64,000 bases of DNA from Ideonella benzenivorans (lineage in GTDB: Bacteria; Pseudomonadota; Gammaproteobacteria; Burkholderiales; Burkholderiaceae_C). The stretch spans positions 1 to 64,000 of the forward strand of contig NZ_JAGWCB010000008.1 in NCBI RefSeq assembly GCF_020387415.1, written 5' to 3'. Position 1 is the first letter of the stretch. Each line of letters begins with the position of its first letter. The notes below the pieces were generated by a model. It worked only from the letters and a program-made list of their open reading frames with translations. It had not been told where the DNA came from and searched no databases. Below are positions 1 through 64,000 of this stretch, in pieces. The position numbers were made by a program, and so were the translations under genes.

Positions 1-75
1 GCTGTAGCCCTGCTGGCGCAGCGCCGCCAGCGTCACGCGGTCTTCAGCTTGCAGCTGCCTGTATCTCATCTTCAT
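1..75 (-). CDS. IS30-family transposase, amino-terminal fragment (partial)
   Basis: Reading leftward from an ATG at 75, the 25 visible residues begin MKMRYRQLQAEDRVTLAALR and then QQGYS. This is the start pattern of IS30-family transposases (a Y/H-x-Q/H-L-x-x-E-x-R helix followed by a helix-turn-helix that begins after L-x-x-G-x-S). A second in-frame ATG at 69 is possible. The DDE catalytic domain is outside the window. The family call rests on this short segment plus the adjacent terminal-repeat-like sequence. Confidence 0.6.
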   Translation of the reverse strand, partial: MKMRYRQLQAEDRVTLAALRQQGYS

Positions 76-130
76 CTTCACACCTTACCGGAGGGGCAAG
101 GTGTTGCACTTCGGATTTGAGAACGCCCCA
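1..130 (-). mobile_element. End of an IS30-family insertion sequence, cut by the window edge
   Basis: The first 75 bases on the minus strand encode the amino terminus of a transposase; bases about 100-130 outside it (GTTGCACTTCGGATTTGAGA and following) look like the terminal inverted repeat. IS30-family elements start their transposase a few tens of bases inside the left end, which fits. The other end is outside the window, so the repeat pair and target duplication cannot be checked. It abuts the gene-cassette remnant, as is common where cassette arrays have lost their integrase. Confidence 0.6.
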
Positions 131-197
131 CAAAAAGACAGACCCGCGGCGCGAATCTAGGGATTCGTTTGGCTTGACGGACGGGGAAGCCCTTGTG

Positions 198-262
198 GTT
201 TAACATGAGGGGTAACAAGACAGCGCCGCCGACTTGGCATCCCCTCGATGGAATGTAGGCCT
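198..262 (-). other. attC-like recombination site of the second cassette (degenerate)
   Basis: Directly after the 166-residue gene, on the minus strand, there is a core site GTTAAAC (204-198, matching GTTRRRY) and, about 55 bp before it, GCCTACATTCC, which resembles the usual RYYYAAC partner with one base lost. The inner arms GAGGGG and CCCCTC pair. The layout matches integron attC sites, but the imperfect left simple site makes it weaker than the 778-841 site. Confidence 0.6.
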
Positions 263-270
263 CTGCGCAC

Positions 271-762
271 TCACGATTGGGAAGGGTGCAGCAGCCTTAG
301 GAACGACCAGTTTAGGAAGATTATGGCTAGGCCTGCTGCTTCCTCTGGACCCTTTGCCAGCGCGGCAGCGTACGCTTGCTTCTGTATGGGCACCCAATTG
401 ATCTTCAGTGCGTTCAGCTCTTCAACTGAGAGCTTGTGATCTTCGCGGTGAGCGTAGGCGTTTCGAATGTTGTTCAACGCCTTCGCCGCGCTGACATATG
501 GCGGGGGTAGAACACCAAGAGCATCTGCTAGATCGACCTTCATCTCGAAGGTGACGCGATGGTTGTGGAAGAACTTCTTTGGCTTCTCTAGCTTTCGCGA
601 GACCAACGTCTCTATCGTCCGTTCTATCAAGAGATGGCCGCGCAACACCTTTGACAGCTCTGGCGCTTCTTCAAGCGCGAGTAAGCCCATTCCGTACTCG
701 TCCAGTTCCTCATGAGTTGCCGTGTCGAAGTCAATTGCTCGTGGCTGTCGGCGTGTGCGCAT
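271..762 (-). CDS. HEPN-like cassette protein of unknown function
   Basis: This is a protein of about 163 residues with no signal peptide or membrane segment. It is mostly alpha-helical in composition and carries RNAYAHRED near residue 105, which fits the R-x(4-6)-H signature of HEPN domains, a fold used by many RNases in toxin-antitoxin and phage-defence systems. The family assignment is an inference from that motif and the helical character. An ATG at 762 is chosen; an in-frame GTG at 771 is the alternative. The gene lies between two attC sites and has no promoter of its own that I can see, as expected for an integron cassette. Its base composition is AT-richer than the chromosomal genes further right, which supports transfer. 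It could instead be an uncharacterised DUF4145-like protein. Confidence 0.55.
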   Translation of the reverse strand: MRTRRQPRAIDFDTATHEELDEYGMGLLALEEAPELSKVLRGHLLIERTIETLVSRKLEKPKKFFHNHRVTFEMKVDLADALGVLPPPYVSAAKALNNIRNAYAHREDHKLSVEELNALKINWVPIQKQAYAAALAKGPEEAAGLAIIFLNWSFLRLLHPSQS

Positions 763-777
763 AGAGGTCACCCAGAG

Positions 778-841
778 GCCTAACGTTTGAGCTCAGGCCG
801 CGGCCCGTCAGGGCCGTCGTGCCTGCAGCGAATTGTTAGGC
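778..841 (-). other. Integron attC site
   Basis: On the minus strand the element runs from GCCTAAC (841-835, matching RYYYAAC) to GTTAGGC (784-778, matching GTTRRRY). The flanking sequence AATTCGCTGCAGGC and the GCTCAAAC before the core are typical of class-1-type attC sites. The two simple sites are perfect complements and the interior folds on itself (GGCCCTGACGGGCC). Recombination would occur after the G at 784. The upstream cassette gene stops inside the site at 808, which is common for cassettes. Confidence 0.85.
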
Positions 842-1548
842 GAATCCGAACTGCTCTTGGCGCAGCGAACTGAAGATATCAGATTGCCAATTTCATCACC
901 GAAAAGCGCAATGTAGCTATCACTCAACCCTCGCGAACTGCTGGGGTGCGGCAGGGACACGACGCTACACCTCTGAAAGCTCTGGAACCCAACCTTGAAT
1001 CTGCGGCCAGGAAACTCCTTCTGAACTTTCCGTAGCGGATTGGTCTCCCGGCCTACAATCGCAGAGAACCGAGCCAAGATCGACGAATTCTGCAGAACGT
1101 CAATCATTACAGACCCCATGAAGATGATTAAGGCCGGATCCAGCTCCGATATGTGGAATAGGAAGTTATCTACCTGCGCAGGATCAGAGAGCTTGGCGTA
1201 ATAGCTACCTTCAATGTGGTGGCCCTCCGTATTACACCAGTTGGTCTGCACAATGCATTTCTCAAGAACTCCACCAAGTCCCTCGCGGTTTAGCGGATTC
1301 CCCCATAGCTCGAACCACCGATGTATGCGATTGTCATAGCGCCACCCCAATGCGCGATCTCCATGCGCCGGTGTTTTATTTGAGAAGGTTGTCTCCGCAT
1401 ACTTATCAAAAAATGGCGCCGGATTCCCCGCCGCAAAGAGGCGCTGATCATCTAGGCTGAACCCCCACTCGTAGCCGCAGATTAGAATCCCGCGCTTATC
1501 GTTGAGCCCAGGGAAGACACTGTTTGCGAGGTTCAGTTCTTTGGCCAC
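808..1548 (-). CDS. Cassette-borne protein with uracil-DNA-glycosylase-like motifs
   Basis: This protein of about 246 residues has no signal peptide. Two segments stand out: ILICGYEWGFS near the amino terminus and VVSLPHPSSSRGLSD near residue 200. A glycine-rich first loop and a carboxy-terminal HPS loop are the motif A and motif B positions of the uracil-DNA glycosylase superfamily, so a base-excision or related nucleic-acid function is possible; this is inference from two short motifs. The start is taken at the GTG at 1548 because GGAGG lies 8 nt before it; the GTG at 1557 abuts that site. The last residues (NNSLQARRP) are encoded by the attC site, a hallmark of integron cassette genes. Confidence 0.55.
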   Translation of the reverse strand: MAKELNLANSVFPGLNDKRGILICGYEWGFSLDDQRLFAAGNPAPFFDKYAETTFSNKTPAHGDRALGWRYDNRIHRWFELWGNPLNREGLGGVLEKCIVQTNWCNTEGHHIEGSYYAKLSDPAQVDNFLFHISELDPALIIFMGSVMIDVLQNSSILARFSAIVGRETNPLRKVQKEFPGRRFKVGFQSFQRCSVVSLPHPSSSRGLSDSYIALFGDEIGNLISSVRCAKSSSDSPNNSLQARRP

Positions 1549-1567
1549 CGCAGCCACCTCCAGATTC

Positions 1568-1574
1568 GCCTAAC
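1568..1574 (-). other. Core site at the leading edge of the cassette array
   Basis: GTTAGGC on the minus strand (1574-1568) matches GTTRRRY and lies just before the first cassette gene. It should be the 3' half of an attI or attC site. No partner simple site is obvious to its right, and no integrase gene is divergent from it: the next gene, at 1862-2485, is a YciO/Sua5 homologue on the same strand as the cassettes. The cassettes therefore look like an integrase-less cluster. Confidence 0.55.
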
Positions 1575-1861
1575 TAGTTATATACGTCAAAATTGACGGA
1601 TAACACCCCGACGTGATGGATAACATTCCAGCGCATTGCAGGCCAAGTGCTTGTCGGGATTGATATTTTTCGCTTGCGTGCAGGATAACATTCCACGCAG
1701 CGGCGTCAAAAGCGGCGAAATCCCCCCATTTGGGGGTGAGCAGGGGGCACGGCTTGATCGTGTTCTGGCCGCGGCTCGGCCTGCGCCGGCGGTGATGACC
1801 ACCGGCCGGAGCAGCGTCTTGTGGGAGGAATTTGGGGAGGCGCCTTCCCAGGCGCCCACGG
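1575..1861. repeat. Gene-free segment with three short direct repeats
   Basis: I see no convincing gene here. GGATAACA occurs three times in the same orientation, at 1598, 1618 and 1683; the last two copies extend to GGATAACATTCC. Further right there are C-rich and G-rich runs (1724-1748) that can pair, and GGCGCC TTCCCA GGCGCC at about 1839-1856. That last hairpin lies just downstream of the minus-strand gene ending at 1862 but has no T run, so terminator activity is uncertain. Confidence 0.5.
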
Positions 1862-2485
1862 TCACAGCCCCAGCTTCGCCGGATCCCCGCGCCCGGCCCG
1901 CACCAGCGCCGGTTCGTCACCGGTCAGGTCGATCACGGTGGAGGGCTGGCCGGGGCAGCCTGGCGCACTGATGACGCCGGCCAGTTGCTTCTCGAAGCGG
2001 GTGCGGATCTGGTCCGGGTCGTTCAGGGAGTCGGTCTCGCCCGGGGGGATGAAGGTGGCGGCCAGCAGGGGCTGGCCCAGTTCTTCCAGCAGCGCCTGCA
2101 TGACCGGGTGGTCGGGCACGCGCAGGCCCAGGGTGCGGCGCGAGGGGTGCGAGAGCCGGCGCGGCACTTCCTTGGTGGCTTCCAGGATGAAGGTGAAGGG
2201 CCCGGGCGAGCCCAGCTTCACCAGGCGGAACTGGCGGTTGTCCACCATCGCGTAGGTGGACAGCTCAGACAGGTCGCGGCACAGCAGCGTCAGCAGGTGC
2301 TTCTCGTCCATCTGGCGGATGCGGCGCAGCTGGTCGACGGCGTTCTTGTCGTCGAGCTGGCAGACCAGCGCGTAGCTGGTGTCGGTGGGCACGGCCAGCA
2401 CGCCGCCCTTCTGGATGAGCTGGACGGCCTGCTTGATCAGCCGGGGCTGCGGGTTTTCGGGGTGAATGTCGAAATACTGAGCCAT
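1862..2485 (-). CDS. yciO: YciO/Sua5/YrdC-family protein (L-threonylcarbamoyladenylate synthase type)
   Basis: The 207-residue protein has the YrdC fold signature: GGVLAVPTDTSYAL at about residues 27-40, the PGPFTFIL segment near 95 and LGLRVPDHP near 118. Members of the superfamily bind ATP and double-stranded RNA; Sua5/TsaC makes threonylcarbamoyl-AMP for tRNA t6A. The length and lack of the Sua5 carboxy-terminal domain suggest the YciO subgroup, whose exact role is less certain. A CACAAT hexamer ends 6 nt before the ATG with no Shine-Dalgarno sequence, hinting at a leaderless message. The next gene on the same strand is a PHP-domain enzyme, a common pairing (yciV-yciO). Confidence 0.85.
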   Translation of the reverse strand: MAQYFDIHPENPQPRLIKQAVQLIQKGGVLAVPTDTSYALVCQLDDKNAVDQLRRIRQMDEKHLLTLLCRDLSELSTYAMVDNRQFRLVKLGSPGPFTFILEATKEVPRRLSHPSRRTLGLRVPDHPVMQALLEELGQPLLAATFIPPGETDSLNDPDQIRTRFEKQLAGVISAPGCPGQPSTVIDLTGDEPALVRAGRGDPAKLGL

Positions 2486-2528
2486 GCCGACATTGTGTCA
2501 GCCTGGGGCGCCGCCGGGCGCTGGGGGC

Positions 2529-3410
2529 TCAGTGCTGGGCCAGGCTGGCTTCGTAGCGTTCGGCCAGCCGGTCGGCCCACAGCGACCAGATCGGCGTGAC
2601 CTGGCCGGGCAGGTCGGGCAGGGTGCCCAGTTCGACCCGGCTTTCGCCCGGGGCGTGGAAGTCGCTGCCGCGCGAGGCCAGCAGGCCGAATTCACGCGCC
2701 ATCTCGGCGTACTTGGCCACTTCGTCGGGGAAGTGGCTGGCGCAGGTCACTTCGACCGCCCGGCCGCCGTGTTCCCGGAATTCGGAGAACAGCGCGTACT
2801 CGGCCGTGGGGCTGAAGTGGTAGCGCGCGGGGTGGGCGATGGCCGCCACGCCGCCGGCGGCGCGGATCCAGCCCACCGCTTCGCCCAGGCCGGCCCACTT
2901 GTGCTCGACAAAGCCGGGCTTGCCTTCTTTCAGGAAACGTTGGAACACCTCCTGCACGTTGGCGCAATGGCCTTGTTCGACCAGGAAGCGGGCGAAATGG
3001 GTGCGGGACACCAGCTCCGGGTTGTCCGCGTAGGCGATGGCGCCTTCGTAGGCGCCGGGGATGCCGGCCTTGGCCAAGCTGTCGCCCATGGCCCGGGCGC
3101 GGCCTTCGCGGCCGGCGCGCAGCGCGGCCAGGCCTCGAACCAGGCCAGGGTGTTCGGGGTCCACGTCCAGCCCGAGGATGTGCACGGTTTCACCGGCGAA
3201 GGTGACGGACACCTCCACGCCGGGCACATAGGCCATGCCCAGCGCCTTGGCCGCGGCGGCGGCTTCGGCTTGGCCGGCCAGTTCGTCGTGGTCGGTCAAG
3301 GCCCACAGCACCACGCCACCCTTGCGGGCGCGTTGGGCCAGTTCAGTGGGGCTGAGGCTGCCATCCGAGGCGGTGGAGTGGCAGTGCAGGTCGGCGTTCA
3401 GAAGATGCAC
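2529..3410 (-). CDS. yciV: PHP-domain RNase AM / 3',5'-nucleoside bisphosphate phosphatase
   Basis: This 293-residue PHP-family metal-dependent phosphoesterase has metal ligands visible in DLHCHSTASDG (residues 8-18), ALTDHDELAG (about 37-46), GVEVSV (about 64) and, near the carboxy terminus, GSDFHAPGE. E. coli YciV (RNase AM) trims 5' ends of rRNA and degrades 3',5'-bisphosphonucleotides (pAp), and this protein has the same length and motif order. The start is a GTG at 3410, preceded by TACAAT 6 nt upstream. It lies 43 bp upstream of the yciO-like gene on the same strand and is probably cotranscribed with it. Confidence 0.85.
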   Translation of the reverse strand: MHLLNADLHCHSTASDGSLSPTELAQRARKGGVVLWALTDHDELAGQAEAAAAAKALGMAYVPGVEVSVTFAGETVHILGLDVDPEHPGLVRGLAALRAGREGRARAMGDSLAKAGIPGAYEGAIAYADNPELVSRTHFARFLVEQGHCANVQEVFQRFLKEGKPGFVEHKWAGLGEAVGWIRAAGGVAAIAHPARYHFSPTAEYALFSEFREHGGRAVEVTCASHFPDEVAKYAEMAREFGLLASRGSDFHAPGESRVELGTLPDLPGQVTPIWSLWADRLAERYEASLAQH

Positions 3411-3454
3411 CCGTGTATTGTAGGAAAACCCTCATCCACGTGCGGGCAGTGGGG

Positions 3455-5464
3455 TCAAGCCCGGCCGGCCGGGCGTCGGGCCAGGCCGGTGTGGATCAGC
3501 GTGGCGTCGTTGGCCCGGAATTGCTGGACCAGGTCGCGGCGGTTCAGGGCCTTCCAGTCTGGGTGGGCCAGGTCGACCACCCACCAGTCCAGCGGCAGGG
3601 CCTGGGCCAGCCGGGGCGCCAAGGCCGCGCCCCAGCCCTGTGGCTCGGGCTGCACCAGTGTGCGGGCGCGTTCGATCACCAGCAGGTGCAGGGCCCAGCC
3701 TTTGGCTTGGGTGCTTGTCTTGCACCACAGCCAGGCCCGGCCGACCGCATGTTCGCCCTGCAGCAGGGCCTGCACCGGCTGCAGCACCGAGGCGGGCAGG
3801 TCCGCCGGTCGCAGCGTCTGTTCGCCGTCGAAGTCGCGCAGCAGGGCCAGGGCGTGGCGGGCTTCGTCTTCCAGGGCGTGCAAGCGGCTGCGGGCGGCCT
3901 GCAGGCGAAGGAAGTCCTCGCGCAGCGCCAGTTGCTGCACCAGCAGACGGGCGGCCGGCACCCGCCAGCGGGGATCGGCCGCCAGGGTCTCGGCATAGCT
4001 GGCGGATGCGCGGCCCTCGTCGGTCAGGGTCTGCAGCAGCGCCAGGGCTTCGGCCTGCGCGGGGTGCAGCGCCGGCTGGCGCCCCGGGGGCTGCAACGGC
4101 GGCTCGCCGGCCAGCAGCGCACGGGCCAGGCCCAGCCGGGCCTCGGCCGGGGCCGCGTGCTGGGCGATGACCTCGCGCCACCGCGCGGCGCTGTCGGCCG
4201 GGGCGCGCAGGGCCTGGGTGAGCCGGCCTTGCCACAGCGCCTCGGCCCGGGGCAGGCGGCCGTGCTCGGCGGTGGGGGCGGCAGTGTCCAGCGCGGCCAG
4301 CCATTGCGTCTGCAGGCGGTGGGCCTGGTGCTGGGCCAGCCAGTCGTCGGCCACGCGCTGCTGCCAGGCAGCATCCAGCGCCGTGATGGCCGCAGGCAGG
4401 GCGGCGCCCAGCAGCACCTCGGCCGCGGCGGCACGAGGCGGCGTGGGCGTGGGGAGGGTCTCCGTCAGGGCTTCCAGGCGTTCGCGCAGGCTGGCCTGTC
4501 CTGCCCCGGGGCGAGCCGGGGTGCGCAAGGCCTCCTGCAGCCAGTGCGGGGCATCCGGGTGTTGCAGCGCCTGGCGCAGCAGCACCCGCAGGTCCCGCAT
4601 CGGCTGGGCCGTGGGGCGGCGTTCGGTGGCGGTGGTGGCCCAGACCTGGGGCCAGAACTGTTGCTGGAGAAATCGTTCCAGCATGGCTTGGGCGAGCAGG
4701 CCCTGGGCCAGCTGCTCAGCCCCCGTTGGGCCGGCCCAGCGCGCGGCCCAGGCGTCAGCCGCCAGGCCCTGGGCGCGGGCCAGCACCTGCGCCCGCGCCT
4801 GGAAGGGGCGCACCCCGCGGGCAAAGACCCACAGCAACCAGCCGGTGGCGCGCGGTCCGGGGGCGGCCGGCCGTCGGGCTTGCAGCACGGCCTGCCAGCG
4901 CGCGTGCCAACGGCAGACCCAGGCGGCCAGCGAGCGCTCTTGCCCCTGGGCGAGCTCCCGGGCCAGCAGCGCGGCCGCCTGCGGGCCGTCCAGCCCCATC
5001 AGCAGCGGCAGGCCGATCGACAGACGCGGGCGCCCGCCGCCCAACAGGCCCCACCGGGTGCCGGGGGCCAGGCCCACCGTGGGCGGGTCGGTCAGGCACA
5101 GGTCCGGCCGTGTGCGGCTGCCAAGGGCGCTGCCCAGCCGGCGCAGCAGTTCGGCCAGCCGGGGATGCTCGTCGGCCGCCACAGGGATGCCTTCGGCTGG
5201 CGGCGCCAGCGGCAGCCAGGCGGCGGCCCCCAGCCACAGCGCGGCCCCGCAGGGCAGGGCGAGCAGCCCCCACAGCGCCGAGCCACCAGCCACCCAGCGC
5301 CCGATGGCCCACAGCAGGCCGGCGGCGGGCAGCAGCAGGGCCAGGCCCAGCCCGGCCAGCAGCGCGGCGGCCAGCAGGGCCGTTCCGCGGGTGAAGCGTT
5401 GCGGGTGTTGGCGCCAGGCCTGTTCCAGGCGGCTGGCGTGGCGAAGATCGGCGGGCGTGTTCAC
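3455..5464 (-). CDS. M48-like integral membrane protein with a lost zinc motif
   Basis: This protein of about 669 residues starts with a soluble arginine-rich segment followed by two hydrophobic spans (about residues 26-52 and 60-85). A cytoplasmic-size domain then resembles M48 (Ste24/HtpX) peptidases: the segment LMGLDGPQAAALLARELAQG aligns with the catalytic helix, but HExxH reads RELAQ, so both zinc histidines are gone. The rest is a long Ala/Leu/Arg-rich region seen only in beta-proteobacterial relatives. It is probably a non-proteolytic membrane protein. The start chosen is GTG at 5464, with AGGAA just upstream; an in-frame start at 5518 would overlap the divergent promoter region. The upstream neighbour is the divergent glutamine-synthetase-like gene. 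Confidence 0.6.
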   Translation of the reverse strand: MNTPADLRHASRLEQAWRQHPQRFTRGTALLAAALLAGLGLALLLPAAGLLWAIGRWVAGGSALWGLLALPCGAALWLGAAAWLPLAPPAEGIPVAADEHPRLAELLRRLGSALGSRTRPDLCLTDPPTVGLAPGTRWGLLGGGRPRLSIGLPLLMGLDGPQAAALLARELAQGQERSLAAWVCRWHARWQAVLQARRPAAPGPRATGWLLWVFARGVRPFQARAQVLARAQGLAADAWAARWAGPTGAEQLAQGLLAQAMLERFLQQQFWPQVWATTATERRPTAQPMRDLRVLLRQALQHPDAPHWLQEALRTPARPGAGQASLRERLEALTETLPTPTPPRAAAAEVLLGAALPAAITALDAAWQQRVADDWLAQHQAHRLQTQWLAALDTAAPTAEHGRLPRAEALWQGRLTQALRAPADSAARWREVIAQHAAPAEARLGLARALLAGEPPLQPPGRQPALHPAQAEALALLQTLTDEGRASASYAETLAADPRWRVPAARLLVQQLALREDFLRLQAARSRLHALEDEARHALALLRDFDGEQTLRPADLPASVLQPVQALLQGEHAVGRAWLWCKTSTQAKGWALHLLVIERARTLVQPEPQGWGAALAPRLAQALPLDWWVVDLAHPDWKALNRRDLVQQFRANDATLIHTGLARRPAGRA

Positions 5465-5547
5465 GGGGTTCCTGTCGGCGTGGTCCGGATTCTCTCTGCA
5501 GCCCGGCCCACCTATCATTGGCGGGTCACCACTTGGGGTTTCGTTTC

Positions 5548-6927
5548 ATGCTGCCGCTGTCCCGTCCCGCCACCCAGCAACTGCGCGATGCGCTGGCCGG
5601 TGAGCCTGTGCGCCTGGTCGAATGCGTGTTGGGTGATTTCACTTCCGTGGCGCGGGGCAAGCTGGTGCACGCCGATGATTTCGTGGGCCTGGGCGGTTGC
5701 CGCCTGCCATCGGTGGTGATGGGGCTGACACTGACCTCGGGCGAGCCGGAGGCCGTGTTCGGCCCCTTGCTGCCGGACACTTACGACGACATGCACCTGG
5801 TGCCGGATCTGCACACGCTGGCGCCCCGCCCGGGCCGGCCGTCCGAGCGCACGGTGATCTGCGAGCCCACCGGCCCGCTGCGCACCGCTGCCGGCATGGT
5901 CGATGCCTCGGCCTGGTCGCCACGGGCGGCGCTGCGCCGCGTGCTGGCCCGCTATGCCGAGGCCGGCTTGCAGGCCCAGGTGGCGCCGGAGCTGGAGATG
6001 TTCCTGCTGACGCGCGACGCGCTGGACGGCACGCTGAAGGCGCCGGCCGGCCACGCCGCCGCGCCCACGCGCGAGCGTGCCTGCGAGGCGCTGTCGCTGG
6101 AGCGCCTGTCCCACTTCGAGGCCTATTTCGATGCGCTGTACGCGGCCTGCGACGCGCTGGGCATCCCGGTCAACGGCCATGCCCATGAATCGGCCTTGTC
6201 GCAGTACGAGGTCAACTTCCGCCACGGCGAGCCGCTGGCGATGGCCGATGCGGTGTTCCGCTTCAAGCGGGTGGCCCGGGAGATCGCCGCGCGGCACGGC
6301 TTCCTGTGCAGCTTCGCGCCCAAGCCCTTCCCGGGCGAGCCGGGCACGGGCATGCACTGGCACTTCAGCGTGCAGCGCCGCGGCGCTGAATGGCCGCATC
6401 TGTTCGCTGAGCCCGATGGGCGCGACAGCGTGTCGCTGGGGCGCTTCGTGGCCGGGTTGCAGTCCGAGGCGGCGGGGGCCATGGCCTTCTTCGCGCCGCA
6501 CGACATGTCTTATGTGCGCATTGCGCTCAGCAATGCCTCACCCTCGCACGCCAGCTGGGGGCCGGAGGAGCGTTCGCTGGCCTTCCGCATTCCGGCGTCC
6601 GGCCCGTCCAGCCGCCGGGTCGAGAACCGGCTGCCGGGCGGCGATGCCAACCCCTACCTGACCGTGGCGCTGACGCTGGGCCTGGGCTTGCATGGCCTGC
6701 GTTCGGGGCTGGTGCCGCGCGCCGGCGCGGACGAGGACCTGGCGCTGCCGCGCGACCTGCCCAGCGCGCTGGACGCGCTGGCCGGCAGTGCCGTGCTGCG
6801 GGAGTTGCTGGGGGCGCCGCTGGTGGACACCTACGTGGCCATCAAGCGGCATGAACATGCCGAGCGGGCGGCGCTGGCCGACCCGCGCGCCGCCTGGGAC
6901 CTGACCCACCTGCTGGAACTGGCCTGA
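5548..6927 (+). CDS. Glutamine synthetase family protein (gamma-glutamylpolyamine synthetase-like)
   Basis: This 459-residue GS-fold ligase has an amino-terminal beta-grasp (about 20-110) and a catalytic domain. Metal and glutamate-binding segments are visible: APELEMFLL near 150, NGHAHESALSQYEVNF near 210-225, GTGMHWHFSV near 270 and NRLPGGDANPYL near 365. The spacing is that of GS-like gamma-glutamyl ligases acting on polyamines or other amines (PuuA/GlnA3 type), not of true GlnA, which is recognised by its adenylylation tyrosine loop. No other polyamine genes lie nearby, so the amine substrate is unknown. The ATG at 5548 is chosen over an upstream in-frame ATG at 5518. Confidence 0.8.
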   Translation: MLPLSRPATQQLRDALAGEPVRLVECVLGDFTSVARGKLVHADDFVGLGGCRLPSVVMGLTLTSGEPEAVFGPLLPDTYDDMHLVPDLHTLAPRPGRPSERTVICEPTGPLRTAAGMVDASAWSPRAALRRVLARYAEAGLQAQVAPELEMFLLTRDALDGTLKAPAGHAAAPTRERACEALSLERLSHFEAYFDALYAACDALGIPVNGHAHESALSQYEVNFRHGEPLAMADAVFRFKRVAREIAARHGFLCSFAPKPFPGEPGTGMHWHFSVQRRGAEWPHLFAEPDGRDSVSLGRFVAGLQSEAAGAMAFFAPHDMSYVRIALSNASPSHASWGPEERSLAFRIPASGPSSRRVENRLPGGDANPYLTVALTLGLGLHGLRSGLVPRAGADEDLALPRDLPSALDALAGSAVLRELLGAPLVDTYVAIKRHEHAERAALADPRAAWDLTHLLELA

Positions 6928-7845
6928 TCAGCCCCAGATCAGCCAGGCCACCACGGCGGCCACCAGGGCCAGCTTGGTCAGCTGATAGACCGTCTTGTTC
7001 CAGTTCTTGAAGCGGCGGCGCCACTGGCCCATCACCGCCGAGATGATGAACAGCCGGTTCACCAGGCCGGTCTTGTCGCCCTGCTCGTTGGGCGAGGCGG
7101 CGGCGGCCACCAGATGGCGGCCGAACCAGTGGTTGAAGGCGCGGGCGAAGCCCCAGCGCTGCGGCCGCTCGATGTCGGCGAAGAAGATCAGCCGGTTCTG
7201 GTCGGTGTTGTTCTCGACGTGGTGGATGTAGCTCTCGTCGAAGATCACGCCTTCACGGTCGCGCCAGCTGTAGCGCTGGCCGTCCACGTCGATGAAGCAG
7301 TCGTCGCTGTTGGGCGTGGCGATGCCCAGGTGGTAGCGCAGCGAACCCGCGTACGGGTCCCGGTGCGGGCGCAGCGTGGCGTGCGGCGGCAGCTCGGTGA
7401 ACATGGCGGCCTTGATCGACGGGATCTGCTGCAGCAGCTCGGTCGTCTTGGGGCACAGGCGCTTGGCCGAGGGGTGGGCGTCGTCGTACCACTTCAGGTA
7501 GAAGCGCTTCCAGCCCGACTTGGCGAAGGAATTGAAGCCGGCGTCGTCGTTCTGATCCGGCCGGCGCAGCTTGGTGGCTTCCATCAGCGCCAAGCCTTCG
7601 GCCTTGATGATGTCGAAGTTCTTTTCGATCAGTTCCAGCTCGGGGAAGGTGCTGACCGGCAGGTAGGGCTTGTTGGGCACCGCCGACGTGGCATACAGGA
7701 ACACGTTGACCGGGGCCAGCAGGCCGGAGTGGTCGAAGACCTGCTTCCAGAAGGTGTGGCGCACGCGGCCACGCAGGTGCACCACCAGGATGGAGGCCAG
7801 GAAGATGACCGGAATGGCCCACTTGAGCAAGACATGGCTGAGCAT
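6928..7845 (-). CDS. lpxO: Aspartyl/asparaginyl beta-hydroxylase family, LpxO-type lipid A hydroxylase
   Basis: This 305-residue Fe(II)/2-oxoglutarate dioxygenase has an amino-terminal membrane anchor (residues 4-24) and a second hydrophobic stretch at the carboxy terminus. The iron ligands are visible as RPHRDPYAG (H-x-D, about 160-168) and HHVENNTDQNRLIFFAD (distal His and 2-oxoglutarate Arg, about 210-226). LpxO adds a 2-hydroxyl to the secondary acyl chain of lipid A at the inner membrane. The two terminal anchors and 300-residue length match this family. It converges with the GS-like gene: the stops adjoin. Confidence 0.85.
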   Translation of the reverse strand: MLSHVLLKWAIPVIFLASILVVHLRGRVRHTFWKQVFDHSGLLAPVNVFLYATSAVPNKPYLPVSTFPELELIEKNFDIIKAEGLALMEATKLRRPDQNDDAGFNSFAKSGWKRFYLKWYDDAHPSAKRLCPKTTELLQQIPSIKAAMFTELPPHATLRPHRDPYAGSLRYHLGIATPNSDDCFIDVDGQRYSWRDREGVIFDESYIHHVENNTDQNRLIFFADIERPQRWGFARAFNHWFGRHLVAAAASPNEQGDKTGLVNRLFIISAVMGQWRRRFKNWNKTVYQLTKLALVAAVVAWLIWG

Positions 7846-7869
7846 CCCGCCATTTTCCCCAAGATGGGC

Positions 7870-8523
7870 TCAGCCTGCACGCGATGGGGCGGTGGCCTTG
7901 ATGGCGGTCAATTGCCGGTCGTGCCAGCGCCGCAGCAGCGTCAGTGACAGCAGGGCGCCCAGGCCGGCACAGGCCATGTCCTCTTGCGTGTCCCAGGGGT
8001 CGCCTTGGGTGCCCAGGAAGGCATCGGCCCCCTGCTGCAGGGCCACGGCGGCCCCCCATTCAAGCAGCTCGTACCAGGCGCTGATGGCCTCGGCCACGCA
8101 CAGGCACAGAAAGCCCAGCAGCCAGGGGCCGGCCTGCAGGCCGCGGCGCACCAGGATTTCACGGGCGATCAGCGCCGGCACGAAGCCCTGCGCCAGGTGG
8201 CCGATGCGGTCGTAGGGGTTGCGGCTGCCGTCCCACAGCGACTGCAGCCAGTGGCCCAGCGGCACCCGGGCGTAGGTGTAGGCGCCGCCGTAGATCAGGA
8301 TCAGCGCATGCACCGCGATCAGCGTGGCCAGCAGCGGGGTGAGTGGAAAGCGCCGGTGGGTGGTGATCAGCAGCGGCGCGGCGATCAGCACCGGCGCCAC
8401 CTCCAGCCACCAGGTGGCGCGGTCGTAGGGCTGCCAGCCCGACACCAGCAGGGCCAGCGCCACCGGCAGCAGCAGCCAGGCGTTGTGGCGCGCCGGGTCG
8501 GCGGCGGGCGGCGTGGGGGGCAT
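7870..8523 (-). CDS. DUF2238 (YjdF-type) integral membrane protein
   Basis: This 217-residue protein has about six hydrophobic spans: residues 14-30, 40-56, 62-82, 110-125, 135-155 and 185-202. It has the family hallmarks YDRIGHLAQGFVPA and the acidic GDPWDTQEDMACAGLGA segment near the carboxy terminus. YjdF/DUF2238 proteins are of unknown biochemical function. The gene sits 4 bp from the SDR gene on the same strand, suggesting cotranscription. Confidence 0.85.
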   Translation of the reverse strand: MPPTPPAADPARHNAWLLLPVALALLVSGWQPYDRATWWLEVAPVLIAAPLLITTHRRFPLTPLLATLIAVHALILIYGGAYTYARVPLGHWLQSLWDGSRNPYDRIGHLAQGFVPALIAREILVRRGLQAGPWLLGFLCLCVAEAISAWYELLEWGAAVALQQGADAFLGTQGDPWDTQEDMACAGLGALLSLTLLRRWHDRQLTAIKATAPSRAG

Positions 8524-8527
8524 GGGT

Positions 8528-9283
8528 TCAGCCCTCCCGCACGTCGCCGATCGGGTTCTGGCCGAAGTTGGGGCGGTCCAGCCAGCTCAGCAGTTGACGG
8601 GCGGTGGCGTCCGGGCTGCTCAGCTGGCCGTTCTGCCACAGCGATTCGAAGCGGTTCTGGTCGGGGAACGCGGCCGGGTCGGCACCGCGCAACTGCACCT
8701 GCATGTCGGTGTCCACCACGCCGGGGGCCAGCGAGACCAGCCGGGCGCCGTTGGGCTGATTGGCTTCTTCCAGGGCCACGGCGCGGGTGAAGTGGTCCAG
8801 CCCGGCCTTGGCGGCGCAGTAAGACGCGCTGCCGGCCATGGCGCGGCGGCCCAGCCCGGAGGAGATGCTCAGCACCTTGCGTGCGGCGCTCCAGTCACGG
8901 GTGCCGCGCAGGAACAGGCCGGTCAGCAGCATGGCCGCCTCCAGCCCGACCCGCAGCACCCGGCGGGTGTCGGCCGGCTCGCTGTCGGCCAGCGACTGCG
9001 GCGGGGCCAGCGCGCCGGCGTTGTTGATCAGCGTGACCTGGGTGAAGCGATCCAGGGGCTGGGCCTGCAGCCATTCCAGCAGGGCCCAGGCGGCGGGCTC
9101 GGGCTCGCTCAGGTCGTGTTCCCACTGCTGCAGCGTGGCGCCCTGGGCGGTGGCGAAGGTGTCCAGGTCTTCGCTGCGGTGGCGGGCGATGCCGATCACC
9201 TGGTGGCCGGCCTGCAGGCACTGGGTGGCCAAGGCGTGGCCCAGGCCACGGGACTGGCCGGTGAGGATGGTGAGGGAGGTCAT
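8528..9283 (-). CDS. Short-chain dehydrogenase/reductase
   Basis: The protein has 251 residues with a classical SDR layout: TGQSRGLGHA (cofactor loop, residues 7-16), NNAGALAPP (about 87-95), an active-site serine in SISSGLG and YCAAKAG (YxxxK, about 148-154). The substrate is not deducible. The true start is ATG at 9283, next to the cofactor loop; longer in-frame versions run into the divergent promoter. TATGCT lies 7 nt upstream of the ATG. Confidence 0.8.
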   Translation of the reverse strand: MTSLTILTGQSRGLGHALATQCLQAGHQVIGIARHRSEDLDTFATAQGATLQQWEHDLSEPEPAAWALLEWLQAQPLDRFTQVTLINNAGALAPPQSLADSEPADTRRVLRVGLEAAMLLTGLFLRGTRDWSAARKVLSISSGLGRRAMAGSASYCAAKAGLDHFTRAVALEEANQPNGARLVSLAPGVVDTDMQVQLRGADPAAFPDQNRFESLWQNGQLSSPDATARQLLSWLDRPNFGQNPIGDVREG

Positions 9284-9330
9284 GCGCCAGAGCATACGCA
9301 ATCCCGCCCGGCACGGCGAGAATCGCGCGC

Positions 9331-10089
9331 ATGACCGATGTTTCCGTCTCCAAACGCGCCCCCTCGTCCTGGTGGCGCAGCCCGCCGATGCTGGCACTGC
9401 TGATCACCGTGCTGCTGCTGGCTGCGGCCTTGGCGTGGCCGCTGCTGCGCTGGCGTCTGTCGCCGCCGGCGGCCGTGCCTGCCGAGCAGGGCCTGCCCTG
9501 GCAGGTGCGGGCCGATGACGGCGGTGGCAGCACCGTGTTCGGCCTGCACCTGGGCACCGCCACGCTGGCCGATGTGGAGCAGCACTGGGGCCAGGACCTG
9601 AAGGTGGCGTTGATCTCGTCGCAGGGCCAGGCGCCGGCGCTGGAAGCCTATGTCGAGAGCTTCCAGGCCGCCTATGTGAGCGGCAAGCTGGTGCTGACGT
9701 TGGCGGCCGACCCGGACTGGTGCCGCCGCGCCTGGGACCGTTCCCCGCGCGGCGCGGTGGACGCGGGCCGCGACGCCGCGGTGCGCCGGCGTGAGCTGAG
9801 CGCCGAGGACCTGGACCAGGCCCGGCGCCTGCCCATCGCCTCGCTGGCCTTCATTCCGGCGGCCCGGCTGGACGAGGCCACCGTGGTGCAGCGTTTTGGC
9901 CCGCCAAGCGAGCGCCACACGGACTCCGACGGGGTGCTGCAGCTCTTGTATGCGGCCCGCGGCGTGGCGGTGGCGCTGCCACCCGCCGAGGGCGACGCTG
10001 CACGCGCCAAGTCGGTGATCCAGTACGTGCCCCCGCGGGATTTCGTGCGCCTGCTGCAGGCGCCGCTGCGGGCCGCTTCCGCCCCCTGA
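9331..10089 (+). CDS. Membrane-anchored protein of unknown function
   Basis: A 252-residue protein with one hydrophobic span (residues 19-40) and a periplasmic domain. No catalytic motif is evident. The domain has a SmpA/BamE-like feel in the repeated pattern (FGLHLGTATLADVEQHWG near 70-87 and AARLDEATVVQRFGPPSE near 184-201), where a short helix precedes a G-x-P or W-G turn. This resemblance is only an impression. It is divergent from the SDR gene, with GAGAAT 7 nt before the ATG. Confidence 0.7.
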   Translation: MTDVSVSKRAPSSWWRSPPMLALLITVLLLAAALAWPLLRWRLSPPAAVPAEQGLPWQVRADDGGGSTVFGLHLGTATLADVEQHWGQDLKVALISSQGQAPALEAYVESFQAAYVSGKLVLTLAADPDWCRRAWDRSPRGAVDAGRDAAVRRRELSAEDLDQARRLPIASLAFIPAARLDEATVVQRFGPPSERHTDSDGVLQLLYAARGVAVALPPAEGDAARAKSVIQYVPPRDFVRLLQAPLRAASAP

Positions 10090-10105
10090 GGCGGCGCTGC
10101 GCGCC

Positions 10106-10666
10106 TCAGCGCGCGTCCAGCGGCTGGCCGATGGTCAAGAAGTGGCCGCCGGCCACATGGTGCAGCGTGCGCAGGCCGGCCGGGGCGGCTTCAAAATCCC
10201 AGCGACCGTTGCGAAAGACGGCGTCATCGGCCCAGGCGGCCCGCACCTCGCCCAGGAACAGGTCGTAGCGCGCCTCGGTGGCGGGTTCGGGCAGGCGCAC
10301 GCAATCCAGCCAGGCCACGCAGCCGGCCACCAGCGGCGCCAGGGCCGCCGGCTCGTCGAGCAGTTGCAGGTCCGGCTGGGCGAACTTGTCCACCTCGCGG
10401 CCGGTGGTGCTGCCCAGGCGCTGCACCAGGTCGACCTGGGCGGCGCAGGGCACGGCCAGCGCGAAGTGGCCCGAGCCTTCCAGCAACTCGCGGGTGAGGG
10501 TGGCCTTGTCCAGAACCACCGCCACCTTGGGCGGGTCGAAGTCCAGCGGCATGCACCAGGCGGCGGCCATCACATTGGCGCGGCCGGCATGGCGGGCGCT
10601 GACCAGCACCGTGGGGCCGTGGTTGAGCAGGCGGTAGCACTTGGCCAGTTCGACCGGTTGACGCAT
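10106..10666 (-). CDS. Flavin reductase family protein (FMN-binding split barrel)
   Basis: The 186-residue protein matches the flavin-reductase-like domain: PTVLVSARHAGRANVMAAAW near residues 18-37 (FMN phosphate loop), PPKVAVVLDK near 45 and HFALAVP near 66. Such proteins supply reduced flavin to monooxygenases or act as stand-alone reductases. The start at ATG 10666 gives the usual family start; the open frame continues further right but that part is unlike the family. Confidence 0.8.
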   Translation of the reverse strand: MRQPVELAKCYRLLNHGPTVLVSARHAGRANVMAAAWCMPLDFDPPKVAVVLDKATLTRELLEGSGHFALAVPCAAQVDLVQRLGSTTGREVDKFAQPDLQLLDEPAALAPLVAGCVAWLDCVRLPEPATEARYDLFLGEVRAAWADDAVFRNGRWDFEAAPAGLRTLHHVAGGHFLTIGQPLDAR

Positions 10667-10802
10667 GGCGCGGGGGGATCGGTGGAAACCTGGATTGTCG
10701 GAGGATCCGGGGCCGCGCTCAAGTTGAAGGCCAGGGTGCCGAAAGTCCCGTTCATGGGGCAAGGCCATGCTGGCCTGCCGTTGCCGATGGGAAAGATCAA
10801 CA

Positions 10803-12326
10803 ATGAGATTCAGTGCCCGCCTGACCCTCACCACCGTGGTGCCGGCCGTGTTGTTCACCGCCGCCCTGGGGGTGTCGCTGGTCGGCCTGTTCCGTACCGA
10901 GCAGACCTATGCGGGGCTGCTGGCCCGCGAGGAGCGCCTGGCCGCCGGCGCCTCCGATCTGTACGCCCAGGGCCTGCAGATGGGCCAGGCCCTGCGCAAC
11001 ATCGCGCTGGATCCGGCGGACCAGAAGGCCCAGGACAACCTGAAAAAGGCCGATGAGGCGTTTGACCAGCGCTACAGGGAATTGGAGCCGCTGGCAGCGG
11101 GCACGCCGCTGGCCTCCTTGCTGGGCGAGGTGGCGACCTTGCGGACGGCACATCAGCAGGCCCAGCAGACCGTGTTGGCCGCGGTGGCGTCCGACCCGGC
11201 GAGCGCGCCCCAGCTTCTCAAGAAGCAGGAGACCCCGGCCTGGCGGGCCTTGCGGGCCAAGGTGCTGGACCTGGGCACGCAGGCCCAGACGATGCTGACC
11301 GACGCCCACGCGCAAGCCCAGGCGGCGGCGACCCGGGCCAAGGCCTGGGCCGTGGGGCTGGCGGGCGTGGCCCTGGTGGCGGCGCTGGCCTTTTTGGTGG
11401 TGGCGCGTCGCACCATGCAGCGCGCGCTGGGGTGTGAGCCCGAAGAGGCGAGCCGCATCCTGCGCCGCGTGGCGGGGGGCGATCTGGCCGAGCCGCTGCC
11501 GGTGGGGCAGGCGGGCAGCCTGATGCATGAGCTGGGGGCCACCCAGGCCGCGCTGCGACACCTGGTCGGCCAGGTGCGGCAACTGGCCGACGGCATCCTG
11601 ACCGCCAGTGCCGAGGTGGCCACCGGCAGCCTGGATCTGTCGTCGCGCACCGAACAGGCGGCCAGCCACCTGCAGGAGACGGCGGCCTCGATGGCCCAGA
11701 TCTCCGGCTCGGTGCAGCAGGGCGTGGCGTCGGCCTCGGAGGCCAAGCGCCTGGCCGGCTCGGCCTCTGAGGTGGCCCAGCGCGGGGGCAGCGCGGTGCA
11801 GGACGTGGTGCGTGCGATGGCCGACATCTCCGACCAGTCGCGCCGCATCGGTGACATCACCGGGGTCATCGACGGCATCGCCTTCCAGACCAACATCCTG
11901 GCCCTGAATGCGGCGGTGGAGGCTGCACGGGCCGGGGAGTCGGGCCGCGGCTTTGCCGTGGTGGCCAGCGAGGTGCGGTCCCTGGCCCAGCGCTCGGCCG
12001 AGGCCGCGCGCGAGATCAAGACCCTGATCGGCACCAGCGTGGAGCGCATCGAGGGCGGCGCCAGCCTGGTGGGCCAGGCGGGGACCACCATCCAGCAGGT
12101 GGTGACCCAGGTGGCCCAGGTGGACACGCTGCTGGCCGAGATCACCCACGCCACCGCCGAGCAGGGTACGGGCATCACCCAGGTGAGTGCCGCCGTGAAC
12201 GGGCTGGACGCGATGACGCAGCAGAACGCGGCCCTGGTGGAAGAATCCAGCGCGGCGGCGGCCACCCTCAAGGGCCAGGCCGAGGCGCTGCAGGCCGCGG
12301 TCAGCGCCTTTCGTCTGCCGGCCTAA
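10803..12326 (+). CDS. Methyl-accepting chemotaxis protein
   Basis: This 507-residue transducer has an amino-terminal span (about 8-28), a four-helix-bundle periplasmic sensor (about 30-175), a second span (about 180-202), a short HAMP-like region and a long cytoplasmic coiled coil. The conserved hairpin tip is clear: [20 protein letters not shown] followed by [19 protein letters not shown]. There is no carboxy-terminal CheR-docking pentapeptide. The ligand is unknown. The start at ATG 10803 places the first transmembrane helix at the amino terminus. It converges with the rluA-type gene (stops overlap by 4 bp). Confidence 0.9.
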
Positions 12327-12970
12327 AACGGCAGCGGGGCGCGCAGCGTGAGCGGCTCGCCACTGACCGGATGGGGCAGGGTGAGCGCTTCGGCGTGCAG
12401 CATCAGCCGCGGCGCGGCCGCCACCATCGCCGGTGGGGCGTAGAGCTCGTCGCCCAGGATGGGGTGGCCGATGGCCTGCAGGTGCACCCTCAACTGGTGC
12501 GAGCGGCCGGTGATCGGCGTCAGGGCCAGCCGGGCACCGAGCGGATGCTCGTCCAGGCGCTCCCACAGCGTCACCGAAGGCTTGCCCAGCTCAAAACTCA
12601 CCATCTGCCGCGGCCGGTTGGGCCAGTCACAGATCAGCGGCAGGTCGATGCGGCCGTGGTCTTCCGCCGGCCAGCCGGCCACCAGGGCCTGGTAGCGCTT
12701 GCTGGTCAATCGCTGTTCGAAGGCGCGTGAGAGCGCGCGCTGGGCCGCCAGGCCACGAGCGAACACCAGCAGGCCGGAGGTGCCCATGTCCAGCCGGTGC
12801 ACGACCAGGGCGTCGGCAAAGCGGGCCTGCACCCGGGCGGCGGCGCAGTCGGCCTTCTCGGGGCCGCGGCCGGGCACCGACAGCAGCCCGGCCGGCTTGT
12901 CGATCACGACCAGGGCATCGTCCACATGGACCAGGGCCAGTTCGTCGTCGGGCATGGGATGGGCGCACAT
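12323..12970 (-). CDS. rluA: RluA-family pseudouridine synthase
   Basis: A protein of about 215 residues with the catalytic segment [14 protein letters not shown] (the aspartate attacks uridine C6), [14 protein letters not shown] near the amino terminus and the [19 protein letters not shown] motif near 170. It lacks an S4 domain and has the size of RluA, which modifies 23S rRNA U746 and tRNA U32. ATG 12970 or ATG 12955 could be the start; neither has a strong Shine-Dalgarno sequence. Confidence 0.85.
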
Positions 12971-13047
12971 CAGAAGGCCGGGATGGTAGTGCAGGTCATC
13001 CCCGCGGGCCGGGTCAGCCCGCAGACCCCCTGGGTACACTGACGGCC

Positions 13048-13527
13048 ATGATGCAGTGGTTTCCGACGGGCTGGGCCCATTACCTCGTGGGCGGGGTGTT
13101 CATCGGGCTGGGGGTGGCGTGGCTGTTTCTGGCCACCGGCCGGGTGGGGGGCATGAGCACCGTGTTCTCCTCGACCTGGTCCTTCGTCTCGCGCCAGGTG
13201 TTCTTCCAGCAACCGCGTCTGCTCAACAGCCGGGCCTGGCGCCTGGTCTATGCGCTGGGGCTGATCCTGGGCGCGGCCGTGTGGTGGCTGTTCTGGGGGA
13301 ATGGCCTGCCGATGCGCAGTGGTCTGCCGGTCTGGCAGCTGTTGTTGGGCGGCCTGTTGGTGGGTTATGGGGCCCGCCGCGGCAATGGCTGCACCTCGGG
13401 GCACGGCATCTGCGGCATGGGCTCGTTCCAGCTGCCATCCATGGGGGCGGTGCTGGTGTTCATGGCCACGGCCTTTGCCACGGCCCAGCTGGTGGCGGCG
13501 CTTCTGCCGGCGGGAGCCCACGCATGA
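13048..13527 (+). CDS. YeeE/YedE-family sulfur transporter subunit, amino half
   Basis: The 159-residue membrane protein has four predicted spans and the family signature GNGCTSGHGICGMGSF (about residues 111-126). YeeE-type transporters take up thiosulfate through conserved cysteines; the two-gene form (PmpA/PmpB-like) carries half of the fold in each gene. Its stop overlaps the next start (ATGA at 13524), so the halves are translationally coupled. TACACT ends 7 nt before the ATG. Confidence 0.85.
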   Translation: MMQWFPTGWAHYLVGGVFIGLGVAWLFLATGRVGGMSTVFSSTWSFVSRQVFFQQPRLLNSRAWRLVYALGLILGAAVWWLFWGNGLPMRSGLPVWQLLLGGLLVGYGARRGNGCTSGHGICGMGSFQLPSMGAVLVFMATAFATAQLVAALLPAGAHA

Positions 13528-13988
13528 GCGCGGTTGCCACCTCCACGGCCACTCCGGTGGCCGGCGCCTACCGCCTCACGCTGGCCCGCTTTCTGGCCGT
13601 GCTGCTGGGCGGGGCGTTGTTCGGTTTCGGCCTGTCGGTCTCGACGATGATCCAGCCCAAGGTGGTGCTGAGCTTCCTGCGCTGGCAGGACTTCGGCCTG
13701 GTGCTGGTGATGGGCGGCGGCGTGGTGCTGACCGCGCTGGCCTATGCACTGGTGCCGCGCTGGCGGGCCGCCCCCTTGCTGGGGGACCGGTTCGAGCGCC
13801 ATGCCTCGGCCTGGAACCGGGACACGGTGATCGGCTCGGCGCTGTTCGGCATCGGCTGGGGCCTGTGCGGTGTCTGCCCTGGCCCGGCCATTGCCGGCCT
13901 GGGGGCCGGCAACTGGGACCTGCTGTGGGCCCTGGCCGGCATCTTCGCTGGTGCCTGGTGGCAAGGGCGCCAAGCCAGCCGGGGCTGA
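13524..13988 (+). CDS. YeeE/YedE-family sulfur transporter subunit, carboxy half
   Basis: This 154-residue membrane protein has four spans and the second family signature GWGLCGVCPGPAIAGLG (about 114-130), bearing the cysteines expected of a sulfur-compound channel. It is coupled by a 4-bp overlap to the first subunit. The likely substrate is thiosulfate or another reduced sulfur species; this window also has tusA and cysM, but not beside it. Confidence 0.85.
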   Translation: MSAVATSTATPVAGAYRLTLARFLAVLLGGALFGFGLSVSTMIQPKVVLSFLRWQDFGLVLVMGGGVVLTALAYALVPRWRAAPLLGDRFERHASAWNRDTVIGSALFGIGWGLCGVCPGPAIAGLGAGNWDLLWALAGIFAGAWWQGRQASRG

Positions 13989-13995
13989 GCCCGGC

Positions 13996-15207
13996 TCACT
14001 CGTGCCGCAGGGCCTCGATCGGGTCCAGCTGCGCGGCCCGGCGGGCCGGGAAGTAGCCGAAGATCACGCCGATGCCGGCCGAGAAGGCAAAGGCCAGCAG
14101 GTTCACGCCGGGGTTGAACAGGTAGGGCACGCCCATCAGCGCGGTGATGCCCAGCGAGGCCCCGGTGGCCAGCACGATGCCGACCAGCCCGCCCAGCGAG
14201 GACAGCACCACCGCCTCGACCAGGAACTGCAGCAGCACCTCGCGCGCCAGGGCGCCGATGGCCAGGCGCACGCCGATTTCGCGGGTGCGCTCGGTGACGC
14301 TGACCAGCATGATGTTCATGATGCCGATGCCGCCCACCAGCAGGCTCACGGCCGCCACCGCGCCCAGCAGCGAGGTCATCAGCTGCGTGGTGCCCGACAG
14401 CGTCTGGGCGATCTGGGCGGTGTCCAGCACGTTGAAGTTGTTCTCGGTGCCTTCGGCCAGCTTGCGGCGCTCGCGCAGCAGCGTCGTCAGGTTGGCGGTG
14501 ATGCGCGCGCTGTCGGCGCCGTCCTGCATCGAGATCAGCAGGGTGTTGATCTTGGTGCTGCCGGTGACCCGGCGCTGCGCGGTGCGCAACGGCACCACCA
14601 CCGTGTCGTCCTGGTCCATGCCCATGGCGGCCTGACCCTTGGCGTTCAGCAGGCCGATGATCTGGCAGGAGAAGGACTTGACCCGCACCTGTTCGCCCAG
14701 CGGGTTGCTGCTGGCGCCAAACAGTTCCCGCCGCACGGTGGCGCCCAGCAGGCAGACGGCGGCGCCGGAGGCCAGCTCTTCGTCGCTGAAGGTGCGGCCA
14801 GAGGCCAGGCTCCAGTTGCCGGTGATGAAGTAGGCGTTGGTGGAGCCGGTCACGGTGGTCGACCAGTTCTTGCCATTGGCCACCACGGTGACGGCCGAGC
14901 GCACCTCGGGGGCCACGGCCTTGAGGCCGCCGATCTGGGCGGAGATGGCTTCGATGTCCGCCTCCTTGAACGGCGGCGCACCCGCGGTGCCCATGCCGGG
15001 GCCCAGGCGCTGGCCGGGGCGCACCTGCAGCAGGTTGCTGCCCAGGCTGCTGATCTGGTCCTGCACCGCGCGGGTGGCGCCGTTGCCGACCGTGACCATG
15101 GTGATGACCGCGGCCACACCGATCACGATGCCCAGCACCGTCAGAAAGGAACGCAGCAGGTTGCGGCGGATGGCCCGCAGGGCCAGCAGGATGGAGCTGC
15201 CCCACAT
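13996..15207 (-). CDS. macB: MacB-type ABC transporter permease
   Basis: A 403-residue type VII ABC permease. It has an amino-terminal transmembrane helix (RSFLTVLGIVIGVAAVITMV, about 19-38), a large periplasmic MacB_PCD domain (about 45-245) and three FtsX-type spans at the carboxy terminus. GIMNIMLVSVTERTREIGVR (about 290) is the conserved cytoplasmic coupling segment. It partners the ATPase encoded immediately upstream (TGATG overlap at 15207). The whole system is a mechanotransmission exporter, for example for macrolides, peptides or heme precursors. Confidence 0.9.
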   Translation of the reverse strand: MWGSSILLALRAIRRNLLRSFLTVLGIVIGVAAVITMVTVGNGATRAVQDQISSLGSNLLQVRPGQRLGPGMGTAGAPPFKEADIEAISAQIGGLKAVAPEVRSAVTVVANGKNWSTTVTGSTNAYFITGNWSLASGRTFSDEELASGAAVCLLGATVRRELFGASSNPLGEQVRVKSFSCQIIGLLNAKGQAAMGMDQDDTVVVPLRTAQRRVTGSTKINTLLISMQDGADSARITANLTTLLRERRKLAEGTENNFNVLDTAQIAQTLSGTTQLMTSLLGAVAAVSLLVGGIGIMNIMLVSVTERTREIGVRLAIGALAREVLLQFLVEAVVLSSLGGLVGIVLATGASLGITALMGVPYLFNPGVNLLAFAFSAGIGVIFGYFPARRAAQLDPIEALRHE

Positions 15208-15962
15208 CAGGCCTTCTCCTCGCTGGGTCGGGCGGCCTGAACCGGCGTCTGGGCTTCGTCACGTTCCAGTTGGCCATCCCGAAAATGCACCACCCGGTGG
15301 GCCCAGGCCGCCATGTCGGGCTCATGGGTCACCATCAGCACCGTGATGCCCTGGCGGTTCAGCTCACTCAACAGCGCCATGATTTCTGCGCCGCGGGCGC
15401 TGTCCAGGTTGCCGGTGGGCTCGTCGGCCAGCAGCACGGCCGGCTGGGTGACGATGGCGCGTGCGATCGCCACCCGTTGCTGCTGGCCGCCCGACAGTTC
15501 GCCGGGCGTGTGGTCCTCCCAGCCGTTCAGGCCAACCTGGGCCAGGGCGGCCCGGCTGGCGGTATGCCGCTCCGCTGCGGGGGTGCCGCGGTAGAGCAGG
15601 GGCAGTTCGACATTCTCCTGGGCCGAGGTGCGGGCCAGCAGGTTGAATCCCTGGAACACAAAGCCCAATTGGTGCCGGCGCAGCAGGGCGCGCGCGTCGC
15701 GGTCCAGCCGCTCGACGTGGATGCCATCGAAGAGGTATTCGCCGCTGCTGGGCGTGTCCAGGCAACCCATGATGTTCATCACCGTCGACTTGCCCGAGCC
15801 ACTGGGGCCCATGATGGCGACGAATTCGCCACGCTGCACATCCAGGTCGACGCCGCGCAGGGCCTGGAAGGCGATGGCGCCCTGGCCGTAGGTCTTGGTG
15901 ACGCCGCGCAACCGGATCAGGGGCTGGCCCGCGGGCGGGGCCTCTGCCGGGGCCGGGCTCAC
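15207..15962 (-). CDS. MacB-type ABC transporter ATP-binding protein
   Basis: A 251-residue ABC ATPase with Walker A GPSGSGKST (about 52-60), signature LSGGQQQR (about 155), Walker B VLLADEPTG and an H-loop TH. It belongs to the LolD/MacB subfamily. It is the separate ATPase of the tripartite pump; its start overlaps the membrane-fusion gene by 4 bp and its stop overlaps the permease start, so all are translationally coupled. Confidence 0.92.
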   Translation of the reverse strand: MSPAPAEAPPAGQPLIRLRGVTKTYGQGAIAFQALRGVDLDVQRGEFVAIMGPSGSGKSTVMNIMGCLDTPSSGEYLFDGIHVERLDRDARALLRRHQLGFVFQGFNLLARTSAQENVELPLLYRGTPAAERHTASRAALAQVGLNGWEDHTPGELSGGQQQRVAIARAIVTQPAVLLADEPTGNLDSARGAEIMALLSELNRQGITVLMVTHEPDMAAWAHRVVHFRDGQLERDEAQTPVQAARPSEEKA

Positions 15963-17263
15963 GGCGTGGCTCCGCTCTGCTGCTCGGTGATCACCGCCAT
16001 GCCAGGGGCCAGGCCGTTGCCGCTCACCTCGGTGAACCGGCCATTGCTCAGCCCCACCTGCACGTCGATGGCGCGCGGCTGGCCGGCTTCCAGCACCCAG
16101 ACGCGCCGGGTGCTGCCATTGCGGGAATCGGTGCGTGCCGTGCGGCTGGCGGTGTTGGGGGGGCGGGGCATCAGCTTGGACACGATGCTGCCGCCCGAGG
16201 CAGACTTGGCGACGGCCGAAGGGCTGAAGTTGAGCGCGCTGCGGGGCACCAGCAGCACGTTCTTGTGCACGGTGGCGGCAATGGCGGCGGTGGCGGTCAT
16301 GCCAGGGCGCAGCGTCAGGTCCGGGTTGGCCACTTCCAGTTCGGTGGTGTAGGTCACCACGTTGTCGGTGATGGTCGAACCGTAGGCCACGCGGGTCACG
16401 GTGGCCGGGTACTTGCGGTTGGGCCAGGCGCTGACGGTGAACTGGGCCTGCTGGCCGTTCTGGACCTGGCCGACATCGGCCTCGTCCACGTTGACCGACA
16501 GCTTCATGTGGGTCAGGTCTTCGGCGATGGTCAGCAGCGTGACCGCCTGCAGCGAGGCCGCCACGGCGTTGCCAGGGTCGACCGAGCGGGTGAGCACCAC
16601 GCCGTCGATGGGCGAGCGGATCGAGGCCTTGTTCAGGTTGGTCTGGTTGGTGCGCAGCGTGGCCTCGGCCTGGACCACCGCGGCGCGGGCGGCGGCCTCG
16701 GCGGCCACCGCGCGGTCCATCGTGGCCTGGGCCGCGTCCAGGTCGGTGGCGGCAGGCACCTTGCCGCCGGACAGGCGCCCCACGTCCTTCAGGCGCTGCA
16801 GCGCCACGCGGGATTCCTTCACCGTGGCCTGGGTCTGCAGCAGTGTGGCTTTGGCGCTGTCCAGCGCGCCCTGGGACAGGGCGACCTGGTCCTTCAGCTT
16901 GGAGGTGTCCAGCTCCACCAGGACCTGGCCCTTCTTGACCCGGTCGTTCACGTCCACCAGCACCCGGGTGACGGTGCCGGAGAGTTCGCTGCCGATGTTG
17001 ACGGAGCGGGTCGGCTCCAGGGTGCCGTCGGCCGAGACGGTCAGCGACAGATCACCCCGGGCCAAGGTTTCGGTGATGTAGCGGGGCGCTTGCTGGGCGG
17101 CGTTGTGGCGCATCCAGACCAGCGCACCGGCCACGGCCAGCACCCCGATACCGATGGCCAGCCAAGTGCTGCGGCGACGCCAGAGGGGCTGGCTGTCGCC
17201 TTGCAGCCAAGCGGGCAGGGCGCCCGTCGAGGAAGAGGTCTCGGGCGGGGTGTCGTGGGTCAT
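15959..17263 (-). CDS. macA: MacA/HlyD-type periplasmic adaptor of a tripartite efflux pump
   Basis: The 434-residue protein has one amino-terminal span (about 33-50), a barrel-sandwich hybrid segment (SVNIGSELSGTVTRVLVDVN, about 91), a long alpha-helical hairpin (about 120-210) and beta-barrel/membrane-proximal domains (RSPIDGVVLTRSVDPGNAV near 225). There is no lipobox, so it stays anchored by its helix. It bridges the MacB-type permease and the outer-membrane channel encoded directly upstream. Confidence 0.9.
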   Translation of the reverse strand: MTHDTPPETSSSTGALPAWLQGDSQPLWRRRSTWLAIGIGVLAVAGALVWMRHNAAQQAPRYITETLARGDLSLTVSADGTLEPTRSVNIGSELSGTVTRVLVDVNDRVKKGQVLVELDTSKLKDQVALSQGALDSAKATLLQTQATVKESRVALQRLKDVGRLSGGKVPAATDLDAAQATMDRAVAAEAAARAAVVQAEATLRTNQTNLNKASIRSPIDGVVLTRSVDPGNAVAASLQAVTLLTIAEDLTHMKLSVNVDEADVGQVQNGQQAQFTVSAWPNRKYPATVTRVAYGSTITDNVVTYTTELEVANPDLTLRPGMTATAAIAATVHKNVLLVPRSALNFSPSAVAKSASGGSIVSKLMPRPPNTASRTARTDSRNGSTRRVWVLEAGQPRAIDVQVGLSNGRFTEVSGNGLAPGMAVITEQQSGATP

Positions 17264-18804
17264 CGTTCGGTCCGGAACAGGGAAGTCCAGGGAGAGGTCT
17301 CGCGGGGCGGCTGGGGTGCGGGCAGGGCAGCCGTCAGGTCGGCCTCGGTCCAGCCGCCCCCCAGGGCCTTGTACAGCCGCACCAGCGACAGGGTCTGGTC
17401 GGTGCGGGCGCTGGCCAGCGTGGTCTGCAAGGTCAGCAGGTTGCGTTGGCTGTCCAGCAGGGTGGCGGTGTCGGTCAGCCCGGCCTCATGGCGGTAGCGG
17501 TTGGTGTCCACCACCCGCTGGGCGGCCTCGGTGGCCTGCTGCAAGGCCTGGCAGCGGGCCACGCTGTCGCGCGTGGCCACCAGGCTGTCCTCCACATCCT
17601 GCACGGCACCCAGCAGGGTCGATTCATAACTGGCACGGGTCAGATCCCAGGCGGCCTTCTGTTCGGCCACCAGGGCTTCGCGCTTGCCGCCTTCCCAGAT
17701 CGGCCAGTCGATGTTCAGCCCCAGGGCAGCGACCGCCGTGGCGCCGTGGGTGAGGGCGCTCAGGGCGATGGCCTGCAAGCCCAGTGAGCCGGTGATCGCC
17801 AGCGTCGGTTCGCCGTCACGCCGGGTCTGCACCATGCTGTACCACTGGGACAGCACCTTGGCTTCGGCCGACCGCAGGTCGGGCCGGCGCCGCAGCAGGT
17901 CGGCCGGCACCCCGGCGCGCAGGCGGGCGATCAGCGGATCGGTCGCCGGCCAGGGGGCTTCGCGGGTCAAGCGGTCGTGCAGCTCGACTGGCGTACGGCC
18001 GGTGAGCAGCGCCAGCTGATGTTCATACTGAGCCGCTTCGGTGTGCAGGGTGGGCAGGCTGGCCCGGGTCTGTTCGGTGCTTTGCCGGGCCTGGTCCTGG
18101 TCGAGCTGGCTCAGCAGGCCGGCCTGGGCCTTCCAATCAATGAGCTGCTGGGTTTCCTGCTGGGATTGCAGGCTGGCTCCGGCAATGCGTTCACGCCACT
18201 GGGCGCCGCGCCATTCGAAGTAGGCCAGCGCCACCTCCGAGGTGATGACCATGCGGGTGGTCACCCAGTCGTCGGCCGCGCTGTGCATCGTCGCATCGGC
18301 GGCCTTCACGCCGGCGTCGATGGCATGGTTCCAGTCCAGCTCCCAGCTGGCGCTGACGCCCACCTTGTAGAGCCGGCTGGTGTCGCTGTCGATGCGGTTG
18401 CGGGTGGCGGACACTGGGGTGGAGAACTGGGGCCGGCCCCCGGCGGCAATCACCGCCCGGCTGGCCCGCGCCTGGGCCAGGGTGGCCTGGGCCGAACGCA
18501 GATCGGGGTTGCGCGCCAGCGCCTCCTGGATCAGCCACTGCAACTGGGCGTCATCAAACTGCTGCCACCACTGGGCAAGGGTGTCCTCATCCGCCGACTG
18601 GCCCGTGCCGGCATCGGCGCGCAGCCAGGTGCCGGGCAGCGCATCACCCAAGCCCTGGGTGGCGTTGCGGGGATCGTCACCCGCCTGGGCGAAGGCGGTC
18701 GTCAGCAACAGACCGAGGAACCAGCCCAGCCGCCTTCGTGAGCGGGCGCTGGTGGCCAGCCGGTGGGGCGACGGGAGCACGACAAGATCCTCGGGGCGGG
18801 TCAT
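17260..18804 (-). CDS. NodT/TolC-type outer-membrane efflux channel
   Basis: A 514-residue outer-membrane factor with an export signal (about 25-43, cleavable after AQA) and no lipobox cysteine. It has two OEP repeats of long helices (about 75-270 and 290-480), including LLRRRPDLRSAEAKVLSQ, a strongly conserved NodT-family segment. It is first in the four-gene efflux operon. TATCAT lies 5 nt before the ATG. A palindrome TTGAC-N4-GTCAA sits 62 bp upstream. Confidence 0.9.
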   Translation of the reverse strand: MTRPEDLVVLPSPHRLATSARSRRRLGWFLGLLLTTAFAQAGDDPRNATQGLGDALPGTWLRADAGTGQSADEDTLAQWWQQFDDAQLQWLIQEALARNPDLRSAQATLAQARASRAVIAAGGRPQFSTPVSATRNRIDSDTSRLYKVGVSASWELDWNHAIDAGVKAADATMHSAADDWVTTRMVITSEVALAYFEWRGAQWRERIAGASLQSQQETQQLIDWKAQAGLLSQLDQDQARQSTEQTRASLPTLHTEAAQYEHQLALLTGRTPVELHDRLTREAPWPATDPLIARLRAGVPADLLRRRPDLRSAEAKVLSQWYSMVQTRRDGEPTLAITGSLGLQAIALSALTHGATAVAALGLNIDWPIWEGGKREALVAEQKAAWDLTRASYESTLLGAVQDVEDSLVATRDSVARCQALQQATEAAQRVVDTNRYRHEAGLTDTATLLDSQRNLLTLQTTLASARTDQTLSLVRLYKALGGGWTEADLTAALPAPQPPRETSPWTSLFRTER

Positions 18805-18864
18805 GCCCCATGATAGTCAGCCTGTCGGGCGGACTCCGGATCCCCGGCGCCTAAAGCAGCCAGG

Positions 18865-18880
18865 ATTGACATCAGTCAAT
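18865..18880. promoter_or_regulatory. Palindrome upstream of the efflux operon, FNR/CRP-type look-alike
   Basis: ATTGAC ATCA GTCAAT is a perfect 6-4-6 palindrome. TTGAC-N4-GTCAA resembles the FNR/ANR half-site pair (TTGAT-N4-ATCAA) with one symmetric change. It lies 61 bp before the first efflux gene and near a weak TTGACT -35-like element on the minus strand. Which regulator binds is an inference. Confidence 0.4.
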
Positions 18881-18926
18881 TTTCCGTGGGGCCGTCGCCG
18901 AGGCGCCCTGCGGTGCGTCAGGCACG

Positions 18927-18950
18927 AAAAAGCCGCCCGCAGGCGGCTTT
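18927..18950 (-). terminator. Rho-independent terminator of the fpr gene
   Basis: On the minus strand, AAAGCCGCC TGCG GGCGGCTTT is followed by TTTCG, giving a 9-bp GC-rich stem with a tetraloop and a short T run. It lies about 25 bp downstream of the fpr stop at 18974. Confidence 0.85.
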
Positions 18951-18973
18951 CGTTCTTCAGGTCGGGAAGGATC

Positions 18974-19747
18974 TCACTGGCTGACAAAGGCCCGTTCGAT
19001 CACGTAGTCGCCCGGCGTGGTGGTGCTGCCTTCCTTCAGGCCGCGCGCTTCCATCATGGTCTTCAAGTCGCGCAGCATCTCGGGGGAGCCGCAGATCATC
19101 ACGCGGTCTTCGGCGGCGTTGAGCTGCGGAATGCCCAGATCGTTGGCCAGCTGGCCGTTCTCGATCACGGTCGTCACGCGGCCCTGGTGCTGGTAGGGCT
19201 CGCGGGTCACGGTGGGGTAGTAGAGCAGCTGCTTGCTGATCATCTCGCCCAGGAACTCGTGCTGGGGCAGCTCCTGGGTGATGTAGTCGTGGTAGGCCAG
19301 CTCGTTGGCATGCCGCACGCCGTGCACCAGCACGACCTGCTCGAACTTCTCGTAGGTGTCCGGGTCGCGGATGATGCTCATGAAGGGCGCCAGGCCGGTG
19401 CCGGTGGACAGCAGGTACAGGCGCTTGCCGGGCACCAGGTAGTCGATCAGCAGGGTGCCGGTGGGCTTCTTGCCGACGATGATGGAGTCACCCACCTTGA
19501 TGTGCTGCAGACGCGAGGTCAGCGGGCCGTCCTGCACCTTGATGCTCAGGAACTCCAGCGTCTCCTCGTAATTGGGGCTGACGATGGAATAGGCGCGCAG
19601 CAGCGGCTTGCCATCCACCTTCAGGCCAATCATCGTGAAGTGGCCATTCGAAAAGCGCAGACCGGTGTCGCGGGTGGTGGTGAAGCTGAACAGCCGGTCG
19701 GTCCAGTGGTGCACGCTCAGCACGCGCTCTTCGTGGAAGGCACTCAT
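18974..19747 (-). CDS. fpr: Ferredoxin-NADP reductase
   Basis: The 257-residue FAD-dependent reductase has RAYSIVSP (FAD site, about 51-58), LSTGTGLAPFMS (NADP site, about 113-124) and the carboxy-terminal YVIERAFV. It transfers electrons between NADPH and ferredoxin or flavodoxin, acting in oxidative-stress and iron-sulfur metabolism. Its length and its conserved last residues match bacterial subclass-I Fpr. It has its own terminator at 18927-18950. ATG 19747 is used; the longer frame to its right lacks homology. Confidence 0.93.
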   Translation of the reverse strand: MSAFHEERVLSVHHWTDRLFSFTTTRDTGLRFSNGHFTMIGLKVDGKPLLRAYSIVSPNYEETLEFLSIKVQDGPLTSRLQHIKVGDSIIVGKKPTGTLLIDYLVPGKRLYLLSTGTGLAPFMSIIRDPDTYEKFEQVVLVHGVRHANELAYHDYITQELPQHEFLGEMISKQLLYYPTVTREPYQHQGRVTTVIENGQLANDLGIPQLNAAEDRVMICGSPEMLRDLKTMMEARGLKEGSTTTPGDYVIERAFVSQ

Positions 19748-19904
19748 TCTTGTCGGATCCTGGGAGCAAGAGGGAAGTGGGAGGTGTCGGGGTTGCCAAG
19801 ACGGAAAAGGTCTGCTTGGCAGCAAAGCTCGCATTGTCTCTCAAGCCAAGAGGTCACTTCTGCGCAGGGTCAAGTGCCCTGGGCCTGTCTTGACTTCGGA
19901 CATG

Positions 19905-19927
19905 AAAAAGGCTCCCGAAGGAGCCTT
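19905..19927 (-). terminator. Rho-independent terminator of the small exported-protein gene
   Basis: On the minus strand AAGGCTCC TTCG GGAGCCTT is followed by a five-T run. It lies about 45 bp downstream of the stop at 19973, so it ends a monocistronic message. Confidence 0.85.
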
Positions 19928-19972
19928 GATGCAACCGCCTGACCCAGGCCGTTGCCGGGAGAACGTCGCAGC

Positions 19973-20173
19973 TTATTGAGCGGCGGAAGCAGCGGCTTCA
20001 GAGGCAGCAGCCTTGGCCTTCTTGGCCTTGTGGTGCACCTTCTTGGCCTTGTGAGCAGCCTTGGCCGGAGCAGAAGCCGCAGTGGAGGCAGCGTCAGCAG
20101 CAGGAGCCGCGTCGGCAGCAAAGGCACCGATCGCGAACATCGAGGCGGCAAGGGCAGTCAGCAGCTTGGTCAT
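19973..20173 (-). CDS. Small exported Ala/Lys/His-rich protein
   Basis: This is a 66-residue protein. Residues 1-20 are a signal peptide (MTKLLTALAASMFAIGAFA, cleavage after AFA). The mature part is only Ala, Lys, His, Ser and a few acidic residues, with a central AHKAKKVHHKAKKAKAAASE block. It resembles acid-shock or histone-H1-like basic peptides; the function is unknown. It has its own strong terminator and a 5' palindrome, so it is likely an abundant single-gene transcript. ATG 20173 is used; the in-frame extension to the right lacks a signal sequence. Confidence 0.7.
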   Translation of the reverse strand: MTKLLTALAASMFAIGAFAADAAPAADAASTAASAPAKAAHKAKKVHHKAKKAKAAASEAAASAAQ

Positions 20174-20199
20174 GTGGGTTTCTCCAGAGGAATGAATGA

Positions 20200-20215
20200 G
20201 TGACGACATCGTCAC
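20200..20215. promoter_or_regulatory. Palindrome in the leader of the small exported-protein gene
   Basis: GTGACGA CA TCGTCAC is a perfect 7-2-7 palindrome, 27 bp upstream of the ATG at 20173. It could be an operator or a leader hairpin that stabilises the message. No regulator can be named from the sequence. Confidence 0.35.
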
Positions 20216-20322
20216 GATGAACAACGAGAAGACTTCCGCTTGGGTTGACGTCGGATTTCAAAAAATTTCTTGGGGATGTGTGGGGCCGCTGGGCACAGGG
20301 TTGTGTCCGGACGTCTGCGGGC

Positions 20323-21507
20323 TCAGCGGTGTAGCCAGTCCTTGATCACATCGCGTGCCTGCTCATCCAGCAGCGGCGGGGCGATGCGGTACTGCACCGG
20401 CGTGGCCGACAGGCGGATGGGGTTGGCCACCAGCGGCACCTGGCCGAACAGCGGGTGCGGCATCTCCACCTTCAGCCCTCGGGCCAGCACCTGCGGGTCG
20501 GCAAAGACCTCGTTCAGGCGGTTGATCGGGCCGCAGGGCACGCCAGCGGCTTCCAGGGCCGCAATCCATTCGGCGGTGGTGCGCATCACGGTGGCCTGGC
20601 GCAGCAGGGGAATCAGCACGGCCCGGTTCGCCACCCGGGCCGGGTTGGTGGCAAAGCGCTCGTCCGAGGCCCATTCCGGATGGCCGGCCACGGCGCAGAA
20701 CTTGGCGAACTGGCCGTCGTTGCCCACGGCCAGGATCATGTCGCCGTCGGCGGTGGGGAAGTCCTGGTAGGGGACGATGTTGGGGTGGGCATTGCCCATG
20801 CGCTTGGGCGCCACACCGCTGGTCAGGTAGTTGGCGGCCTGGTTGGCCAGCGCGGCCACCTGCACGTCCAGCAGGGCTAGGTCGATGTGCTGGCCTTCGC
20901 CGGTGGCATCGCGGTGGCGCAGCGCGGCGAGCACGCCGATGGTGGCGTACAGGCCGGTCATGATGTCCACCAGGGCCACGCCCACCTTCTGCGGGCCGGC
21001 GCCTTCCTCGTGGTCGGCGCGGCCGGTCAGGCTCATCAGCCCGCCCATGCCCTGGATCAGGAAATCGTAGCCGGCGCGGTGGGCGTAGGGGCCCTCCTGG
21101 CCGAAGCCGGTGATGGAGCAGTACACCAGGCGCGGGTTGAGGGCCTTCAGGCTCTCCCAGTCCAGGCCGTAGGCCTTGAGGCCGCCGACCTTGAAGTTCT
21201 CCAGCACCACGTCGGCCTGGGCGGCCAGCTCGCGGATCAGGGCCTGGCCTTCGGGCGTGGCCATGTCGATGGCGATGGAGCGCTTGTTGCGGTTGGCACA
21301 CTGGAAATAGGCTGCCTGCCGGCTGGGTGTGCCTTCGGCAGTGGGCACCCACGGCGGGCCCCAGCTGCGGGTGTCGTCGCCGGCACCGGGGCGTTCCACC
21401 TTCACCACATCGGCGCCCAGGTCGCCCAGCAGCTGGCTGGCCCAGGGGCCGGCGAGAACGCGGGAGAGATCGAGGACCTTGAGGCCTTGCAGGGCGGTGG
21501 TGTTCAT
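20323..21507 (-). CDS. Class III (CaiB/BaiF) CoA-transferase, probable glutarate:CoA transferase
   Basis: The 394-residue enzyme has the family start LKVLDLSRVLAGPWASQLLG (about 9-28) and the catalytic aspartate in RAGYDFLIQG (D148). Class III transferases move CoA between acyl-CoA and a free acid. Because the next gene upstream encodes glutaryl-CoA dehydrogenase, it most likely makes glutaryl-CoA from glutarate using succinyl-CoA (SUGCT-type); this specificity is inferred from context. ATG at 21507. Confidence 0.85.
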   Translation of the reverse strand: MNTTALQGLKVLDLSRVLAGPWASQLLGDLGADVVKVERPGAGDDTRSWGPPWVPTAEGTPSRQAAYFQCANRNKRSIAIDMATPEGQALIRELAAQADVVLENFKVGGLKAYGLDWESLKALNPRLVYCSITGFGQEGPYAHRAGYDFLIQGMGGLMSLTGRADHEEGAGPQKVGVALVDIMTGLYATIGVLAALRHRDATGEGQHIDLALLDVQVAALANQAANYLTSGVAPKRMGNAHPNIVPYQDFPTADGDMILAVGNDGQFAKFCAVAGHPEWASDERFATNPARVANRAVLIPLLRQATVMRTTAEWIAALEAAGVPCGPINRLNEVFADPQVLARGLKVEMPHPLFGQVPLVANPIRLSATPVQYRIAPPLLDEQARDVIKDWLHR

Positions 21508-21544
21508 GGCGTGTGGAGAAGTGTTGTCAAGGTTGGCGCGTGCT

Positions 21545-21630
21545 CGGGGACTCGGGTGGGCCCTTGCACTCATGTCCCCCGGCCTGCGGCCTCCTCCTTG
21601 ACTTCGTTCCAGGGCCCACCCGAGTCCCCG
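21545..21630. repeat. Hairpin repeat element, copy A
   Basis: Two 19-bp perfect arms (21545-21563 and 21612-21630, starting CGGGGACTCGGGTGGGCCC) enclose a 48-nt loop. The loop core (21569-21610) is, in reverse complement, 39/42 identical to the core of copy B at 21705-21746, counted by eye. The arms of the two copies are unrelated in sequence. The element sits between the CoA-transferase and gcdH genes, which are on the same strand. Confidence 0.8.
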
Positions 21631-21680
21631 GCCAGCAGGCGTGGCGCAGTTTCACCCTCCGAACAGCCAAGACGGTGCCC

Positions 21681-21774
21681 GGTTCGGGAGTCGGGTTGTG
21701 TTGCGGAGCGAAGTCAAGGGGGAGGCCGCAGGCCGGAGGACATGAGCGCAGCAACGCAGCCCGGATCCCGAACC
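21681..21774. repeat. Hairpin repeat element, copy B (inverted relative to A)
   Basis: Arms of 24 nt (21681-21704 and 21751-21774) pair across a 46-nt loop, with two T/G positions that would be G-U pairs in plus-strand RNA and a two-base internal mismatch. The loop core 21705-21746 includes GGCCGCAGGCC, itself able to pair. The same core occurs in opposite orientation in copy A, but the arms differ, so the fold and not the arm sequence is kept. Confidence 0.8.
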
Positions 21775-21816
21775 TCACACCAAGCGAGCGCGAGGTTTTT
21801 CAGCCATCCGATCCAA

Positions 21817-23010
21817 TCAGAACGCCGCAATACCCGTCTGCGCGCGGCCCAGGATCAGCGCATGGATGTCGTGCGTGCCCTCGTAGGTGTTCACCACCTC
21901 CAGGTTGACCAGGTGGCGGGCGATGCCGAATTCGTCGGAGATGCCGTTGCCCCCCAGCATGTCACGCGCGGTGCGGGCGATGTCCAGTGACTTGCCGCAG
22001 CTGTTGCGCTTCATGATGGAGGTGATCTCCACCGCGGCCGTGCCCTCGTCCTTCATGCGGCCCAGGCGCAGGCAGCCCTGCAGGCCCAGGGTGATCTCGG
22101 TCATCATGTCCGCCAGCTTCTTCTGCACCAGCTGGTTGGCGGCCAGCGGCCTGCCGAACTGCTGGCGGTCCAGCGTGTACTGGCGGGCGGTGTGCCAGCA
22201 GAACTCGGCCGCGCCCAGGGCGCCCCAGGCGATGCCATAGCGGGCGCTGTTCAGGCAGGTGAACGGGCCCTTCAGGCCGCGCACCTCGGGGAAGGCGTTT
22301 TCCTCGGGGCAGAAGACCTCGTCCATCACGATCTCGCCGGTGATGGAGGCGCGCAGGCCCACCTTGCCGTGGATGGCCGGGGCCGACAGGCCCTTCCAGC
22401 CCTTTTCCAGCACGAAGCCGCGGATGGCGCCTTCGTCGTCCTTGGCCCAGACCACGAACACGTCGGCGATCGGGCTGTTGGTGATCCACATCTTGCTGCC
22501 CGACAGGCTGTAGCCGCCCGGCACCTTCTTGGCGCGGGTGAGCATGCTGGCCGGGTCGGAGCCGTGGTTGGGCTCGGTCAGGCCGAAGCAGCCGATCCAC
22601 TCGCCGGTGGCCAGCTTGGGCAGGTACTTCTGCTTGGTCTGCTCGTTGCCGAACTCGAAGATCGGCACCATGACCAGAGAGGACTGCACGCTCATCATCG
22701 AGCGGTAGCCCGAATCGACACGCTCCACTTCACGGGCCACCAGGCCGTAGCAGACGTAGTTCAGGCCGGCACCGCCGTAGGCCTCGGGGATGGTCGGGCC
22801 CAGCAGGCCCAGCTCGCCCATCTCACGGAAGATGGCCGGGTCGGTCTTCTCGTGGCGGAAGGCCTCCAGCACGCGCGGCGCCAGCTTGTCCTGGCAGTAG
22901 GCCTGCGCCGCATCCCGCACCTGGCGCTCGTCCTCGGTCAGCTGGTCGTCCAGCAGCAGGGGGTCGTCCCAGTGGAACACGGGCTTGGCGGCGCGGGTGG
23001 CGTGGCTCAT
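21817..23010 (-). CDS. gcdH: Glutaryl-CoA dehydrogenase
   Basis: The 397-residue acyl-CoA dehydrogenase contains the FAD segment [14 protein letters not shown] (about 139-152), the second flavin segment [18 protein letters not shown], and the catalytic base in [16 protein letters not shown] (Glu at about 377). The Arg/Ser pocket and the [10 protein letters not shown] ending are typical of GcdH, which oxidises and decarboxylates glutaryl-CoA to crotonyl-CoA in lysine, tryptophan and benzoate breakdown. It faces a divergent LysR regulator. Confidence 0.93.
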
Positions 23011-23055
23011 GGTTTGTCTCTCCAGGGGTGATGTTGTGCTGAAGGGGCATCTTAG

Positions 23056-23078
23056 GTTGTGGCTTCCTGGCGGACAAC
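23056..23078. promoter_or_regulatory. Candidate LysR-type operator between gcdH and its regulator
   Basis: GTTGT and ACAAC (23056-23060 and 23074-23078) form an inverted pair with a 13-nt spacer in the 115-bp divergent region. LysR regulators usually bind such dyads containing T-N11-A near the divergent promoter. The call is by position and symmetry only. Confidence 0.35.
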
Positions 23079-23125
23079 CGAGAATTCAGCATTCATTCGT
23101 GCGAGAAGCGCACACCGGAGTTGCC

Positions 23126-24031
23126 ATGCGTCGCAAGCTGCCTTCCACCGCCGCCTTGGCTGCCTTTGAGTCAGCGGCCCGTCATCAGAGCTACACCCGG
23201 GCCGCGGCCGAGCTGGCGGTGACGCAGAGTGCCATCTGCCGCCAGATCGCTTCGCTGGAGGACTTTCTGGGGGTGAAGCTGTTCCGCCGCAGCCAGCGCG
23301 GCGTGGCCCTGACCCAAGCGGGGCAACGCTACAGCCGGCGGGTGGCTGCGCGGCTGGACGAGGTGGAACGCGATGCGCTGGACCTGATGAGCGGGGGCGC
23401 GGAGGGCGGGGGCAGTCTGGAGCTGGCGGTGGTCCCCACCTTCGCCACGCAATGGCTGTTGCCCCGCCTGGCGGATTTCCAGCGGGCGCATCCCGGCGCA
23501 CTGGTGCACTTCACGCCCCGCACGCGGCCCTTTTTGTTTGCCGACACGCCGTTTGACGCGGCCATCCTGCCGGGCAGTGAGCCCTGGCCCGGCACCGAGT
23601 CGATCGACCTGATGCCGGAGCCGCTGGTGGCCGTGGCCAGCCCACGGCTGCCCGGGGCGTCGGCCTGCCGCACGGTGGCGGACGTGGCCGCCTTGCCGCT
23701 GCTGCAGGCCAGCACCCGGCCCGATGGCTGGCGGCAGTGGTTCGCCTCCCAGGGGCTGTCGGTGGAGCACGACATGGCCGGGTCCCGAATGGAGCTCTTC
23801 TCGATGCTTTCCGAGGCGGCGGCCCAAGGCCTGGGCGTGGCCCTGGTGCCCCGCCTGTTGGTGGAAAGCGATCTGGCCAGCGGGCGTTTGATCGTGGTGC
23901 TGCCCCACGCGCAGCACAGCGGGCGCATCTATCGCTTCATCGTTCCGCCGCACAAGGCGGATGCGCCCTTGCTGCAGGCCTTCTCGGCCTGGCTGCAGGC
24001 CCAGGCGCAGGATTACCTGGCCCAGGCTTGA
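23126..24031 (+). CDS. LysR-family transcriptional regulator (GcdR-like)
   Basis: The 301-residue protein has an amino-terminal winged helix-turn-helix (LAAFESAARHQSYTRAAAEL and then AVTQSAICRQIASLE, about 10-45) and a periplasmic-binding-protein-like effector domain (about 90-295). It is transcribed divergently from gcdH, the arrangement of GcdR regulators that respond to glutarate; the ligand is inferred from this. ATG 23126 is chosen because the helix-turn-helix begins right after it. Confidence 0.85.
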   Translation: MRRKLPSTAALAAFESAARHQSYTRAAAELAVTQSAICRQIASLEDFLGVKLFRRSQRGVALTQAGQRYSRRVAARLDEVERDALDLMSGGAEGGGSLELAVVPTFATQWLLPRLADFQRAHPGALVHFTPRTRPFLFADTPFDAAILPGSEPWPGTESIDLMPEPLVAVASPRLPGASACRTVADVAALPLLQASTRPDGWRQWFASQGLSVEHDMAGSRMELFSMLSEAAAQGLGVALVPRLLVESDLASGRLIVVLPHAQHSGRIYRFIVPPHKADAPLLQAFSAWLQAQAQDYLAQA

Positions 24032-24038
24032 GGCTGGC

Positions 24039-24656
24039 TCAGCGGTGGGCGGCCAGCAGCAAGCCACCCGCCCCGGCGAAGAAGCCGCCGGTGGCCTTGT
24101 TCAGGCGGCGGGCGCCGCGCGAGGTGGTGATGAAGCGACGCAGCTGCCGGCCACCCGCGCCATAGACCGCGGCGGACACGAACTCGGCCGCCAGGTAGGT
24201 GGCGCCCAGCACCAGGAACTGGTGCGCGGCGGGCTTGGCCGGGTTGATGAACTGCGGAAAGATGGCCGCGAACAGCAGCATGGCCTTGGGGTTGCTGATG
24301 CCCAGCAGGAATTCCTGCGTGGCCAAGCTGCGCAGCGAGCGCGGCGCAGCCTGAGCCTCGTCGGCCGCCAGATGGCCGGCGTCCTGGCTGTGCCAGGCCT
24401 TCCAGCCCAACCAGAACAGGTAGGCCGCGCCGACCCACTTCAGCACGTTGAAGGCGGTTTCGGAGGCCAGCAGCATGGCCCCCAGGCCCACGGCCGAGAT
24501 GGTCAGGAAGATCGCGAAGGCCAGCACGCGGCCGACGGTGCCGAACAGCGCAGCGCCGACGCCCTGGCGAATCCCGTTGTTGAGCGCGCAGAAATTGTTC
24601 GGCCCCGGAGTCAGGGCGATCATCACGGCCAATGGGAAGAAGAGCAGGGCGTCCAT
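24039..24656 (-). CDS. LysE/RhtB-family amino-acid exporter
   Basis: The 205-residue protein has six hydrophobic spans and the family signature ALTPGPNNFCALNNGIRQG (about 13-31), with ISNPKAMLLFAAIFPQFI (about 117-134) in the fourth span. Such proteins export amino acids or homoserine lactone-like compounds. The substrate is unknown. It converges with the LysR gene (7 bp between stops). ATG 24656 is chosen. Confidence 0.87.
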   Translation of the reverse strand: MDALLFFPLAVMIALTPGPNNFCALNNGIRQGVGAALFGTVGRVLAFAIFLTISAVGLGAMLLASETAFNVLKWVGAAYLFWLGWKAWHSQDAGHLAADEAQAAPRSLRSLATQEFLLGISNPKAMLLFAAIFPQFINPAKPAAHQFLVLGATYLAAEFVSAAVYGAGGRQLRRFITTSRGARRLNKATGGFFAGAGGLLLAAHR

Positions 24657-24661
24657 GGGGA

Positions 24662-25702
24662 TCACGCAGTGGTTTGTTTGTCGGCTTCGGAGGTGAAGCT
24701 GTCGGCGAAGAATTCCTCGGCCGGCAGCCCACATTGGGCCACGAAATCGCGTTGCGCGCTCTCGATCACGATGGGCGCGCCGCAGGCATAGACCTGGTGG
24801 CCCGACAGGTCGGGCAGGTCAGCCATCACCGCCTGGTGCACGAAGCCGGTCCGACCGGTCCAGCCGTCGTCCGGCGTGGCGTCCGACAGCACCGGCACGT
24901 AGCGCAGCCAGGGCAGGCGCGCGGCGGCGGCTTCCAGCCAGTCGTTGAGGTAGAGGTCGGCCTTGCGACGGCCGCCCCAGTACAGCACGGCCGGGCGCGT
25001 GCTGCCCTGGGCCTCCAGGCGCTCGATCAGCGCCTTGATCGGCGCCAGGCCGGTGCCCGAGGCCAGCAGCACCATCGGCTTGTCACTGTCCTCGCGCAGG
25101 TAGAAGCTGCCGAACGGGCCTTCCATGCGGACGATGTCCTTCTCCTTCAGCGTGCTGAAGACCTGGTCGGTGAACTTGCCGCCTGGCATGTGGCGGATGT
25201 GCAGCTCGATGGCCGGCGGCGTGCCCAGGTTGTGCGGGGCGTTGGCCACCGAATAGGCGCGGCGGGCGCCATCGCGCAGCAGGAATTCGATGTACTGGCC
25301 GGCATGGAACTGGAAGTTCTGGTTGGCCGGCAGCTGCACCTTCAGGCGCATCACGTCGTCGGCCAGCCGCTCCAGCGAGAGCACGCGGCCCGGCATCTTC
25401 AGCACCGGGAACTGGCCCTCGGCGGCGACGCCGCGGGCTTCCAGCACCACGTCGGTCTGCGGCGTGGCGCGGCAGGTCAGCACCATGCCGGCGGCTTCCT
25501 CGGCGGCGCTCAAGGCCTTCTCCTGGTGCGGGCCGTGGACCACCTTGCCTTCGAGCAGCTTGCACTTGCAGGAGCCGCAGGCACCGTCCTTGCAGCCGTA
25601 GGGCAGGCCGATGCCTTCGCGGATGGCTGCATTCAACAGGGTTTCATCGGCGCCGACGGTGTAGTGGCGGCCGGAGGGCTGGAGGGTGACGTTGAAGCTC
25701 AT
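24662..25702 (-). CDS. Plant-type ferredoxin/FAD/NAD reductase (AscD-like)
   Basis: The 346-residue iron-sulfur flavoprotein has a plant-type [2Fe-2S] domain with YGCKDGACGSCKCKLLEG (about 35-52) plus LTCRA (about 75), then FAD-binding RAYSVANAP (about 148-156) and an NAD domain with LASGTGLAPIKALIE (about 208-222). It resembles CDP-6-deoxy-glucoseen reductases and the reductase component of oxygenases, as common in Burkholderiales. No partner oxygenase is next to it, so its electron acceptor is unknown. The stop is 6 bp from the LysE start. Confidence 0.85.
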   Translation of the reverse strand: MSFNVTLQPSGRHYTVGADETLLNAAIREGIGLPYGCKDGACGSCKCKLLEGKVVHGPHQEKALSAAEEAAGMVLTCRATPQTDVVLEARGVAAEGQFPVLKMPGRVLSLERLADDVMRLKVQLPANQNFQFHAGQYIEFLLRDGARRAYSVANAPHNLGTPPAIELHIRHMPGGKFTDQVFSTLKEKDIVRMEGPFGSFYLREDSDKPMVLLASGTGLAPIKALIERLEAQGSTRPAVLYWGGRRKADLYLNDWLEAAAARLPWLRYVPVLSDATPDDGWTGRTGFVHQAVMADLPDLSGHQVYACGAPIVIESAQRDFVAQCGLPAEEFFADSFTSEADKQTTA

Positions 25703-25805
25703 GGATCGGGGCGAAGGACCAGAAAGGGCCGTGTCGAAAGACGAAAGAGGGGGCGTCAGCGGCATCGCTACACTGCGCGCGAACCTCGATTTTGCCCTGT
25801 CCGCC

Positions 25806-26708
25806 ATGAGCCTGCCCGCCCGCTTCCGTCGTACCCGCCTGCTGATCGTCGGCTGTGGCGACGTTGGGCTGCGTGTGCTGCCCCGGGTGACGGGCCGCTG
25901 GACGGTCCGGGTGCTCACCTCCCAGCCCGAACGCCAAGCCGCCTTGCGGGCGGCCGGCGCGAGCCCCTTGCTGGGCAACCTGGACGACGCGGACAGTTTG
26001 CGGCGCCTGGCCCGGCTGGCGCCGCGGGTGCTGATGCTGGCGCCGCCACCGGCCCAGGGCAGCGCCGATCCCCGGATGACGGCCCTGGCGCGGGTGCTGC
26101 GGCGGCCCGGGCCTTCGGGGGCGGTGCGTCGCCTGGTCTACGCCAGCACGACCGGGGTGTACGGCGACGTGGGCGGGGCCTGGATCGACGAAAGCCAGCC
26201 CTGCGCACCGCGCACCGACCGGGCCCGGCGGCGGGTGGCGGCTGAACAGGCCGTCCGTTCGCTGGGGGCGGCGGCCGGCTGGTGCGCCAGCATCCTGCGC
26301 GTGCCCGGCATCTACGCGGGCGACCGCGAAGGCGGGCCGGCCGCGCGGGTGAGGCGCGGGGCGCCGGTTCTGGTGCCCGCCGAGGACGTCTACACCAACC
26401 ACATCCACGCCGACGACCTGGCCCGCACTGGCCTGGCCGCGCTGTTTCGGGGCGCGCCACAGCGGGTCTACCACGTCTGCGACGACAGCCAGCGCCGCAT
26501 GGGCGAGCACTTCGAGGCGGTGGCCGAGGCCTGTGGCCTGCCGCGGCCGCCGCGGATCACCCGGGCCCAGGCGGCCAAGCAGTTCTCGCCGGTGCAGCTG
26601 AGCTTTCTGAGCGAATCCCGGCGGCTGTCGAACGCCCGAATGAAAAAGGAGCTGCGTGTGCAGCTCCTTTACCCGGATGTGCTGGCGGCCCTGAAGGCCG
26701 GCCGCTGA
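25806..26708 (+). CDS. NAD(P)-binding epimerase-like SDR (YeeZ-type)
   Basis: The 300-residue Rossmann protein begins with IVGCGDVGLRVLP (about 14-26), has the strand-end LVYASTTGVYGD (about 113-124) and FxxxD-like elements. The usual YxxxK catalytic pair is not evident: the segment after the VYGD strand reads ARRRVAAEQ. It belongs to the extended-SDR group that includes E. coli YeeZ; no function is known. Its last 20 codons contain a strong hairpin (26645-26670) that can serve the opposite strand. TACACT lies about 30 bp upstream of the ATG. Confidence 0.75.
   Translation: MSLPARFRRTRLLIVGCGDVGLRVLPRVTGRWTVRVLTSQPERQAALRAAGASPLLGNLDDADSLRRLARLAPRVLMLAPPPAQGSADPRMTALARVLRRPGPSGAVRRLVYASTTGVYGDVGGAWIDESQPCAPRTDRARRRVAAEQAVRSLGAAAGWCASILRVPGIYAGDREGGPAARVRRGAPVLVPAEDVYTNHIHADDLARTGLAALFRGAPQRVYHVCDDSQRRMGEHFEAVAEACGLPRPPRITRAQAAKQFSPVQLSFLSESRRLSNARMKKELRVQLLYPDVLAALKAGR
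26645..26670 (-). terminator. Terminator of the rhomboid gene embedded in the neighbouring coding region
   Basis: AAAGGAGCTGC GTGT GCAGCTCCTTT is a perfect 11-bp stem with a 4-nt loop. On the minus strand it is followed by TTTTTC, so it should end the rhomboid transcript, whose stop is 45 bp away at 26715. It lies wholly inside the last codons of the convergent SDR gene, where it encodes the KELRVQLL region. Confidence 0.65.
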
Positions 26709-26714
26709 AGCGGC

Positions 26715-27320
26715 TTACCAGCGCCGACGGCGCGGGAAGGGCGCCTGGCCGCGCCAGTAGCGGATCATCAGCCAGCCGCCCAGCATGCCGCCCAGGTGGG
26801 CGAAGTGGGCCACGCCGGTGGCGCCGGTCACACCCAGGCCCAGTTCCAACAGGCCGAACACCAGCACGAAGGTCCGCGCCTTCATCGGGATGGGCGGGAA
26901 CAGCGGCATGATGGTCCGCTCGGGGAACAGCATGCCGTAGGCCAGCAGCAGCGCATACAGCGCGCCGGAGATGCCGACGGTGGGCACATACGAACCGAGC
27001 AATGCGGTGACGATCAACTGGCACAGCGCGGCCGACAGCACGCCCGCGGCCATGAACTGCAGGAAGCGCTTGCCGCCCCACAGGCGTTCCAGTTCGCTGC
27101 CGAACATCCACAGACCCAGCATGTTGAAGAACAGGTGGCCGATGCTGGCATGCAGGAAGGCGTAGGTCAGCACCTGCCAGGGCATGAAGTTGCCGGAGCC
27201 CAGCGGCCAGAGCGACAGCCAGCCCGTGACGGGCAGATAGGCATCCAGCAGGGCTTGGACGCAGAACATCGCCGTGCAGATCAGCATCAGCGCCTTGGTC
27301 ATCGGGGGCATGGGGGGCAT
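26715..27320 (-). CDS. Rhomboid-family intramembrane serine protease
   Basis: The 201-residue protein has about six membrane spans, the catalytic serine in GISGALYALL (S118) and the catalytic histidine in AHFAHLGGMLGG (H175). The amphipathic LWMFGSELERLWG (L1 loop) and HLFFNMLGL are also present. It cleaves membrane substrates within the bilayer; the target is unknown. ATG 27320 is taken; the internal MTKALML at about 27302 is an alternative start. Confidence 0.88.
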   Translation of the reverse strand: MPPMPPMTKALMLICTAMFCVQALLDAYLPVTGWLSLWPLGSGNFMPWQVLTYAFLHASIGHLFFNMLGLWMFGSELERLWGGKRFLQFMAAGVLSAALCQLIVTALLGSYVPTVGISGALYALLLAYGMLFPERTIMPLFPPIPMKARTFVLVFGLLELGLGVTGATGVAHFAHLGGMLGGWLMIRYWRGQAPFPRRRRW

Positions 27321-27370
27321 GAGCGCTCGCTACGGGTAAAGCGGAAGGAACGCCGCGCAATGCGAGGTCC

Positions 27371-27455
27371 TGGTGCCCGCGGCCAGACTCGAACTGGCAC
27401 GCCTTGCGGCGGCGGATTTTGAATCCGCTACGTCTACCGATTTCGTCACGCGGGC
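27371..27455 (-). tRNA. tRNA-Leu, anticodon CAA
   Basis: On the minus strand the sequence runs GCCCGCGTGACGAAATCGGT through an anticodon stem GCGGA/TCCGC with loop TTCAAAA (anticodon CAA, reading UUG), a long variable arm, and TTCGAGTCTGG. It ends CGCGGGC A CCA with an encoded CCA (27373-27371). The acceptor stem GCCCGCG/CGCGGGC is perfect. Class II tRNA features identify leucine. Confidence 0.95.
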
Positions 27456-27574
27456 AGGGAACGAACCTGGCGGCCAGGGCGGCCGGGGTACGTTGGGGGC
27501 GCATTATGGCATGGTGAAAAGCCGGGTCTTCGCACAGGCCGATAATGGCAGGCCTCTGCTGGAAACCGCTTCTC

Positions 27575-28480
27575 ATGCCGAACTACAAAACCCTGGAGGA
27601 TGCCATCGGCCACACGCCGCTGGTGCGTCTGCAACGCCTGCCTGGCCCGGAGATCGCCAGCCGCGGCAATGTGATTCTCGGCAAGCTGGAAGGGAACAAC
27701 CCGGCGGGCTCGGTCAAGGACCGGCCGGCCATCAACATGATCCGCCAGGCCGAGCTGCGGGGCGACGTGAAGCCGGGCGACACGCTGATCGAGGCCACCT
27801 CGGGCAACACCGGCATCGCGCTGGCGATGGCGGCGGCCATCAAGGGCTACCGCATGGTGTTGATCATGCCGGAGGACCTCTCGATCGAGCGGGCGCAGAC
27901 CATGAAGGCCTATGGGGCCGAGCTGATCCTGACGCCCAAGTCCGGCGGCATGGAACTGGCCCGTGACCTGGCCGAACAGATGCAACGCGATGGCAAGGGC
28001 CGGGTGCTGGACCAGTTCGCCAACCCGGACAACCCGGCCGCCCACTACGACAGCACCGGGCCGGAAGTCTGGACCGACACCGCCGGGCAGGTGACGCACT
28101 TTGTCAGCGCGATGGGCACCACCGGCACCATCACCGGGGTGGCGCGCTACCTGAAGGAACAGAACCCGGGCGTCAAGATCATCGGTGCGCAGCCGGCCGA
28201 GGGCTCGCGCATTCCCGGCATCCGCAAATGGCCGGAGGCCTACCTGCCCAAGATCTACGAGCCGGCACTGGTCGATGAACTGGTCTCCGTCAGCCAGGCC
28301 GATGCCGAGGACATGGCCCGGCGCATGGCGGCCGAGGAAGGCCTGTTCGCCGGCATCTCGGCGGCCGGGGCCTGCTGGGTGGCGTTGCAGATCGCCCGCA
28401 CGGTGGAGAACGCGACCATCGTGTTCGTGGTGTGCGACCGCGGCGACCGCTACCTGTCGACTGGGGTGTTCCCCGCCTGA
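27575..28480 (+). CDS. cysM: Cysteine synthase B (O-acetylserine sulfhydrylase)
   Basis: The 301-residue PLP enzyme has NNPAGSVKDRPA (Schiff-base lysine K48), the phosphate loop GTTGTITG (about 184-191) and the asparagine loop ATSGNTGIALAMAA (about 74-87). It makes cysteine from O-acetylserine and sulfide, or S-sulfocysteine from thiosulfate (CysM form). The short length and the KLEGNNPAGS start fit CysM over CysK. Transport of thiosulfate by the YeeE pair could supply its substrate. Confidence 0.9.
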   Translation: MPNYKTLEDAIGHTPLVRLQRLPGPEIASRGNVILGKLEGNNPAGSVKDRPAINMIRQAELRGDVKPGDTLIEATSGNTGIALAMAAAIKGYRMVLIMPEDLSIERAQTMKAYGAELILTPKSGGMELARDLAEQMQRDGKGRVLDQFANPDNPAAHYDSTGPEVWTDTAGQVTHFVSAMGTTGTITGVARYLKEQNPGVKIIGAQPAEGSRIPGIRKWPEAYLPKIYEPALVDELVSVSQADAEDMARRMAAEEGLFAGISAAGACWVALQIARTVENATIVFVVCDRGDRYLSTGVFPA

Positions 28481-28500
28481 GCCGCACCACGGAACATCCG

Positions 28501-29046
28501 ATGAGTGAAGCGCCTGAGTTCCGCTACTGCCCTGTCTGCGCCCACCCGCTGGCCTGGATCTGGGCGCAGGAGGATGGCGGGGCCAAGCAGCGCCTGCGCT
28601 GCACAGCCTGTGGCTTCACCCACTGGAACAACCCCACACCGGTGCTGGCCGCGGTGGTGGAGTGCACTGACCGCGGTGGGCAACTGCTGCTGGCCCGCAA
28701 CGCGGCCTGGTCCGGGCGGCTGTTCGCGCTGATCACCGGCTTCATGGAAGCGGGCGAAAGTGCAGAAGAGGGGATTGGCCGCGAGGTGCTGGAGGAGACC
28801 GGTCTGACGGTCGAGTCGACGGCCCTGATCGGGGTCTATGATTTCCAGCGGCTCAACCAGGTCATCATGGCCTACCACGTCCGGGCATACGGCGAGATCC
28901 GCCTGTCCCCCGAACTGGCGGAGTACCGGCTGTTCACACCCGAGCAGGTGCTGTGCTGGCCCCAGGGCACGGGGCCTGCGCTGGCCCACTGGCTGCGGCA
29001 GCGGGGCATCGAGCCCCGTTTCATGGAATGGCCACAGACGCGCTGA
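28501..29046 (+). CDS. Zinc-ribbon NUDIX hydrolase
   Basis: The 181-residue protein has an amino-terminal zinc ribbon (CPVCAHPL and CTACGFTHW, four Cys, about 10-45), then a NUDIX box around GFMEAGESAEEGIGREVLEE (about 80-99). The C-x-x-C plus NUDIX arrangement is like NudC NADH pyrophosphatases, but shorter. The substrate is unknown. It follows cysM by 20 bp on the same strand and may share its message. Confidence 0.85.
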   Translation: MSEAPEFRYCPVCAHPLAWIWAQEDGGAKQRLRCTACGFTHWNNPTPVLAAVVECTDRGGQLLLARNAAWSGRLFALITGFMEAGESAEEGIGREVLEETGLTVESTALIGVYDFQRLNQVIMAYHVRAYGEIRLSPELAEYRLFTPEQVLCWPQGTGPALAHWLRQRGIEPRFMEWPQTR

Positions 29047-29106
29047 AAGCCGCGACAGCGGGCGCGTTCTCCATAGAATCAAGACCTCGGCGTCTCAAGG
29101 ACCGGC

Positions 29107-29334
29107 ATGCAACCCGACAAGGAACTCGACACCAGCGGTCTCAGCTGCCCGCTGCCCATTCTGAAGGCCAAGAAGGCGCTGGCCGAACTGCGCAGTGGGC
29201 AGTTGCTGAAGGTGATTGCCACCGATCCCAGTTCAACGCGCGACTTCCAGGCCTTTGCCCGGCAGACCGGCCATGAACTGGTGGCGCAGGATGCCGAGGG
29301 CGAGAAGCTGGTGCACTGGCTGCGGCGGCGCTGA
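29107..29334 (+). CDS. tusA: TusA-family sulfur carrier
   Basis: The 75-residue protein has the invariant LSCPLPILKAKKAL motif, with the active cysteine at position 14, and a hydrophobic carboxy-terminal half. TusA relays persulfide sulfur for tRNA 2-thiouridine and other paths. TAGAAT lies about 27 bp upstream of the ATG, a normal leader. The gene lies between the NUDIX gene and galU, which converges on it. Confidence 0.9.
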   Translation: MQPDKELDTSGLSCPLPILKAKKALAELRSGQLLKVIATDPSSTRDFQAFARQTGHELVAQDAEGEKLVHWLRRR

Positions 29335-29367
29335 GCCTCCCGGCTCAGCGGGTCATGCCGACGGCGC

Positions 29368-30237
29368 TCAGAGGACGAGCGTCTTCAGGTACGCGCGGAA
29401 ACTTTCGCCCAGTTGCGGGTGTTCCAGCGCCAGTTCCACATTGGCCTGCAGAAAGCCTTCCTTGCTGCCGCAGTCGTAGCGCTGGCCGTCGTAACGGTAG
29501 GCGAAGACCTTCTCCCGGCGCAGCAGGTTGGCGATGCCATCGGTCAGCTGAATCTCGCCGCCCACGCCGCGCGGCAGGTTGGCGATCTCGTGGAACACGC
29601 CCGGCGTGAGGATGTAGCGCCCGGCCACGCCTAGGTTGGACGGGGCATCTTCGGGGGCCGGTTTCTCAACGATGTGGGTCAGGTCCATCAGCCGGTCGTT
29701 GACCTTGGTGCCGGCCACGATGCCGTAGCGCTTGGTGTGCTCGGGCGGCACTTCCTGCACCGCCAGGATGGAGGCGCGCCACTCGTTGAACTGCTCCACC
29801 ATCTGCTTGAGCACCGGGGGCTTGCCGACCATCAGGTCGTCGGCCAGCAGCACGGCAAAGGGTTCGTTGACCACCACGCACTGGGCGCACAGCACCGCAT
29901 GCCCCAGGCCCAGGGCCTTGGGCTGACGGATGTAGATGCATTCCATGTCGCTGGGCTTGATGGAGCGCACCACGTCCAGCAGTTCCTTTTTGCCCGAGGC
30001 CTCCAGCTCGTACTCCAGCTCGAAGGCGGTGTCGAAGTGGTCCGGAATCGCGCGCTTGTTGCGGCCATTCACGAAGATCATCTGGCGGATGCCGGCCGCG
30101 TAGGCCTCTTCGACCGCGTACTGGATCAGCGGCTTGTCGACCACCGGCAGCATTTCCTTGGGCATGGCCTTGGTGGCCGGCAGGAAGCGGGTGCCCAGGC
30201 CGGCGACCGGGAAGATGGCCTTGTTGATCTTCTGCAT
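29368..30237 (-). CDS. galU: UTP-glucose-1-phosphate uridylyltransferase
   Basis: The 289-residue nucleotidyltransferase begins [20 protein letters not shown] (about 6-25) and then [12 protein letters not shown], the GalU signature; the sugar-1-phosphate pocket [20 protein letters not shown] (about 188-207) is present. It makes UDP-glucose for exopolysaccharide, LPS and osmolyte synthesis. A hairpin at 30277-30311 separates it from valS upstream on the same strand. ATG 30237 is used. Confidence 0.95.
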
Positions 30238-30276
30238 GGATTCCTCTGTGTTGCTGTTCACCCGTAGGATGCCAAA

Positions 30277-30311
30277 GTTGTCGGCCGTCGGTGTGACCGA
30301 TGGCCGACAAC
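30277..30311 (-). terminator. Hairpin between valS and galU
   Basis: GTTGTCGGCC and GGCCGACAAC form a perfect 10-bp stem that continues inside (TCGGT/ACCGA) to a 3-nt loop. On the minus strand it falls just after the valS stop at 30319 and 40 bp before galU, and is followed only by TTTGG. It may terminate valS inefficiently or attenuate galU. Confidence 0.5.
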
Positions 30312-30318
30312 TGTTTCC

Positions 30319-33162
30319 TCAAGCGGTGGGAAGCTTGGCCAATTGGGCGCGCAGGCCCTCCAGCGTGCGGCCGAAATCGGCCAGGCGCTGACGCTCCTGG
30401 GCCACCACGGCTTCCGGCGCGCGGGCGACGAAGCTCTCGTTGCCCAGCTTGCCCTCGGCCTTGGCGACCTCGCCTTCCAGACGCTTGATCTCCTTGCTCA
30501 GGCGCTCGCGTTCGGCGGCGACGTCGATCTCCACCTTCAGCGCCAGGCGGGCCTCGCCCTGCACCAGCACCGGCGCCATCGCGCTGGCTTCGGCGAAGGC
30601 GGCCTCATCGGTCATCACCTGCACCTCGCTGAGCTTGGCCAGGGCCTTGAGCACCGGCGCGGCCTGGGTGATGAACTCGGTGTCGCCGAGGGTCAGCAGC
30701 GGCACGCGCTCGGCCGGGGACAGGCTCATCTCGCCGCGCAGCGTGCGGCAGGCGCCGACGAAGTCCTTGAGCTTGGCCATCCAGGCGTCGGAGGCAGCGT
30801 CCACCTTCTCCAGCTGAGCGACCGGGTAGGCCGCGGTGGCCACGGTGCCGGTGTCGCCCGCCGCCTTGCGGCCGGCCACGGGCGCCACGGTGTCCCACAG
30901 CTCGGCGGTGATGAAGGGGGCCACCGGGTGCAGCAGGCGCAGCACGGTTTCCAGCACGCGGATCAGCGTGCGGCGGGTGGCGCGCTGCTGTTCGGGCGTG
31001 CCGGTCTGGATTTGCACCTTGGCGATTTCCAGGTACCAGTCGCAGTACTCGTCCCAGACGAACTGGTAGATCGCGTTGGCCACGTTGTCCAGGCGGTACT
31101 CGGCAAAGCCCTTGGCGACCTCGGCCTCCACCCGCTGCAGGGTGCTGACGATCCAACGGTCGGCCGGGCTGAAGTCCAGGTAGCCGCCCGGGGCGCAGCT
31201 GCCCGCGGGGTGTTCGCCCAGGCCGCAGTCCTGGCCTTCGCAGTTCATCAGCACGAAGCGGGTGGCGTTCCACAGCTTGTTGCAGAAGTTGCGGTAGCCC
31301 TCGCAGCGCTTGCTGTCGAAGTTGACGCTGCGGCCCAGCGTGGCCATGGCCGCGAAGGTGAAGCGCAGCGCGTCGGCGCCGTAGGCGGGGATGCCGTTGG
31401 GGAACTCCTTCTCGGTGGCCTTGCGCACCTTGGGCGCAGTCTCGGGCTTGCGCAGGCCCAGCACGCGCTTGTCCAGCAGCGGGGCCAGCTCGATGCCATC
31501 GATCAGGTCCACCGGGTCCAGCACATTGCCCTCGGACTTGGACATCTTCTTGCCCTGGGCGTCCAGTACCAGGCCGTGGATGTACACGTGCTTGAAGGGC
31601 ACCTTGCCGGTGAAGTGCTTGGTCATCATGATCATCCGGGCGACCCAGAAGAAGATGATGTCGTAGCCGGTCACCAGCACGGAGGAGGGCAGGAAGAGGT
31701 CCTGCTCCAGCGTCTGCTCGGGCCAGCCCAGGGTGGAGAAGGGCACCAGCGCCGAGGAGTACCAGGTGTCCAGCACGTCCTCGTCGCGGGTCAGCGCGCC
31801 GGTGTAGCCGGCGGCACTGGCCTTGGTGCGGGCCTCGTCCTCGCTGCGGGCGACGAACAGCTCGCCGTTCGTGCCATACCAGGCCGGGATCTGGTGGCCC
31901 CACCAGAGCTGGCGTGAGATGCACCAGTCCTGGATGTTCTTCATCCACTGGTTGTAGGTGTTGACCCAGTTCTCCGGCACGAAGTTGACCTCGCCCGAGG
32001 CCACGGCCTCGATGGCCTCGTCGGCGATCGACTTGCCGGCAGCGCCAGGCTTGGTCATTGCCACGAACCACTGGTCGGTCAGCATGGGCTCGATGACCTG
32101 GCCGGTGCGGGCGCAGCGCGGCACCATCAGCTTGTGCTTCTTGATCTCGACCAGCAGGCCCTCGGCCTCCAACTGGGCGACGATCTGCTTGCGGGCCGCG
32201 AAGCGGTCCAGTCCGACGTAGGCGGCCGGGATCTCGGCCACTTCGGCGTTGCTGACCTTGGCTTCCAGGTCGAAGATGGTCAGCATGGCCAGGCCATGGC
32301 GCAGGCCCACCTGGTAGTCGTTCTGGTCATGCGCGGGCGTGACCTTCACCACGCCGGTGCCGAAGGCCTTGTCCACGTAGTCGTCGGCGATCACCGGCAC
32401 CAGGCGGCCGGTGATGGGCAGGCGCACCTGCTTTCCGATCAAATGGGCGTAGCGCTCATCCTCCGGGTGCACCATCACGGCGGTGTCGCCCAGCATGGTC
32501 TCTGGCCGGGTGGTGGCCACCACCAGGGATTCGGTGGAGCCTTCGATGGGGTAGCGGATGTGCCAGAGGCTGCCGTCCTCCTCTTCGCTCTCGACCTCCA
32601 GGTCGGAGACGGCGGACTTCAGGATCGGGTCCCAGCTCACCAGGCGCTTGCCGCGGTAGATCAGGCCTTCCTCGTAGAGTCGCACGAAGGTCTCGGTCAC
32701 CACCTTGGACAGCTTGTCGTCCATGGTGAAGTACTCGTGCGACCAACTCACCGAGTCGCCCATGCGGCGCATCTGCTGGGTGATGGTGGAGCCGGACTTC
32801 TGCTTCCATTCCCAGACCCGGGCGACGAAGTTCTTGCGGCCCAGGTCGTGGCGGCTGATCTTCTGTTCCTGCAGTTGGCGCTCCACCACGATCTGGGTGG
32901 CGATGCCGGCGTGGTCGGTGCCGGGCACCCACAGGGTGTTGAAGCCGCGCATGCGGTGGTAGCGCGTCAACGAGTCCATGATGGTCTGGTTGAACGCGTG
33001 GCCCATGTGCAGCGTGCCCGTCACATTGGGCGGCGGCAGCTGGATGCAGAAGGAAGGCTTGGCCGGGTCCAGCGTCGGTTCGTAGACGCCGGACTGCTCC
33101 CACAGAGGGGCCCAGCGGGCTTCGATGTCCTTGGGCTCGAAGGATTTGGCGAGTTCGGTCAT
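30319..33162 (-). CDS. valS: Valyl-tRNA synthetase
   Basis: The 947-residue class-I synthetase has the HIGH motif as HMGH in [12 protein letters not shown] (about 47-58), KMSKS as [10 protein letters not shown] (about 540), a CP1 editing domain, and a carboxy-terminal coiled coil (about 880-945). It attaches valine to tRNA-Val. Full-length and intact. GATAAT lies 8 nt before the ATG at 33162. Confidence 0.97.
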
Positions 33163-33203
33163 GATGACCGATTATCTCCTGCGGGTTTGCAGAGAGCCCA
33201 GGG

Positions 33204-34484
33204 TCACTGGCAGCTGGCCGCCGCATTGGGTGAGAACGTCACCGCACCCGCGTACTGCGGTGGGGTCGGCCCACCCTTCACGGGCTCGTAGCCCTGGTAC
33301 TGCTGCAGCAGCGGCACCCGTGTCGCCGAGCCGAGCAGCGCCGGCATCTCCAGGCGCGCGTCCTTGTAGTAGGCGGTGGGGTCGAGGTTGTTGTGGTACG
33401 CCAGCAGCTGGCACGGGAAGCCTGATCTGGATGTTGCGCTGGTCGTGCCCTTCAAGACGCGCATCTGCATGCCTGCGTTGTGGGCGATCAGCAGCTGATG
33501 GTCGCCCAGCCACGAGACCTGGGCATAGGTGGGCAGGGCATTGGGCGAGCTGTCGGCCGAGACCAGGGTCACGGGGGCCGTGAGCCATTGGCTGGTCGCC
33601 GCGTCCCGGCGGTTGTAGTAGAGGTTGCCGGCGTCGGTGAAGGTGACGAAGACGTTGCCGCTGGCATCCGTGACCGCACTGAAGTGGCTGGACATGGGGT
33701 CCTTGTCCTGCGTGCCCGCGAGGAACAAGCCCGCGCTGTTCCACGGTAGATCGGCGCCGCCCTTGAGCTTGCGCTGAGCCCAGAAGATGTCAGGGCCCAC
33801 GGTGTAGACCAGGCCGATCCCGTTGGGAATGGTCACCAATCGGGCGCTGTGCTTGGCGAACTGAGGGTCGGTTGGCGGATAGGCGCTGATGTCGCCAATG
33901 CTCGGTCCGGCGGCCCAATTCGCCTTGCCCGCGGCACGGCGGTACACCACGATGCCGGCGGTGGTGGTGCGGGTGTCCTCGGCGACGTAGGCGACCCAGG
34001 TGTTGCCGTTGGCGTCCACCGTGAAGCTGGGGTTCACAGCACGGATGTCGGCGTTGGCACGGGGCAGCGTGCTGACCGCGAACGAGCTCCAGCTCTGGCT
34101 GGCCGGGTCGTAGGTGGCGGTCGCGTAGCGGATGTAGCCCTGGCTGTCCTGGAAGACGGTGGTCAGCGTGTTGCCATTCAAGGCGCTGTCGGAGACGGCG
34201 TACTGGTCCGTGTAGCCCAGGTGGCCCTGCTGGGTCCAGGTCACGCCATCACTGGACGACATCAGGTACAGCGTCCCCTTCTTGCCACCTTGGCTACCCA
34301 GGTTGGCCAGCAGGTGGTAGCGTCCATCGGGTGTGACCACCATGTGCCGCTGGTGGCGGTAGGAGTAGAGGTAGGCTGTGTCGCTGACCAGGTTGGTGCT
34401 CTGTTCTTCCAGGGCCGCGTGGGCGGGTTCGGTCAGTGCGGTCACCAGGGTGACCGCGGTCAAGAAGGCGTGGACATACTTCAT
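33204..34484 (-). CDS. Secreted protein with sialidase/BNR-like beta-propeller repeats
   Basis: This protein of 426 residues has a signal peptide (FLTAVTLVTALTEPAHA, cleavage after AHA, about 23). The mature part has repeated beta-strand blocks with S-x-D-G-x-T-W (SSSDGVTW), NPSFTVDANGNTWVAYV and SAVTDASGNVFVTFTDAG, the aspartate-box-like pattern of six-bladed propellers. The arginine triad of true sialidases is not recognisable, so it is probably a binding or hydrolytic propeller of unknown substrate. ATG 34484 is used because the signal sequence starts there. Confidence 0.65.
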   Translation of the reverse strand: MKYVHAFLTAVTLVTALTEPAHAALEEQSTNLVSDTAYLYSYRHQRHMVVTPDGRYHLLANLGSQGGKKGTLYLMSSSDGVTWTQQGHLGYTDQYAVSDSALNGNTLTTVFQDSQGYIRYATATYDPASQSWSSFAVSTLPRANADIRAVNPSFTVDANGNTWVAYVAEDTRTTTAGIVVYRRAAGKANWAAGPSIGDISAYPPTDPQFAKHSARLVTIPNGIGLVYTVGPDIFWAQRKLKGGADLPWNSAGLFLAGTQDKDPMSSHFSAVTDASGNVFVTFTDAGNLYYNRRDAATSQWLTAPVTLVSADSSPNALPTYAQVSWLGDHQLLIAHNAGMQMRVLKGTTSATSRSGFPCQLLAYHNNLDPTAYYKDARLEMPALLGSATRVPLLQQYQGYEPVKGGPTPPQYAGAVTFSPNAAASCQ

Positions 34485-34580
34485 TTGACCGATATTGCCC
34501 ACAGACGCGCCTGTTGGCCACTTTCGATTAGGGATACCGAGGCCGCCTGCCGCGGGGCGCCCCTAGAACATCAGCTGCCC

Positions 34581-35282
34581 TCATTCGGGCAGGGCCCGCC
34601 AGCCGCCTGCGGGCGCGGCTTCGAACAGGGGAATGTGCCCGATGGCATGCACCTTGTCGGGCCAGCCGTCGCCGAGGACGGCCAGGGCCTCGCGCCAGGC
34701 CTGGCCTTCGGTCAGCGCGACGACCAGGCCGGCCACGTGGGCGCCCGCCTTGTGCAGCAGGCGGATGGCTGCCAGGGCGCTGGCGCCGGTGTTGATCACG
34801 TCGTCCACCAGCACCACGGTTTGCCCTGCCACCCGGTCGAGCAGGGCGGGGTCCAGGTACAGGCGTTTGCTCTGGTCCGGGCTGGTGGAGGAGACCACCG
34901 GCTCACTCAGGGCCTCGTCGTACCAGAACTTGCGCGACAGCCCCATGGCTGCGTAGTGCGGCAGGCCCAGGTCACGGGCCACGCGGCGGGCGTAGTCCAG
35001 GCCCATGGTGGGTACGGCGGCCACCATCTGCGGCGCCAGGGCCTGGGCCTGGGTCGTCATCAGGCCGGCCAGCACGTCCTCGATGGGGAACGGCGTCTGG
35101 TTGGACATCAGCAGCGCGATGGCCTGCTGGCCACCCGGCAGGGCGCGCAAGGGCAGTTTCAGCACACTGCCATCGGTCAGGCGCACGGGGTAGTGGGTGG
35201 TGAAGGCCGTCGGGGTGGCTGCGGGAATGGAAACCGTCGCAGGGTGCCAGTGCACCTCGTACGGAGGAAGCGTTGTGGTCAT
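34581..35282 (-). CDS. Phosphoribosyltransferase (PRT fold), purine type
   Basis: The 233-residue type I PRT has the PRPP-binding motif VVLVDDVINTGASALAAIR (about 152-170) and AAVPTMGLDYARRVARDLGL (about 88). It couples a base to PRPP. Its start overlaps the stop of the next PRT by 4 bp, and both lie downstream of a BMP-type nucleoside-binding protein, pointing to purine or pyrimidine salvage. The specific base is unknown. Confidence 0.8.
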   Translation of the reverse strand: MTTTLPPYEVHWHPATVSIPAATPTAFTTHYPVRLTDGSVLKLPLRALPGGQQAIALLMSNQTPFPIEDVLAGLMTTQAQALAPQMVAAVPTMGLDYARRVARDLGLPHYAAMGLSRKFWYDEALSEPVVSSTSPDQSKRLYLDPALLDRVAGQTVVLVDDVINTGASALAAIRLLHKAGAHVAGLVVALTEGQAWREALAVLGDGWPDKVHAIGHIPLFEAAPAGGWRALPE

Positions 35283-36034
35283 GAACAGAGGGTGGATGGC
35301 GTTTCTGCGCCGGAGCCGAGGCGGCAGAAACCAGGGGGAAAGTGGGCGGCCACGCGCTGGAACAGGTCCTCATCCAGGCGGCCCAGGTGCACGTGGCGCA
35401 CGCGCGAGTGCACGCCGTCCGGGCCGTGCGCCATGTCGGTCGCCAGCAGGGTCTTGACACGCAGACCGGTGCGCTCGTGCAGCCGGCGCCGCCCGTCGTT
35501 TTCCAGCTTCTCGCCGATGGTGAACAGCTCCACCACCTCGCCGCCGGCCTGCCGGATGGCCTGCACCAGCGCCACCAGGGTGCCGCCGGTGCTGATCAGG
35601 TCGTCCACCAGCAGCACCTGGTCGCCCGGGCGCACGCCGTTCAGGAAGATCTGTGTGCTGCCTTCGGCGATGTACTCGTTGGCCAAGGGCACGGAGATTT
35701 CGCCCGGCGCGCCGGAAGGCGTCCAGCGCGCCAGCGTGCGGGGCAGGCGGTATTGGCGCAGCAGGTCGGCGATGATCATCGCGCCGCGGTCTTCCTCTCC
35801 GACCCCCAGCGTGGGGGCGGGCGAGGGGGCGATGTGCAGCCGGGCCAGCAGACACACCGCCTCGGAGAGCGCATGCGACAGCGGCGGGATGTTGTCGGTG
35901 ATGGCGGTCGGGAAGAACTCGAAGCGCTTGCCGCCCATGCCGGTCACCGTGTGGGTGCGGCGCTGGTCGAAGTCCTTCACCAGCAGGGTGATGGCCTCAA
36001 CCAGCTCGCCCATGTCCTGGGGCAGGGACAGCAT
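35279..36034 (-). CDS. Phosphoribosyltransferase (adenine PRT-like)
   Basis: The 251-residue protein has VLLVDDLISTGGTLVALVQA (about 145-164), the PRPP loop. It is longer than Apt (about 180), with an amino-terminal extension and a poorly conserved carboxy-terminal tail. It is transcribed with, and overlaps, the second PRT gene. Two different PRTs in tandem may serve different bases; the pairing is unusual. Confidence 0.8.
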   Translation of the reverse strand: MLSLPQDMGELVEAITLLVKDFDQRRTHTVTGMGGKRFEFFPTAITDNIPPLSHALSEAVCLLARLHIAPSPAPTLGVGEEDRGAMIIADLLRQYRLPRTLARWTPSGAPGEISVPLANEYIAEGSTQIFLNGVRPGDQVLLVDDLISTGGTLVALVQAIRQAGGEVVELFTIGEKLENDGRRRLHERTGLRVKTLLATDMAHGPDGVHSRVRHVHLGRLDEDLFQRVAAHFPPGFCRLGSGAETPSTLCS

Positions 36035-36037
36035 GCC

Positions 36038-37135
36038 TCAGTGCGGCAGCGAGCCGACCACGCCCTGGACCAGCCAGTTCATCTTCAGCTTGTCGGCGTC
36101 GGGCAGTTCCTTGCCGGCGGCCACACGGGCGGTGCCGGCCTGGTCCAGCAGCGGGCCGGCGAACACTGGGCGCTTGCCGGAGGCGATGTCCTTGGCGCGC
36201 AACTCGACCAGCTTGCGCACGTCAGCGGGCAGCTTGGGGCTGTAGTGGTCGTAATGGATGGCGCCATCCTTCAGGCCCAGCCAGACGTTGCCGGGCTTCC
36301 AGCGCTTGGCCAGCACGTCGGCCACCACCTTGTTGTAGTGCACGCTCCAGTCCAGGCGCGAGGCGGCTAACTGCGCATCGCCACCCCACTGGGACATGTC
36401 GGTGTCCCAGCCGAAACCGAAGGCGCCGGCCTCTTTGGCCGCCTGCAGCGGCGCGGCCGAGTCGGTGTTCTGCATCAGCACGTCCACGCCCTGGTTGAGC
36501 AGGGTCTTGGCGGCCTCGCGCTCCTTGGGCGGGTCGTACCAGGTGTTGACCCAGACGACGCGGGTCTCCACTTTGGGGTTCACGGCGCGGGCGCACAGCG
36601 TGAAGGCGTTGAGGTTGCGCACGATCTCCGGGATCGGGAAGGGCGCGACCACGCCCAGCACGTTCTTGCGCGTCATCTTGCCGGCCACGGTGCCGTTCAG
36701 GCAGGCCCCTTCGTAGGTGCGGATGTCGTAGATGCCCAGGTTGGGACCGGTCTTGTAGCCGGTGGCGTGTTCAAAGGCCACGCCCGGGTAGTCCGGCGCG
36801 GCCTTGGCCATGCCGTTCATGAAGCCGAAGGCGCCACCGAAGATCACCTTGGCCCCCTGACCGGCCAGGTCGCGCACCACGCGCTCGGCATCGCTCTCGG
36901 CCACGTTCTCGACGAAGATCGTCTGCACCTGGTTGCCGAACTTCTTCTGCACCTCCTGGCGGGCCAGTTCGTGGGCATAGGACCAGCCGGCGCCACTGGC
37001 CGGGCCGACGTAGAGGAAGCCCACCTTCAGCGGATCGGCCGCCACAGCGGAACCGACCGCCGTCAGCAGGGCTGCAGCCCAGGCGCTGCGGCGCAGCAAG
37101 GTGGTGCGAGAGGAGGACACAGCAGGACGTTGCAT
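36038..37135 (-). CDS. BMP-family (PnrA-like) nucleoside-binding protein of an ABC importer
   Basis: The protein has 365 residues. An amino-terminal positively charged segment and a hydrophobic signal (TLLRRSAWAAALLTAVGSAV AA, about 13-34) precede the mature protein, which begins ADPLKVGFLYVGPASGAGWS. The BMP fold segments NTDSAAPLQAAKEAGAFGFG (near 230) and GAFGFMNGMAKAAPDYPGV (near 120) are present. No lipobox cysteine, so periplasmic. PnrA-like proteins bind purine nucleosides. No ATPase or permease of the importer is next to it; they may lie elsewhere. ATG 37135 fits the signal peptide start. Confidence 0.8.
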   Translation of the reverse strand: MQRPAVSSSRTTLLRRSAWAAALLTAVGSAVAADPLKVGFLYVGPASGAGWSYAHELARQEVQKKFGNQVQTIFVENVAESDAERVVRDLAGQGAKVIFGGAFGFMNGMAKAAPDYPGVAFEHATGYKTGPNLGIYDIRTYEGACLNGTVAGKMTRKNVLGVVAPFPIPEIVRNLNAFTLCARAVNPKVETRVVWVNTWYDPPKEREAAKTLLNQGVDVLMQNTDSAAPLQAAKEAGAFGFGWDTDMSQWGGDAQLAASRLDWSVHYNKVVADVLAKRWKPGNVWLGLKDGAIHYDHYSPKLPADVRKLVELRAKDIASGKRPVFAGPLLDQAGTARVAAGKELPDADKLKMNWLVQGVVGSLPH

Positions 37136-37244
37136 GGGGCGCGATGGGCCAGAGGCCGTGAACGAGGGAATGCCTGCAGCGTAGGCCCATCGCGGCGGCC
37201 CCACCATCACACCTTGGTATAGGGTGGTGTGAATCCGGTTGCCC

Positions 37245-37907
37245 TCAGCGGCTTGGATGCACGGTGGCGGTGCCACTCTGCACCGCATCCAGGCGGGTGA
37301 TGCAGCGCACCAGCCCGGCCAGGCTGTCCTGGCCCATCTTGCGCATCACCTGGGCGCGGTGCAGTTTCACGGTCACCTCGCTCAGGCCCAGCTCGGCGGC
37401 AATCTGCTTGTTCAGCCGGCCGGCGACGATCAACTGAAGCACCTCGTGTTCGCGCGGGGTCAGCGTGGCCCGGCGCTGCCGGGTGTCGGCCAGCTCCCGC
37501 CGCAGGCCTTGTTGCTGGCGGTCGCGCGCCAGGGCTTCCTCGATGGCGCGCAGCAGGTCGGCTTCCCGGTAGGGCTTGATGAGGAACTCCACCGCGCCGG
37601 CCTTCATGGCCTGCACGCTCATCGGGATGTCGCCGTGGCCGGTCACCAGGATGGCCGGTGGCAGTTCGACATGGCCGGTCCGGGCGGAGGCGCGCAGCAG
37701 GTCCAGCCCATTGATCCCGGGCAGGCGCACATCCAGCACCAGGCAGGCGGGGCCAGGATCGGCTGCCTTGGCGGCGCTGGCCAGGAAGGATTCGACACTG
37801 TCGTGGCAGCAGACCTGCAGGTCCAGCGAGCGCAGCAGGCTGTCCAGGGCGGTGCGGATGGCAGCGTCGTCGTCCACGACATGGACGGTGCCGGAAAGGG
37901 CGGGCAT
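37245..37907 (-). CDS. FixJ-family response regulator
   Basis: The 220-residue protein has a receiver domain (HVVDDDAAIRTAL at the start; phospho-acceptor D59 in CLVLDVRLPG; Lys in FLIKPY) and a LuxR-type helix-turn-helix (LTPREHEVLQLIVAGRLNKQ and then IAAELGLSEVTVKLHR). It is coupled to the adjacent kinase (3 bp gap) and likely activates an undetermined promoter. Confidence 0.88.
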   Translation of the reverse strand: MPALSGTVHVVDDDAAIRTALDSLLRSLDLQVCCHDSVESFLASAAKAADPGPACLVLDVRLPGINGLDLLRASARTGHVELPPAILVTGHGDIPMSVQAMKAGAVEFLIKPYREADLLRAIEEALARDRQQQGLRRELADTRQRRATLTPREHEVLQLIVAGRLNKQIAAELGLSEVTVKLHRAQVMRKMGQDSLAGLVRCITRLDAVQSGTATVHPSR

Positions 37908-37910
37908 CGG

Positions 37911-39665
37911 TCAGGACTCCTGGAGGGGCAGCACGACCCGGGCCAGGGCGCCGCCTGCGGGGCCATCATCCAGGTGGATCTGACCCCCATGGGCTTCCAC
38001 CAGTGTGCGTGCAATGGACAGACCAAAGCCCAGGCCGTCGGGCTTGCTGCTGTGGAAGGGTTCGAACAGATGCGGGCGCTGGCTGGGCGCGATGCCCGGC
38101 CCGCTGTCCTGCACGCTGATCTGCAGCGCGGGCACCGGCCCTGTCTGCCGCGCCAGGCTGAGCCGGACCTCCCGGGGCCGGCCGGCGGGCAGATCGCGCA
38201 CCGCGTCCAGCGCATTGACCAACAGGTTCAGCAGCACCTGCTGGAGCTGGACGCGGTCCGCCAGCACCTCGGGCAGCGGCGCCAGCAGGCACAGCCGCAG
38301 CCGGGTGTGCTGGCGTCGGGCCCGCGCGGCCACCAGGGCCAGGCAATCCCAGGCCAGGGGGGCTGAGGCCACCGGTGCCCGCACGGCCGGGGCGCGCTGC
38401 AACAGGCCGCGGATGCGGGCCACCACCTGGCCGGCGTGCTCGCCGCTGCGGACGATGCGCTGGGCGGCCGCCCGGGCTTCGGTCAGCTTGGCCGTCGCAC
38501 CTTCCCGGCCATCAAGCCCGCTGAGCCAGCGCAGGCAGGCATTGGCATCCAGCACCATGGCGGTGAGGGGCTGGTTCACCTCGTGGGCGATGGAGGTCGC
38601 CAGCTCGCCCAGCGTGGTCAGCCGGGTCAGGCGCGCCAGCTCGGCCTGGGCCAGTTCGGCCTCTTGTTCCAGGGCCTGGGCGTCGTTCCAGCCCAGGCCG
38701 ATCTGGGCCGCGACCAGGGCCAGGAAGGCGCGGTAGTCGGCATCCAGGCGCTTGTGCGGATTCAGACCGATCAACAGACCCGCGCTGCGCCGGCCCAGAC
38801 GTCCGACCGGCACGGGCTGGGCCACCAGCTGCTCGACCGGACGCGTCCAGTGCGGGGTCGGCCAGACCCCGAGGGGCGCGGCGGTGGCTGCGGCGGCGGG
38901 CTCGCCCGTGTCGAGGGCCCGCCGGAGCAAGGAGGCGAGTTCGTGATCCAGCGCGTCCAGGCCCAAGGGGGAGGGCCAGGGGGCGTCCGCCGGGCTGGCG
39001 GTCTGCAACTGCCAGCTGGCGCCGTCGTCCTCGGACAGGTAGAGCGCGGCCAGCGGCAGGTCCTCGGGGTGGCGGGCCAGGCAGGCGGCCAATGCCGCCA
39101 GGAACTGGGTGCGGGTGCGGGTGGCCCGGGTGCTGGCGGCCAGGTCGGCCAGCGTGGCCAGCCGGCGCTCGTTGATGACCCGGCTGGTGGCGTCGTAGAT
39201 GGGGCAGATCACGCCCTGGACCTGCCCCTGCGCATCCAGCAGCGGGCTGTAGGAGAAGAACTCGTGGATCTCCTCGGTGTAGTCGAGCCGGCGGTAGAGC
39301 AGCTGCTGGTTGCTGCGGCTGACCGCCCGGCCGTTGCGCTGGACCGCCTGCAGCAGCGGATGCAGCGTCGGCATCACGTCCGGTTGCACCTGGGCCAGCG
39401 GGCGGCCCAGGTCCTGGGGATGCTGGCCCTCGAAGAAATGACGCGCGGCGTCGTTCCAGAAGGTGTGCAGCGCCTCGCCCCAGTAGACGATGTGCGGAAA
39501 GTCCGAGTGCAGCGTGATCCGCAGGGTGTCGTGCAGCGCCTGGGGCCAGCCGGCCGGCGGCCCCAGGGCGGTCGTGTCGGCCCGGCCTGAACGCAGATGA
39601 CGGCCCACCTCACCGCCGTCTTCCAGGTAGCGCAGGGTGTCGTCGACGGCGGGGAGGGGGTTCAC
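37911..39665 (-). CDS. PAS-GAF sensor histidine kinase
   Basis: The 584-residue soluble kinase has no membrane span. It has a PAS-like segment (about 35-160), a GAF-like domain (about 170-335), then a dimerisation domain with the phospho-acceptor in TSIAHEVNQPLTAM (His at about 360), and an ATPase domain with N (LLNLLVNALDAV), G1 (DSGPGIAP) and G2 (GLGFGLSIAR) boxes. It is paired with the FixJ-like regulator encoded 3 bp downstream. The stimulus is unknown; the GAF domain may bind a small ligand. Confidence 0.85.
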   Translation of the reverse strand: MNPLPAVDDTLRYLEDGGEVGRHLRSGRADTTALGPPAGWPQALHDTLRITLHSDFPHIVYWGEALHTFWNDAARHFFEGQHPQDLGRPLAQVQPDVMPTLHPLLQAVQRNGRAVSRSNQQLLYRRLDYTEEIHEFFSYSPLLDAQGQVQGVICPIYDATSRVINERRLATLADLAASTRATRTRTQFLAALAACLARHPEDLPLAALYLSEDDGASWQLQTASPADAPWPSPLGLDALDHELASLLRRALDTGEPAAAATAAPLGVWPTPHWTRPVEQLVAQPVPVGRLGRRSAGLLIGLNPHKRLDADYRAFLALVAAQIGLGWNDAQALEQEAELAQAELARLTRLTTLGELATSIAHEVNQPLTAMVLDANACLRWLSGLDGREGATAKLTEARAAAQRIVRSGEHAGQVVARIRGLLQRAPAVRAPVASAPLAWDCLALVAARARRQHTRLRLCLLAPLPEVLADRVQLQQVLLNLLVNALDAVRDLPAGRPREVRLSLARQTGPVPALQISVQDSGPGIAPSQRPHLFEPFHSSKPDGLGFGLSIARTLVEAHGGQIHLDDGPAGGALARVVLPLQES

Positions 39666-39681
39666 GGCGCGGGAACTCGCC

Positions 39682-40659
39682 TCACATCAGCAGGTGCTCA
39701 CCCGCGTTCTCGCCGCCCAGGATCACGTAGTTGACCCGCCGCAGGTCGGTCAGCTGCTTGCCACCGGCGTAGCTGATCGAGCTTTGCAGGTCCTCCTGCA
39801 TTTCGCGCAGCGTGTCGGCCAGCTTGCCCTTGACCGGTTCCAGGATGCGTTTGCCCTCGACGTGCTTGTACTCGCCCTTGTTGAAGTCCGAGGCCGAGCC
39901 GTAGTACTCCTTGAACAGCTTGCCGTCGACCTCCACCGTCTGGCCCGGCGACTCCTCGTGGCCGGCGAACAGCGAGCCCACCATCACCATCGCGGCGCCG
40001 AAGCGCACGCTCTTGGCGATGTCGCCATGGTGGCGGATGCCGCCGTCGGCAATGATGGGCTTGGTGGCCACGCGGGCGCACCACTTCAGCGCCGAGAGCT
40101 GCCAGCCGCCGGTGCCGAAGCCAGTCTTGAGGCGCGTGATGCAGACCTTGCCCGGACCGATGCCCACCTTGGTCGCGTCGGCGCCCCAGTTCTCCAGGTC
40201 GATCACCGCCTCGGGCGTGCCCACGTTGCCGGCGATCACGAAGCTGTTGGGCAGCTTCTCCTTGATGTACTCGATCATCCGGTGCACGCTGTCGGCGTGG
40301 CCGTGGGCGATGTCGATGGTGATGTAGTCGGCCCCGACGCCGTCGGCCGCCAGCCGGTCGATGACCTCACGGTCGGCCGGCTTCACGCCCGAGCTGATCG
40401 ACACATAGTGCCCCGCCTTGCGCATGTGGCGGGCGAAGGCCACGTTGTCCAGGTCGAAACGGTGCATCACGTAGAAGTAGCCGTTGGCGGCCAGCCAGGC
40501 GGCGATGCGCTCGTCCAGCACCGTCTTCATGTTGGCCGGCACCACGGGCAGCTTGAAGCGGCGCCCGCCGAACGTCATGCCGGTGTCGCATTCCGAACGG
40601 CTTTCCACGCGGCACTTGCGCGGCAGCAGCAGGACGTTGTCGTAGTCAAAGATATCCAT
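39682..40659 (-). CDS. guaC: GMP reductase
   Basis: The 325-residue IMPDH-family enzyme has the catalytic cysteine in [11 protein letters not shown] (C173), the substrate loop [14 protein letters not shown], and the flap arginine region near the carboxy terminus (SYAGG). It lacks CBS domains, which distinguishes GuaC from IMP dehydrogenase. It converts GMP to IMP with NADPH for purine interconversion, matching the salvage theme of this region. It is divergent from uvrD across a 205-bp gap that holds no gene. Confidence 0.93.
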
Positions 40660-40864
40660 CTCGAAGCTCCAGGGTGATGACCAGCGCGTTGATCGCAGTG
40701 CGCCGGGAGGGGCTGCGAGCGCTTGACCTGGGGTTCCGGTGGTGTCACGAGGGCCGCTTTGCCAGATTTGGCCAGGGACGGTGCAGACACAAAAAACCGG
40801 ACGCCAGAATTTGGGCCCGGTGACTGATTCTACGGTAGCCGGGGGGGCTCCCTACAATGTGTCG

Positions 40865-43282
40865 ATGCAATTCCCGCAAGACGCGGAGGCCGGGCACGAT
40901 CCGTCCCTGGTGGACGTGAGCGCGCTGCTGCGTGGCCTCAACCCTGAACAACTGGCGGCCGTGACCCTGCCGGCCGAGCCTGCCCTGATCCTGGCCGGCG
41001 CCGGCTCGGGCAAGACGCGCGTGCTGACCACCCGCATCGCCTGGCTGCTGCAGACCGGGCAGGTCTCGCCCGGCGGCGTGATGGCGGTGACCTTCACCAA
41101 CAAGGCGGCCAAGGAGATGCTGACCCGCCTGGGGGCGATGCTGCCGGTCAACGTGCGCGGCATGTGGATCGGCACCTTCCATGGCCTGTGCAACCGTTTT
41201 CTGCGGGCGCATTGGAAGCAGGCAGGCCTGTCGCAGACCTTCCAGATCCTCGACAGCGGCGACAGCCTGTCGGCCGTCAAGCGCGTCATCAAGGCCATGA
41301 ACCTGGACGAAGAGCGCTTCGTGCCCAAGCAGGTGGCCTGGTTCATCGCCAGCAGCAAGGAAGATGGCCTGCGCCCGAAGGACGTGCCGGTGCACGATGG
41401 CCAGACGCAGAAGATGGCCGAGGTCTACCAAGCCTACCAGGACCAGTGCGAGCGCGAGGGCGTGGTCGACTTTGCCGAACTGCTGCTGCGCACCTACGAG
41501 CTGATGCGCGACGACCCGCTGCTGCGCGAGCACTACCAGCGGCGCTTCCGTCACATCCTGGTCGACGAGTTCCAGGACACCAACCGGCTGCAGTACCTGT
41601 GGCTGAAGATGTTTGCCGGCCCGCACACCGCGGTGCTGGCCGTGGGCGACGACGACCAGAGCATCTATGCCTTCCGCGGCGCCCAGGTCGGCAACATGAG
41701 CGACTTCGAGCGCGAGTTCCGCGTCAAGAAGGTCATCAAGCTGGAGCGCAACTACCGCAGCTACGGCAACATTCTGGACGCCGCCAATGCGCTGATCGCC
41801 CACAACAGCCACCGCCTGGGCAAGAACCTGCGCACCGAGGCCGGGCCGGGCGAGCCGGTGCGGGTGCAGGAGAACGCCAGCGACTTCAACGAGGCCCAGT
41901 GGGTGCTCGAAGAAGCCCAGCAGCTGCACCGCGGCGGCATGGCGCGCCATGAGATCGCCATCCTCTACCGCAGCAACGCCCAGTCGCGGGTGATCGAATC
42001 GGCGCTGTTCAACGCCGGCGTGCCGTACCGCGTCTATGGCGGCATGCGCTTCTTCGAGCGGGCGGAAATCAAGCATGCGCTGGCCTACCTGCGCCTGATC
42101 GAAAACTGCCACGACGACACCAGCTACCTGCGAGTGGTGAACTTCCCGACCCGTGGCATCGGCGCCCGCACGCTGGAACAGCTGCAGGACGCGGCCCGCC
42201 AGACCGGCCGCAGCCTGTGGCAGAGCGTGGGCGCGGTGGGCGGCAAGGGCGGCGCCAACCTGGCCGGCTTCAATGCGCTGATCGATGGCATGCGCAACGA
42301 GACCCAGGGCCTGACGCTGCGCGAGATCATTGAGCACATGCTGGAGCGTTCCGGCCTGGTGGACTTCTACCGCACCGAGAAGGAAGGCGCCGACCGCATC
42401 GAGAACCTGCAGGAACTGGTGACCGCGGCCGAAGCCTTCGTCACCCAGGAGGGCTTTGGCAAGGACGCGGTGGCGCTGCCAGTGGACGAGCTCGGGCCGG
42501 GCCGCATGGCCGCGCCGCGCTCGCCCGATGTGCCCGAAGCGCCAGCCCCGGTGGACCTGACGCCCGACGCGGAGACCGGCGAGATCATGAGCCCGCTGGC
42601 CGCTTTCCTGACCCATGCGGCGCTGGAGGCAGGCGACAACCAGGCCCAGGCCGGGCAGGACGCCATCCAGCTGATGACGGTGCACTCTGCCAAGGGGCTG
42701 GAGTTCGATGCTGTCTTCATCACCGGTCTGGAAGAGGGGTTGTTCCCGCACGAGAACGCGCTGTCCGACGCCAACGGCCTGGAAGAGGAGCGGCGCCTGA
42801 TGTATGTGGCCATCACCCGGGCGCGCCAGCGGCTCTACCTCAGCTTCAGCCAGACCCGCATGCTGCATGGCCAGACCCGTTACAACGTGAAAAGCCGCTT
42901 CCTGGATGAGTTGCCGGAAAGCGCCCTGAAATGGCTCACACCGCGCACCCAGGGCTTTGGCTCGGGTTTTGCAAGGGACTACCAGGCCGCCTGGCAGCGC
43001 GGCAGCGGTCTGGGCTCGATGGTGGGGGCGGGGCGGCGCAACGCCGGCTGGCAGCCTCCCCCCGCCGAGCCCCCGGTGCCCACGGCCATGAAGGCGGCCG
43101 CGGCCAAGGCCGCCGGGCATGGCCTGCGGGTGGGCCAGTCGGTGTTCCATGCAAAATTTGGTGAGGGAGTGGTGGTGACCTTGGAAGGATCGGGCCCCGA
43201 TGCGCGGGCCCAGGTGAACTTCGGGCGACACGGGGCCAAGTGGCTGGCGCTGTCGATCGCCAAGCTGACGCCGATCGACTGA
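40865..43282 (+). CDS. uvrD: UvrD-type DNA helicase
   Basis: The protein of 805 residues is a superfamily-1A 3'-5' helicase. It has Walker A AGAGSGKT (44-51), motif II ILVDEFQDTN (about 231), motif III GDDDQSIYAFRGA (about 260), motif VI VAITRARQRLYLSFS near 650, and a carboxy-terminal UvrD-type Tudor-like tail (VFHAKFGEGVVVTLEG). It acts in mismatch and nucleotide excision repair. TACAAT ends 6 nt before the ATG with no Shine-Dalgarno sequence. Confidence 0.93.
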   Translation: MQFPQDAEAGHDPSLVDVSALLRGLNPEQLAAVTLPAEPALILAGAGSGKTRVLTTRIAWLLQTGQVSPGGVMAVTFTNKAAKEMLTRLGAMLPVNVRGMWIGTFHGLCNRFLRAHWKQAGLSQTFQILDSGDSLSAVKRVIKAMNLDEERFVPKQVAWFIASSKEDGLRPKDVPVHDGQTQKMAEVYQAYQDQCEREGVVDFAELLLRTYELMRDDPLLREHYQRRFRHILVDEFQDTNRLQYLWLKMFAGPHTAVLAVGDDDQSIYAFRGAQVGNMSDFEREFRVKKVIKLERNYRSYGNILDAANALIAHNSHRLGKNLRTEAGPGEPVRVQENASDFNEAQWVLEEAQQLHRGGMARHEIAILYRSNAQSRVIESALFNAGVPYRVYGGMRFFERAEIKHALAYLRLIENCHDDTSYLRVVNFPTRGIGARTLEQLQDAARQTGRSLWQSVGAVGGKGGANLAGFNALIDGMRNETQGLTLREIIEHMLERSGLVDFYRTEKEGADRIENLQELVTAAEAFVTQEGFGKDAVALPVDELGPGRMAAPRSPDVPEAPAPVDLTPDAETGEIMSPLAAFLTHAALEAGDNQAQAGQDAIQLMTVHSAKGLEFDAVFITGLEEGLFPHENALSDANGLEEERRLMYVAITRARQRLYLSFSQTRMLHGQTRYNVKSRFLDELPESALKWLTPRTQGFGSGFARDYQAAWQRGSGLGSMVGAGRRNAGWQPPPAEPPVPTAMKAAAAKAAGHGLRVGQSVFHAKFGEGVVVTLEGSGPDARAQVNFGRHGAKWLALSIAKLTPID

Positions 43283-43313
43283 GCTCGGGCGGCCAGCGCG
43301 TGGAACCCGGTCT

Positions 43314-45380
43314 GTGGCCACCGTGAATCACCGTCTGTCGCTGCACGATGGTGGTGCATGCCGCGCCTGGCCACGGAAGGGGCTGGGGCTGGCCTGCCTG
43401 CTTCTTGTGCCTGCGTTCACGCCGGCGGCCGCGGTGGAGCCGGTGCTGCGCGAGGGCGACGAACTGGCCCGGCTGGAGTACGAGGCCCGGGCGAAGCCGG
43501 AAGAGGCGGTGGCCACACTGGAACAGTGGATGGCCCGCCAACCCGACGACAGCGCCAGGCGTCTGGAGGCCCTGCGGCTGTTGGGTGGGTTGCGCATCAC
43601 CCTGGGGCAACCCGAGGCGGCCGAGGCTGTGCTGCAGCAGATCCAGGCCCTGGCCCGGGCCGGCGCGACGCCGCTGCGGCGCGATGCCAGCGTGGCGGCC
43701 GCCTGCCTGCAGGCCGATCTGATGCGCGATGGCGGCTCGCTGGCCAAGGCCGACGAGCCACTGGAAGAGGCCATGCGGCAGGTCGACGAGCAGACCGCGC
43801 TGCCGCTGCACATGTCCTGCCTGGTGATCCATGCGGCGGTCGAGGAGAACCTGGGGCATTTCGATGTGGCGGTGCGCCTGACCCAGGAGGCGCTGCGGCT
43901 GGTGGACCGCGGCCAGCCCTGGCGGCGCAGCGCGCTGCTCAACGGGCTGGCCTACACCTACTACCGGGCCGGCCAGCTGACGCGGGCCCGTCAACTCAAC
44001 GACGAGGCCAAGACGCTGGCCCAGGCCAGCGAGGACTGGGTGTCGCTGGCCGATGCGATGACCGTCGAGAGCATCCTGCTGTCGGCCGCGGGCCAGGAGG
44101 GCGCGGCCCTGCAGGCGCTGACGCAGTCGATCGAGTTTGCCCGCCGGGCCGGCGATGCCCGCAGCGAGGCGATGGGCCTGGCCAACCTCAGCGACCACTA
44201 CCTGCGCCAGGGCAACAACCACCAGGCCTTGCTGCAGTCGCAGCAGGCCCTGCCGCTGGCCCGGCGGCTGCATTCGACCGAGATCGAGCAACTGGCCAAT
44301 CTCAATGCCGGGCTGGCGCTGATCGCGATGCACCGCAAGGACGAGGGGCTGCCCCGGGTGCGCGAGGTGCTGGACCAGCAGCGCCGGGCCGACGAGGTGG
44401 CCTCGCAGGCCGAGGGCCTGGCCGATCTGGCCCACTACCTGGAAAGGGCGGGTTACCTGTCCGAGGCGTTGCAGGTCTACCGCGAGCAGCGCGCCATCGC
44501 CGAACAGGCCTTCCAGCGCAGCCAGCAACGGGCCCTGGTGGAGTTGCAGGAAAGCTTCGAGGCCGAACGGCGGCGCCACGAACGCGACCTCCTCACCGAT
44601 GACAACCAGCTCAAGGAGGAGGCGCTGCGCCAGACCGAGCTGCGCTTCAAGCTGTGGGCCCTGGTGATGGCGGGGGTGGTGATGGCGGTGCTGCTGCTGG
44701 CGCTGCTGCACCGGCGCATGCGGGCCACCCAGCAGGCGCTGTCCTCGGTCAACGAGCGGCTCAAGGTGCAGAGCGAGCAGGATCCGCTCACCGGCCTGGC
44801 CAACCGGCGCCACTTCCAGCGCCGCATGGCCCAGGGCGAGGACGCCCAGGGCACGCTCTACCTGCTGGACCTGGATCACTTCAAGCGCATCAACGACCAC
44901 CATGGCCACGCCGGCGGCGACGTGGTGCTGATCGAGGTGGCGCATCGCCTGCAGGCGGTGCTGCGCGAGGAGGATGTGGTGGTGCGCTGGGGGGGGGAGG
45001 AGTTCATGATCCTCGTGCCGGGCGAGGGGGGGGAATCCGCCGAGCTGCTGGCCCAGCGGCTTCTGACGGCCCTGGCTTCGGTGCCGGTGATCGTCGGCCC
45101 GACCCGGCTGGCCGTGACGGCATCGATCGGCTTTGCCAGCTTCCCCCTGCAACCGCAACAGCTGGAGGTGCCGTGGTCGATGGCGATCGACCTGGTGGAT
45201 GCCGCGATGTACATCGCCAAGACCCAGGGGCGGCACCGTGCGGTGGGCCTGCGCCGTCTGCCGGCCGCCGATCTGGAGGAGGTGGCGCGGCGGATGAGCG
45301 ATCTGGAGAAGGCCTGGCGACGGGGAGAGGTCGAGCTCGTCGAGATCCACGGGCCGGATGTGGTGGGGCAGACCCCATGA
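43314..45380 (+). CDS. TPR-repeat diguanylate cyclase (GGDEF), first of two
   Basis: The protein of 688 residues has a signal-anchor-like hydrophobic start (about 24-40), a periplasmic TPR-like helical array (about 55-430), a membrane span (about 447-466) and a cytoplasmic GGDEF domain with catalytic RWGGEEF at about 557-563 and an intact I-site RxxD (REED) five residues earlier. It therefore probably synthesises c-di-GMP under product inhibition. The start is GTG 43314; GTG 43323 is the alternative. Its stop overlaps the next gene's start (ATGA). Confidence 0.85.
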   Translation: MATVNHRLSLHDGGACRAWPRKGLGLACLLLVPAFTPAAAVEPVLREGDELARLEYEARAKPEEAVATLEQWMARQPDDSARRLEALRLLGGLRITLGQPEAAEAVLQQIQALARAGATPLRRDASVAAACLQADLMRDGGSLAKADEPLEEAMRQVDEQTALPLHMSCLVIHAAVEENLGHFDVAVRLTQEALRLVDRGQPWRRSALLNGLAYTYYRAGQLTRARQLNDEAKTLAQASEDWVSLADAMTVESILLSAAGQEGAALQALTQSIEFARRAGDARSEAMGLANLSDHYLRQGNNHQALLQSQQALPLARRLHSTEIEQLANLNAGLALIAMHRKDEGLPRVREVLDQQRRADEVASQAEGLADLAHYLERAGYLSEALQVYREQRAIAEQAFQRSQQRALVELQESFEAERRRHERDLLTDDNQLKEEALRQTELRFKLWALVMAGVVMAVLLLALLHRRMRATQQALSSVNERLKVQSEQDPLTGLANRRHFQRRMAQGEDAQGTLYLLDLDHFKRINDHHGHAGGDVVLIEVAHRLQAVLREEDVVVRWGGEEFMILVPGEGGESAELLAQRLLTALASVPVIVGPTRLAVTASIGFASFPLQPQQLEVPWSMAIDLVDAAMYIAKTQGRHRAVGLRRLPAADLEEVARRMSDLEKAWRRGEVELVEIHGPDVVGQTP

Positions 45381-47449
45381 GCCGGCCGCTGATCCGTCTG
45401 GCCGGCACGGCGCTGCTGATCGCCACCCTGCTGCCCTCACAGGCCCAGCCGGTGTTCCCGCCGCCGCAGGCTGGCCTGGGGCAGGCCCTGAGCGATGTGT
45501 CCGAGGGCTGGCGTGCGCGTGGCGAGGATGATCCGCAGGCCGTGCTGGCCGAGCTGGCGCAGTCGGCCATGCCCGTGGGCGGGGTGGCCGCGCCGGCCTG
45601 GCAACGCATGCGGGCGCGCACACGCGGCCTGGTGGCCGCGCGTTCCGGCTTGCCGGACGACGTGCGCCGGGCCCTGGCCGCGCTGACCGCCTTGGAGACG
45701 GACGTTCCGGACGACCCGCGTTGGCGTGCGGGCCTGCAGGGCGATCGCGCCCTGATCCAGGCGCAGTTGCACGACCTGCAGGGCGATTCCGTGGCGGCCG
45801 TGCGGTTCGGCCGCGAGGCCGACCAAGCCTACGAACAGGCCTGCGGCTCGCGCCAGCCCGCCGCCGATTGCGACTACCGGGCCTGGTGGGAGGCCCTGCA
45901 CCTGTTGGCGCAGCGGGCCGACGTGCGGGGCGACCTGGTGGCCGCGTTGAGCCTGGCCGAGCGCGCCCACAGCGTGGCCGGGCGGGCGGCCGACCTGGGG
46001 CTGGAGGCCTGGAGCCTGGCCATGCAGGCGGTGTTCCAGCAGGCGCTCAGCCACGACACCCAGGCCCGCACGCTGATGGCGCAGGCCGACCGTCTGGCGC
46101 ACCGCCAGAACGATGACCGGGCCGAGCTCTGGGTGCGCTTTGCCGAGGCGCGCATGGCCCTGGTCGATGGCGACCCAGCGGCCGCGTTGCGGCTGATGCA
46201 GCAGGCCCGGCGTCTGGCCGTGGCCACCGGATCGGCCCGGCTGGAGGCCCAGATCCTGCCCAGCCTGAGCGACCTGCTGCGCCGGACTGGCCACCCCCAG
46301 GAGGCCTTGCAGGTGGTGGAGCGGGCCTACCCCGTGCTGCAGCGCCACCATGAGCTGCGGGGCCAGCCCACCTTGCTGCACAACGGGGGCCTGGCCAAGC
46401 TGCAGCTGGGGCAGGTGGCCCAAGGGCGTGCCGACCTGGAGCGGGCCCTGCAGCTGTGGCAGACGGCAGGGGCCCGGGGCGCCATGGCCGTGGCGCTGCA
46501 GGAGGGCTCCGACGCCCTGGCGGCCTTGGGGGATGTGCGCGGCGCCCTGGATCTGCTGCACCGCAGCCAGGGCCTGCGGGCCCTGGTCAATGCAGACAAC
46601 CAGACGGCCATCCTCTCGCAGATGCGGGCGACCTACCGCACCGAGTCCGAGCGGCGCGAGCTGGACCTGCTGGAGCGCGAAAACGCGCTGCGCTCCTCGC
46701 ACCTGCAGACGCAGGTCCTGATTGAGCGGGTCTGGATCGCCGCCATCATCCTGCTGGGGCTGGCGGGCGCCGTGGTGGGGCTGCTGGCGCTGCGCGCCCG
46801 CGACGCCACCCGCCGGCTGCGCCACAGCGAGGCCTTGCTGCGGGTGCAGAGCGAGCGCGACCCCCTCACCGGGCTGGCCAACCGCCGCCACTTCCGCGAG
46901 GTGCTGGCCACCCAGGGCGCCTGCTTCCAGGGCGCGCTGATGCTCGTGGACATCGACCACTTCAAGCGCATCAACGATGAGTTCGGCCATCCCGCCGGCG
47001 ATGCGGTGCTGGTGGAGGTGGCGCGGCGCCTGGGCAGCTCGGTCCGGGCCGGCGATCTGGTCTGCCGCTGGGGCGGGGAGGAGTTCCTGATCTACGCCCC
47101 CGACCTGCAGGGGGAGGCCCTGGATGCCCTGGCGCTGCGGGTCTTGCGGGCCTTGGGCGACGAGGCCGTCCCTCTGGGGGAGAAGCGGGTCCTGCCGATC
47201 TCGGCCTCGCTGGGCTACGCCGCCTTTCCGCTGCCGGCGCATGCGGTGGCGCTGGGCTGGGAGCGGGCGGTGAACCTGGTCGACATGGCGCTCTACACCG
47301 CCAAGTCCATGGGCCGGGACCGGGCGGTGGGCCTGCAGTCCGTGCGCGCCGCCGACAGCGCCGCGCTGGAGACCGTGGAGGCGGATTTCGAGGCGGCCCG
47401 GCTGGCCGGGGATGTCTCGCTCAGCGTCACCCTGCGCTGGGGCGCTTGA
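45377..47449 (+). CDS. TPR-repeat diguanylate cyclase (GGDEF), second of two
   Basis: The 690-residue protein has a signal peptide (about 1-23), a periplasmic TPR-like domain (about 70-430), a span (about 452-472) and a GGDEF domain with RWGGEEF (about 564-570) and I-site RAGD. It has the same layout as the upstream gene, so the two are likely tandem duplicates, translationally coupled by a 4-bp overlap. Periplasmic TPR sensing may differ between them. Confidence 0.85.
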   Translation: MSRPLIRLAGTALLIATLLPSQAQPVFPPPQAGLGQALSDVSEGWRARGEDDPQAVLAELAQSAMPVGGVAAPAWQRMRARTRGLVAARSGLPDDVRRALAALTALETDVPDDPRWRAGLQGDRALIQAQLHDLQGDSVAAVRFGREADQAYEQACGSRQPAADCDYRAWWEALHLLAQRADVRGDLVAALSLAERAHSVAGRAADLGLEAWSLAMQAVFQQALSHDTQARTLMAQADRLAHRQNDDRAELWVRFAEARMALVDGDPAAALRLMQQARRLAVATGSARLEAQILPSLSDLLRRTGHPQEALQVVERAYPVLQRHHELRGQPTLLHNGGLAKLQLGQVAQGRADLERALQLWQTAGARGAMAVALQEGSDALAALGDVRGALDLLHRSQGLRALVNADNQTAILSQMRATYRTESERRELDLLERENALRSSHLQTQVLIERVWIAAIILLGLAGAVVGLLALRARDATRRLRHSEALLRVQSERDPLTGLANRRHFREVLATQGACFQGALMLVDIDHFKRINDEFGHPAGDAVLVEVARRLGSSVRAGDLVCRWGGEEFLIYAPDLQGEALDALALRVLRALGDEAVPLGEKRVLPISASLGYAAFPLPAHAVALGWERAVNLVDMALYTAKSMGRDRAVGLQSVRAADSAALETVEADFEAARLAGDVSLSVTLRWGA

Positions 47450-47476
47450 GAGGCCCGCCTCGGGGCCGTGCGTCCG

Positions 47477-47692
47477 TCAGGGGGTCTTGTCGCTGCTGCC
47501 GGTGGCGGCATCCACGGTGGCGCCCACCACCTTGCCGGTGACTTCGACCCCGGTGCTGACCACGGCGGCGCCGACCGAGATCACCGCGCCGGTGGCGGCC
47601 CCGGCCACCTCGACCACGGCGCAGCCCGTCAGGGCAGAGGTCCAGACCAACAAGGCCAGACCGGTCAGCGGCAGGGGGCGGGGCAGGCGCAT
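47477..47692 (-). CDS. Small lipoprotein (NF038104-type)
   Basis: The 71-residue protein has a lipobox (LTGC, cysteine at about 24), followed by a Val/Gly/Ala-rich segment (VVEVAGAATGAVISVGAAV). Such short lipoproteins are common in Burkholderiales next to BPSS1780-type proteins. The role is unknown. Confidence 0.75.
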   Translation of the reverse strand: MRLPRPLPLTGLALLVWTSALTGCAVVEVAGAATGAVISVGAAVVSTGVEVTGKVVGATVDAATGSSDKTP

Positions 47693-47704
47693 GCGGGGCT
47701 CCAG

Positions 47705-48535
47705 TCAGGGCGAAGGGGGGAGGGTGGGGTCCTGTTCCGGCGCTTCCGGCTGGCCAAAGCTGTCGCGGAAGGTGAAGAACAAGGACGCATAGTAGGCCGA
47801 GGTCAGCACCAGGGCCAGCGGCATCGTCAGCAGCCCCAGCAGCGAGCTGCCGCCCAGCAGGCCGACCAGCAGGCTCAGCACCAGCCCGGTGGCCATCATC
47901 AGGCCCATCCAGGCCAGGCCGTAGACCAGCATCGCCGCGCGGGTGTGCCACAGGGCCAGCACGCTGGAGAACATGGCCTGGGCCGGCCGCTGTCCGGCCC
48001 AGCACACCAGGGCCGGCGCATGCCAGAAGGGCAGGCTCAGCAGCAGCGTGACCGAGACCCGGGCCAGCACGCCGGCCATCACCCCGGGGGCATCGGCCAG
48101 GCGGGCCACCTCGTCGGGATCCGGGTTGTTGGCGGTCAGAGCCTGCATCAGGTCCTCCACGCCACCGTGGTCGATCAGCTTGCAGGCCATCAGCAGCAGC
48201 AGGGTGCCGAAGGCATAGCCCAGGCTCAGCGTGAGCAGGCCGCGCCGGCGCTCCGAGGGCAGGTGGCGCCAGGGGGCGAAGAACACACCCAGCTGCGGGC
48301 GCACACCGCGCTGGCTGGCGGCCGTGGCCATCATGTAGGCCAACGTCAGCAGCGGGATGCCGGCCAGCACCAGCAGCTCACCGAAGCCGGGCAGCAGAGA
48401 CAGCACCGCGCCGGCCAGCATGAAGGCCACGAACAACGCGCTGTAGCCCAGCGGGTGGCGGAAGAACTCCCGCACCCCTTGGCGCACCCATTGAAGCCCC
48501 TGTGCGGCGGGCACCGTCTTGAGTGTGAGTTTCAT
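47705..48535 (-). CDS. BPSS1780-type integral membrane protein
   Basis: The 276-residue protein has about six hydrophobic spans and the amino-terminal FRHPLGYSALFVAF segment. This matches the BPSS1780 family of Burkholderiales membrane proteins of unknown function, usually encoded near a small lipoprotein and thrB, as here. Confidence 0.8.
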   Translation of the reverse strand: MKLTLKTVPAAQGLQWVRQGVREFFRHPLGYSALFVAFMLAGAVLSLLPGFGELLVLAGIPLLTLAYMMATAASQRGVRPQLGVFFAPWRHLPSERRRGLLTLSLGYAFGTLLLLMACKLIDHGGVEDLMQALTANNPDPDEVARLADAPGVMAGVLARVSVTLLLSLPFWHAPALVCWAGQRPAQAMFSSVLALWHTRAAMLVYGLAWMGLMMATGLVLSLLVGLLGGSSLLGLLTMPLALVLTSAYYASLFFTFRDSFGQPEAPEQDPTLPPSP

Positions 48536-48539
48536 GCGC

Positions 48540-49508
48540 TCAGACCTGGGCGTGCCAGGGCCGCTCGGCGGCGTCGCGCAGCACCCGCTCGAAGTGCGAC
48601 GGATCCTTGGGCTGCAGCAGGCTGGCCTCGCGTGGCAGATGCCAGTCCGCCAGGCGCGAGAGCCAGAAGCGCAGCGCCGCGGTGCGGCGCATCGAGGGCA
48701 GCAGCCGCAGCTCGGTGCCCGACAGTGGGCGCTCGGCCTGGTAGGCGGTCATCAGCGCCTCGGCCCGGGGAAGGTCCAACTGGCCGCTCTCCAGGTCCAC
48801 GCACCAGTCGTTGAGCACCACCGCCAGGTCGAACATGAAGGTGTCGGTGCCCGCGAAGTAGAAGTCGAACACGCCGCTCAGCCGCTCGCGACCGGGCAGG
48901 CCGTGGAACATCGCGTTGTCGCGGAACAGGTCGGCGTGCACCGCCCCCTGGGGCAGGCTCTGGTAGGCCGCGCTGGCATGCACCTCGCGCTGGTGGGCCA
49001 TCTCCTGGTCCAGCAGCGCGGCGTCGGCGGCCGACAGGTGCGGGCGCACCACCGGCGCGGTGGCCTCGCGCCAGGGCAGACCGCGCAGGTTGGGCTGCTG
49101 CAGCGGGAAGTCCGCCACGGCCCGGTGCATGCGGGCCAGCACCCCGCCCAGCTCGCGGCAGTGGTGCAGGTCCGGCGCCTCCAGGCTTTCGCCCTGCAGG
49201 CGGTTCACCAGCGCGGCGGGCTTGCCCGCCACGGTCTGCACCAGTTCGCCCTGCAGATTGGGCCGGGGCTCGGGTACCGGCAGGCCGCGCTGGGCCAGGT
49301 GCTGCATCAACCGCAGGTAGAAGGGCAGTTGTGCGTGCGACAGGCGCTCGAACAGCGTCATCACCCACTCGCCTTCCGGCGTGGTGACGAAGTAGTTGGT
49401 GTTCTCGATGCCGCTGCCGATGGGCTGCAGCGCGCGCAACGGGCCCAGCCCCAGCTGCTGGAGCAGGGTGCCGGCCTGTTCGGCGCTGACCTCGGTGTAA
49501 ACCGCCAT
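48540..49508 (-). CDS. thrB: Homoserine kinase, APH-fold type
   Basis: The 322-residue kinase of the aminoglycoside-phosphotransferase fold has GIENTNYFVTTPEGEWVM (about 33-50), catalytic AVHADLFRDNAMF (about 190-202) and metal-binding FDFYFAGTDTFMFDLAV (about 214-230). It phosphorylates homoserine in threonine synthesis, replacing the GHMP-type enzyme. Confidence 0.9.
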   Translation of the reverse strand: MAVYTEVSAEQAGTLLQQLGLGPLRALQPIGSGIENTNYFVTTPEGEWVMTLFERLSHAQLPFYLRLMQHLAQRGLPVPEPRPNLQGELVQTVAGKPAALVNRLQGESLEAPDLHHCRELGGVLARMHRAVADFPLQQPNLRGLPWREATAPVVRPHLSAADAALLDQEMAHQREVHASAAYQSLPQGAVHADLFRDNAMFHGLPGRERLSGVFDFYFAGTDTFMFDLAVVLNDWCVDLESGQLDLPRAEALMTAYQAERPLSGTELRLLPSMRRTAALRFWLSRLADWHLPREASLLQPKDPSHFERVLRDAAERPWHAQV

Positions 49509-49559
49509 GAATGTTCGAAGAAAAGAGGGGGAGAAGGAGGAGGCGGTGCGCCGCCGGGC

Positions 49560-49919
49560 TCAGAAGTCCAGCTTGAGCCAGACCCGCTGGCCGGCGGCCT
49601 TGTCGTCCTGCGGCAGCTTGCCCCCTTGCGGCGGCACGATGTCGTAGGCCGGCATGCCGGGGATCTTGGGGTGCACCGTCAGGCGCTGGGTCTGGCCGCG
49701 CACGCGCACTTCCTCGATGCGGATGTGGTCGTCCTCCGTGTCCACGTGCAGCACCTGGGGTTCAGGCACCTTGCTGGCCGGCGGCGGGGTGTCCGTGGCC
49801 GGCAGAGCTGCCGGGGTCGACGCCGCCGGGGCCGGGGCGACCGGGCTGGCGGTCTGGGCCAGGCTGGCGCCACCAAGCAGCAGGCCCGCAAGCAGGGTGG
49901 TCAGGGAGGGGGCGTTCAT
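49560..49919 (-). CDS. DUF2782 exported protein
   Basis: The 119-residue protein has a signal peptide (about 1-21, cleavage after LAQ) and a Pro/Ala-rich linker, then the DUF2782 core (VRGQTQRLTVHPKIPGMPAY). DUF2782 is found beside polA in beta-proteobacteria. No function is known. TAGAAT lies 7 nt before the ATG on the minus strand. Confidence 0.82.
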   Translation of the reverse strand: MNAPSLTTLLAGLLLGGASLAQTASPVAPAPAASTPAALPATDTPPPASKVPEPQVLHVDTEDDHIRIEEVRVRGQTQRLTVHPKIPGMPAYDIVPPQGGKLPQDDKAAGQRVWLKLDF

Positions 49920-49956
49920 GGGGCGGATTCTACGGAAGCACGCACAATCGGCCCCC

Positions 49957-52719
49957 ATGAGCGAGAAGATCCTCCTGCTGGTCGATGGTTCCAGCTACCT
50001 GTACCGGGCATTCCACGCGATGCCCGACCTGCGCAGCCCCGACGGCTTCCCCACCGGGGCCATCCACGGCATGGTCAACATGATGAACTGGCTGCGCGAG
50101 CATGTGCCGGCCGAACATGCCGTCTGTGTGTTCGACGCCAAGGGCCCGACGTTCCGCGATGCCTGGTACCCGGCCTACAAGGCGCAGCGCGCGCCGATGC
50201 CCGACGAGTTGCGGGCCCAGATCGAGCCCATCCACGAGGCGGTGCGCCTGCTGGGCTGGCCGGTGCTGGAGGTGCCCGGCATCGAGGCCGACGACGCCAT
50301 CGGCACGCTGGCCCGGGTGGGCGCCGAGAGTGGCCACACCGTGGTGATTTCCACCGGCGACAAGGACCTGGCCCAACTGGTGACGCCGCAGGTGACGCTG
50401 ATCAACACCATGGCCAAGCCGCCCGAGCGGCTGGACGAGGCCGGCGTGGCCGCGAAGTTCGGCGTGCCGCCGGACCGCATCATCGATTACCTGACCCTGA
50501 TCGGCGACACGGTGGACAACGTGCCCGGCGTGCCCAAGGTCGGGCCCAAGACCGCGGTCAAGTGGCTGCAGGAGCATGGCTCGCTGGAGGGCGTGATGGC
50601 CGCCGCGGACCAGATCAAGGGCGTGGCCGGCGAGAACCTGCGCGCCACGCTGGACTGGCTGCCGACGGGCCGCCGCCTCATCACCGTCAAGACCGACTGC
50701 GACCTGGGCGAGCAGGTGCCGGCCTGGCCGGCGCTGGAGGCGCTGGCGCTGCGCGCGCCCGACCACGACGGGCTGGTCGATTTCTACACGCGCTACGGCT
50801 TTCGCACCAGCCTGCGGGCCCTGGGGACGCCGGTGACTGAGGGCGCTGCGGCTGGCGAGGCGCCGAGCCCGGATGGCGTGGCCCCTGCTGGAGCCGCCCC
50901 GTCGCGGGTGCTGGCCCGGGACTATGAAACCGTCACCACCTGGGACGCGCTCGACACCTGGATCGCCCGCCTGAAGGCCGCGCCGCTGGCCGGGCTGGAC
51001 ACCGAGACCGATTCGCTTGATGCGATGCGCGCGCGCATCGTCGGCATCAGCTTCGCGGTGGAACCCGGCCATGCGGCCTATGTGCCCACCGGCCATGACT
51101 ACCCCGGCGCGCCGGACCAGTTGCCGCTGGACGAGGTGCTGGCGCGCCTGCGGCCCTGGCTGGAGGACGCTGCCGCGCCCAAGCTGGGGCAGAACATCAA
51201 GTACGACCTGCATGTGTTCGAGAACCACCGCATCCGCGTGCGGGGCTATGTGCACGACACGCTGCTGGAAAGCTATGTGCTGGAGGCCCACAAGCCGCAC
51301 AGCCTGGAGAGCCTGGCCGACCGCCACCTGGGCCGCCACGGCCTGAGCTACGAGGACCTGTGCGGCAAGGGCGTCAACCAGATCCCGTTCTCACAGGTGG
51401 ATGTCGAGCGGGCCAGCACCTACAGCGGCGAGGACAGCGAGATGTGCGTGCAGGTGCACGAGACGCTGTGGCCGCAGTTGCAGGCCGAGCCGGGGCTCAA
51501 GCGCGTCTATGCCGAGATCGAGATGCCCACCGTGGCGGTGCTGCAGCGCATCGAGCGCCACGGGGTGCTGATCGACCCGGTTCGGCTGGCCGCGCAGAGC
51601 CAGCAACTGGCCGAACGGATGATCGCGCTGGAGCAGGAGGCCTACGCCATCGCCGGCCAGCCCTTCAACATGGCCAGCCCCAAGCAGATTGGCGAGATCC
51701 TGTTCAACCGCCTGGGCCTGCCGATCAAGAAGAAGACCGCCACCGGCGCCCCGTCGACCGACGAAGAGGTGCTGCAGGAGCTGGCGGCCGACTACCCGCT
51801 GCCGGCCAAGCTGCTGGAGCACCGCGGCCTGGCCAAGCTCAAGAGCACCTACACCGACAAGCTGCCCGGCATGATCAACCCGGCCACCGGGCGGGTGCAC
51901 ACCAACTACGCGCAGGCGGTGGCGGTGACCGGCCGGCTGTCCAGCAACGAGCCCAACCTGCAGAACATCCCGATCCGCACGCCCGAGGGCCGCCGGGTGC
52001 GCGAGGCCTTCATCGCCCCGCCCGGCCATGTGATCGCCAGCGCCGACTACTCGCAGATCGAGCTGCGCATCATGGCCCACATCAGCGGCGACCCGGGCCT
52101 GAACAAGGCCTTTGCCGAGGGCATGGATGTGCACCGCGCCACCGCCAGCGAGGTCTTCGGCATCCCGCCCGAGGCGGTCACGCCCGAGCAGCGCCGCTAT
52201 GCCAAGACCATCAACTTCGGCCTGATCTACGGCATGGGCGCCTTCGGCCTGGCGCAGAGCCTGGGCATCGACCAGAAGGCGGCCAAGAACTACATCGACC
52301 GCTACTTCGAGCGCTTTGCCGGCGTGAAGCGCTACATGGAGGAAACGAAGGAGCGGGCCCGCGAGCGTGGCTATGTCGAGACCGAGTTTGGCCGCCGCAT
52401 CGTGCTGCCGGAGATCAAGGGCGGCAGCGGCCCGCGCCGCGCCGGCGCCGAGCGCCAGGCCATCAACGCGCCGATGCAGGGCACCGCGGCCGACCTGATC
52501 AAGCTGGCGATGATCGCGGTGCAGCGGACCCTGGACGACGAGGGCCGCGCCACCCGCATGGTGATGCAGGTGCACGACGAACTGGTGTTCGAGGTGCCCG
52601 AGGCCGAGGTGGACTGGGCGCGCGAGGCCGTGCCGCGCCTGATGGCCGGCGTGGCGTCCTTCAGCGTGCCGCTGGTGGCCGAGGTGGGCTTCGGGCCGAG
52701 CTGGGAAGCGGCGCACTGA
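49957..52719 (+). CDS. polA: DNA polymerase I
   Basis: The 920-residue enzyme has a 5'-3' exonuclease domain (LVDGSSYLYRAFHAM at the start), a 3'-5' proofreading domain with DTET (LAGLDTETDSLDAM, about 348) and the YSGED motif III, and a polymerase domain with SADYSQIELRIMAH (about 694) and VHDELVFEVP (about 874). It fills gaps in repair and removes RNA primers. CACAAT lies 8 nt before ATG 49957, and the gene faces the DUF2782 gene across 37 bp. Confidence 0.96.
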   Translation: MSEKILLLVDGSSYLYRAFHAMPDLRSPDGFPTGAIHGMVNMMNWLREHVPAEHAVCVFDAKGPTFRDAWYPAYKAQRAPMPDELRAQIEPIHEAVRLLGWPVLEVPGIEADDAIGTLARVGAESGHTVVISTGDKDLAQLVTPQVTLINTMAKPPERLDEAGVAAKFGVPPDRIIDYLTLIGDTVDNVPGVPKVGPKTAVKWLQEHGSLEGVMAAADQIKGVAGENLRATLDWLPTGRRLITVKTDCDLGEQVPAWPALEALALRAPDHDGLVDFYTRYGFRTSLRALGTPVTEGAAAGEAPSPDGVAPAGAAPSRVLARDYETVTTWDALDTWIARLKAAPLAGLDTETDSLDAMRARIVGISFAVEPGHAAYVPTGHDYPGAPDQLPLDEVLARLRPWLEDAAAPKLGQNIKYDLHVFENHRIRVRGYVHDTLLESYVLEAHKPHSLESLADRHLGRHGLSYEDLCGKGVNQIPFSQVDVERASTYSGEDSEMCVQVHETLWPQLQAEPGLKRVYAEIEMPTVAVLQRIERHGVLIDPVRLAAQSQQLAERMIALEQEAYAIAGQPFNMASPKQIGEILFNRLGLPIKKKTATGAPSTDEEVLQELAADYPLPAKLLEHRGLAKLKSTYTDKLPGMINPATGRVHTNYAQAVAVTGRLSSNEPNLQNIPIRTPEGRRVREAFIAPPGHVIASADYSQIELRIMAHISGDPGLNKAFAEGMDVHRATASEVFGIPPEAVTPEQRRYAKTINFGLIYGMGAFGLAQSLGIDQKAAKNYIDRYFERFAGVKRYMEETKERARERGYVETEFGRRIVLPEIKGGSGPRRAGAERQAINAPMQGTAADLIKLAMIAVQRTLDDEGRATRMVMQVHDELVFEVPEAEVDWAREAVPRLMAGVASFSVPLVAEVGFGPSWEAAH

Positions 52720-52755
52720 GCCCATCGACCGCGCCCGGCCGTTGACTGGGCGCGA

Positions 52756-52791
52756 CGTTCGATTCCGCGCCATCCGGCCGGAAATCGAACG
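52756..52791. promoter_or_regulatory. Inverted repeat between polA and acxA, candidate activator site
   Basis: CGTTCGATT (52756-52764) and AATCGAACG (52783-52791) are perfect inverted arms with an 18-nt spacer that itself is GC-rich. It lies 114-149 bp upstream of the sigma-54 promoter, the usual distance for an enhancer of an AcoR-type activator. It could also be a weak terminator for polA, but no T run follows. Confidence 0.45.
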
Positions 52792-52904
52792 CCTGCGGCG
52801 GCGTCGTTCGGCGCTGCTGCGGCGCAGCAACCCTCGGGGTCTTCACCAGGGGCGCTGAACAAAATCAAGCACTTGGCACGGGGCCGCCGGGAGGCGGGCC
52901 GCCG

Positions 52905-52920
52905 TGGCATGGGCACTGCA
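52905..52920 (+). promoter_or_regulatory. Sigma-54 promoter of the acetone carboxylase operon
   Basis: TGGCATGGGCACTGCA matches TGGCACG-N4-TTGCW: GG at 52906-52907 and GC at 52918-52919 are exactly 12 bp apart, the -24/-12 spacing. Transcription would start near 52931, giving a leader of about 65 nt before acxA at 52998. It agrees with the sigma-54-dependent AcxR-type activator encoded at the operon's far end. Confidence 0.75.
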
Positions 52921-52997
52921 ATGACTTGCACGAGACCAGCGCATGGTCTCCGGCGACCGGACCACCGGCGCCGCATCCCAACGATGGAGACAAGCTC

Positions 52998-55163
52998 ATG
53001 CAAGTGCAGCAATCCAAGGTGCAGGTGATGGGCATCGATGCCGGGGGCACGATGACCGACACCTTCTTCGTCCGCGAGGACGGCCGCTTCGTGGTCGGCA
53101 AGGCCCAGAGCAACCCGGCCGACGAATCGCTGGCCATCTTCAACTCCTCGCGCGACGCGCTGGCCCACTGGCAGCGCGATGTGGACGACGTCTACCCCGA
53201 GCTGGTGACCTGTGTCTATTCCGGCACCGCCATGCTCAACCGGGTGGTGCAGCGCAAGGGGCTGGACGTGGGCCTGATGGTCAACAAGGGCTTCGAGCAT
53301 GTGCACTCGATGGGCCGCGCCATCCAGAGCTACCTGGGCTATGCGCTGGAAGAGCGCATCCACCTGAACACCCACCGCTACGATGAGCCGCTGGTGCCAC
53401 TCAAGCGCACCCGCGGCGTGACCGAGCGCACCGATGTGCAGGGCCAGGTGGTGATCCCGCTGCGCGAGCCCGAGGTGCGCCAGGCCACCCGCGAGCTGGT
53501 GGCCGCCGGCGCCAAGGCCATCGTGATCTGCCTGCTGCAGTCGCACAAGAACGGCACCAGCGAGCAGCGCGCACGCGATGTCTGCCGCGAGGAGCTGAAG
53601 GTCCTGGGGGCGGACATCCCGGTGTTCGCCTCGGTGGACTACTACCCGCAGCGCAAGGAAAGCCACCGGATGAACACGACCATCCTGGAGGCCTATGCGG
53701 CCGAGCCCTCGCGCCAGACGCTCAAGAAGGTCAGCGACCGTTTCAAGAAGCACGGCGCCAAGTTCGACCTGCGGGTGATGGCCACGCACGGCGGCACCAT
53801 CAGCTGGAAGGCCAAGGAGCTGGCCCGCACCATTGTGTCCGGCCCGATCGGCGGGGTGATCGGCTCCAAGCTGCTGGGCGAGGCGCTGGGCGACGAGAAC
53901 ATCGCCTGTTCCGACATCGGCGGCACCAGCTTCGACATGGCGTTGATCACCAAGGGCAGCTTTGCCATCGCCTCCGACCCGGACATGGCCCGCCTGGTGC
54001 TTTCGCTGCCGCTGGTGACCATGGACTCGGTGGGCGCGGGCGCCGGCAGCTTCGTGCGGCTGGACCCCTACAGCGGCGCCATCAAGCTGGGGCCGGACAG
54101 CGCGGGCTACCGCGTGGGCACCTGCTGGCCCGAAAGCGGGCTGGACACCGTCTCGGTCTCCGACTGCCACGTGGTGCTGGGCTACCTGAACCCCGACAAC
54201 TTCCTGGGCGGCGCCATCCAGCTGGATGTGGAGCGCGCCCGCCAGCACATCCAGGCCCAGATCGCCGACCCGCTGGGCCTGTCGGTGGAGGACGCCGCGG
54301 CCGGGGTGATCGAGCTGCTGGACCTGCAGCTGCGCGAGTACCTGCGCTCCAACGTCAGCGCCAAGGGCTACAGCCCGACCGACTTCGTCTGCTTCAGCTA
54401 CGGCGGCGCCGGCCCGGTGCACACCTACGGCTACACCGAGGGCCTGGGCTTCAAGGACGTGGTGGTGCCGGCCTGGGCCGCGGGCTTCTCGGCCTTCGGT
54501 TGCGCCTGCGCGGACTTCGAGTACCGCTACGACAAGAGCGTGGACCTGGCCGTGCCGCAGGACGCCAGCGATGGTGAGAAGGCCCAGGCCTCGGCCACCA
54601 TCCAGCAGGCCTGGGCCGAGCTGGCCGGCAAGGTCATCGAGGAGTTCCGCATCAACGGCTTCGAGGCCAAGGACGTGATCCTGCGCCCGGGCTACCGCAT
54701 GCAGTACATGGGCCAGCTCAACGACCTGGAGATCGACTCGCCGGTGTCCTCGGCCGCCACGGCCGAGGACTGGGAGAAGATCGTCACCGCCTTCGAGACC
54801 ACCTACGGCCGGGTCTATGCCAGCTCGGCCCGCTCGCCGGAGCTGGGCTTCTCGGTCACCAGCGCCATCATGCGCGGCATGGTGGTCACGCAGAAGCCGG
54901 TGCTGCCGGAAGACCCGATCGGCGAGGCCACGCCGCCCGCCGCCGCCCGCCTGGGCACCCGCAAGCTCTACCGCCACAAGGCCTGGTACGAGGCGGTGAT
55001 CTGGAAGATGGAAGCGCTCAAGGCCGGCAACGAGATCTTCGGCCCGGCCATCATCGAATCGGACGCCACCACCTTCGTCGTGCCCAAGGGCTTTGCGACG
55101 ACGCTGGACAAGCACCGCCTGTTCCACCTGCGCGAAGTCGGCCACGACGGCCAGACCCTCTGA
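52998..55163 (+). CDS. acxA: Acetone carboxylase beta subunit (HyuA-type)
   Basis: The 721-residue subunit has the hydantoinase-A ATPase fold, with MGIDAGGTMTDTFFV (about 11-25) and DIGGTSFDMAL (about 306). Acetone carboxylase is an alpha2-beta2-gamma2 enzyme that converts acetone, bicarbonate and ATP to acetoacetate, AMP and two phosphates. The beta subunit binds and hydrolyses ATP. The length matches AcxA of Xanthobacter (about 717). A GGAGA sequence precedes the ATG at 52998. First gene of the operon. Confidence 0.92.
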   Translation: MQVQQSKVQVMGIDAGGTMTDTFFVREDGRFVVGKAQSNPADESLAIFNSSRDALAHWQRDVDDVYPELVTCVYSGTAMLNRVVQRKGLDVGLMVNKGFEHVHSMGRAIQSYLGYALEERIHLNTHRYDEPLVPLKRTRGVTERTDVQGQVVIPLREPEVRQATRELVAAGAKAIVICLLQSHKNGTSEQRARDVCREELKVLGADIPVFASVDYYPQRKESHRMNTTILEAYAAEPSRQTLKKVSDRFKKHGAKFDLRVMATHGGTISWKAKELARTIVSGPIGGVIGSKLLGEALGDENIACSDIGGTSFDMALITKGSFAIASDPDMARLVLSLPLVTMDSVGAGAGSFVRLDPYSGAIKLGPDSAGYRVGTCWPESGLDTVSVSDCHVVLGYLNPDNFLGGAIQLDVERARQHIQAQIADPLGLSVEDAAAGVIELLDLQLREYLRSNVSAKGYSPTDFVCFSYGGAGPVHTYGYTEGLGFKDVVVPAWAAGFSAFGCACADFEYRYDKSVDLAVPQDASDGEKAQASATIQQAWAELAGKVIEEFRINGFEAKDVILRPGYRMQYMGQLNDLEIDSPVSSAATAEDWEKIVTAFETTYGRVYASSARSPELGFSVTSAIMRGMVVTQKPVLPEDPIGEATPPAAARLGTRKLYRHKAWYEAVIWKMEALKAGNEIFGPAIIESDATTFVVPKGFATTLDKHRLFHLREVGHDGQTL

Positions 55164-55181
55164 CGCCCAAGGAGACACACC

Positions 55182-57506
55182 ATGAACATGATGACGCAAC
55201 GTGAACTGGGCCGGGCCGACCTGCTGGGCACCGGCCAGACACTCAAGGAATTCCGCGACGGCATCCTGGCCCGCACCGCGGCCACCGGCCACTACAACGG
55301 GCTGGAGCACCTGGAACTGCGCGAGCGCGACCCCATCGGCTACGAGAAGCTGTTCTCCAAGCTGCGCGGCGGTCTGGTGCATGCGCGGGAGACGGCCAAG
55401 AAGATCGCGGCCAGCCCCATCGTCGAGCAGGAGGGCGAGCTCTGCTTCACCCTCTACAACGCCGCGGGCGACTGCATCCTGACCTCCACCGGGATCATCA
55501 TCCACGTCGGCACGATGGGCGCGGCGATCAAGTACATGATCGAGAACAACTGGGAGGCCAACCCCGGCATCCACCCGGGCGACATGTTCACCAACAACGA
55601 CTGCGCGATCGGCAACGTCCACCCCTGCGACATCGCCACCATCGTGCCGATCTTCCACGATGGCAAGCTGATCGGCTGGGTCGGCGGCGTGACCCACGTG
55701 ATCGACACCGGTGCGGTGACGCCGGGCTCCATGTCCACCGGCCAGACCCAGCGCTTCGGCGACGGCTACATGATCACCTGCCGCAAGACCGGGGTGAACG
55801 ACACGCCGCTGCGCGACTGGCTGCACGAGAGCCAGCGTTCGGTGCGCACGCCCAAGTACTGGATCCTCGACGAGAAGACCCGCATTGCCGGCTGCCACAT
55901 GGTGCGCCAGCTGGTGGAGGACACCATCGCCGAGGAAGGGCTGGAGACCTACGAGAAGTTCGCCTACGAGGTGATCGAGGAGGGCCGGCGCGGCCTGGCC
56001 ACCCGCATCAAGGCCATGACGCTGCCGGGCATCTACCGCAAGGTGGCCTTCGTCGACGTACCCTACGCCCACCCGGACGTGCAGACCTCGAACGCCTTCG
56101 CCAAGCTCGACTCCATCATGCATGCGCCGGTGGAGATGGAGATCCGCCGCGACGGCAGCTGGCGGCTGGACTTCGAGGGCGCGAGCCGCTGGGGCTGGCA
56201 CAGCTACAACGCCCACCAGGTGGCCTTCACCAGCGGCATCTGGGTGATGATGACCCAGACCCTGGTGCCCACCCAGCGCATCAACGACGGCGCCTACTAC
56301 GGCACCGAGTTCCACATGCCCAAGGGCGGCTGGAACAACCCGGATGACCGACGCACCGGCCATGCCTATGCCTGGCACTTCCTGGTCAGCGCCTGGACGA
56401 CGATGTGGCGCGGTCTGTCGCAGGCCTACTTCAGCCGCGGCTACCTGGAGGAGGTCAACGCGGGCAATGCCAACACCAGCAACTGGCTGCAGGGCGGCGG
56501 CATCAACCAGGACGGCGAGGTGCACGCGGTCAACAGCTTCGAGGCCAGCTCCTGCGGCACCGGCGCGGGCGCCATCAAGGACGGTTTGAACCACGCCGCC
56601 GCGATCTGGAACCCCGAAGGCGACATGGGCGACATCGAGATCTGGGAGATGGCCGAGCCGCTGCTCTACCTGGGTCGCAACGTCAAGGCCAACTCGGGCG
56701 GCTACGGCCAGTACCGCGGCGGCAACGGCTTCGAGACCCTGCGCATGGTCTGGAAGGCCCAGGACTGGACCATGTTCTTCATGGGCAACGGCTACATGAA
56801 CAGCGACTGGGGCCTGATGGGCGGCTACCCCTCGGCCACCGGCTACCGCTTCGAGGCCCACCACACCGGGCTGATGGAGCGCATCGCCCGCGGCGAAAGC
56901 CTGCCGCTGGGCGGCGACGCCAACCCGGACGTGCCCGACTACGAGAACCACCTGGGCCCGCAGGCCACGGTCAAGCGCGACCACCAGTGCATGACCACCG
57001 AGGACTGCTACGCCAACGGCGACCTGTACCTGAACTACCTGCGCGGCGGCCCGGGCTTCGGCGACCCGCTGGACCGCGAGGTCAAGGCCATCATCGACGA
57101 CCTGGACAACGGCTTCCTGCTGCCCGAGTACGCCCGTCGCGTTCACGGCGTGGTGGCCACCCGCAACCCCGATGGCCAGTGGCAGGTCGACGAGAAGGCC
57201 ACGGCGCTGGAGCGGCTCAACATCCGCCAGCAACGCAAGGCCCGCTCCGTCCCCACCCAGGAATGGATGAAGCGCGAGCGCGAGCGCATCCTGGCCAAGC
57301 AGGCCTCGCCGCAGGTGCAGCACATGTTCGCCACCAGCTTCGGCCTGTCCCCCAAATTCACGCAGCAGTTCCGTGAATTCTGGGACCTGCCGGCCAGTTG
57401 GACGCTGACGGAAGACGAGCTCAGCGTGCCGTCCTATGGCGCCAACTGCCGCATGGACCTCTCGGCCATGCCCGACGTGCGCGTCGTCACCCTGGTGCAG
57501 GAGTGA
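55182..57506 (+). CDS. acxB: Acetone carboxylase alpha subunit (HyuB-type)
   Basis: The 774-residue hydantoinase-B-type subunit has the segment CDIATIVPIFHDGKLIGWVG (about 149-168), with NNDCAIGNVHP just before, and matches the length of AcxB (about 776). It holds the manganese carboxylation site in acetone carboxylase. GGAGA stands before ATG 55182. It directly follows acxA by 18 bp and precedes the gamma gene, the canonical order. Confidence 0.92.
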   Translation: MNMMTQRELGRADLLGTGQTLKEFRDGILARTAATGHYNGLEHLELRERDPIGYEKLFSKLRGGLVHARETAKKIAASPIVEQEGELCFTLYNAAGDCILTSTGIIIHVGTMGAAIKYMIENNWEANPGIHPGDMFTNNDCAIGNVHPCDIATIVPIFHDGKLIGWVGGVTHVIDTGAVTPGSMSTGQTQRFGDGYMITCRKTGVNDTPLRDWLHESQRSVRTPKYWILDEKTRIAGCHMVRQLVEDTIAEEGLETYEKFAYEVIEEGRRGLATRIKAMTLPGIYRKVAFVDVPYAHPDVQTSNAFAKLDSIMHAPVEMEIRRDGSWRLDFEGASRWGWHSYNAHQVAFTSGIWVMMTQTLVPTQRINDGAYYGTEFHMPKGGWNNPDDRRTGHAYAWHFLVSAWTTMWRGLSQAYFSRGYLEEVNAGNANTSNWLQGGGINQDGEVHAVNSFEASSCGTGAGAIKDGLNHAAAIWNPEGDMGDIEIWEMAEPLLYLGRNVKANSGGYGQYRGGNGFETLRMVWKAQDWTMFFMGNGYMNSDWGLMGGYPSATGYRFEAHHTGLMERIARGESLPLGGDANPDVPDYENHLGPQATVKRDHQCMTTEDCYANGDLYLNYLRGGPGFGDPLDREVKAIIDDLDNGFLLPEYARRVHGVVATRNPDGQWQVDEKATALERLNIRQQRKARSVPTQEWMKRERERILAKQASPQVQHMFATSFGLSPKFTQQFREFWDLPASWTLTEDELSVPSYGANCRMDLSAMPDVRVVTLVQE

Positions 57507-57548
57507 GCCCGGCTCACCCTTCGATCCGAACCACAGGAGAAATCACCC

Positions 57549-58055
57549 ATGTCCACCTACACCCCGGAACAGGTCCGCAAGCTGGTCGACGGCAAGCTCG
57601 ACTGGGACACCGTGCTGCGCATGTTGTCCATGCCCAAGGACGGCGAGCGCTTCGAGCTCTACCTGAAAGCCCTGCAGGACAAGCTCGGCTGGAGCGACCG
57701 CATCGTGCTGCCGCTGGGCCCACATCTGCACGTCGTGCAGCGGGCCCAGGACCAGCGCTGGCTCATCCAGTGCGACTGCGGCCATGCCTTCTGCGACTGG
57801 AACCAGAACTGGAAGCTGCATGCCAATCTCTATGTGCGTGACACCGAGGCCGCCATGACCGAGGTCTACCCCCAGCTGATGGCACCGGACACCGCCTGGC
57901 AGGTCTACCGTGAGTACACCTGCCCGCAGTGCGGTACGCTGCACGATGTGGAGGCACCGACGCCGTGGTACCCGGTGATCCACGATTTCGAGCCCGACAT
58001 TGATGCGTTCTATCAGGAGTGGGTCAAGCTGCCCCTGCCAGCACGCTCCAACTGA
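57549..58055 (+). CDS. acxC: Acetone carboxylase gamma subunit
   Basis: The 168-residue protein has a zinc-binding pair, CDCGHAFCDWNQNWK (about 75-89) and CPQCGTLHDVE (about 126-136), plus a carboxy-terminal DIDAFYQEWVKLPLP. The AcxC length is 168. A dedicated gamma subunit separates acetone carboxylase from acetophenone carboxylase and hydantoinases, so it fixes the assignment of the two larger subunits. AGGAGA lies before the ATG. Confidence 0.93.
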   Translation: MSTYTPEQVRKLVDGKLDWDTVLRMLSMPKDGERFELYLKALQDKLGWSDRIVLPLGPHLHVVQRAQDQRWLIQCDCGHAFCDWNQNWKLHANLYVRDTEAAMTEVYPQLMAPDTAWQVYREYTCPQCGTLHDVEAPTPWYPVIHDFEPDIDAFYQEWVKLPLPARSN

Positions 58056-58211
58056 GCGTGAGTGCCCGCCGCGGCCCGGCCAGACACGGCCGGACCGCGG
58101 CGGTCCACCACACGGTGCCACCGGATCACAGAGGTCCCCATGTGCAAGGTGTGCGAATCAGGGGTTTGGATGGGCTTCTTCCCACGCCGTGAAGGGGACA
58201 TGGAGAACACG

Positions 58212-59249
58212 ATGAAAGCATTGGTCTATGGCGGTCCCGGCCAGAAGGCGCTCACCGAAGTGCCCAAGCCGACGCTGCAACAGCCGGGCGATGCGCTGGT
58301 GCGCATCACCCACACGACGATCTGCGGCACCGACCTGCACATCCTCAAGGGCGACGTGCCCACCTGCCTGCCTGGCACCACGTTGGGCCACGAGGGTGTG
58401 GGCGTGATCGAGGCGGTGGGCAGTGCGGTGAGCAATTTCCACGTGGGCGACCACGTGCTCATCTCCTGCATCAGCAGCTGCGGCAAGTGCGCGTTCTGCC
58501 GCAAGGGCATGTACTCGCACTGCACCACCGGTGGCTGGATCCTGGGCAACACCATCAACGGTACCCAGGCCGAGTACGTGCGCATCCCGCACGCCGACAC
58601 CAGCCTGTACGCCATCCCGCCGGAGGCCAGCGAGGAGGCGCTGGTGATGCTCAGCGACATCCTGCCCACCGGCTTCGAGTGCGGTGTGCTCAATGGCAAG
58701 GTGGCGCCGGGCGGCACGGTGGCCATCGTCGGCGCCGGGCCGATCGGCCTGGCGGCGCTGCTGACCGCGCAGTTCTACTCGCCCTCGCGCATCATCATGA
58801 TCGACCTGGACGACAACCGACTCCAGGTGGCGCTGGGCTTCGGTGCGACCGATGCTGTCAACAGTGGCAAGGGCTCGGCGGTGGACGCCGTGATGGCGCT
58901 GACGGACGGCCTGGGCGTGGACACCGCCATCGAGGCGGTGGGCATCGCCCCGACCTTCGAGCTCTGCCAGGGCATCGTGGCTGCGGGCGGGACGATCGCC
59001 AACGTCGGCGTGCACGGCCACAAGGTGGATCTGCACCTGGAGACGCTGTGGGCGCGCAACATCGCCATCACCACCCGGCTGGTGGATACCGCCAGCACCG
59101 ACATGCTGCTCAAGACCGTGGTGTCCAAGAAGCTCGACCCGGCCCGGCTCATCACCCACCGCTTCACGCTGGACGACGTGATGGCCGCTTACGAGACCTT
59201 CGGTCAGGCGGCGCAGTCCAAGGCGCTGAAGGTCATCATTTCGCCCTGA
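58212..59249 (+). CDS. Zinc-dependent alcohol dehydrogenase, probable 2-propanol dehydrogenase
   Basis: The protein of about 345 residues starts MKALVYGGPG, has the catalytic-zinc region TICGTDLHILKGD (Cys about 37) and GHEGVGVIEAVG (His about 60), the structural-zinc CGKCAFCRKGMYSHC (four Cys) and the cofactor loop GAGPIGLAA; an aspartate in IDLDD favours NAD. Within this operon it most likely oxidises 2-propanol to acetone for the carboxylase. GGAGA lies 5 nt before the ATG at 58212; the same frame is open back to ATG 58200 and ATG 58140, the latter adding a CxxC-bearing 24-residue leader. Confidence 0.8.
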   Translation: MKALVYGGPGQKALTEVPKPTLQQPGDALVRITHTTICGTDLHILKGDVPTCLPGTTLGHEGVGVIEAVGSAVSNFHVGDHVLISCISSCGKCAFCRKGMYSHCTTGGWILGNTINGTQAEYVRIPHADTSLYAIPPEASEEALVMLSDILPTGFECGVLNGKVAPGGTVAIVGAGPIGLAALLTAQFYSPSRIIMIDLDDNRLQVALGFGATDAVNSGKGSAVDAVMALTDGLGVDTAIEAVGIAPTFELCQGIVAAGGTIANVGVHGHKVDLHLETLWARNIAITTRLVDTASTDMLLKTVVSKKLDPARLITHRFTLDDVMAAYETFGQAAQSKALKVIISP

Positions 59250-59250
59250 G

Positions 59251-60759
59251 ATGAACCTCGCTCTGCTGCTCCAACGCGCTGCGGCGCAAACCCCCGAGGC
59301 GCCTGCCGTGCTGCTGGGGCCGACCGTGCGCTGGCGCTATGGCGAATGGGCCGAGCGCTGCGCCCGCTTGGCCGGCGGCCTGCGCGCGCAGGGCCTGCAG
59401 CCGGGCGACCGGTTGGCCGTCTGGATGCACAACCACCCGGACGGGTTGAGCCTGATGTGGGCCGCCTGGTGGGCCGGCCTGGTGCTGGTCCCCCTCAATC
59501 CCAAGCTGCATCCGCGCGAGGCCGAGTGGATCCTGCAGCACAGCGGGGCCCGTCTGGTGGTGACGGATGCCGAGAACGGCGCGGATCTGCGGGCCCCCTG
59601 CGCGCACTGGACGCTGGAGGGGCCGGCCTGGCAGCAGGCCCTGCAGGCGCCTGCGCTGCCGCTGGCGGCGCGCGATGGCGACGATCTGGCCTGGCTGTTC
59701 TACACCAGCGGCACCACCGGCCGGCCCAAGGGGGCGATGCTGGGCCACCGGCAGCTGCGCAGCATGGCGCTGGGCTACACCGCGGACGTGGACGGCATCG
59801 ACCCGCAGGACGCCTGCGTCTATGCCGCCCCCTTGTCGCACGGGGCCGGGCTGTACGCGGTGCCGCAGGTGATGGCCGGGGCGCGCCATGTGCTGCCGGC
59901 CAGCGGCGGCTTCGACGAGGCCGAGCTGTTCGACCTGGCCCGCAGCGTGGGCCGGCTCAGCCTGTTCGCCGCGCCGACCATGGTGCGGCGGCTGGTGGAG
60001 CATGCGCGGGCGAACGGCCTGGATGGCACGGGCTTCAAGACCATCGTCTACGGTGGCGCGCCCATGTACGCGGCCGACATCGAGCGGGCGCTGGCCCAGC
60101 TCGGGCCGCGCTTCGTGCAGATCTACGGCCAGGGCGAGAGCCCGATGACCATCACCGTGCTGGGGCGGGGGCCGCTGGGCGACACCGCGCACCCCCGCCG
60201 GGCCGAGCGTCTGGCCTCGGTGGGCGTGGCCAATGTGGCGGCGCAGGTGCGGGTGGTCGACGCGCAAGGCCAGGCTTGCCCGGTGGGGCAGGCCGGCGAG
60301 GTGCAGGTGCGCGGCGACACGGTGATGCAAGGCTACTGGCAGGACCCCGACGCCACGGCGCGCGCCCTGCGCGATGGCTGGCTGAGCACCGGCGACATCG
60401 GGGCCTTCGACGCCGACGGCTTCCTGACCCTGCTCGACCGCAGCAAGGACGTGATCATCAGCGGAGGCTCCAACATCTATCCGCGCGAGGTGGAGGAGGT
60501 GCTGCTGCGGGACCCGGGCGTGGCCGAGGTCTCGGTGATCGGCGTGCCCGACGAGGAATGGGGCGAGGCCGTGGCCGCCTTCGTGGCGCCCCGGCCGGGG
60601 GCCCGCCTCGACCCGCAGACCCTGGATGCGCTGTGCCTGTCCCAGCTGGCACGCTTCAAGCGGCCGCGGCATTACCGCGTGCTGGAGAGCCTGCCCAAGA
60701 ACGCTTACGGCAAGGTGTTGAAGACGGCGCTGCGGGCGGCCTGGTCGGGCGCTGCCTGA
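59251..60759 (+). CDS. Acyl-CoA synthetase (AMP-binding), probably acetoacetate-activating
   Basis: The 502-residue adenylate-forming enzyme has the P-loop YTSGTTGRPKGAM (about 151-163), YGQGES, STGDIG and the carboxy-terminal acyl-activating SGGSNIYPREVEE and lysine motif PKNAYGKVLK. It starts 1 bp after the dehydrogenase stop. In this operon a CoA-ligase could convert the acetoacetate product to acetoacetyl-CoA; other acx operons rely on CoA-transferases. Substrate is inferred from context only. Confidence 0.8.
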   Translation: MNLALLLQRAAAQTPEAPAVLLGPTVRWRYGEWAERCARLAGGLRAQGLQPGDRLAVWMHNHPDGLSLMWAAWWAGLVLVPLNPKLHPREAEWILQHSGARLVVTDAENGADLRAPCAHWTLEGPAWQQALQAPALPLAARDGDDLAWLFYTSGTTGRPKGAMLGHRQLRSMALGYTADVDGIDPQDACVYAAPLSHGAGLYAVPQVMAGARHVLPASGGFDEAELFDLARSVGRLSLFAAPTMVRRLVEHARANGLDGTGFKTIVYGGAPMYAADIERALAQLGPRFVQIYGQGESPMTITVLGRGPLGDTAHPRRAERLASVGVANVAAQVRVVDAQGQACPVGQAGEVQVRGDTVMQGYWQDPDATARALRDGWLSTGDIGAFDADGFLTLLDRSKDVIISGGSNIYPREVEEVLLRDPGVAEVSVIGVPDEEWGEAVAAFVAPRPGARLDPQTLDALCLSQLARFKRPRHYRVLESLPKNAYGKVLKTALRAAWSGAA

Positions 60760-60917
60760 GCGGCGCCGTTTGGCCGGCCCCGGGGTTGCCGCGCCGGACA
60801 CTGCGGGTACTCCTGGGGACCACGGACGCCGGCGGGGGCCTAGCATCACGTGCGCGCGTTGGCCGGGGCCTCTCCGCTCTGGCCAGCATTCCTGTCGTTG
60901 CCCCGGATCCGGTGTCC

Positions 60918-62882
60918 ATGTTCTCCAACCCTCGCAACGAACTCGTGGTGTCCCAGGCTTGGCAGACCTTGCTGGAGGGGGGCGAGCTGCCCAGCGGCGC
61001 GGTGCGGGCCTTGGTCAACCAGTCTTGGCAGCGGTGTGCCCAGGCCCATGTCGATCCGCTGCGGCGGCGCGGCCTGCGCCCGGTGTCCGAGCAGGATCTC
61101 TACCTGCTGCAGGAGCGCCAGAAGGACCTGCTGGACGCGGCTTCCCCGGTGATGGCCTGTGCGCGCGACTACCTGGCCGAGACCGGCACGCTGATGGCCC
61201 TGAGCGATGCGCACGGCACCATCCTCGTCACCGAGGGGGACCACCCGGCGCTGGACGCGGCCGAGGCGATTGCGCTGGTGCCAGGCGTGAGCTGGAGCGA
61301 GCTGGACTGCGGCACCAATGCCATCGGCACCGCGCTGGCGGCGGAGCGGCCGGCCCAGATCCATGCCACGGAGCATTTCTGCGCCGGTATCCAGGGCTGG
61401 ACCTGTTCGGCCGCGGTGATCCGCCATCCGCTGGATGGCGAGTTGCTGGGCACGCTTGACGTCTCCGGCCTCTCGGGCACCTACCACCGGCAAAGCCTGG
61501 CCTTCGTCGTCAACACCGCCAGTCGCATCGAGGCCCGGCTGGCCATGGTGGAGATGGAGCGCCGCTACCGCCTGCTTGAGCATGCCCTGGAGCGCTGGTC
61601 GGCCGAGGGGCAGGACGCGATGGTGTTGTTCGACCGGCGGGGCTGCCCGGTCAAGGCCAGCGCCCAGGCCCAGCGGGCGATCGACGCCGCGGGTGGCCTG
61701 CTGGACCTGAGTGGGCGGCAGCCCGTGCCGGGGCTGCGGGCGGGCCGTTGGCGGCGCGGCGGCCAGCCGGGGCCTTTGCCCGACTGGCTGCGCGGCGAAT
61801 GGCTGGAGCCTCTGGTGGTGCGCGGCGAGTACCTGGGCACGTTGCTGGTGCTGCCGGCCGGCGGGCGGCGGCCGGTGCCTCGGCCCAAGGACGTGACCAC
61901 GGTGGAGCCCAAGGCGCCGGCCGGCTTCGAGCGGGTGCTGACCCGCGATGCCGGCATGCGCGCCCTGATGGACAAGGCCCGGGTGCTGGCCGCCTCGCAG
62001 GCCCCGGTGCTGCTGCAGGGCGAAACCGGCGCCGGCAAGGAGGAGTTCGCCCGTGGTCTGCATGGGGACCGCCGCGGCGCCTTCATCGCCCTCAACTGCG
62101 GCGGGCTGTCGCGCGAGTTGCTGGCCAGTGAGCTGTTCGGCTACGCCGAGGGCGCCTTCACCGGGGCGCGCAAAGGCGGCATGGTCGGCAAGATCGAGGC
62201 CGCCGAAGGCGGCACGCTGTTCCTGGACGAACTGGGCGAGCTGCCGCTGGACATGCAGCCGCAGCTGCTGCGGGTGCTGGAGCAGGGCATGGTCCACCGC
62301 CTGGGCGAAACCCAGCCCCGGCAGGTGCGTTTCCGCCTGGTGGCCGCCACCCACCGGGACCTGCGCCAGGAGGTGGCGGCCGGGCGCTTCCGCATGGACC
62401 TGTACTACCGCATCGCGGTCACGCGGCTGCACCTGCCGCCGCTGCGCGAGCGGCCGGACGACATTCCATTGTTGGCGGCCCATTTCCTGCAGCGCTTCCG
62501 GGCCGAACAAGGGCAGGTGGCCGAAGCCCTGAGCGGCGAGGTGCTGGCGGCCCTGACCGGGTACGCCTGGCCGGGCAATGTGCGCGAGCTGCGCAACGTC
62601 ATGGAGGCCGCGGTGCTGATGCGGCCGGAGGGCCCGTTGCGGCCTGGCGACCTGGGGTGCGAGACCTGGGACGCGGATGGCGAGGCGGCGGAGGCCGCCG
62701 GGGGCCTGGCCCTGGGCGACAGCCTGGCCGAAGGCGAGGAGGCGCAGATCGGCCGTGCCATCGCGGGCTGTGGTGGCAACCTGACACTGGCCGCGCGACG
62801 GCTGGGCATCGCCAAGAGCACGCTCTACGCCAAGATGCGGCGCTACGGCCTGAGCCGGGACCGCGGCGGCTCGGCACATTGA
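60918..62882 (+). CDS. acxR: Sigma-54-dependent activator, AcoR/AcxR family
   Basis: The protein of 654 residues has a GAF-type sensor (about 75-200), a central AAA+ domain with Walker [13 protein letters not shown] (about 367), GAFTGA (about 411, contact with sigma-54), and Walker B FLDELGEL, and a Fis-type helix-turn-helix ([20 protein letters not shown], about 620-640). It likely activates the acx operon from the promoter at 52905-52920, responding to acetone or 2-propanol. ATG 60918 is used; no strong Shine-Dalgarno is visible. Confidence 0.88.
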
Positions 62883-62912
62883 GCCCATCTCACGGGCCGA
62901 GCGGCCCAAGGG

Positions 62913-62952
62913 TCGTCATCCGGCCGTCATCCGGCCGTCACCGCGGGGTCAC
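62913..62952 (+). promoter_or_regulatory. Tandem Pho-box-like array before plcP
   Basis: Half-sites TCGTCAT (62913), CCGTCAT (62924), CCGTCAC (62935) and GGGTCAC (62946) repeat at exactly 11 bp, the spacing of PhoB half-sites (CTGTCAT consensus). Each keeps the GTCAT/GTCAC core. Four repeats make two Pho boxes. They end 24 bp before the plcP start at 62977, as expected for a PhoB-activated promoter. Confidence 0.75.
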
Positions 62953-62976
62953 CGCCGGGCTGCAGCATGAGGACTC

Positions 62977-63867
62977 ATGCAGCCCAACGCCTCGCCCCTC
63001 CCGCCCGCCGGAACGGCCGATGTCGACCCCGAACCCCAGCGCTACCGGGCGATCTGGATTTCGGACATCCACCTGGGCACCCCCGGCTGCCAGGCCGAGG
63101 CGCTGCTGGATTTCCTCAAGCGCACCGAGAGCGACACGCTCTACCTGGTGGGCGACATCATCGACGGCTGGCAGCTGCGCCGCAGCTGGTACTGGCCGCA
63201 GGCCCACAACGACGTGGTGCAGAAGATCCTGCGCAAGGTGCGCAAGGGCACGCGGGTGATCTACGTGCCGGGCAACCACGACGAGTTCGCCCGCAAGTAC
63301 CTGGAACACAGCTTTGGCGGGGTGGAAGTGGCGCACGACTGGGTGCACACCACCGCCGATGGCAAGCGCCTGTGGATCACCCACGGCGACCTGTTCGATG
63401 GCGTGATCCAGTGCGCCAAGTGGCTGGCCTATGTCGGGGACTGGGCCTATGAGTTCACGCTCAAGCTCAATGCCTGGCTGAACCGGCTGCGCGGCCGCCT
63501 GGGCCTGCCGTACTGGAGCCTGTCCAAGTACCTCAAGCTCAAGGTCAAGCGGGCGGTCAGCTTCATCGGAGACTACGAGGCGGCGGTGGCCCGCGAGGCC
63601 CGCAAGCGCGAGGTGCAGGGCGTGGTCTGCGGCCACATCCACCATGCCGAGCTGCGCGAGATCGACGGCCTGCTGTACGCCAACGATGGCGACTGGGTGG
63701 AGAGCCTGACGGCCCTGGTCGAGCACCTTGACGGTCGCCTGGCCTTGCTGGACTGGTCCGACCTGGCGCGGCCCTATGGCGCGGCGGCCCCGCTGCCGGG
63801 GCGTGCCGAGCTGCCCGACGATGTCGCCACGCCGCTGCCCCTGCCGGTGGCCGCGCGCCGGCTCTGA
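62977..63867 (+). CDS. plcP: PlcP-type phospholipase C (calcineurin-like phosphoesterase)
   Basis: The 296-residue metallophosphoesterase has the metal-binding motifs ISDIHLG (about 28-34), VGDIIDGW (about 58-65), PGNHDEF (about 92-98), THGDLFDG (about 129-136) and GHIHHAE (about 213-219). LpxH-type enzymes share this, but the extended RSWYWPQAHNDVVQKILRK insert and the 270-300 length match PlcP, which in phosphate starvation cleaves phosphatidylcholine and phosphatidylethanolamine to free phosphate so that glycolipids can replace them. The Pho-box array immediately upstream supports this over an LPS role. Confidence 0.82.
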   Translation: MQPNASPLPPAGTADVDPEPQRYRAIWISDIHLGTPGCQAEALLDFLKRTESDTLYLVGDIIDGWQLRRSWYWPQAHNDVVQKILRKVRKGTRVIYVPGNHDEFARKYLEHSFGGVEVAHDWVHTTADGKRLWITHGDLFDGVIQCAKWLAYVGDWAYEFTLKLNAWLNRLRGRLGLPYWSLSKYLKLKVKRAVSFIGDYEAAVAREARKREVQGVVCGHIHHAELREIDGLLYANDGDWVESLTALVEHLDGRLALLDWSDLARPYGAAAPLPGRAELPDDVATPLPLPVAARRL

Positions 63868-63917
63868 TCCCCAGCAGGAGGGATCGGCCCCGGTTGCTTC
63901 TGCGCATCAAGGCCCCG

Positions 63918-63946
63918 GGGTCATGGTCCTGTCACGAAATTTTCAT
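63918..63946 (+). promoter_or_regulatory. Second Pho-box-like array, before the truncated last gene
   Basis: Half-sites GGGTCAT (63918), CTGTCAC (63929) and TTTTCAT (63940) fall at 11-bp steps. The middle site matches the PhoB consensus almost exactly and the third is weaker. A -10-like TAGACT follows at 63946-63951, with the ATG at 63958, so the Pho array is at promoter position for the last gene. Confidence 0.65.
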
Positions 63947-63957
63947 AGACTGGGCGC

Positions 63958-64000
63958 ATGACAGAAGTCCCCGAGCCCCAGACGGCCGCTGTTGCGATGC
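63958..64000 (+). CDS. Truncated gene at the window end, probable Pho-regulon member
   Basis: The first 14 residues, MTEVPEPQTAAVAM, are seen before the window ends. A glycosyltransferase often follows plcP in lipid-remodelling clusters, but no family can be recognised from so few residues. The upstream Pho-like array suggests phosphate control. A later start, for example ATG 63997, cannot be excluded. Confidence 0.4.
   Translation, partial: MTEVPEPQTAAVAM

Follow-up and report, generated by a model that had tools for sequence, protein, structure and literature searches.

In Ideonella benzenivorans, the gene plcP is preceded by a tandem Pho box of four half-sites, followed at a fixed offset by a predicted -10 element and, a few nucleotides later, by the start codon. 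This layout recurs in many relatives and would place plcP under the control of PhoB, with an mRNA that has little or no leader. We assign a probability of roughly 0.92 to this reading taken as a whole, that is, to a plcP gene driven by PhoB from a promoter with a -10 but no -35 element, transcribed as a nearly leaderless mRNA and involved in lipid replacement. The genome measures 4.49 Mb, and the 64,000 nucleotides analyzed (hereafter the window) are the first part of its contig 16. The features discussed below are the following:

62915–62952, + strand: tandem Pho box with four GTCAY half-site cores, with head-to-tail room for two PhoB dimers
62963–62968, + strand: predicted -10 element CAGCAT, whose first base is 15 bp downstream of the first base of the last half-site core; a -35 consensus is absent
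62969–62977, + strand: discriminator of 8 nt, with transcription predicted to begin on the A of the start codon or no more than about 3 nt from it
62977–63867, + strand: plcP, encoding a calcineurin-like metallophosphoesterase, a putative PlcP-type phospholipase C of 296 aa
63920–63946, + strand: second Pho box, before ppk1 (GTCAT at 63920, GTCAC at 63931 and TTCAT at 63942)
63946–63951, + strand: predicted -10 element of ppk1, TAGACT, with 6 nt between it and the ATG (63958)
63958–64000, + strand: start of ppk1 (polyphosphate kinase 1, 702 aa), which continues beyond the end of the window

The array before plcP is located in the 94-bp gap between a gene for a sigma-54 activator (stop codon at 62880–62882) and the 296-aa open reading frame at 62977. 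A direct reading of the sequence gives GTCAT at 62915–62919 and 62926–62930, and GTCAC at 62937–62941 and 62948–62952. The cores are thus spaced by 11 bp each, with 24 nt from the last core to the ATG of plcP, and the four half-sites, periodicity and positions given in a preliminary description of this DNA are borne out. The same description called them GC-rich variants of CTGTCAT, which holds only in part. The GTCAY cores are exact and the spacers are indeed GC-rich, but exactness is limited to the core; the two preceding bases are TC, CC, CC and GG, in place of the CT found in E. coli. In effect, the array has GTCAY cores as a direct repeat at 11 bp, as expected of a Pho box, and lacks the full CTGTCAT half-site with an A/T-rich spacer. 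The latter can be regarded as part of the consensus but not as defining, because the Pho-box consensus quoted in the part of PMC8528852 used here leaves the spacer as N. The same intergenic gap also holds a perfect inverted repeat (GGGCCG-AG-CGGCCC, at 62894–62907), directly after the stop codon of the upstream gene and with no T run.

The pattern is more frequent than expected by chance. Three half-sites with at most one mismatch are expected 0.03 times in the window when the sequence is shuffled and are observed three times; two of these matches belong to the plcP array, and the other is the ppk1 site at 63920. Across all 4.49 Mb of the genome, this pattern is found 10 times in the forward and 0 times in the reverse orientation, while a backwards control gives 0 and 2 matches, respectively.

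Conservation was assessed with plcP orthologues from 200 genomes of the same family, which was taken as Burkholderiales, judged from its named members. A match at E ≤0.001 is present in 170 of these genomes, and 140 of the matches listed are at E 1e-105 or better. Upstream DNA was compared for 110 orthologue loci (30 + 80), the window's own locus included; 30 of the 140 strong matches, mostly of lower identity, lie outside this set, as do weaker and cut matches. Pairs of GTCAY in these 110 loci are spaced by 11 (23 times), 22 (25 times) or 33 nt (15 times), and no other spacing up to 60 nt is seen more than once. When the four half-sites are scored together (maximum 20, threshold 16), 49 of the 110 loci reach the threshold at period 11, and 38 reach a score of at least 17; at the other periods, 7–10 and 12–16, 0–1 loci reach the threshold. 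The 49 array-bearing loci span 38 genera, according to a count of the genus column. Only the window's own array attains 20/20, and among the relatives, conservation is lowest for the third half-site, whose T is kept in 21 of the 49.

Alignment of the 49 arrays also locates the promoter. The most informative columns are an A at +16 (48/49) and a T at +20 (47/49) from the last core, which we take to be positions -11 and -7, respectively, of a -10 hexamer for sigma-70. In 47 of the 49 arrays, the first base of NANNNT is at +15; each of the other 20 offsets tested gives 0–6. As is typical of a Pho box, the array stands in place of a -35 element, with the -10 at a fixed offset, and no stand-alone sigma-70 promoter was found in 62700–64000. 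A stricter pattern, consisting of two half-sites, the -10, 6–9 nt and an in-frame ATG, is present in 40 of the 110 loci; it never appeared in 100 rounds of shuffling, and at six wrong spacers it was found in 0–3 of the 110. Among named records, which may share species with the 110-locus set, 47 of 79 usable loci have it (80 were fetched, one of them too short), for instance in Variovorax, Roseateles, Ideonella, Rubrivivax and Aquabacterium.

The short distance to the start codon is the most unusual part of the layout. An in-frame open ATG lies 27–30 nt past the last core in 48 of the 49 arrays, that is, 6–9 nt past the -10, and the GC content by codon position counted from this ATG (0.71/0.58/0.83) is coding-like. 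A Shine–Dalgarno (SD)-like four-letter word precedes the conserved ATG in just 1 of the 48 loci, under a background of 8% (405/4950). Because the ATG follows the -10 by 6–9 nt and the SD-like word is found only once, the plcP mRNA is predicted to have little or no leader, in contrast to that of olsB. At the level of the family, then, the -10 is directly before the ATG, there is no SD and this layout is conserved. The one locus with an SD-like word is the window's own, where GAGGA (62969–62973) is found 3 nt 5′ of the plcP ATG, a sequence that a leaderless mRNA would not be expected to carry.

Among the alternatives, the one that survives best accepts that PhoB binds the array but supposes an ordinary leader made from an upstream start, with the position of the ATG fixed by something else or with translation starting later. 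The GAGGA of the window agrees with it, and so does the presence, in 17 of the 48 loci, of another in-frame ATG further on, before the conserved core. Nevertheless, just 3 of the 48 loci have an SD-like word before an ATG or GTG further on, the frequency of such words before the conserved ATG is under background, and the -10 is conserved at 6–9 nt from that ATG. The olsB gene of the same family also argues against it, as it has a normal leader: an in-frame ATG is found within 30 nt in only 4 of 29 loci, and in 22 of 29 an SD-like word stands before an in-frame start. Since plcP and olsB share the array and the -10 and differ in this distance, the short distance belongs to plcP and not to the cassette. 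An ordinary leader is thus unlikely, although it has to be taken seriously. A leaderless olsB was itself considered and rejected: in this genome, besides the in-frame ATG at 27 nt, the gene has one at 48 nt that is preceded by an SD-like word, and an in-frame ATG within 30 nt is missing from 25 of the 29 loci of the family.

The near-leaderless layout of plcP looks lineage-specific. Beyond the host's own family, 75 genomes of the class had a match, and loci from 40 of them were compared; 11-bp arrays are present in these loci as well, with five scoring at least 14/15 for three half-sites and none doing so at four other periods. The -10 is in register in 17 of the 40. The first in-frame start in these 17 is mostly more distant, at 39–63 nt in 14 loci, at 27 nt in two and not found in one, and it is this difference that suggests a restriction to the lineage. 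Starts of this kind have a precedent in Burkholderia cenocepacia, for which PMC4603805 reports 72 starts that coincide with the start codon and a further 42 no more than 10 nt away, 24 of these being tRNAs.

The 110 plcP loci show two ARRANGEMENTS: plcP has its own array in 49 and lies behind olsB in 35, while none has both and 26 have neither. The 61 loci that score below 16 consist of these 35 and 26, and some of the 26 have partial arrays only. In the 49 loci of the first kind, olsB is not upstream in the stretch taken; in the 35 of the second kind, it is on the same strand, and plcP has no array of its own at score 16. A four-half-site array scoring at least 16 is instead found before olsB in 25 of the 35, always with NANNNT at +15; no array was seen before olsB in the stretch taken for the remaining 10. 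A separate search gave an olsB match in 124 of 150 genomes, and four half-sites with a -10 precede olsB in 29 of the best 30 of these 124 loci. Because of shared ancestry, the either/or counts are not independent events. We lean towards the view that, in this family, for plcP and in this genome also for its neighbor ppk1, the PhoB sites, the -10 and the start codon have been fused into one unit that would yield leaderless mRNAs in phosphate starvation, and that lineages keep either this cassette or a plcP behind olsB, never both.

As for ppk1, which is the next gene after plcP, it would also be leaderless. It lies behind plcP on the same strand in at least 24 of the 110 loci, whose flanks differ, and similar Pho sites are seen by eye before ppk1 in many of those 24. 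Further downstream (L009 8045–12542), there is a histidine-phosphatase-like gene, presumably SixA-like, together with genes for a PstS-like binding protein, a protein with a PAP2/LPG-synthase domain and a family-2 glycosyltransferase. The genes 3′ of ppk1 may thus form a wider phosphate and lipid cluster.

The rest of the genome was searched with the cassette minus its start codon, which gave 21 matches, compared with two for a backwards control. Nine of the 21 precede recognized phosphate or lipid-replacement genes, namely pstS, plcP, ppk1, olsB (PF13444), a gene for a glycosyltransferase similar to MGDG synthase, phoD, ppk2 and two phytase-like genes. The array is thus common to known PhoB-regulon genes of the same genome; pstS itself has the cassette with two half-sites, on the strand of the gene at C13:493260. 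One match each lies before the genes for a lamin-tail protein, a protein with a pyruvate-kinase domain and a protein without a Pfam match. Together with two matches that lack a gene assignment (C9:510844 and C13:59709), these make five of the 21 with no clear link to phosphate metabolism, and about seven are seemingly inside coding sequences, probably by chance. Pattern matches at C13:538270, before a DUF47-pit gene pair, and at C13:493315, before pstS, are on the strand opposite to the gene. At the DUF47-pit transporter, the reversed GTCAY array (C13:538270–538296; L054 4271–4309) is just downstream of a TACAAT box, which looks like repression of the transporter by PhoB. Before one of the phytase-like genes, two Pho-type cassettes are found 207 bp apart (C9:510637 and C9:510844; L143/L144), with a short open reading frame between them.

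The glycosyltransferase (PF06925, 29.3 bits for a cut-off of 25) deserves separate mention. Its gene (C18:23447; L056 3448–4709) is preceded by three half-sites, of which the first is GTCAA, and by CAACCT as the -10, with an ATG 7 nt later. It lies within the plcP flanks taken in 18 of the 110 loci, and its array is conserved in part only, with a score of at least 16 in 10 of 26 loci and in none at seven other periods.

The gene behind the array was described at the outset as a PlcP homologue, and its product fits this assignment. The protein matches Metallophos (PF00149) with 47.8 bits for a cut-off of 21.5 and contains SDIHLG, VGDIIDG, GNHDE, THGD and CGHIHH, presumably the metal-site motifs. 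It is distinct from LpxH, whose profile it matches with 37.8 bits (cut-off 134), whereas the true LpxH of this genome is encoded elsewhere and scores 226.4 bits. Among solved structures, LpxH entries are its sole matches, and these are weak. A Sinorhizobium meliloti protein, which may be other than the characterized PlcP, shares 51.7% identity with it over 91%. The enzyme probably breaks down membrane phospholipids. Of its plasmid homologues, 20 of 25 among the matches listed are named UDP-2,3-diacylglucosamine diphosphatase, a name that is probably wrong for the PlcP-type group.

A single protein of the genome exceeds the curated cut-off of the PhoB profile (347.3 for 296.2 bits), and the next one scores 197.8. 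This PhoB is 53% identical to that of E. coli and keeps R193, H198, R201, R203, T217, R219 and Y223, while E177 is replaced by A and R200 by K; we take these residues to be DNA contacts. Its recognition helix is, as judged from this alignment, close to that of E. coli. In addition, the E. coli K-12 pstS promoter has GTCAY cores at 11 bp and a TATTTT -10 at +15 from the last core (GTCAC), as here, although its spacers are A/T-rich and its leader has AGGAG before the ATG. PhoB very likely controls plcP, as the preliminary description proposed, and such control is known in kind. This reading draws support from the conserved register, the offset of the -10, the cassette at pstS and other phosphate genes, the conserved PhoB and a PlcP-type product distinct from LpxH, while binding and a response to phosphate are predicted. 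The flanks and spacers that differ from CTGTCAT speak against it, as do the 26 loci with neither an array nor olsB upstream, the 10 olsB-linked loci in which no array was seen, the often degenerate third half-site of relatives and the probable chance matches in the genome.

Tandem half-sites at about 11-bp spacing are usual for the OmpR/PhoB family, and 18 winged-helix matches of this family are present in the genome; another of these response regulators might then read the direct repeats in place of PhoB. Against this, the cassette also stands in front of pstS, phoD and ppk genes, E. coli pstS shares the core and the offset, and in the seven of the 17 other winged-helix domains that were aligned, the recognition helix differs from that of PhoB. 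A different regulator is therefore very improbable. It is even harder to sustain that plcP is mainly read through from the gene for the sigma-54 activator, or from a sigma-54 promoter, with the repeat playing a minor part. The upstream gene is on the same strand and ends 94 bp before plcP, but the array and the -10 are conserved in 49 loci, and a sigma-54 promoter directly before plcP is ruled out, as 62883–62976 has no site with three or fewer mismatches. Finally, the array is not a chance repeat in GC-rich intergenic DNA, an idea already refuted because its register is conserved over 38 genera with diverged spacers, even if GGCC-rich spacers and the identity of the first two 11-bp units could stem from local duplication.

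The following sequence of events would account for the PhoB-driven layout. When phosphate is scarce, PhoR phosphorylates PhoB. Dimers of PhoB would then line up head to tail on the four 11-bp half-sites and, judging by the layout, recruit sigma-70 polymerase to the CAGCAT -10 in a promoter without a -35. Transcription would start at the plcP ATG or within a few bases of it, leaving little or no leader. According to the functions expected of their families, PlcP would cut phospholipids to diacylglycerol, the co-regulated glycosyltransferase similar to MGDG synthase would convert it to glycolipid, and OlsB would contribute phosphorus-free ornithine lipid. The phosphate set free could be reused.

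Parts of this pathway have been described in other bacteria. In Pseudomonas aeruginosa, plcP-agt1 and agt2 have the predicted Pho box CTGTCATNNNNCTGTCAT, and PlcP is raised in low phosphate and feeds glycolipid synthesis, as stated in the part of PMC8528852 used here. The two species are alike in that a PlcP gene has a predicted Pho box. By contrast, plcP and the glycosyltransferase gene apparently form one operon in P. aeruginosa, while here plcP has its own four-half-site cassette and looks leaderless, and the glycosyltransferase is MGDG-synthase-like and encoded elsewhere in the genome. A predicted Pho box before olsB has been reported in 21 of 43 genomes of Burkholderia sensu lato, and in 43 of 43 with a second matrix (PMC7814305, in part). 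That study of bacteria related to the host models an 18-bp box, and plcP is absent from its main text; the passages used here do not describe four half-sites followed by a -10 at a fixed offset. In marine bacteria, putative Pho boxes occur in plcP clusters, and plcP lies near genes for phosphorus-free lipids; the gene orders differ, and Betaproteobacteria and Burkholderia are absent from the main text (PMC4796936). Likewise, sections of PMC11828411 describe Pho boxes before olsB in Acinetobacter, and sections of PMC9239053 demonstrate the plcP-agt pathway in Methylosinus. No report of a fixed -10/ATG cassette or of a leaderless PhoB-driven plcP was found in searches of the open-licence literature.

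Control of plcP by PhoB is thus already known in kind, and what is added here is the rigid, near-leaderless layout and the either/or relation with olsB. The preliminary description did not touch on the -10, on a start with almost no leader, on olsB and the glycosyltransferase as partners, or on the ppk1 box at 63920. By conservation, PhoB-driven replacement of membrane lipids would extend to a broad group with Variovorax, Roseateles, Ideonella and Rubrivivax among its members, with olsB, the glycosyltransferase gene and ppk1 named as partners under the same cassette. The sharp motif GTCAY, 10 nt, NANNNT could serve to find Pho-regulon genes in high-GC genomes without A/T-rich spacers. If it is true, the leaderless start of plcP would connect phosphate starvation with leaderless translation in a way that can be tested.
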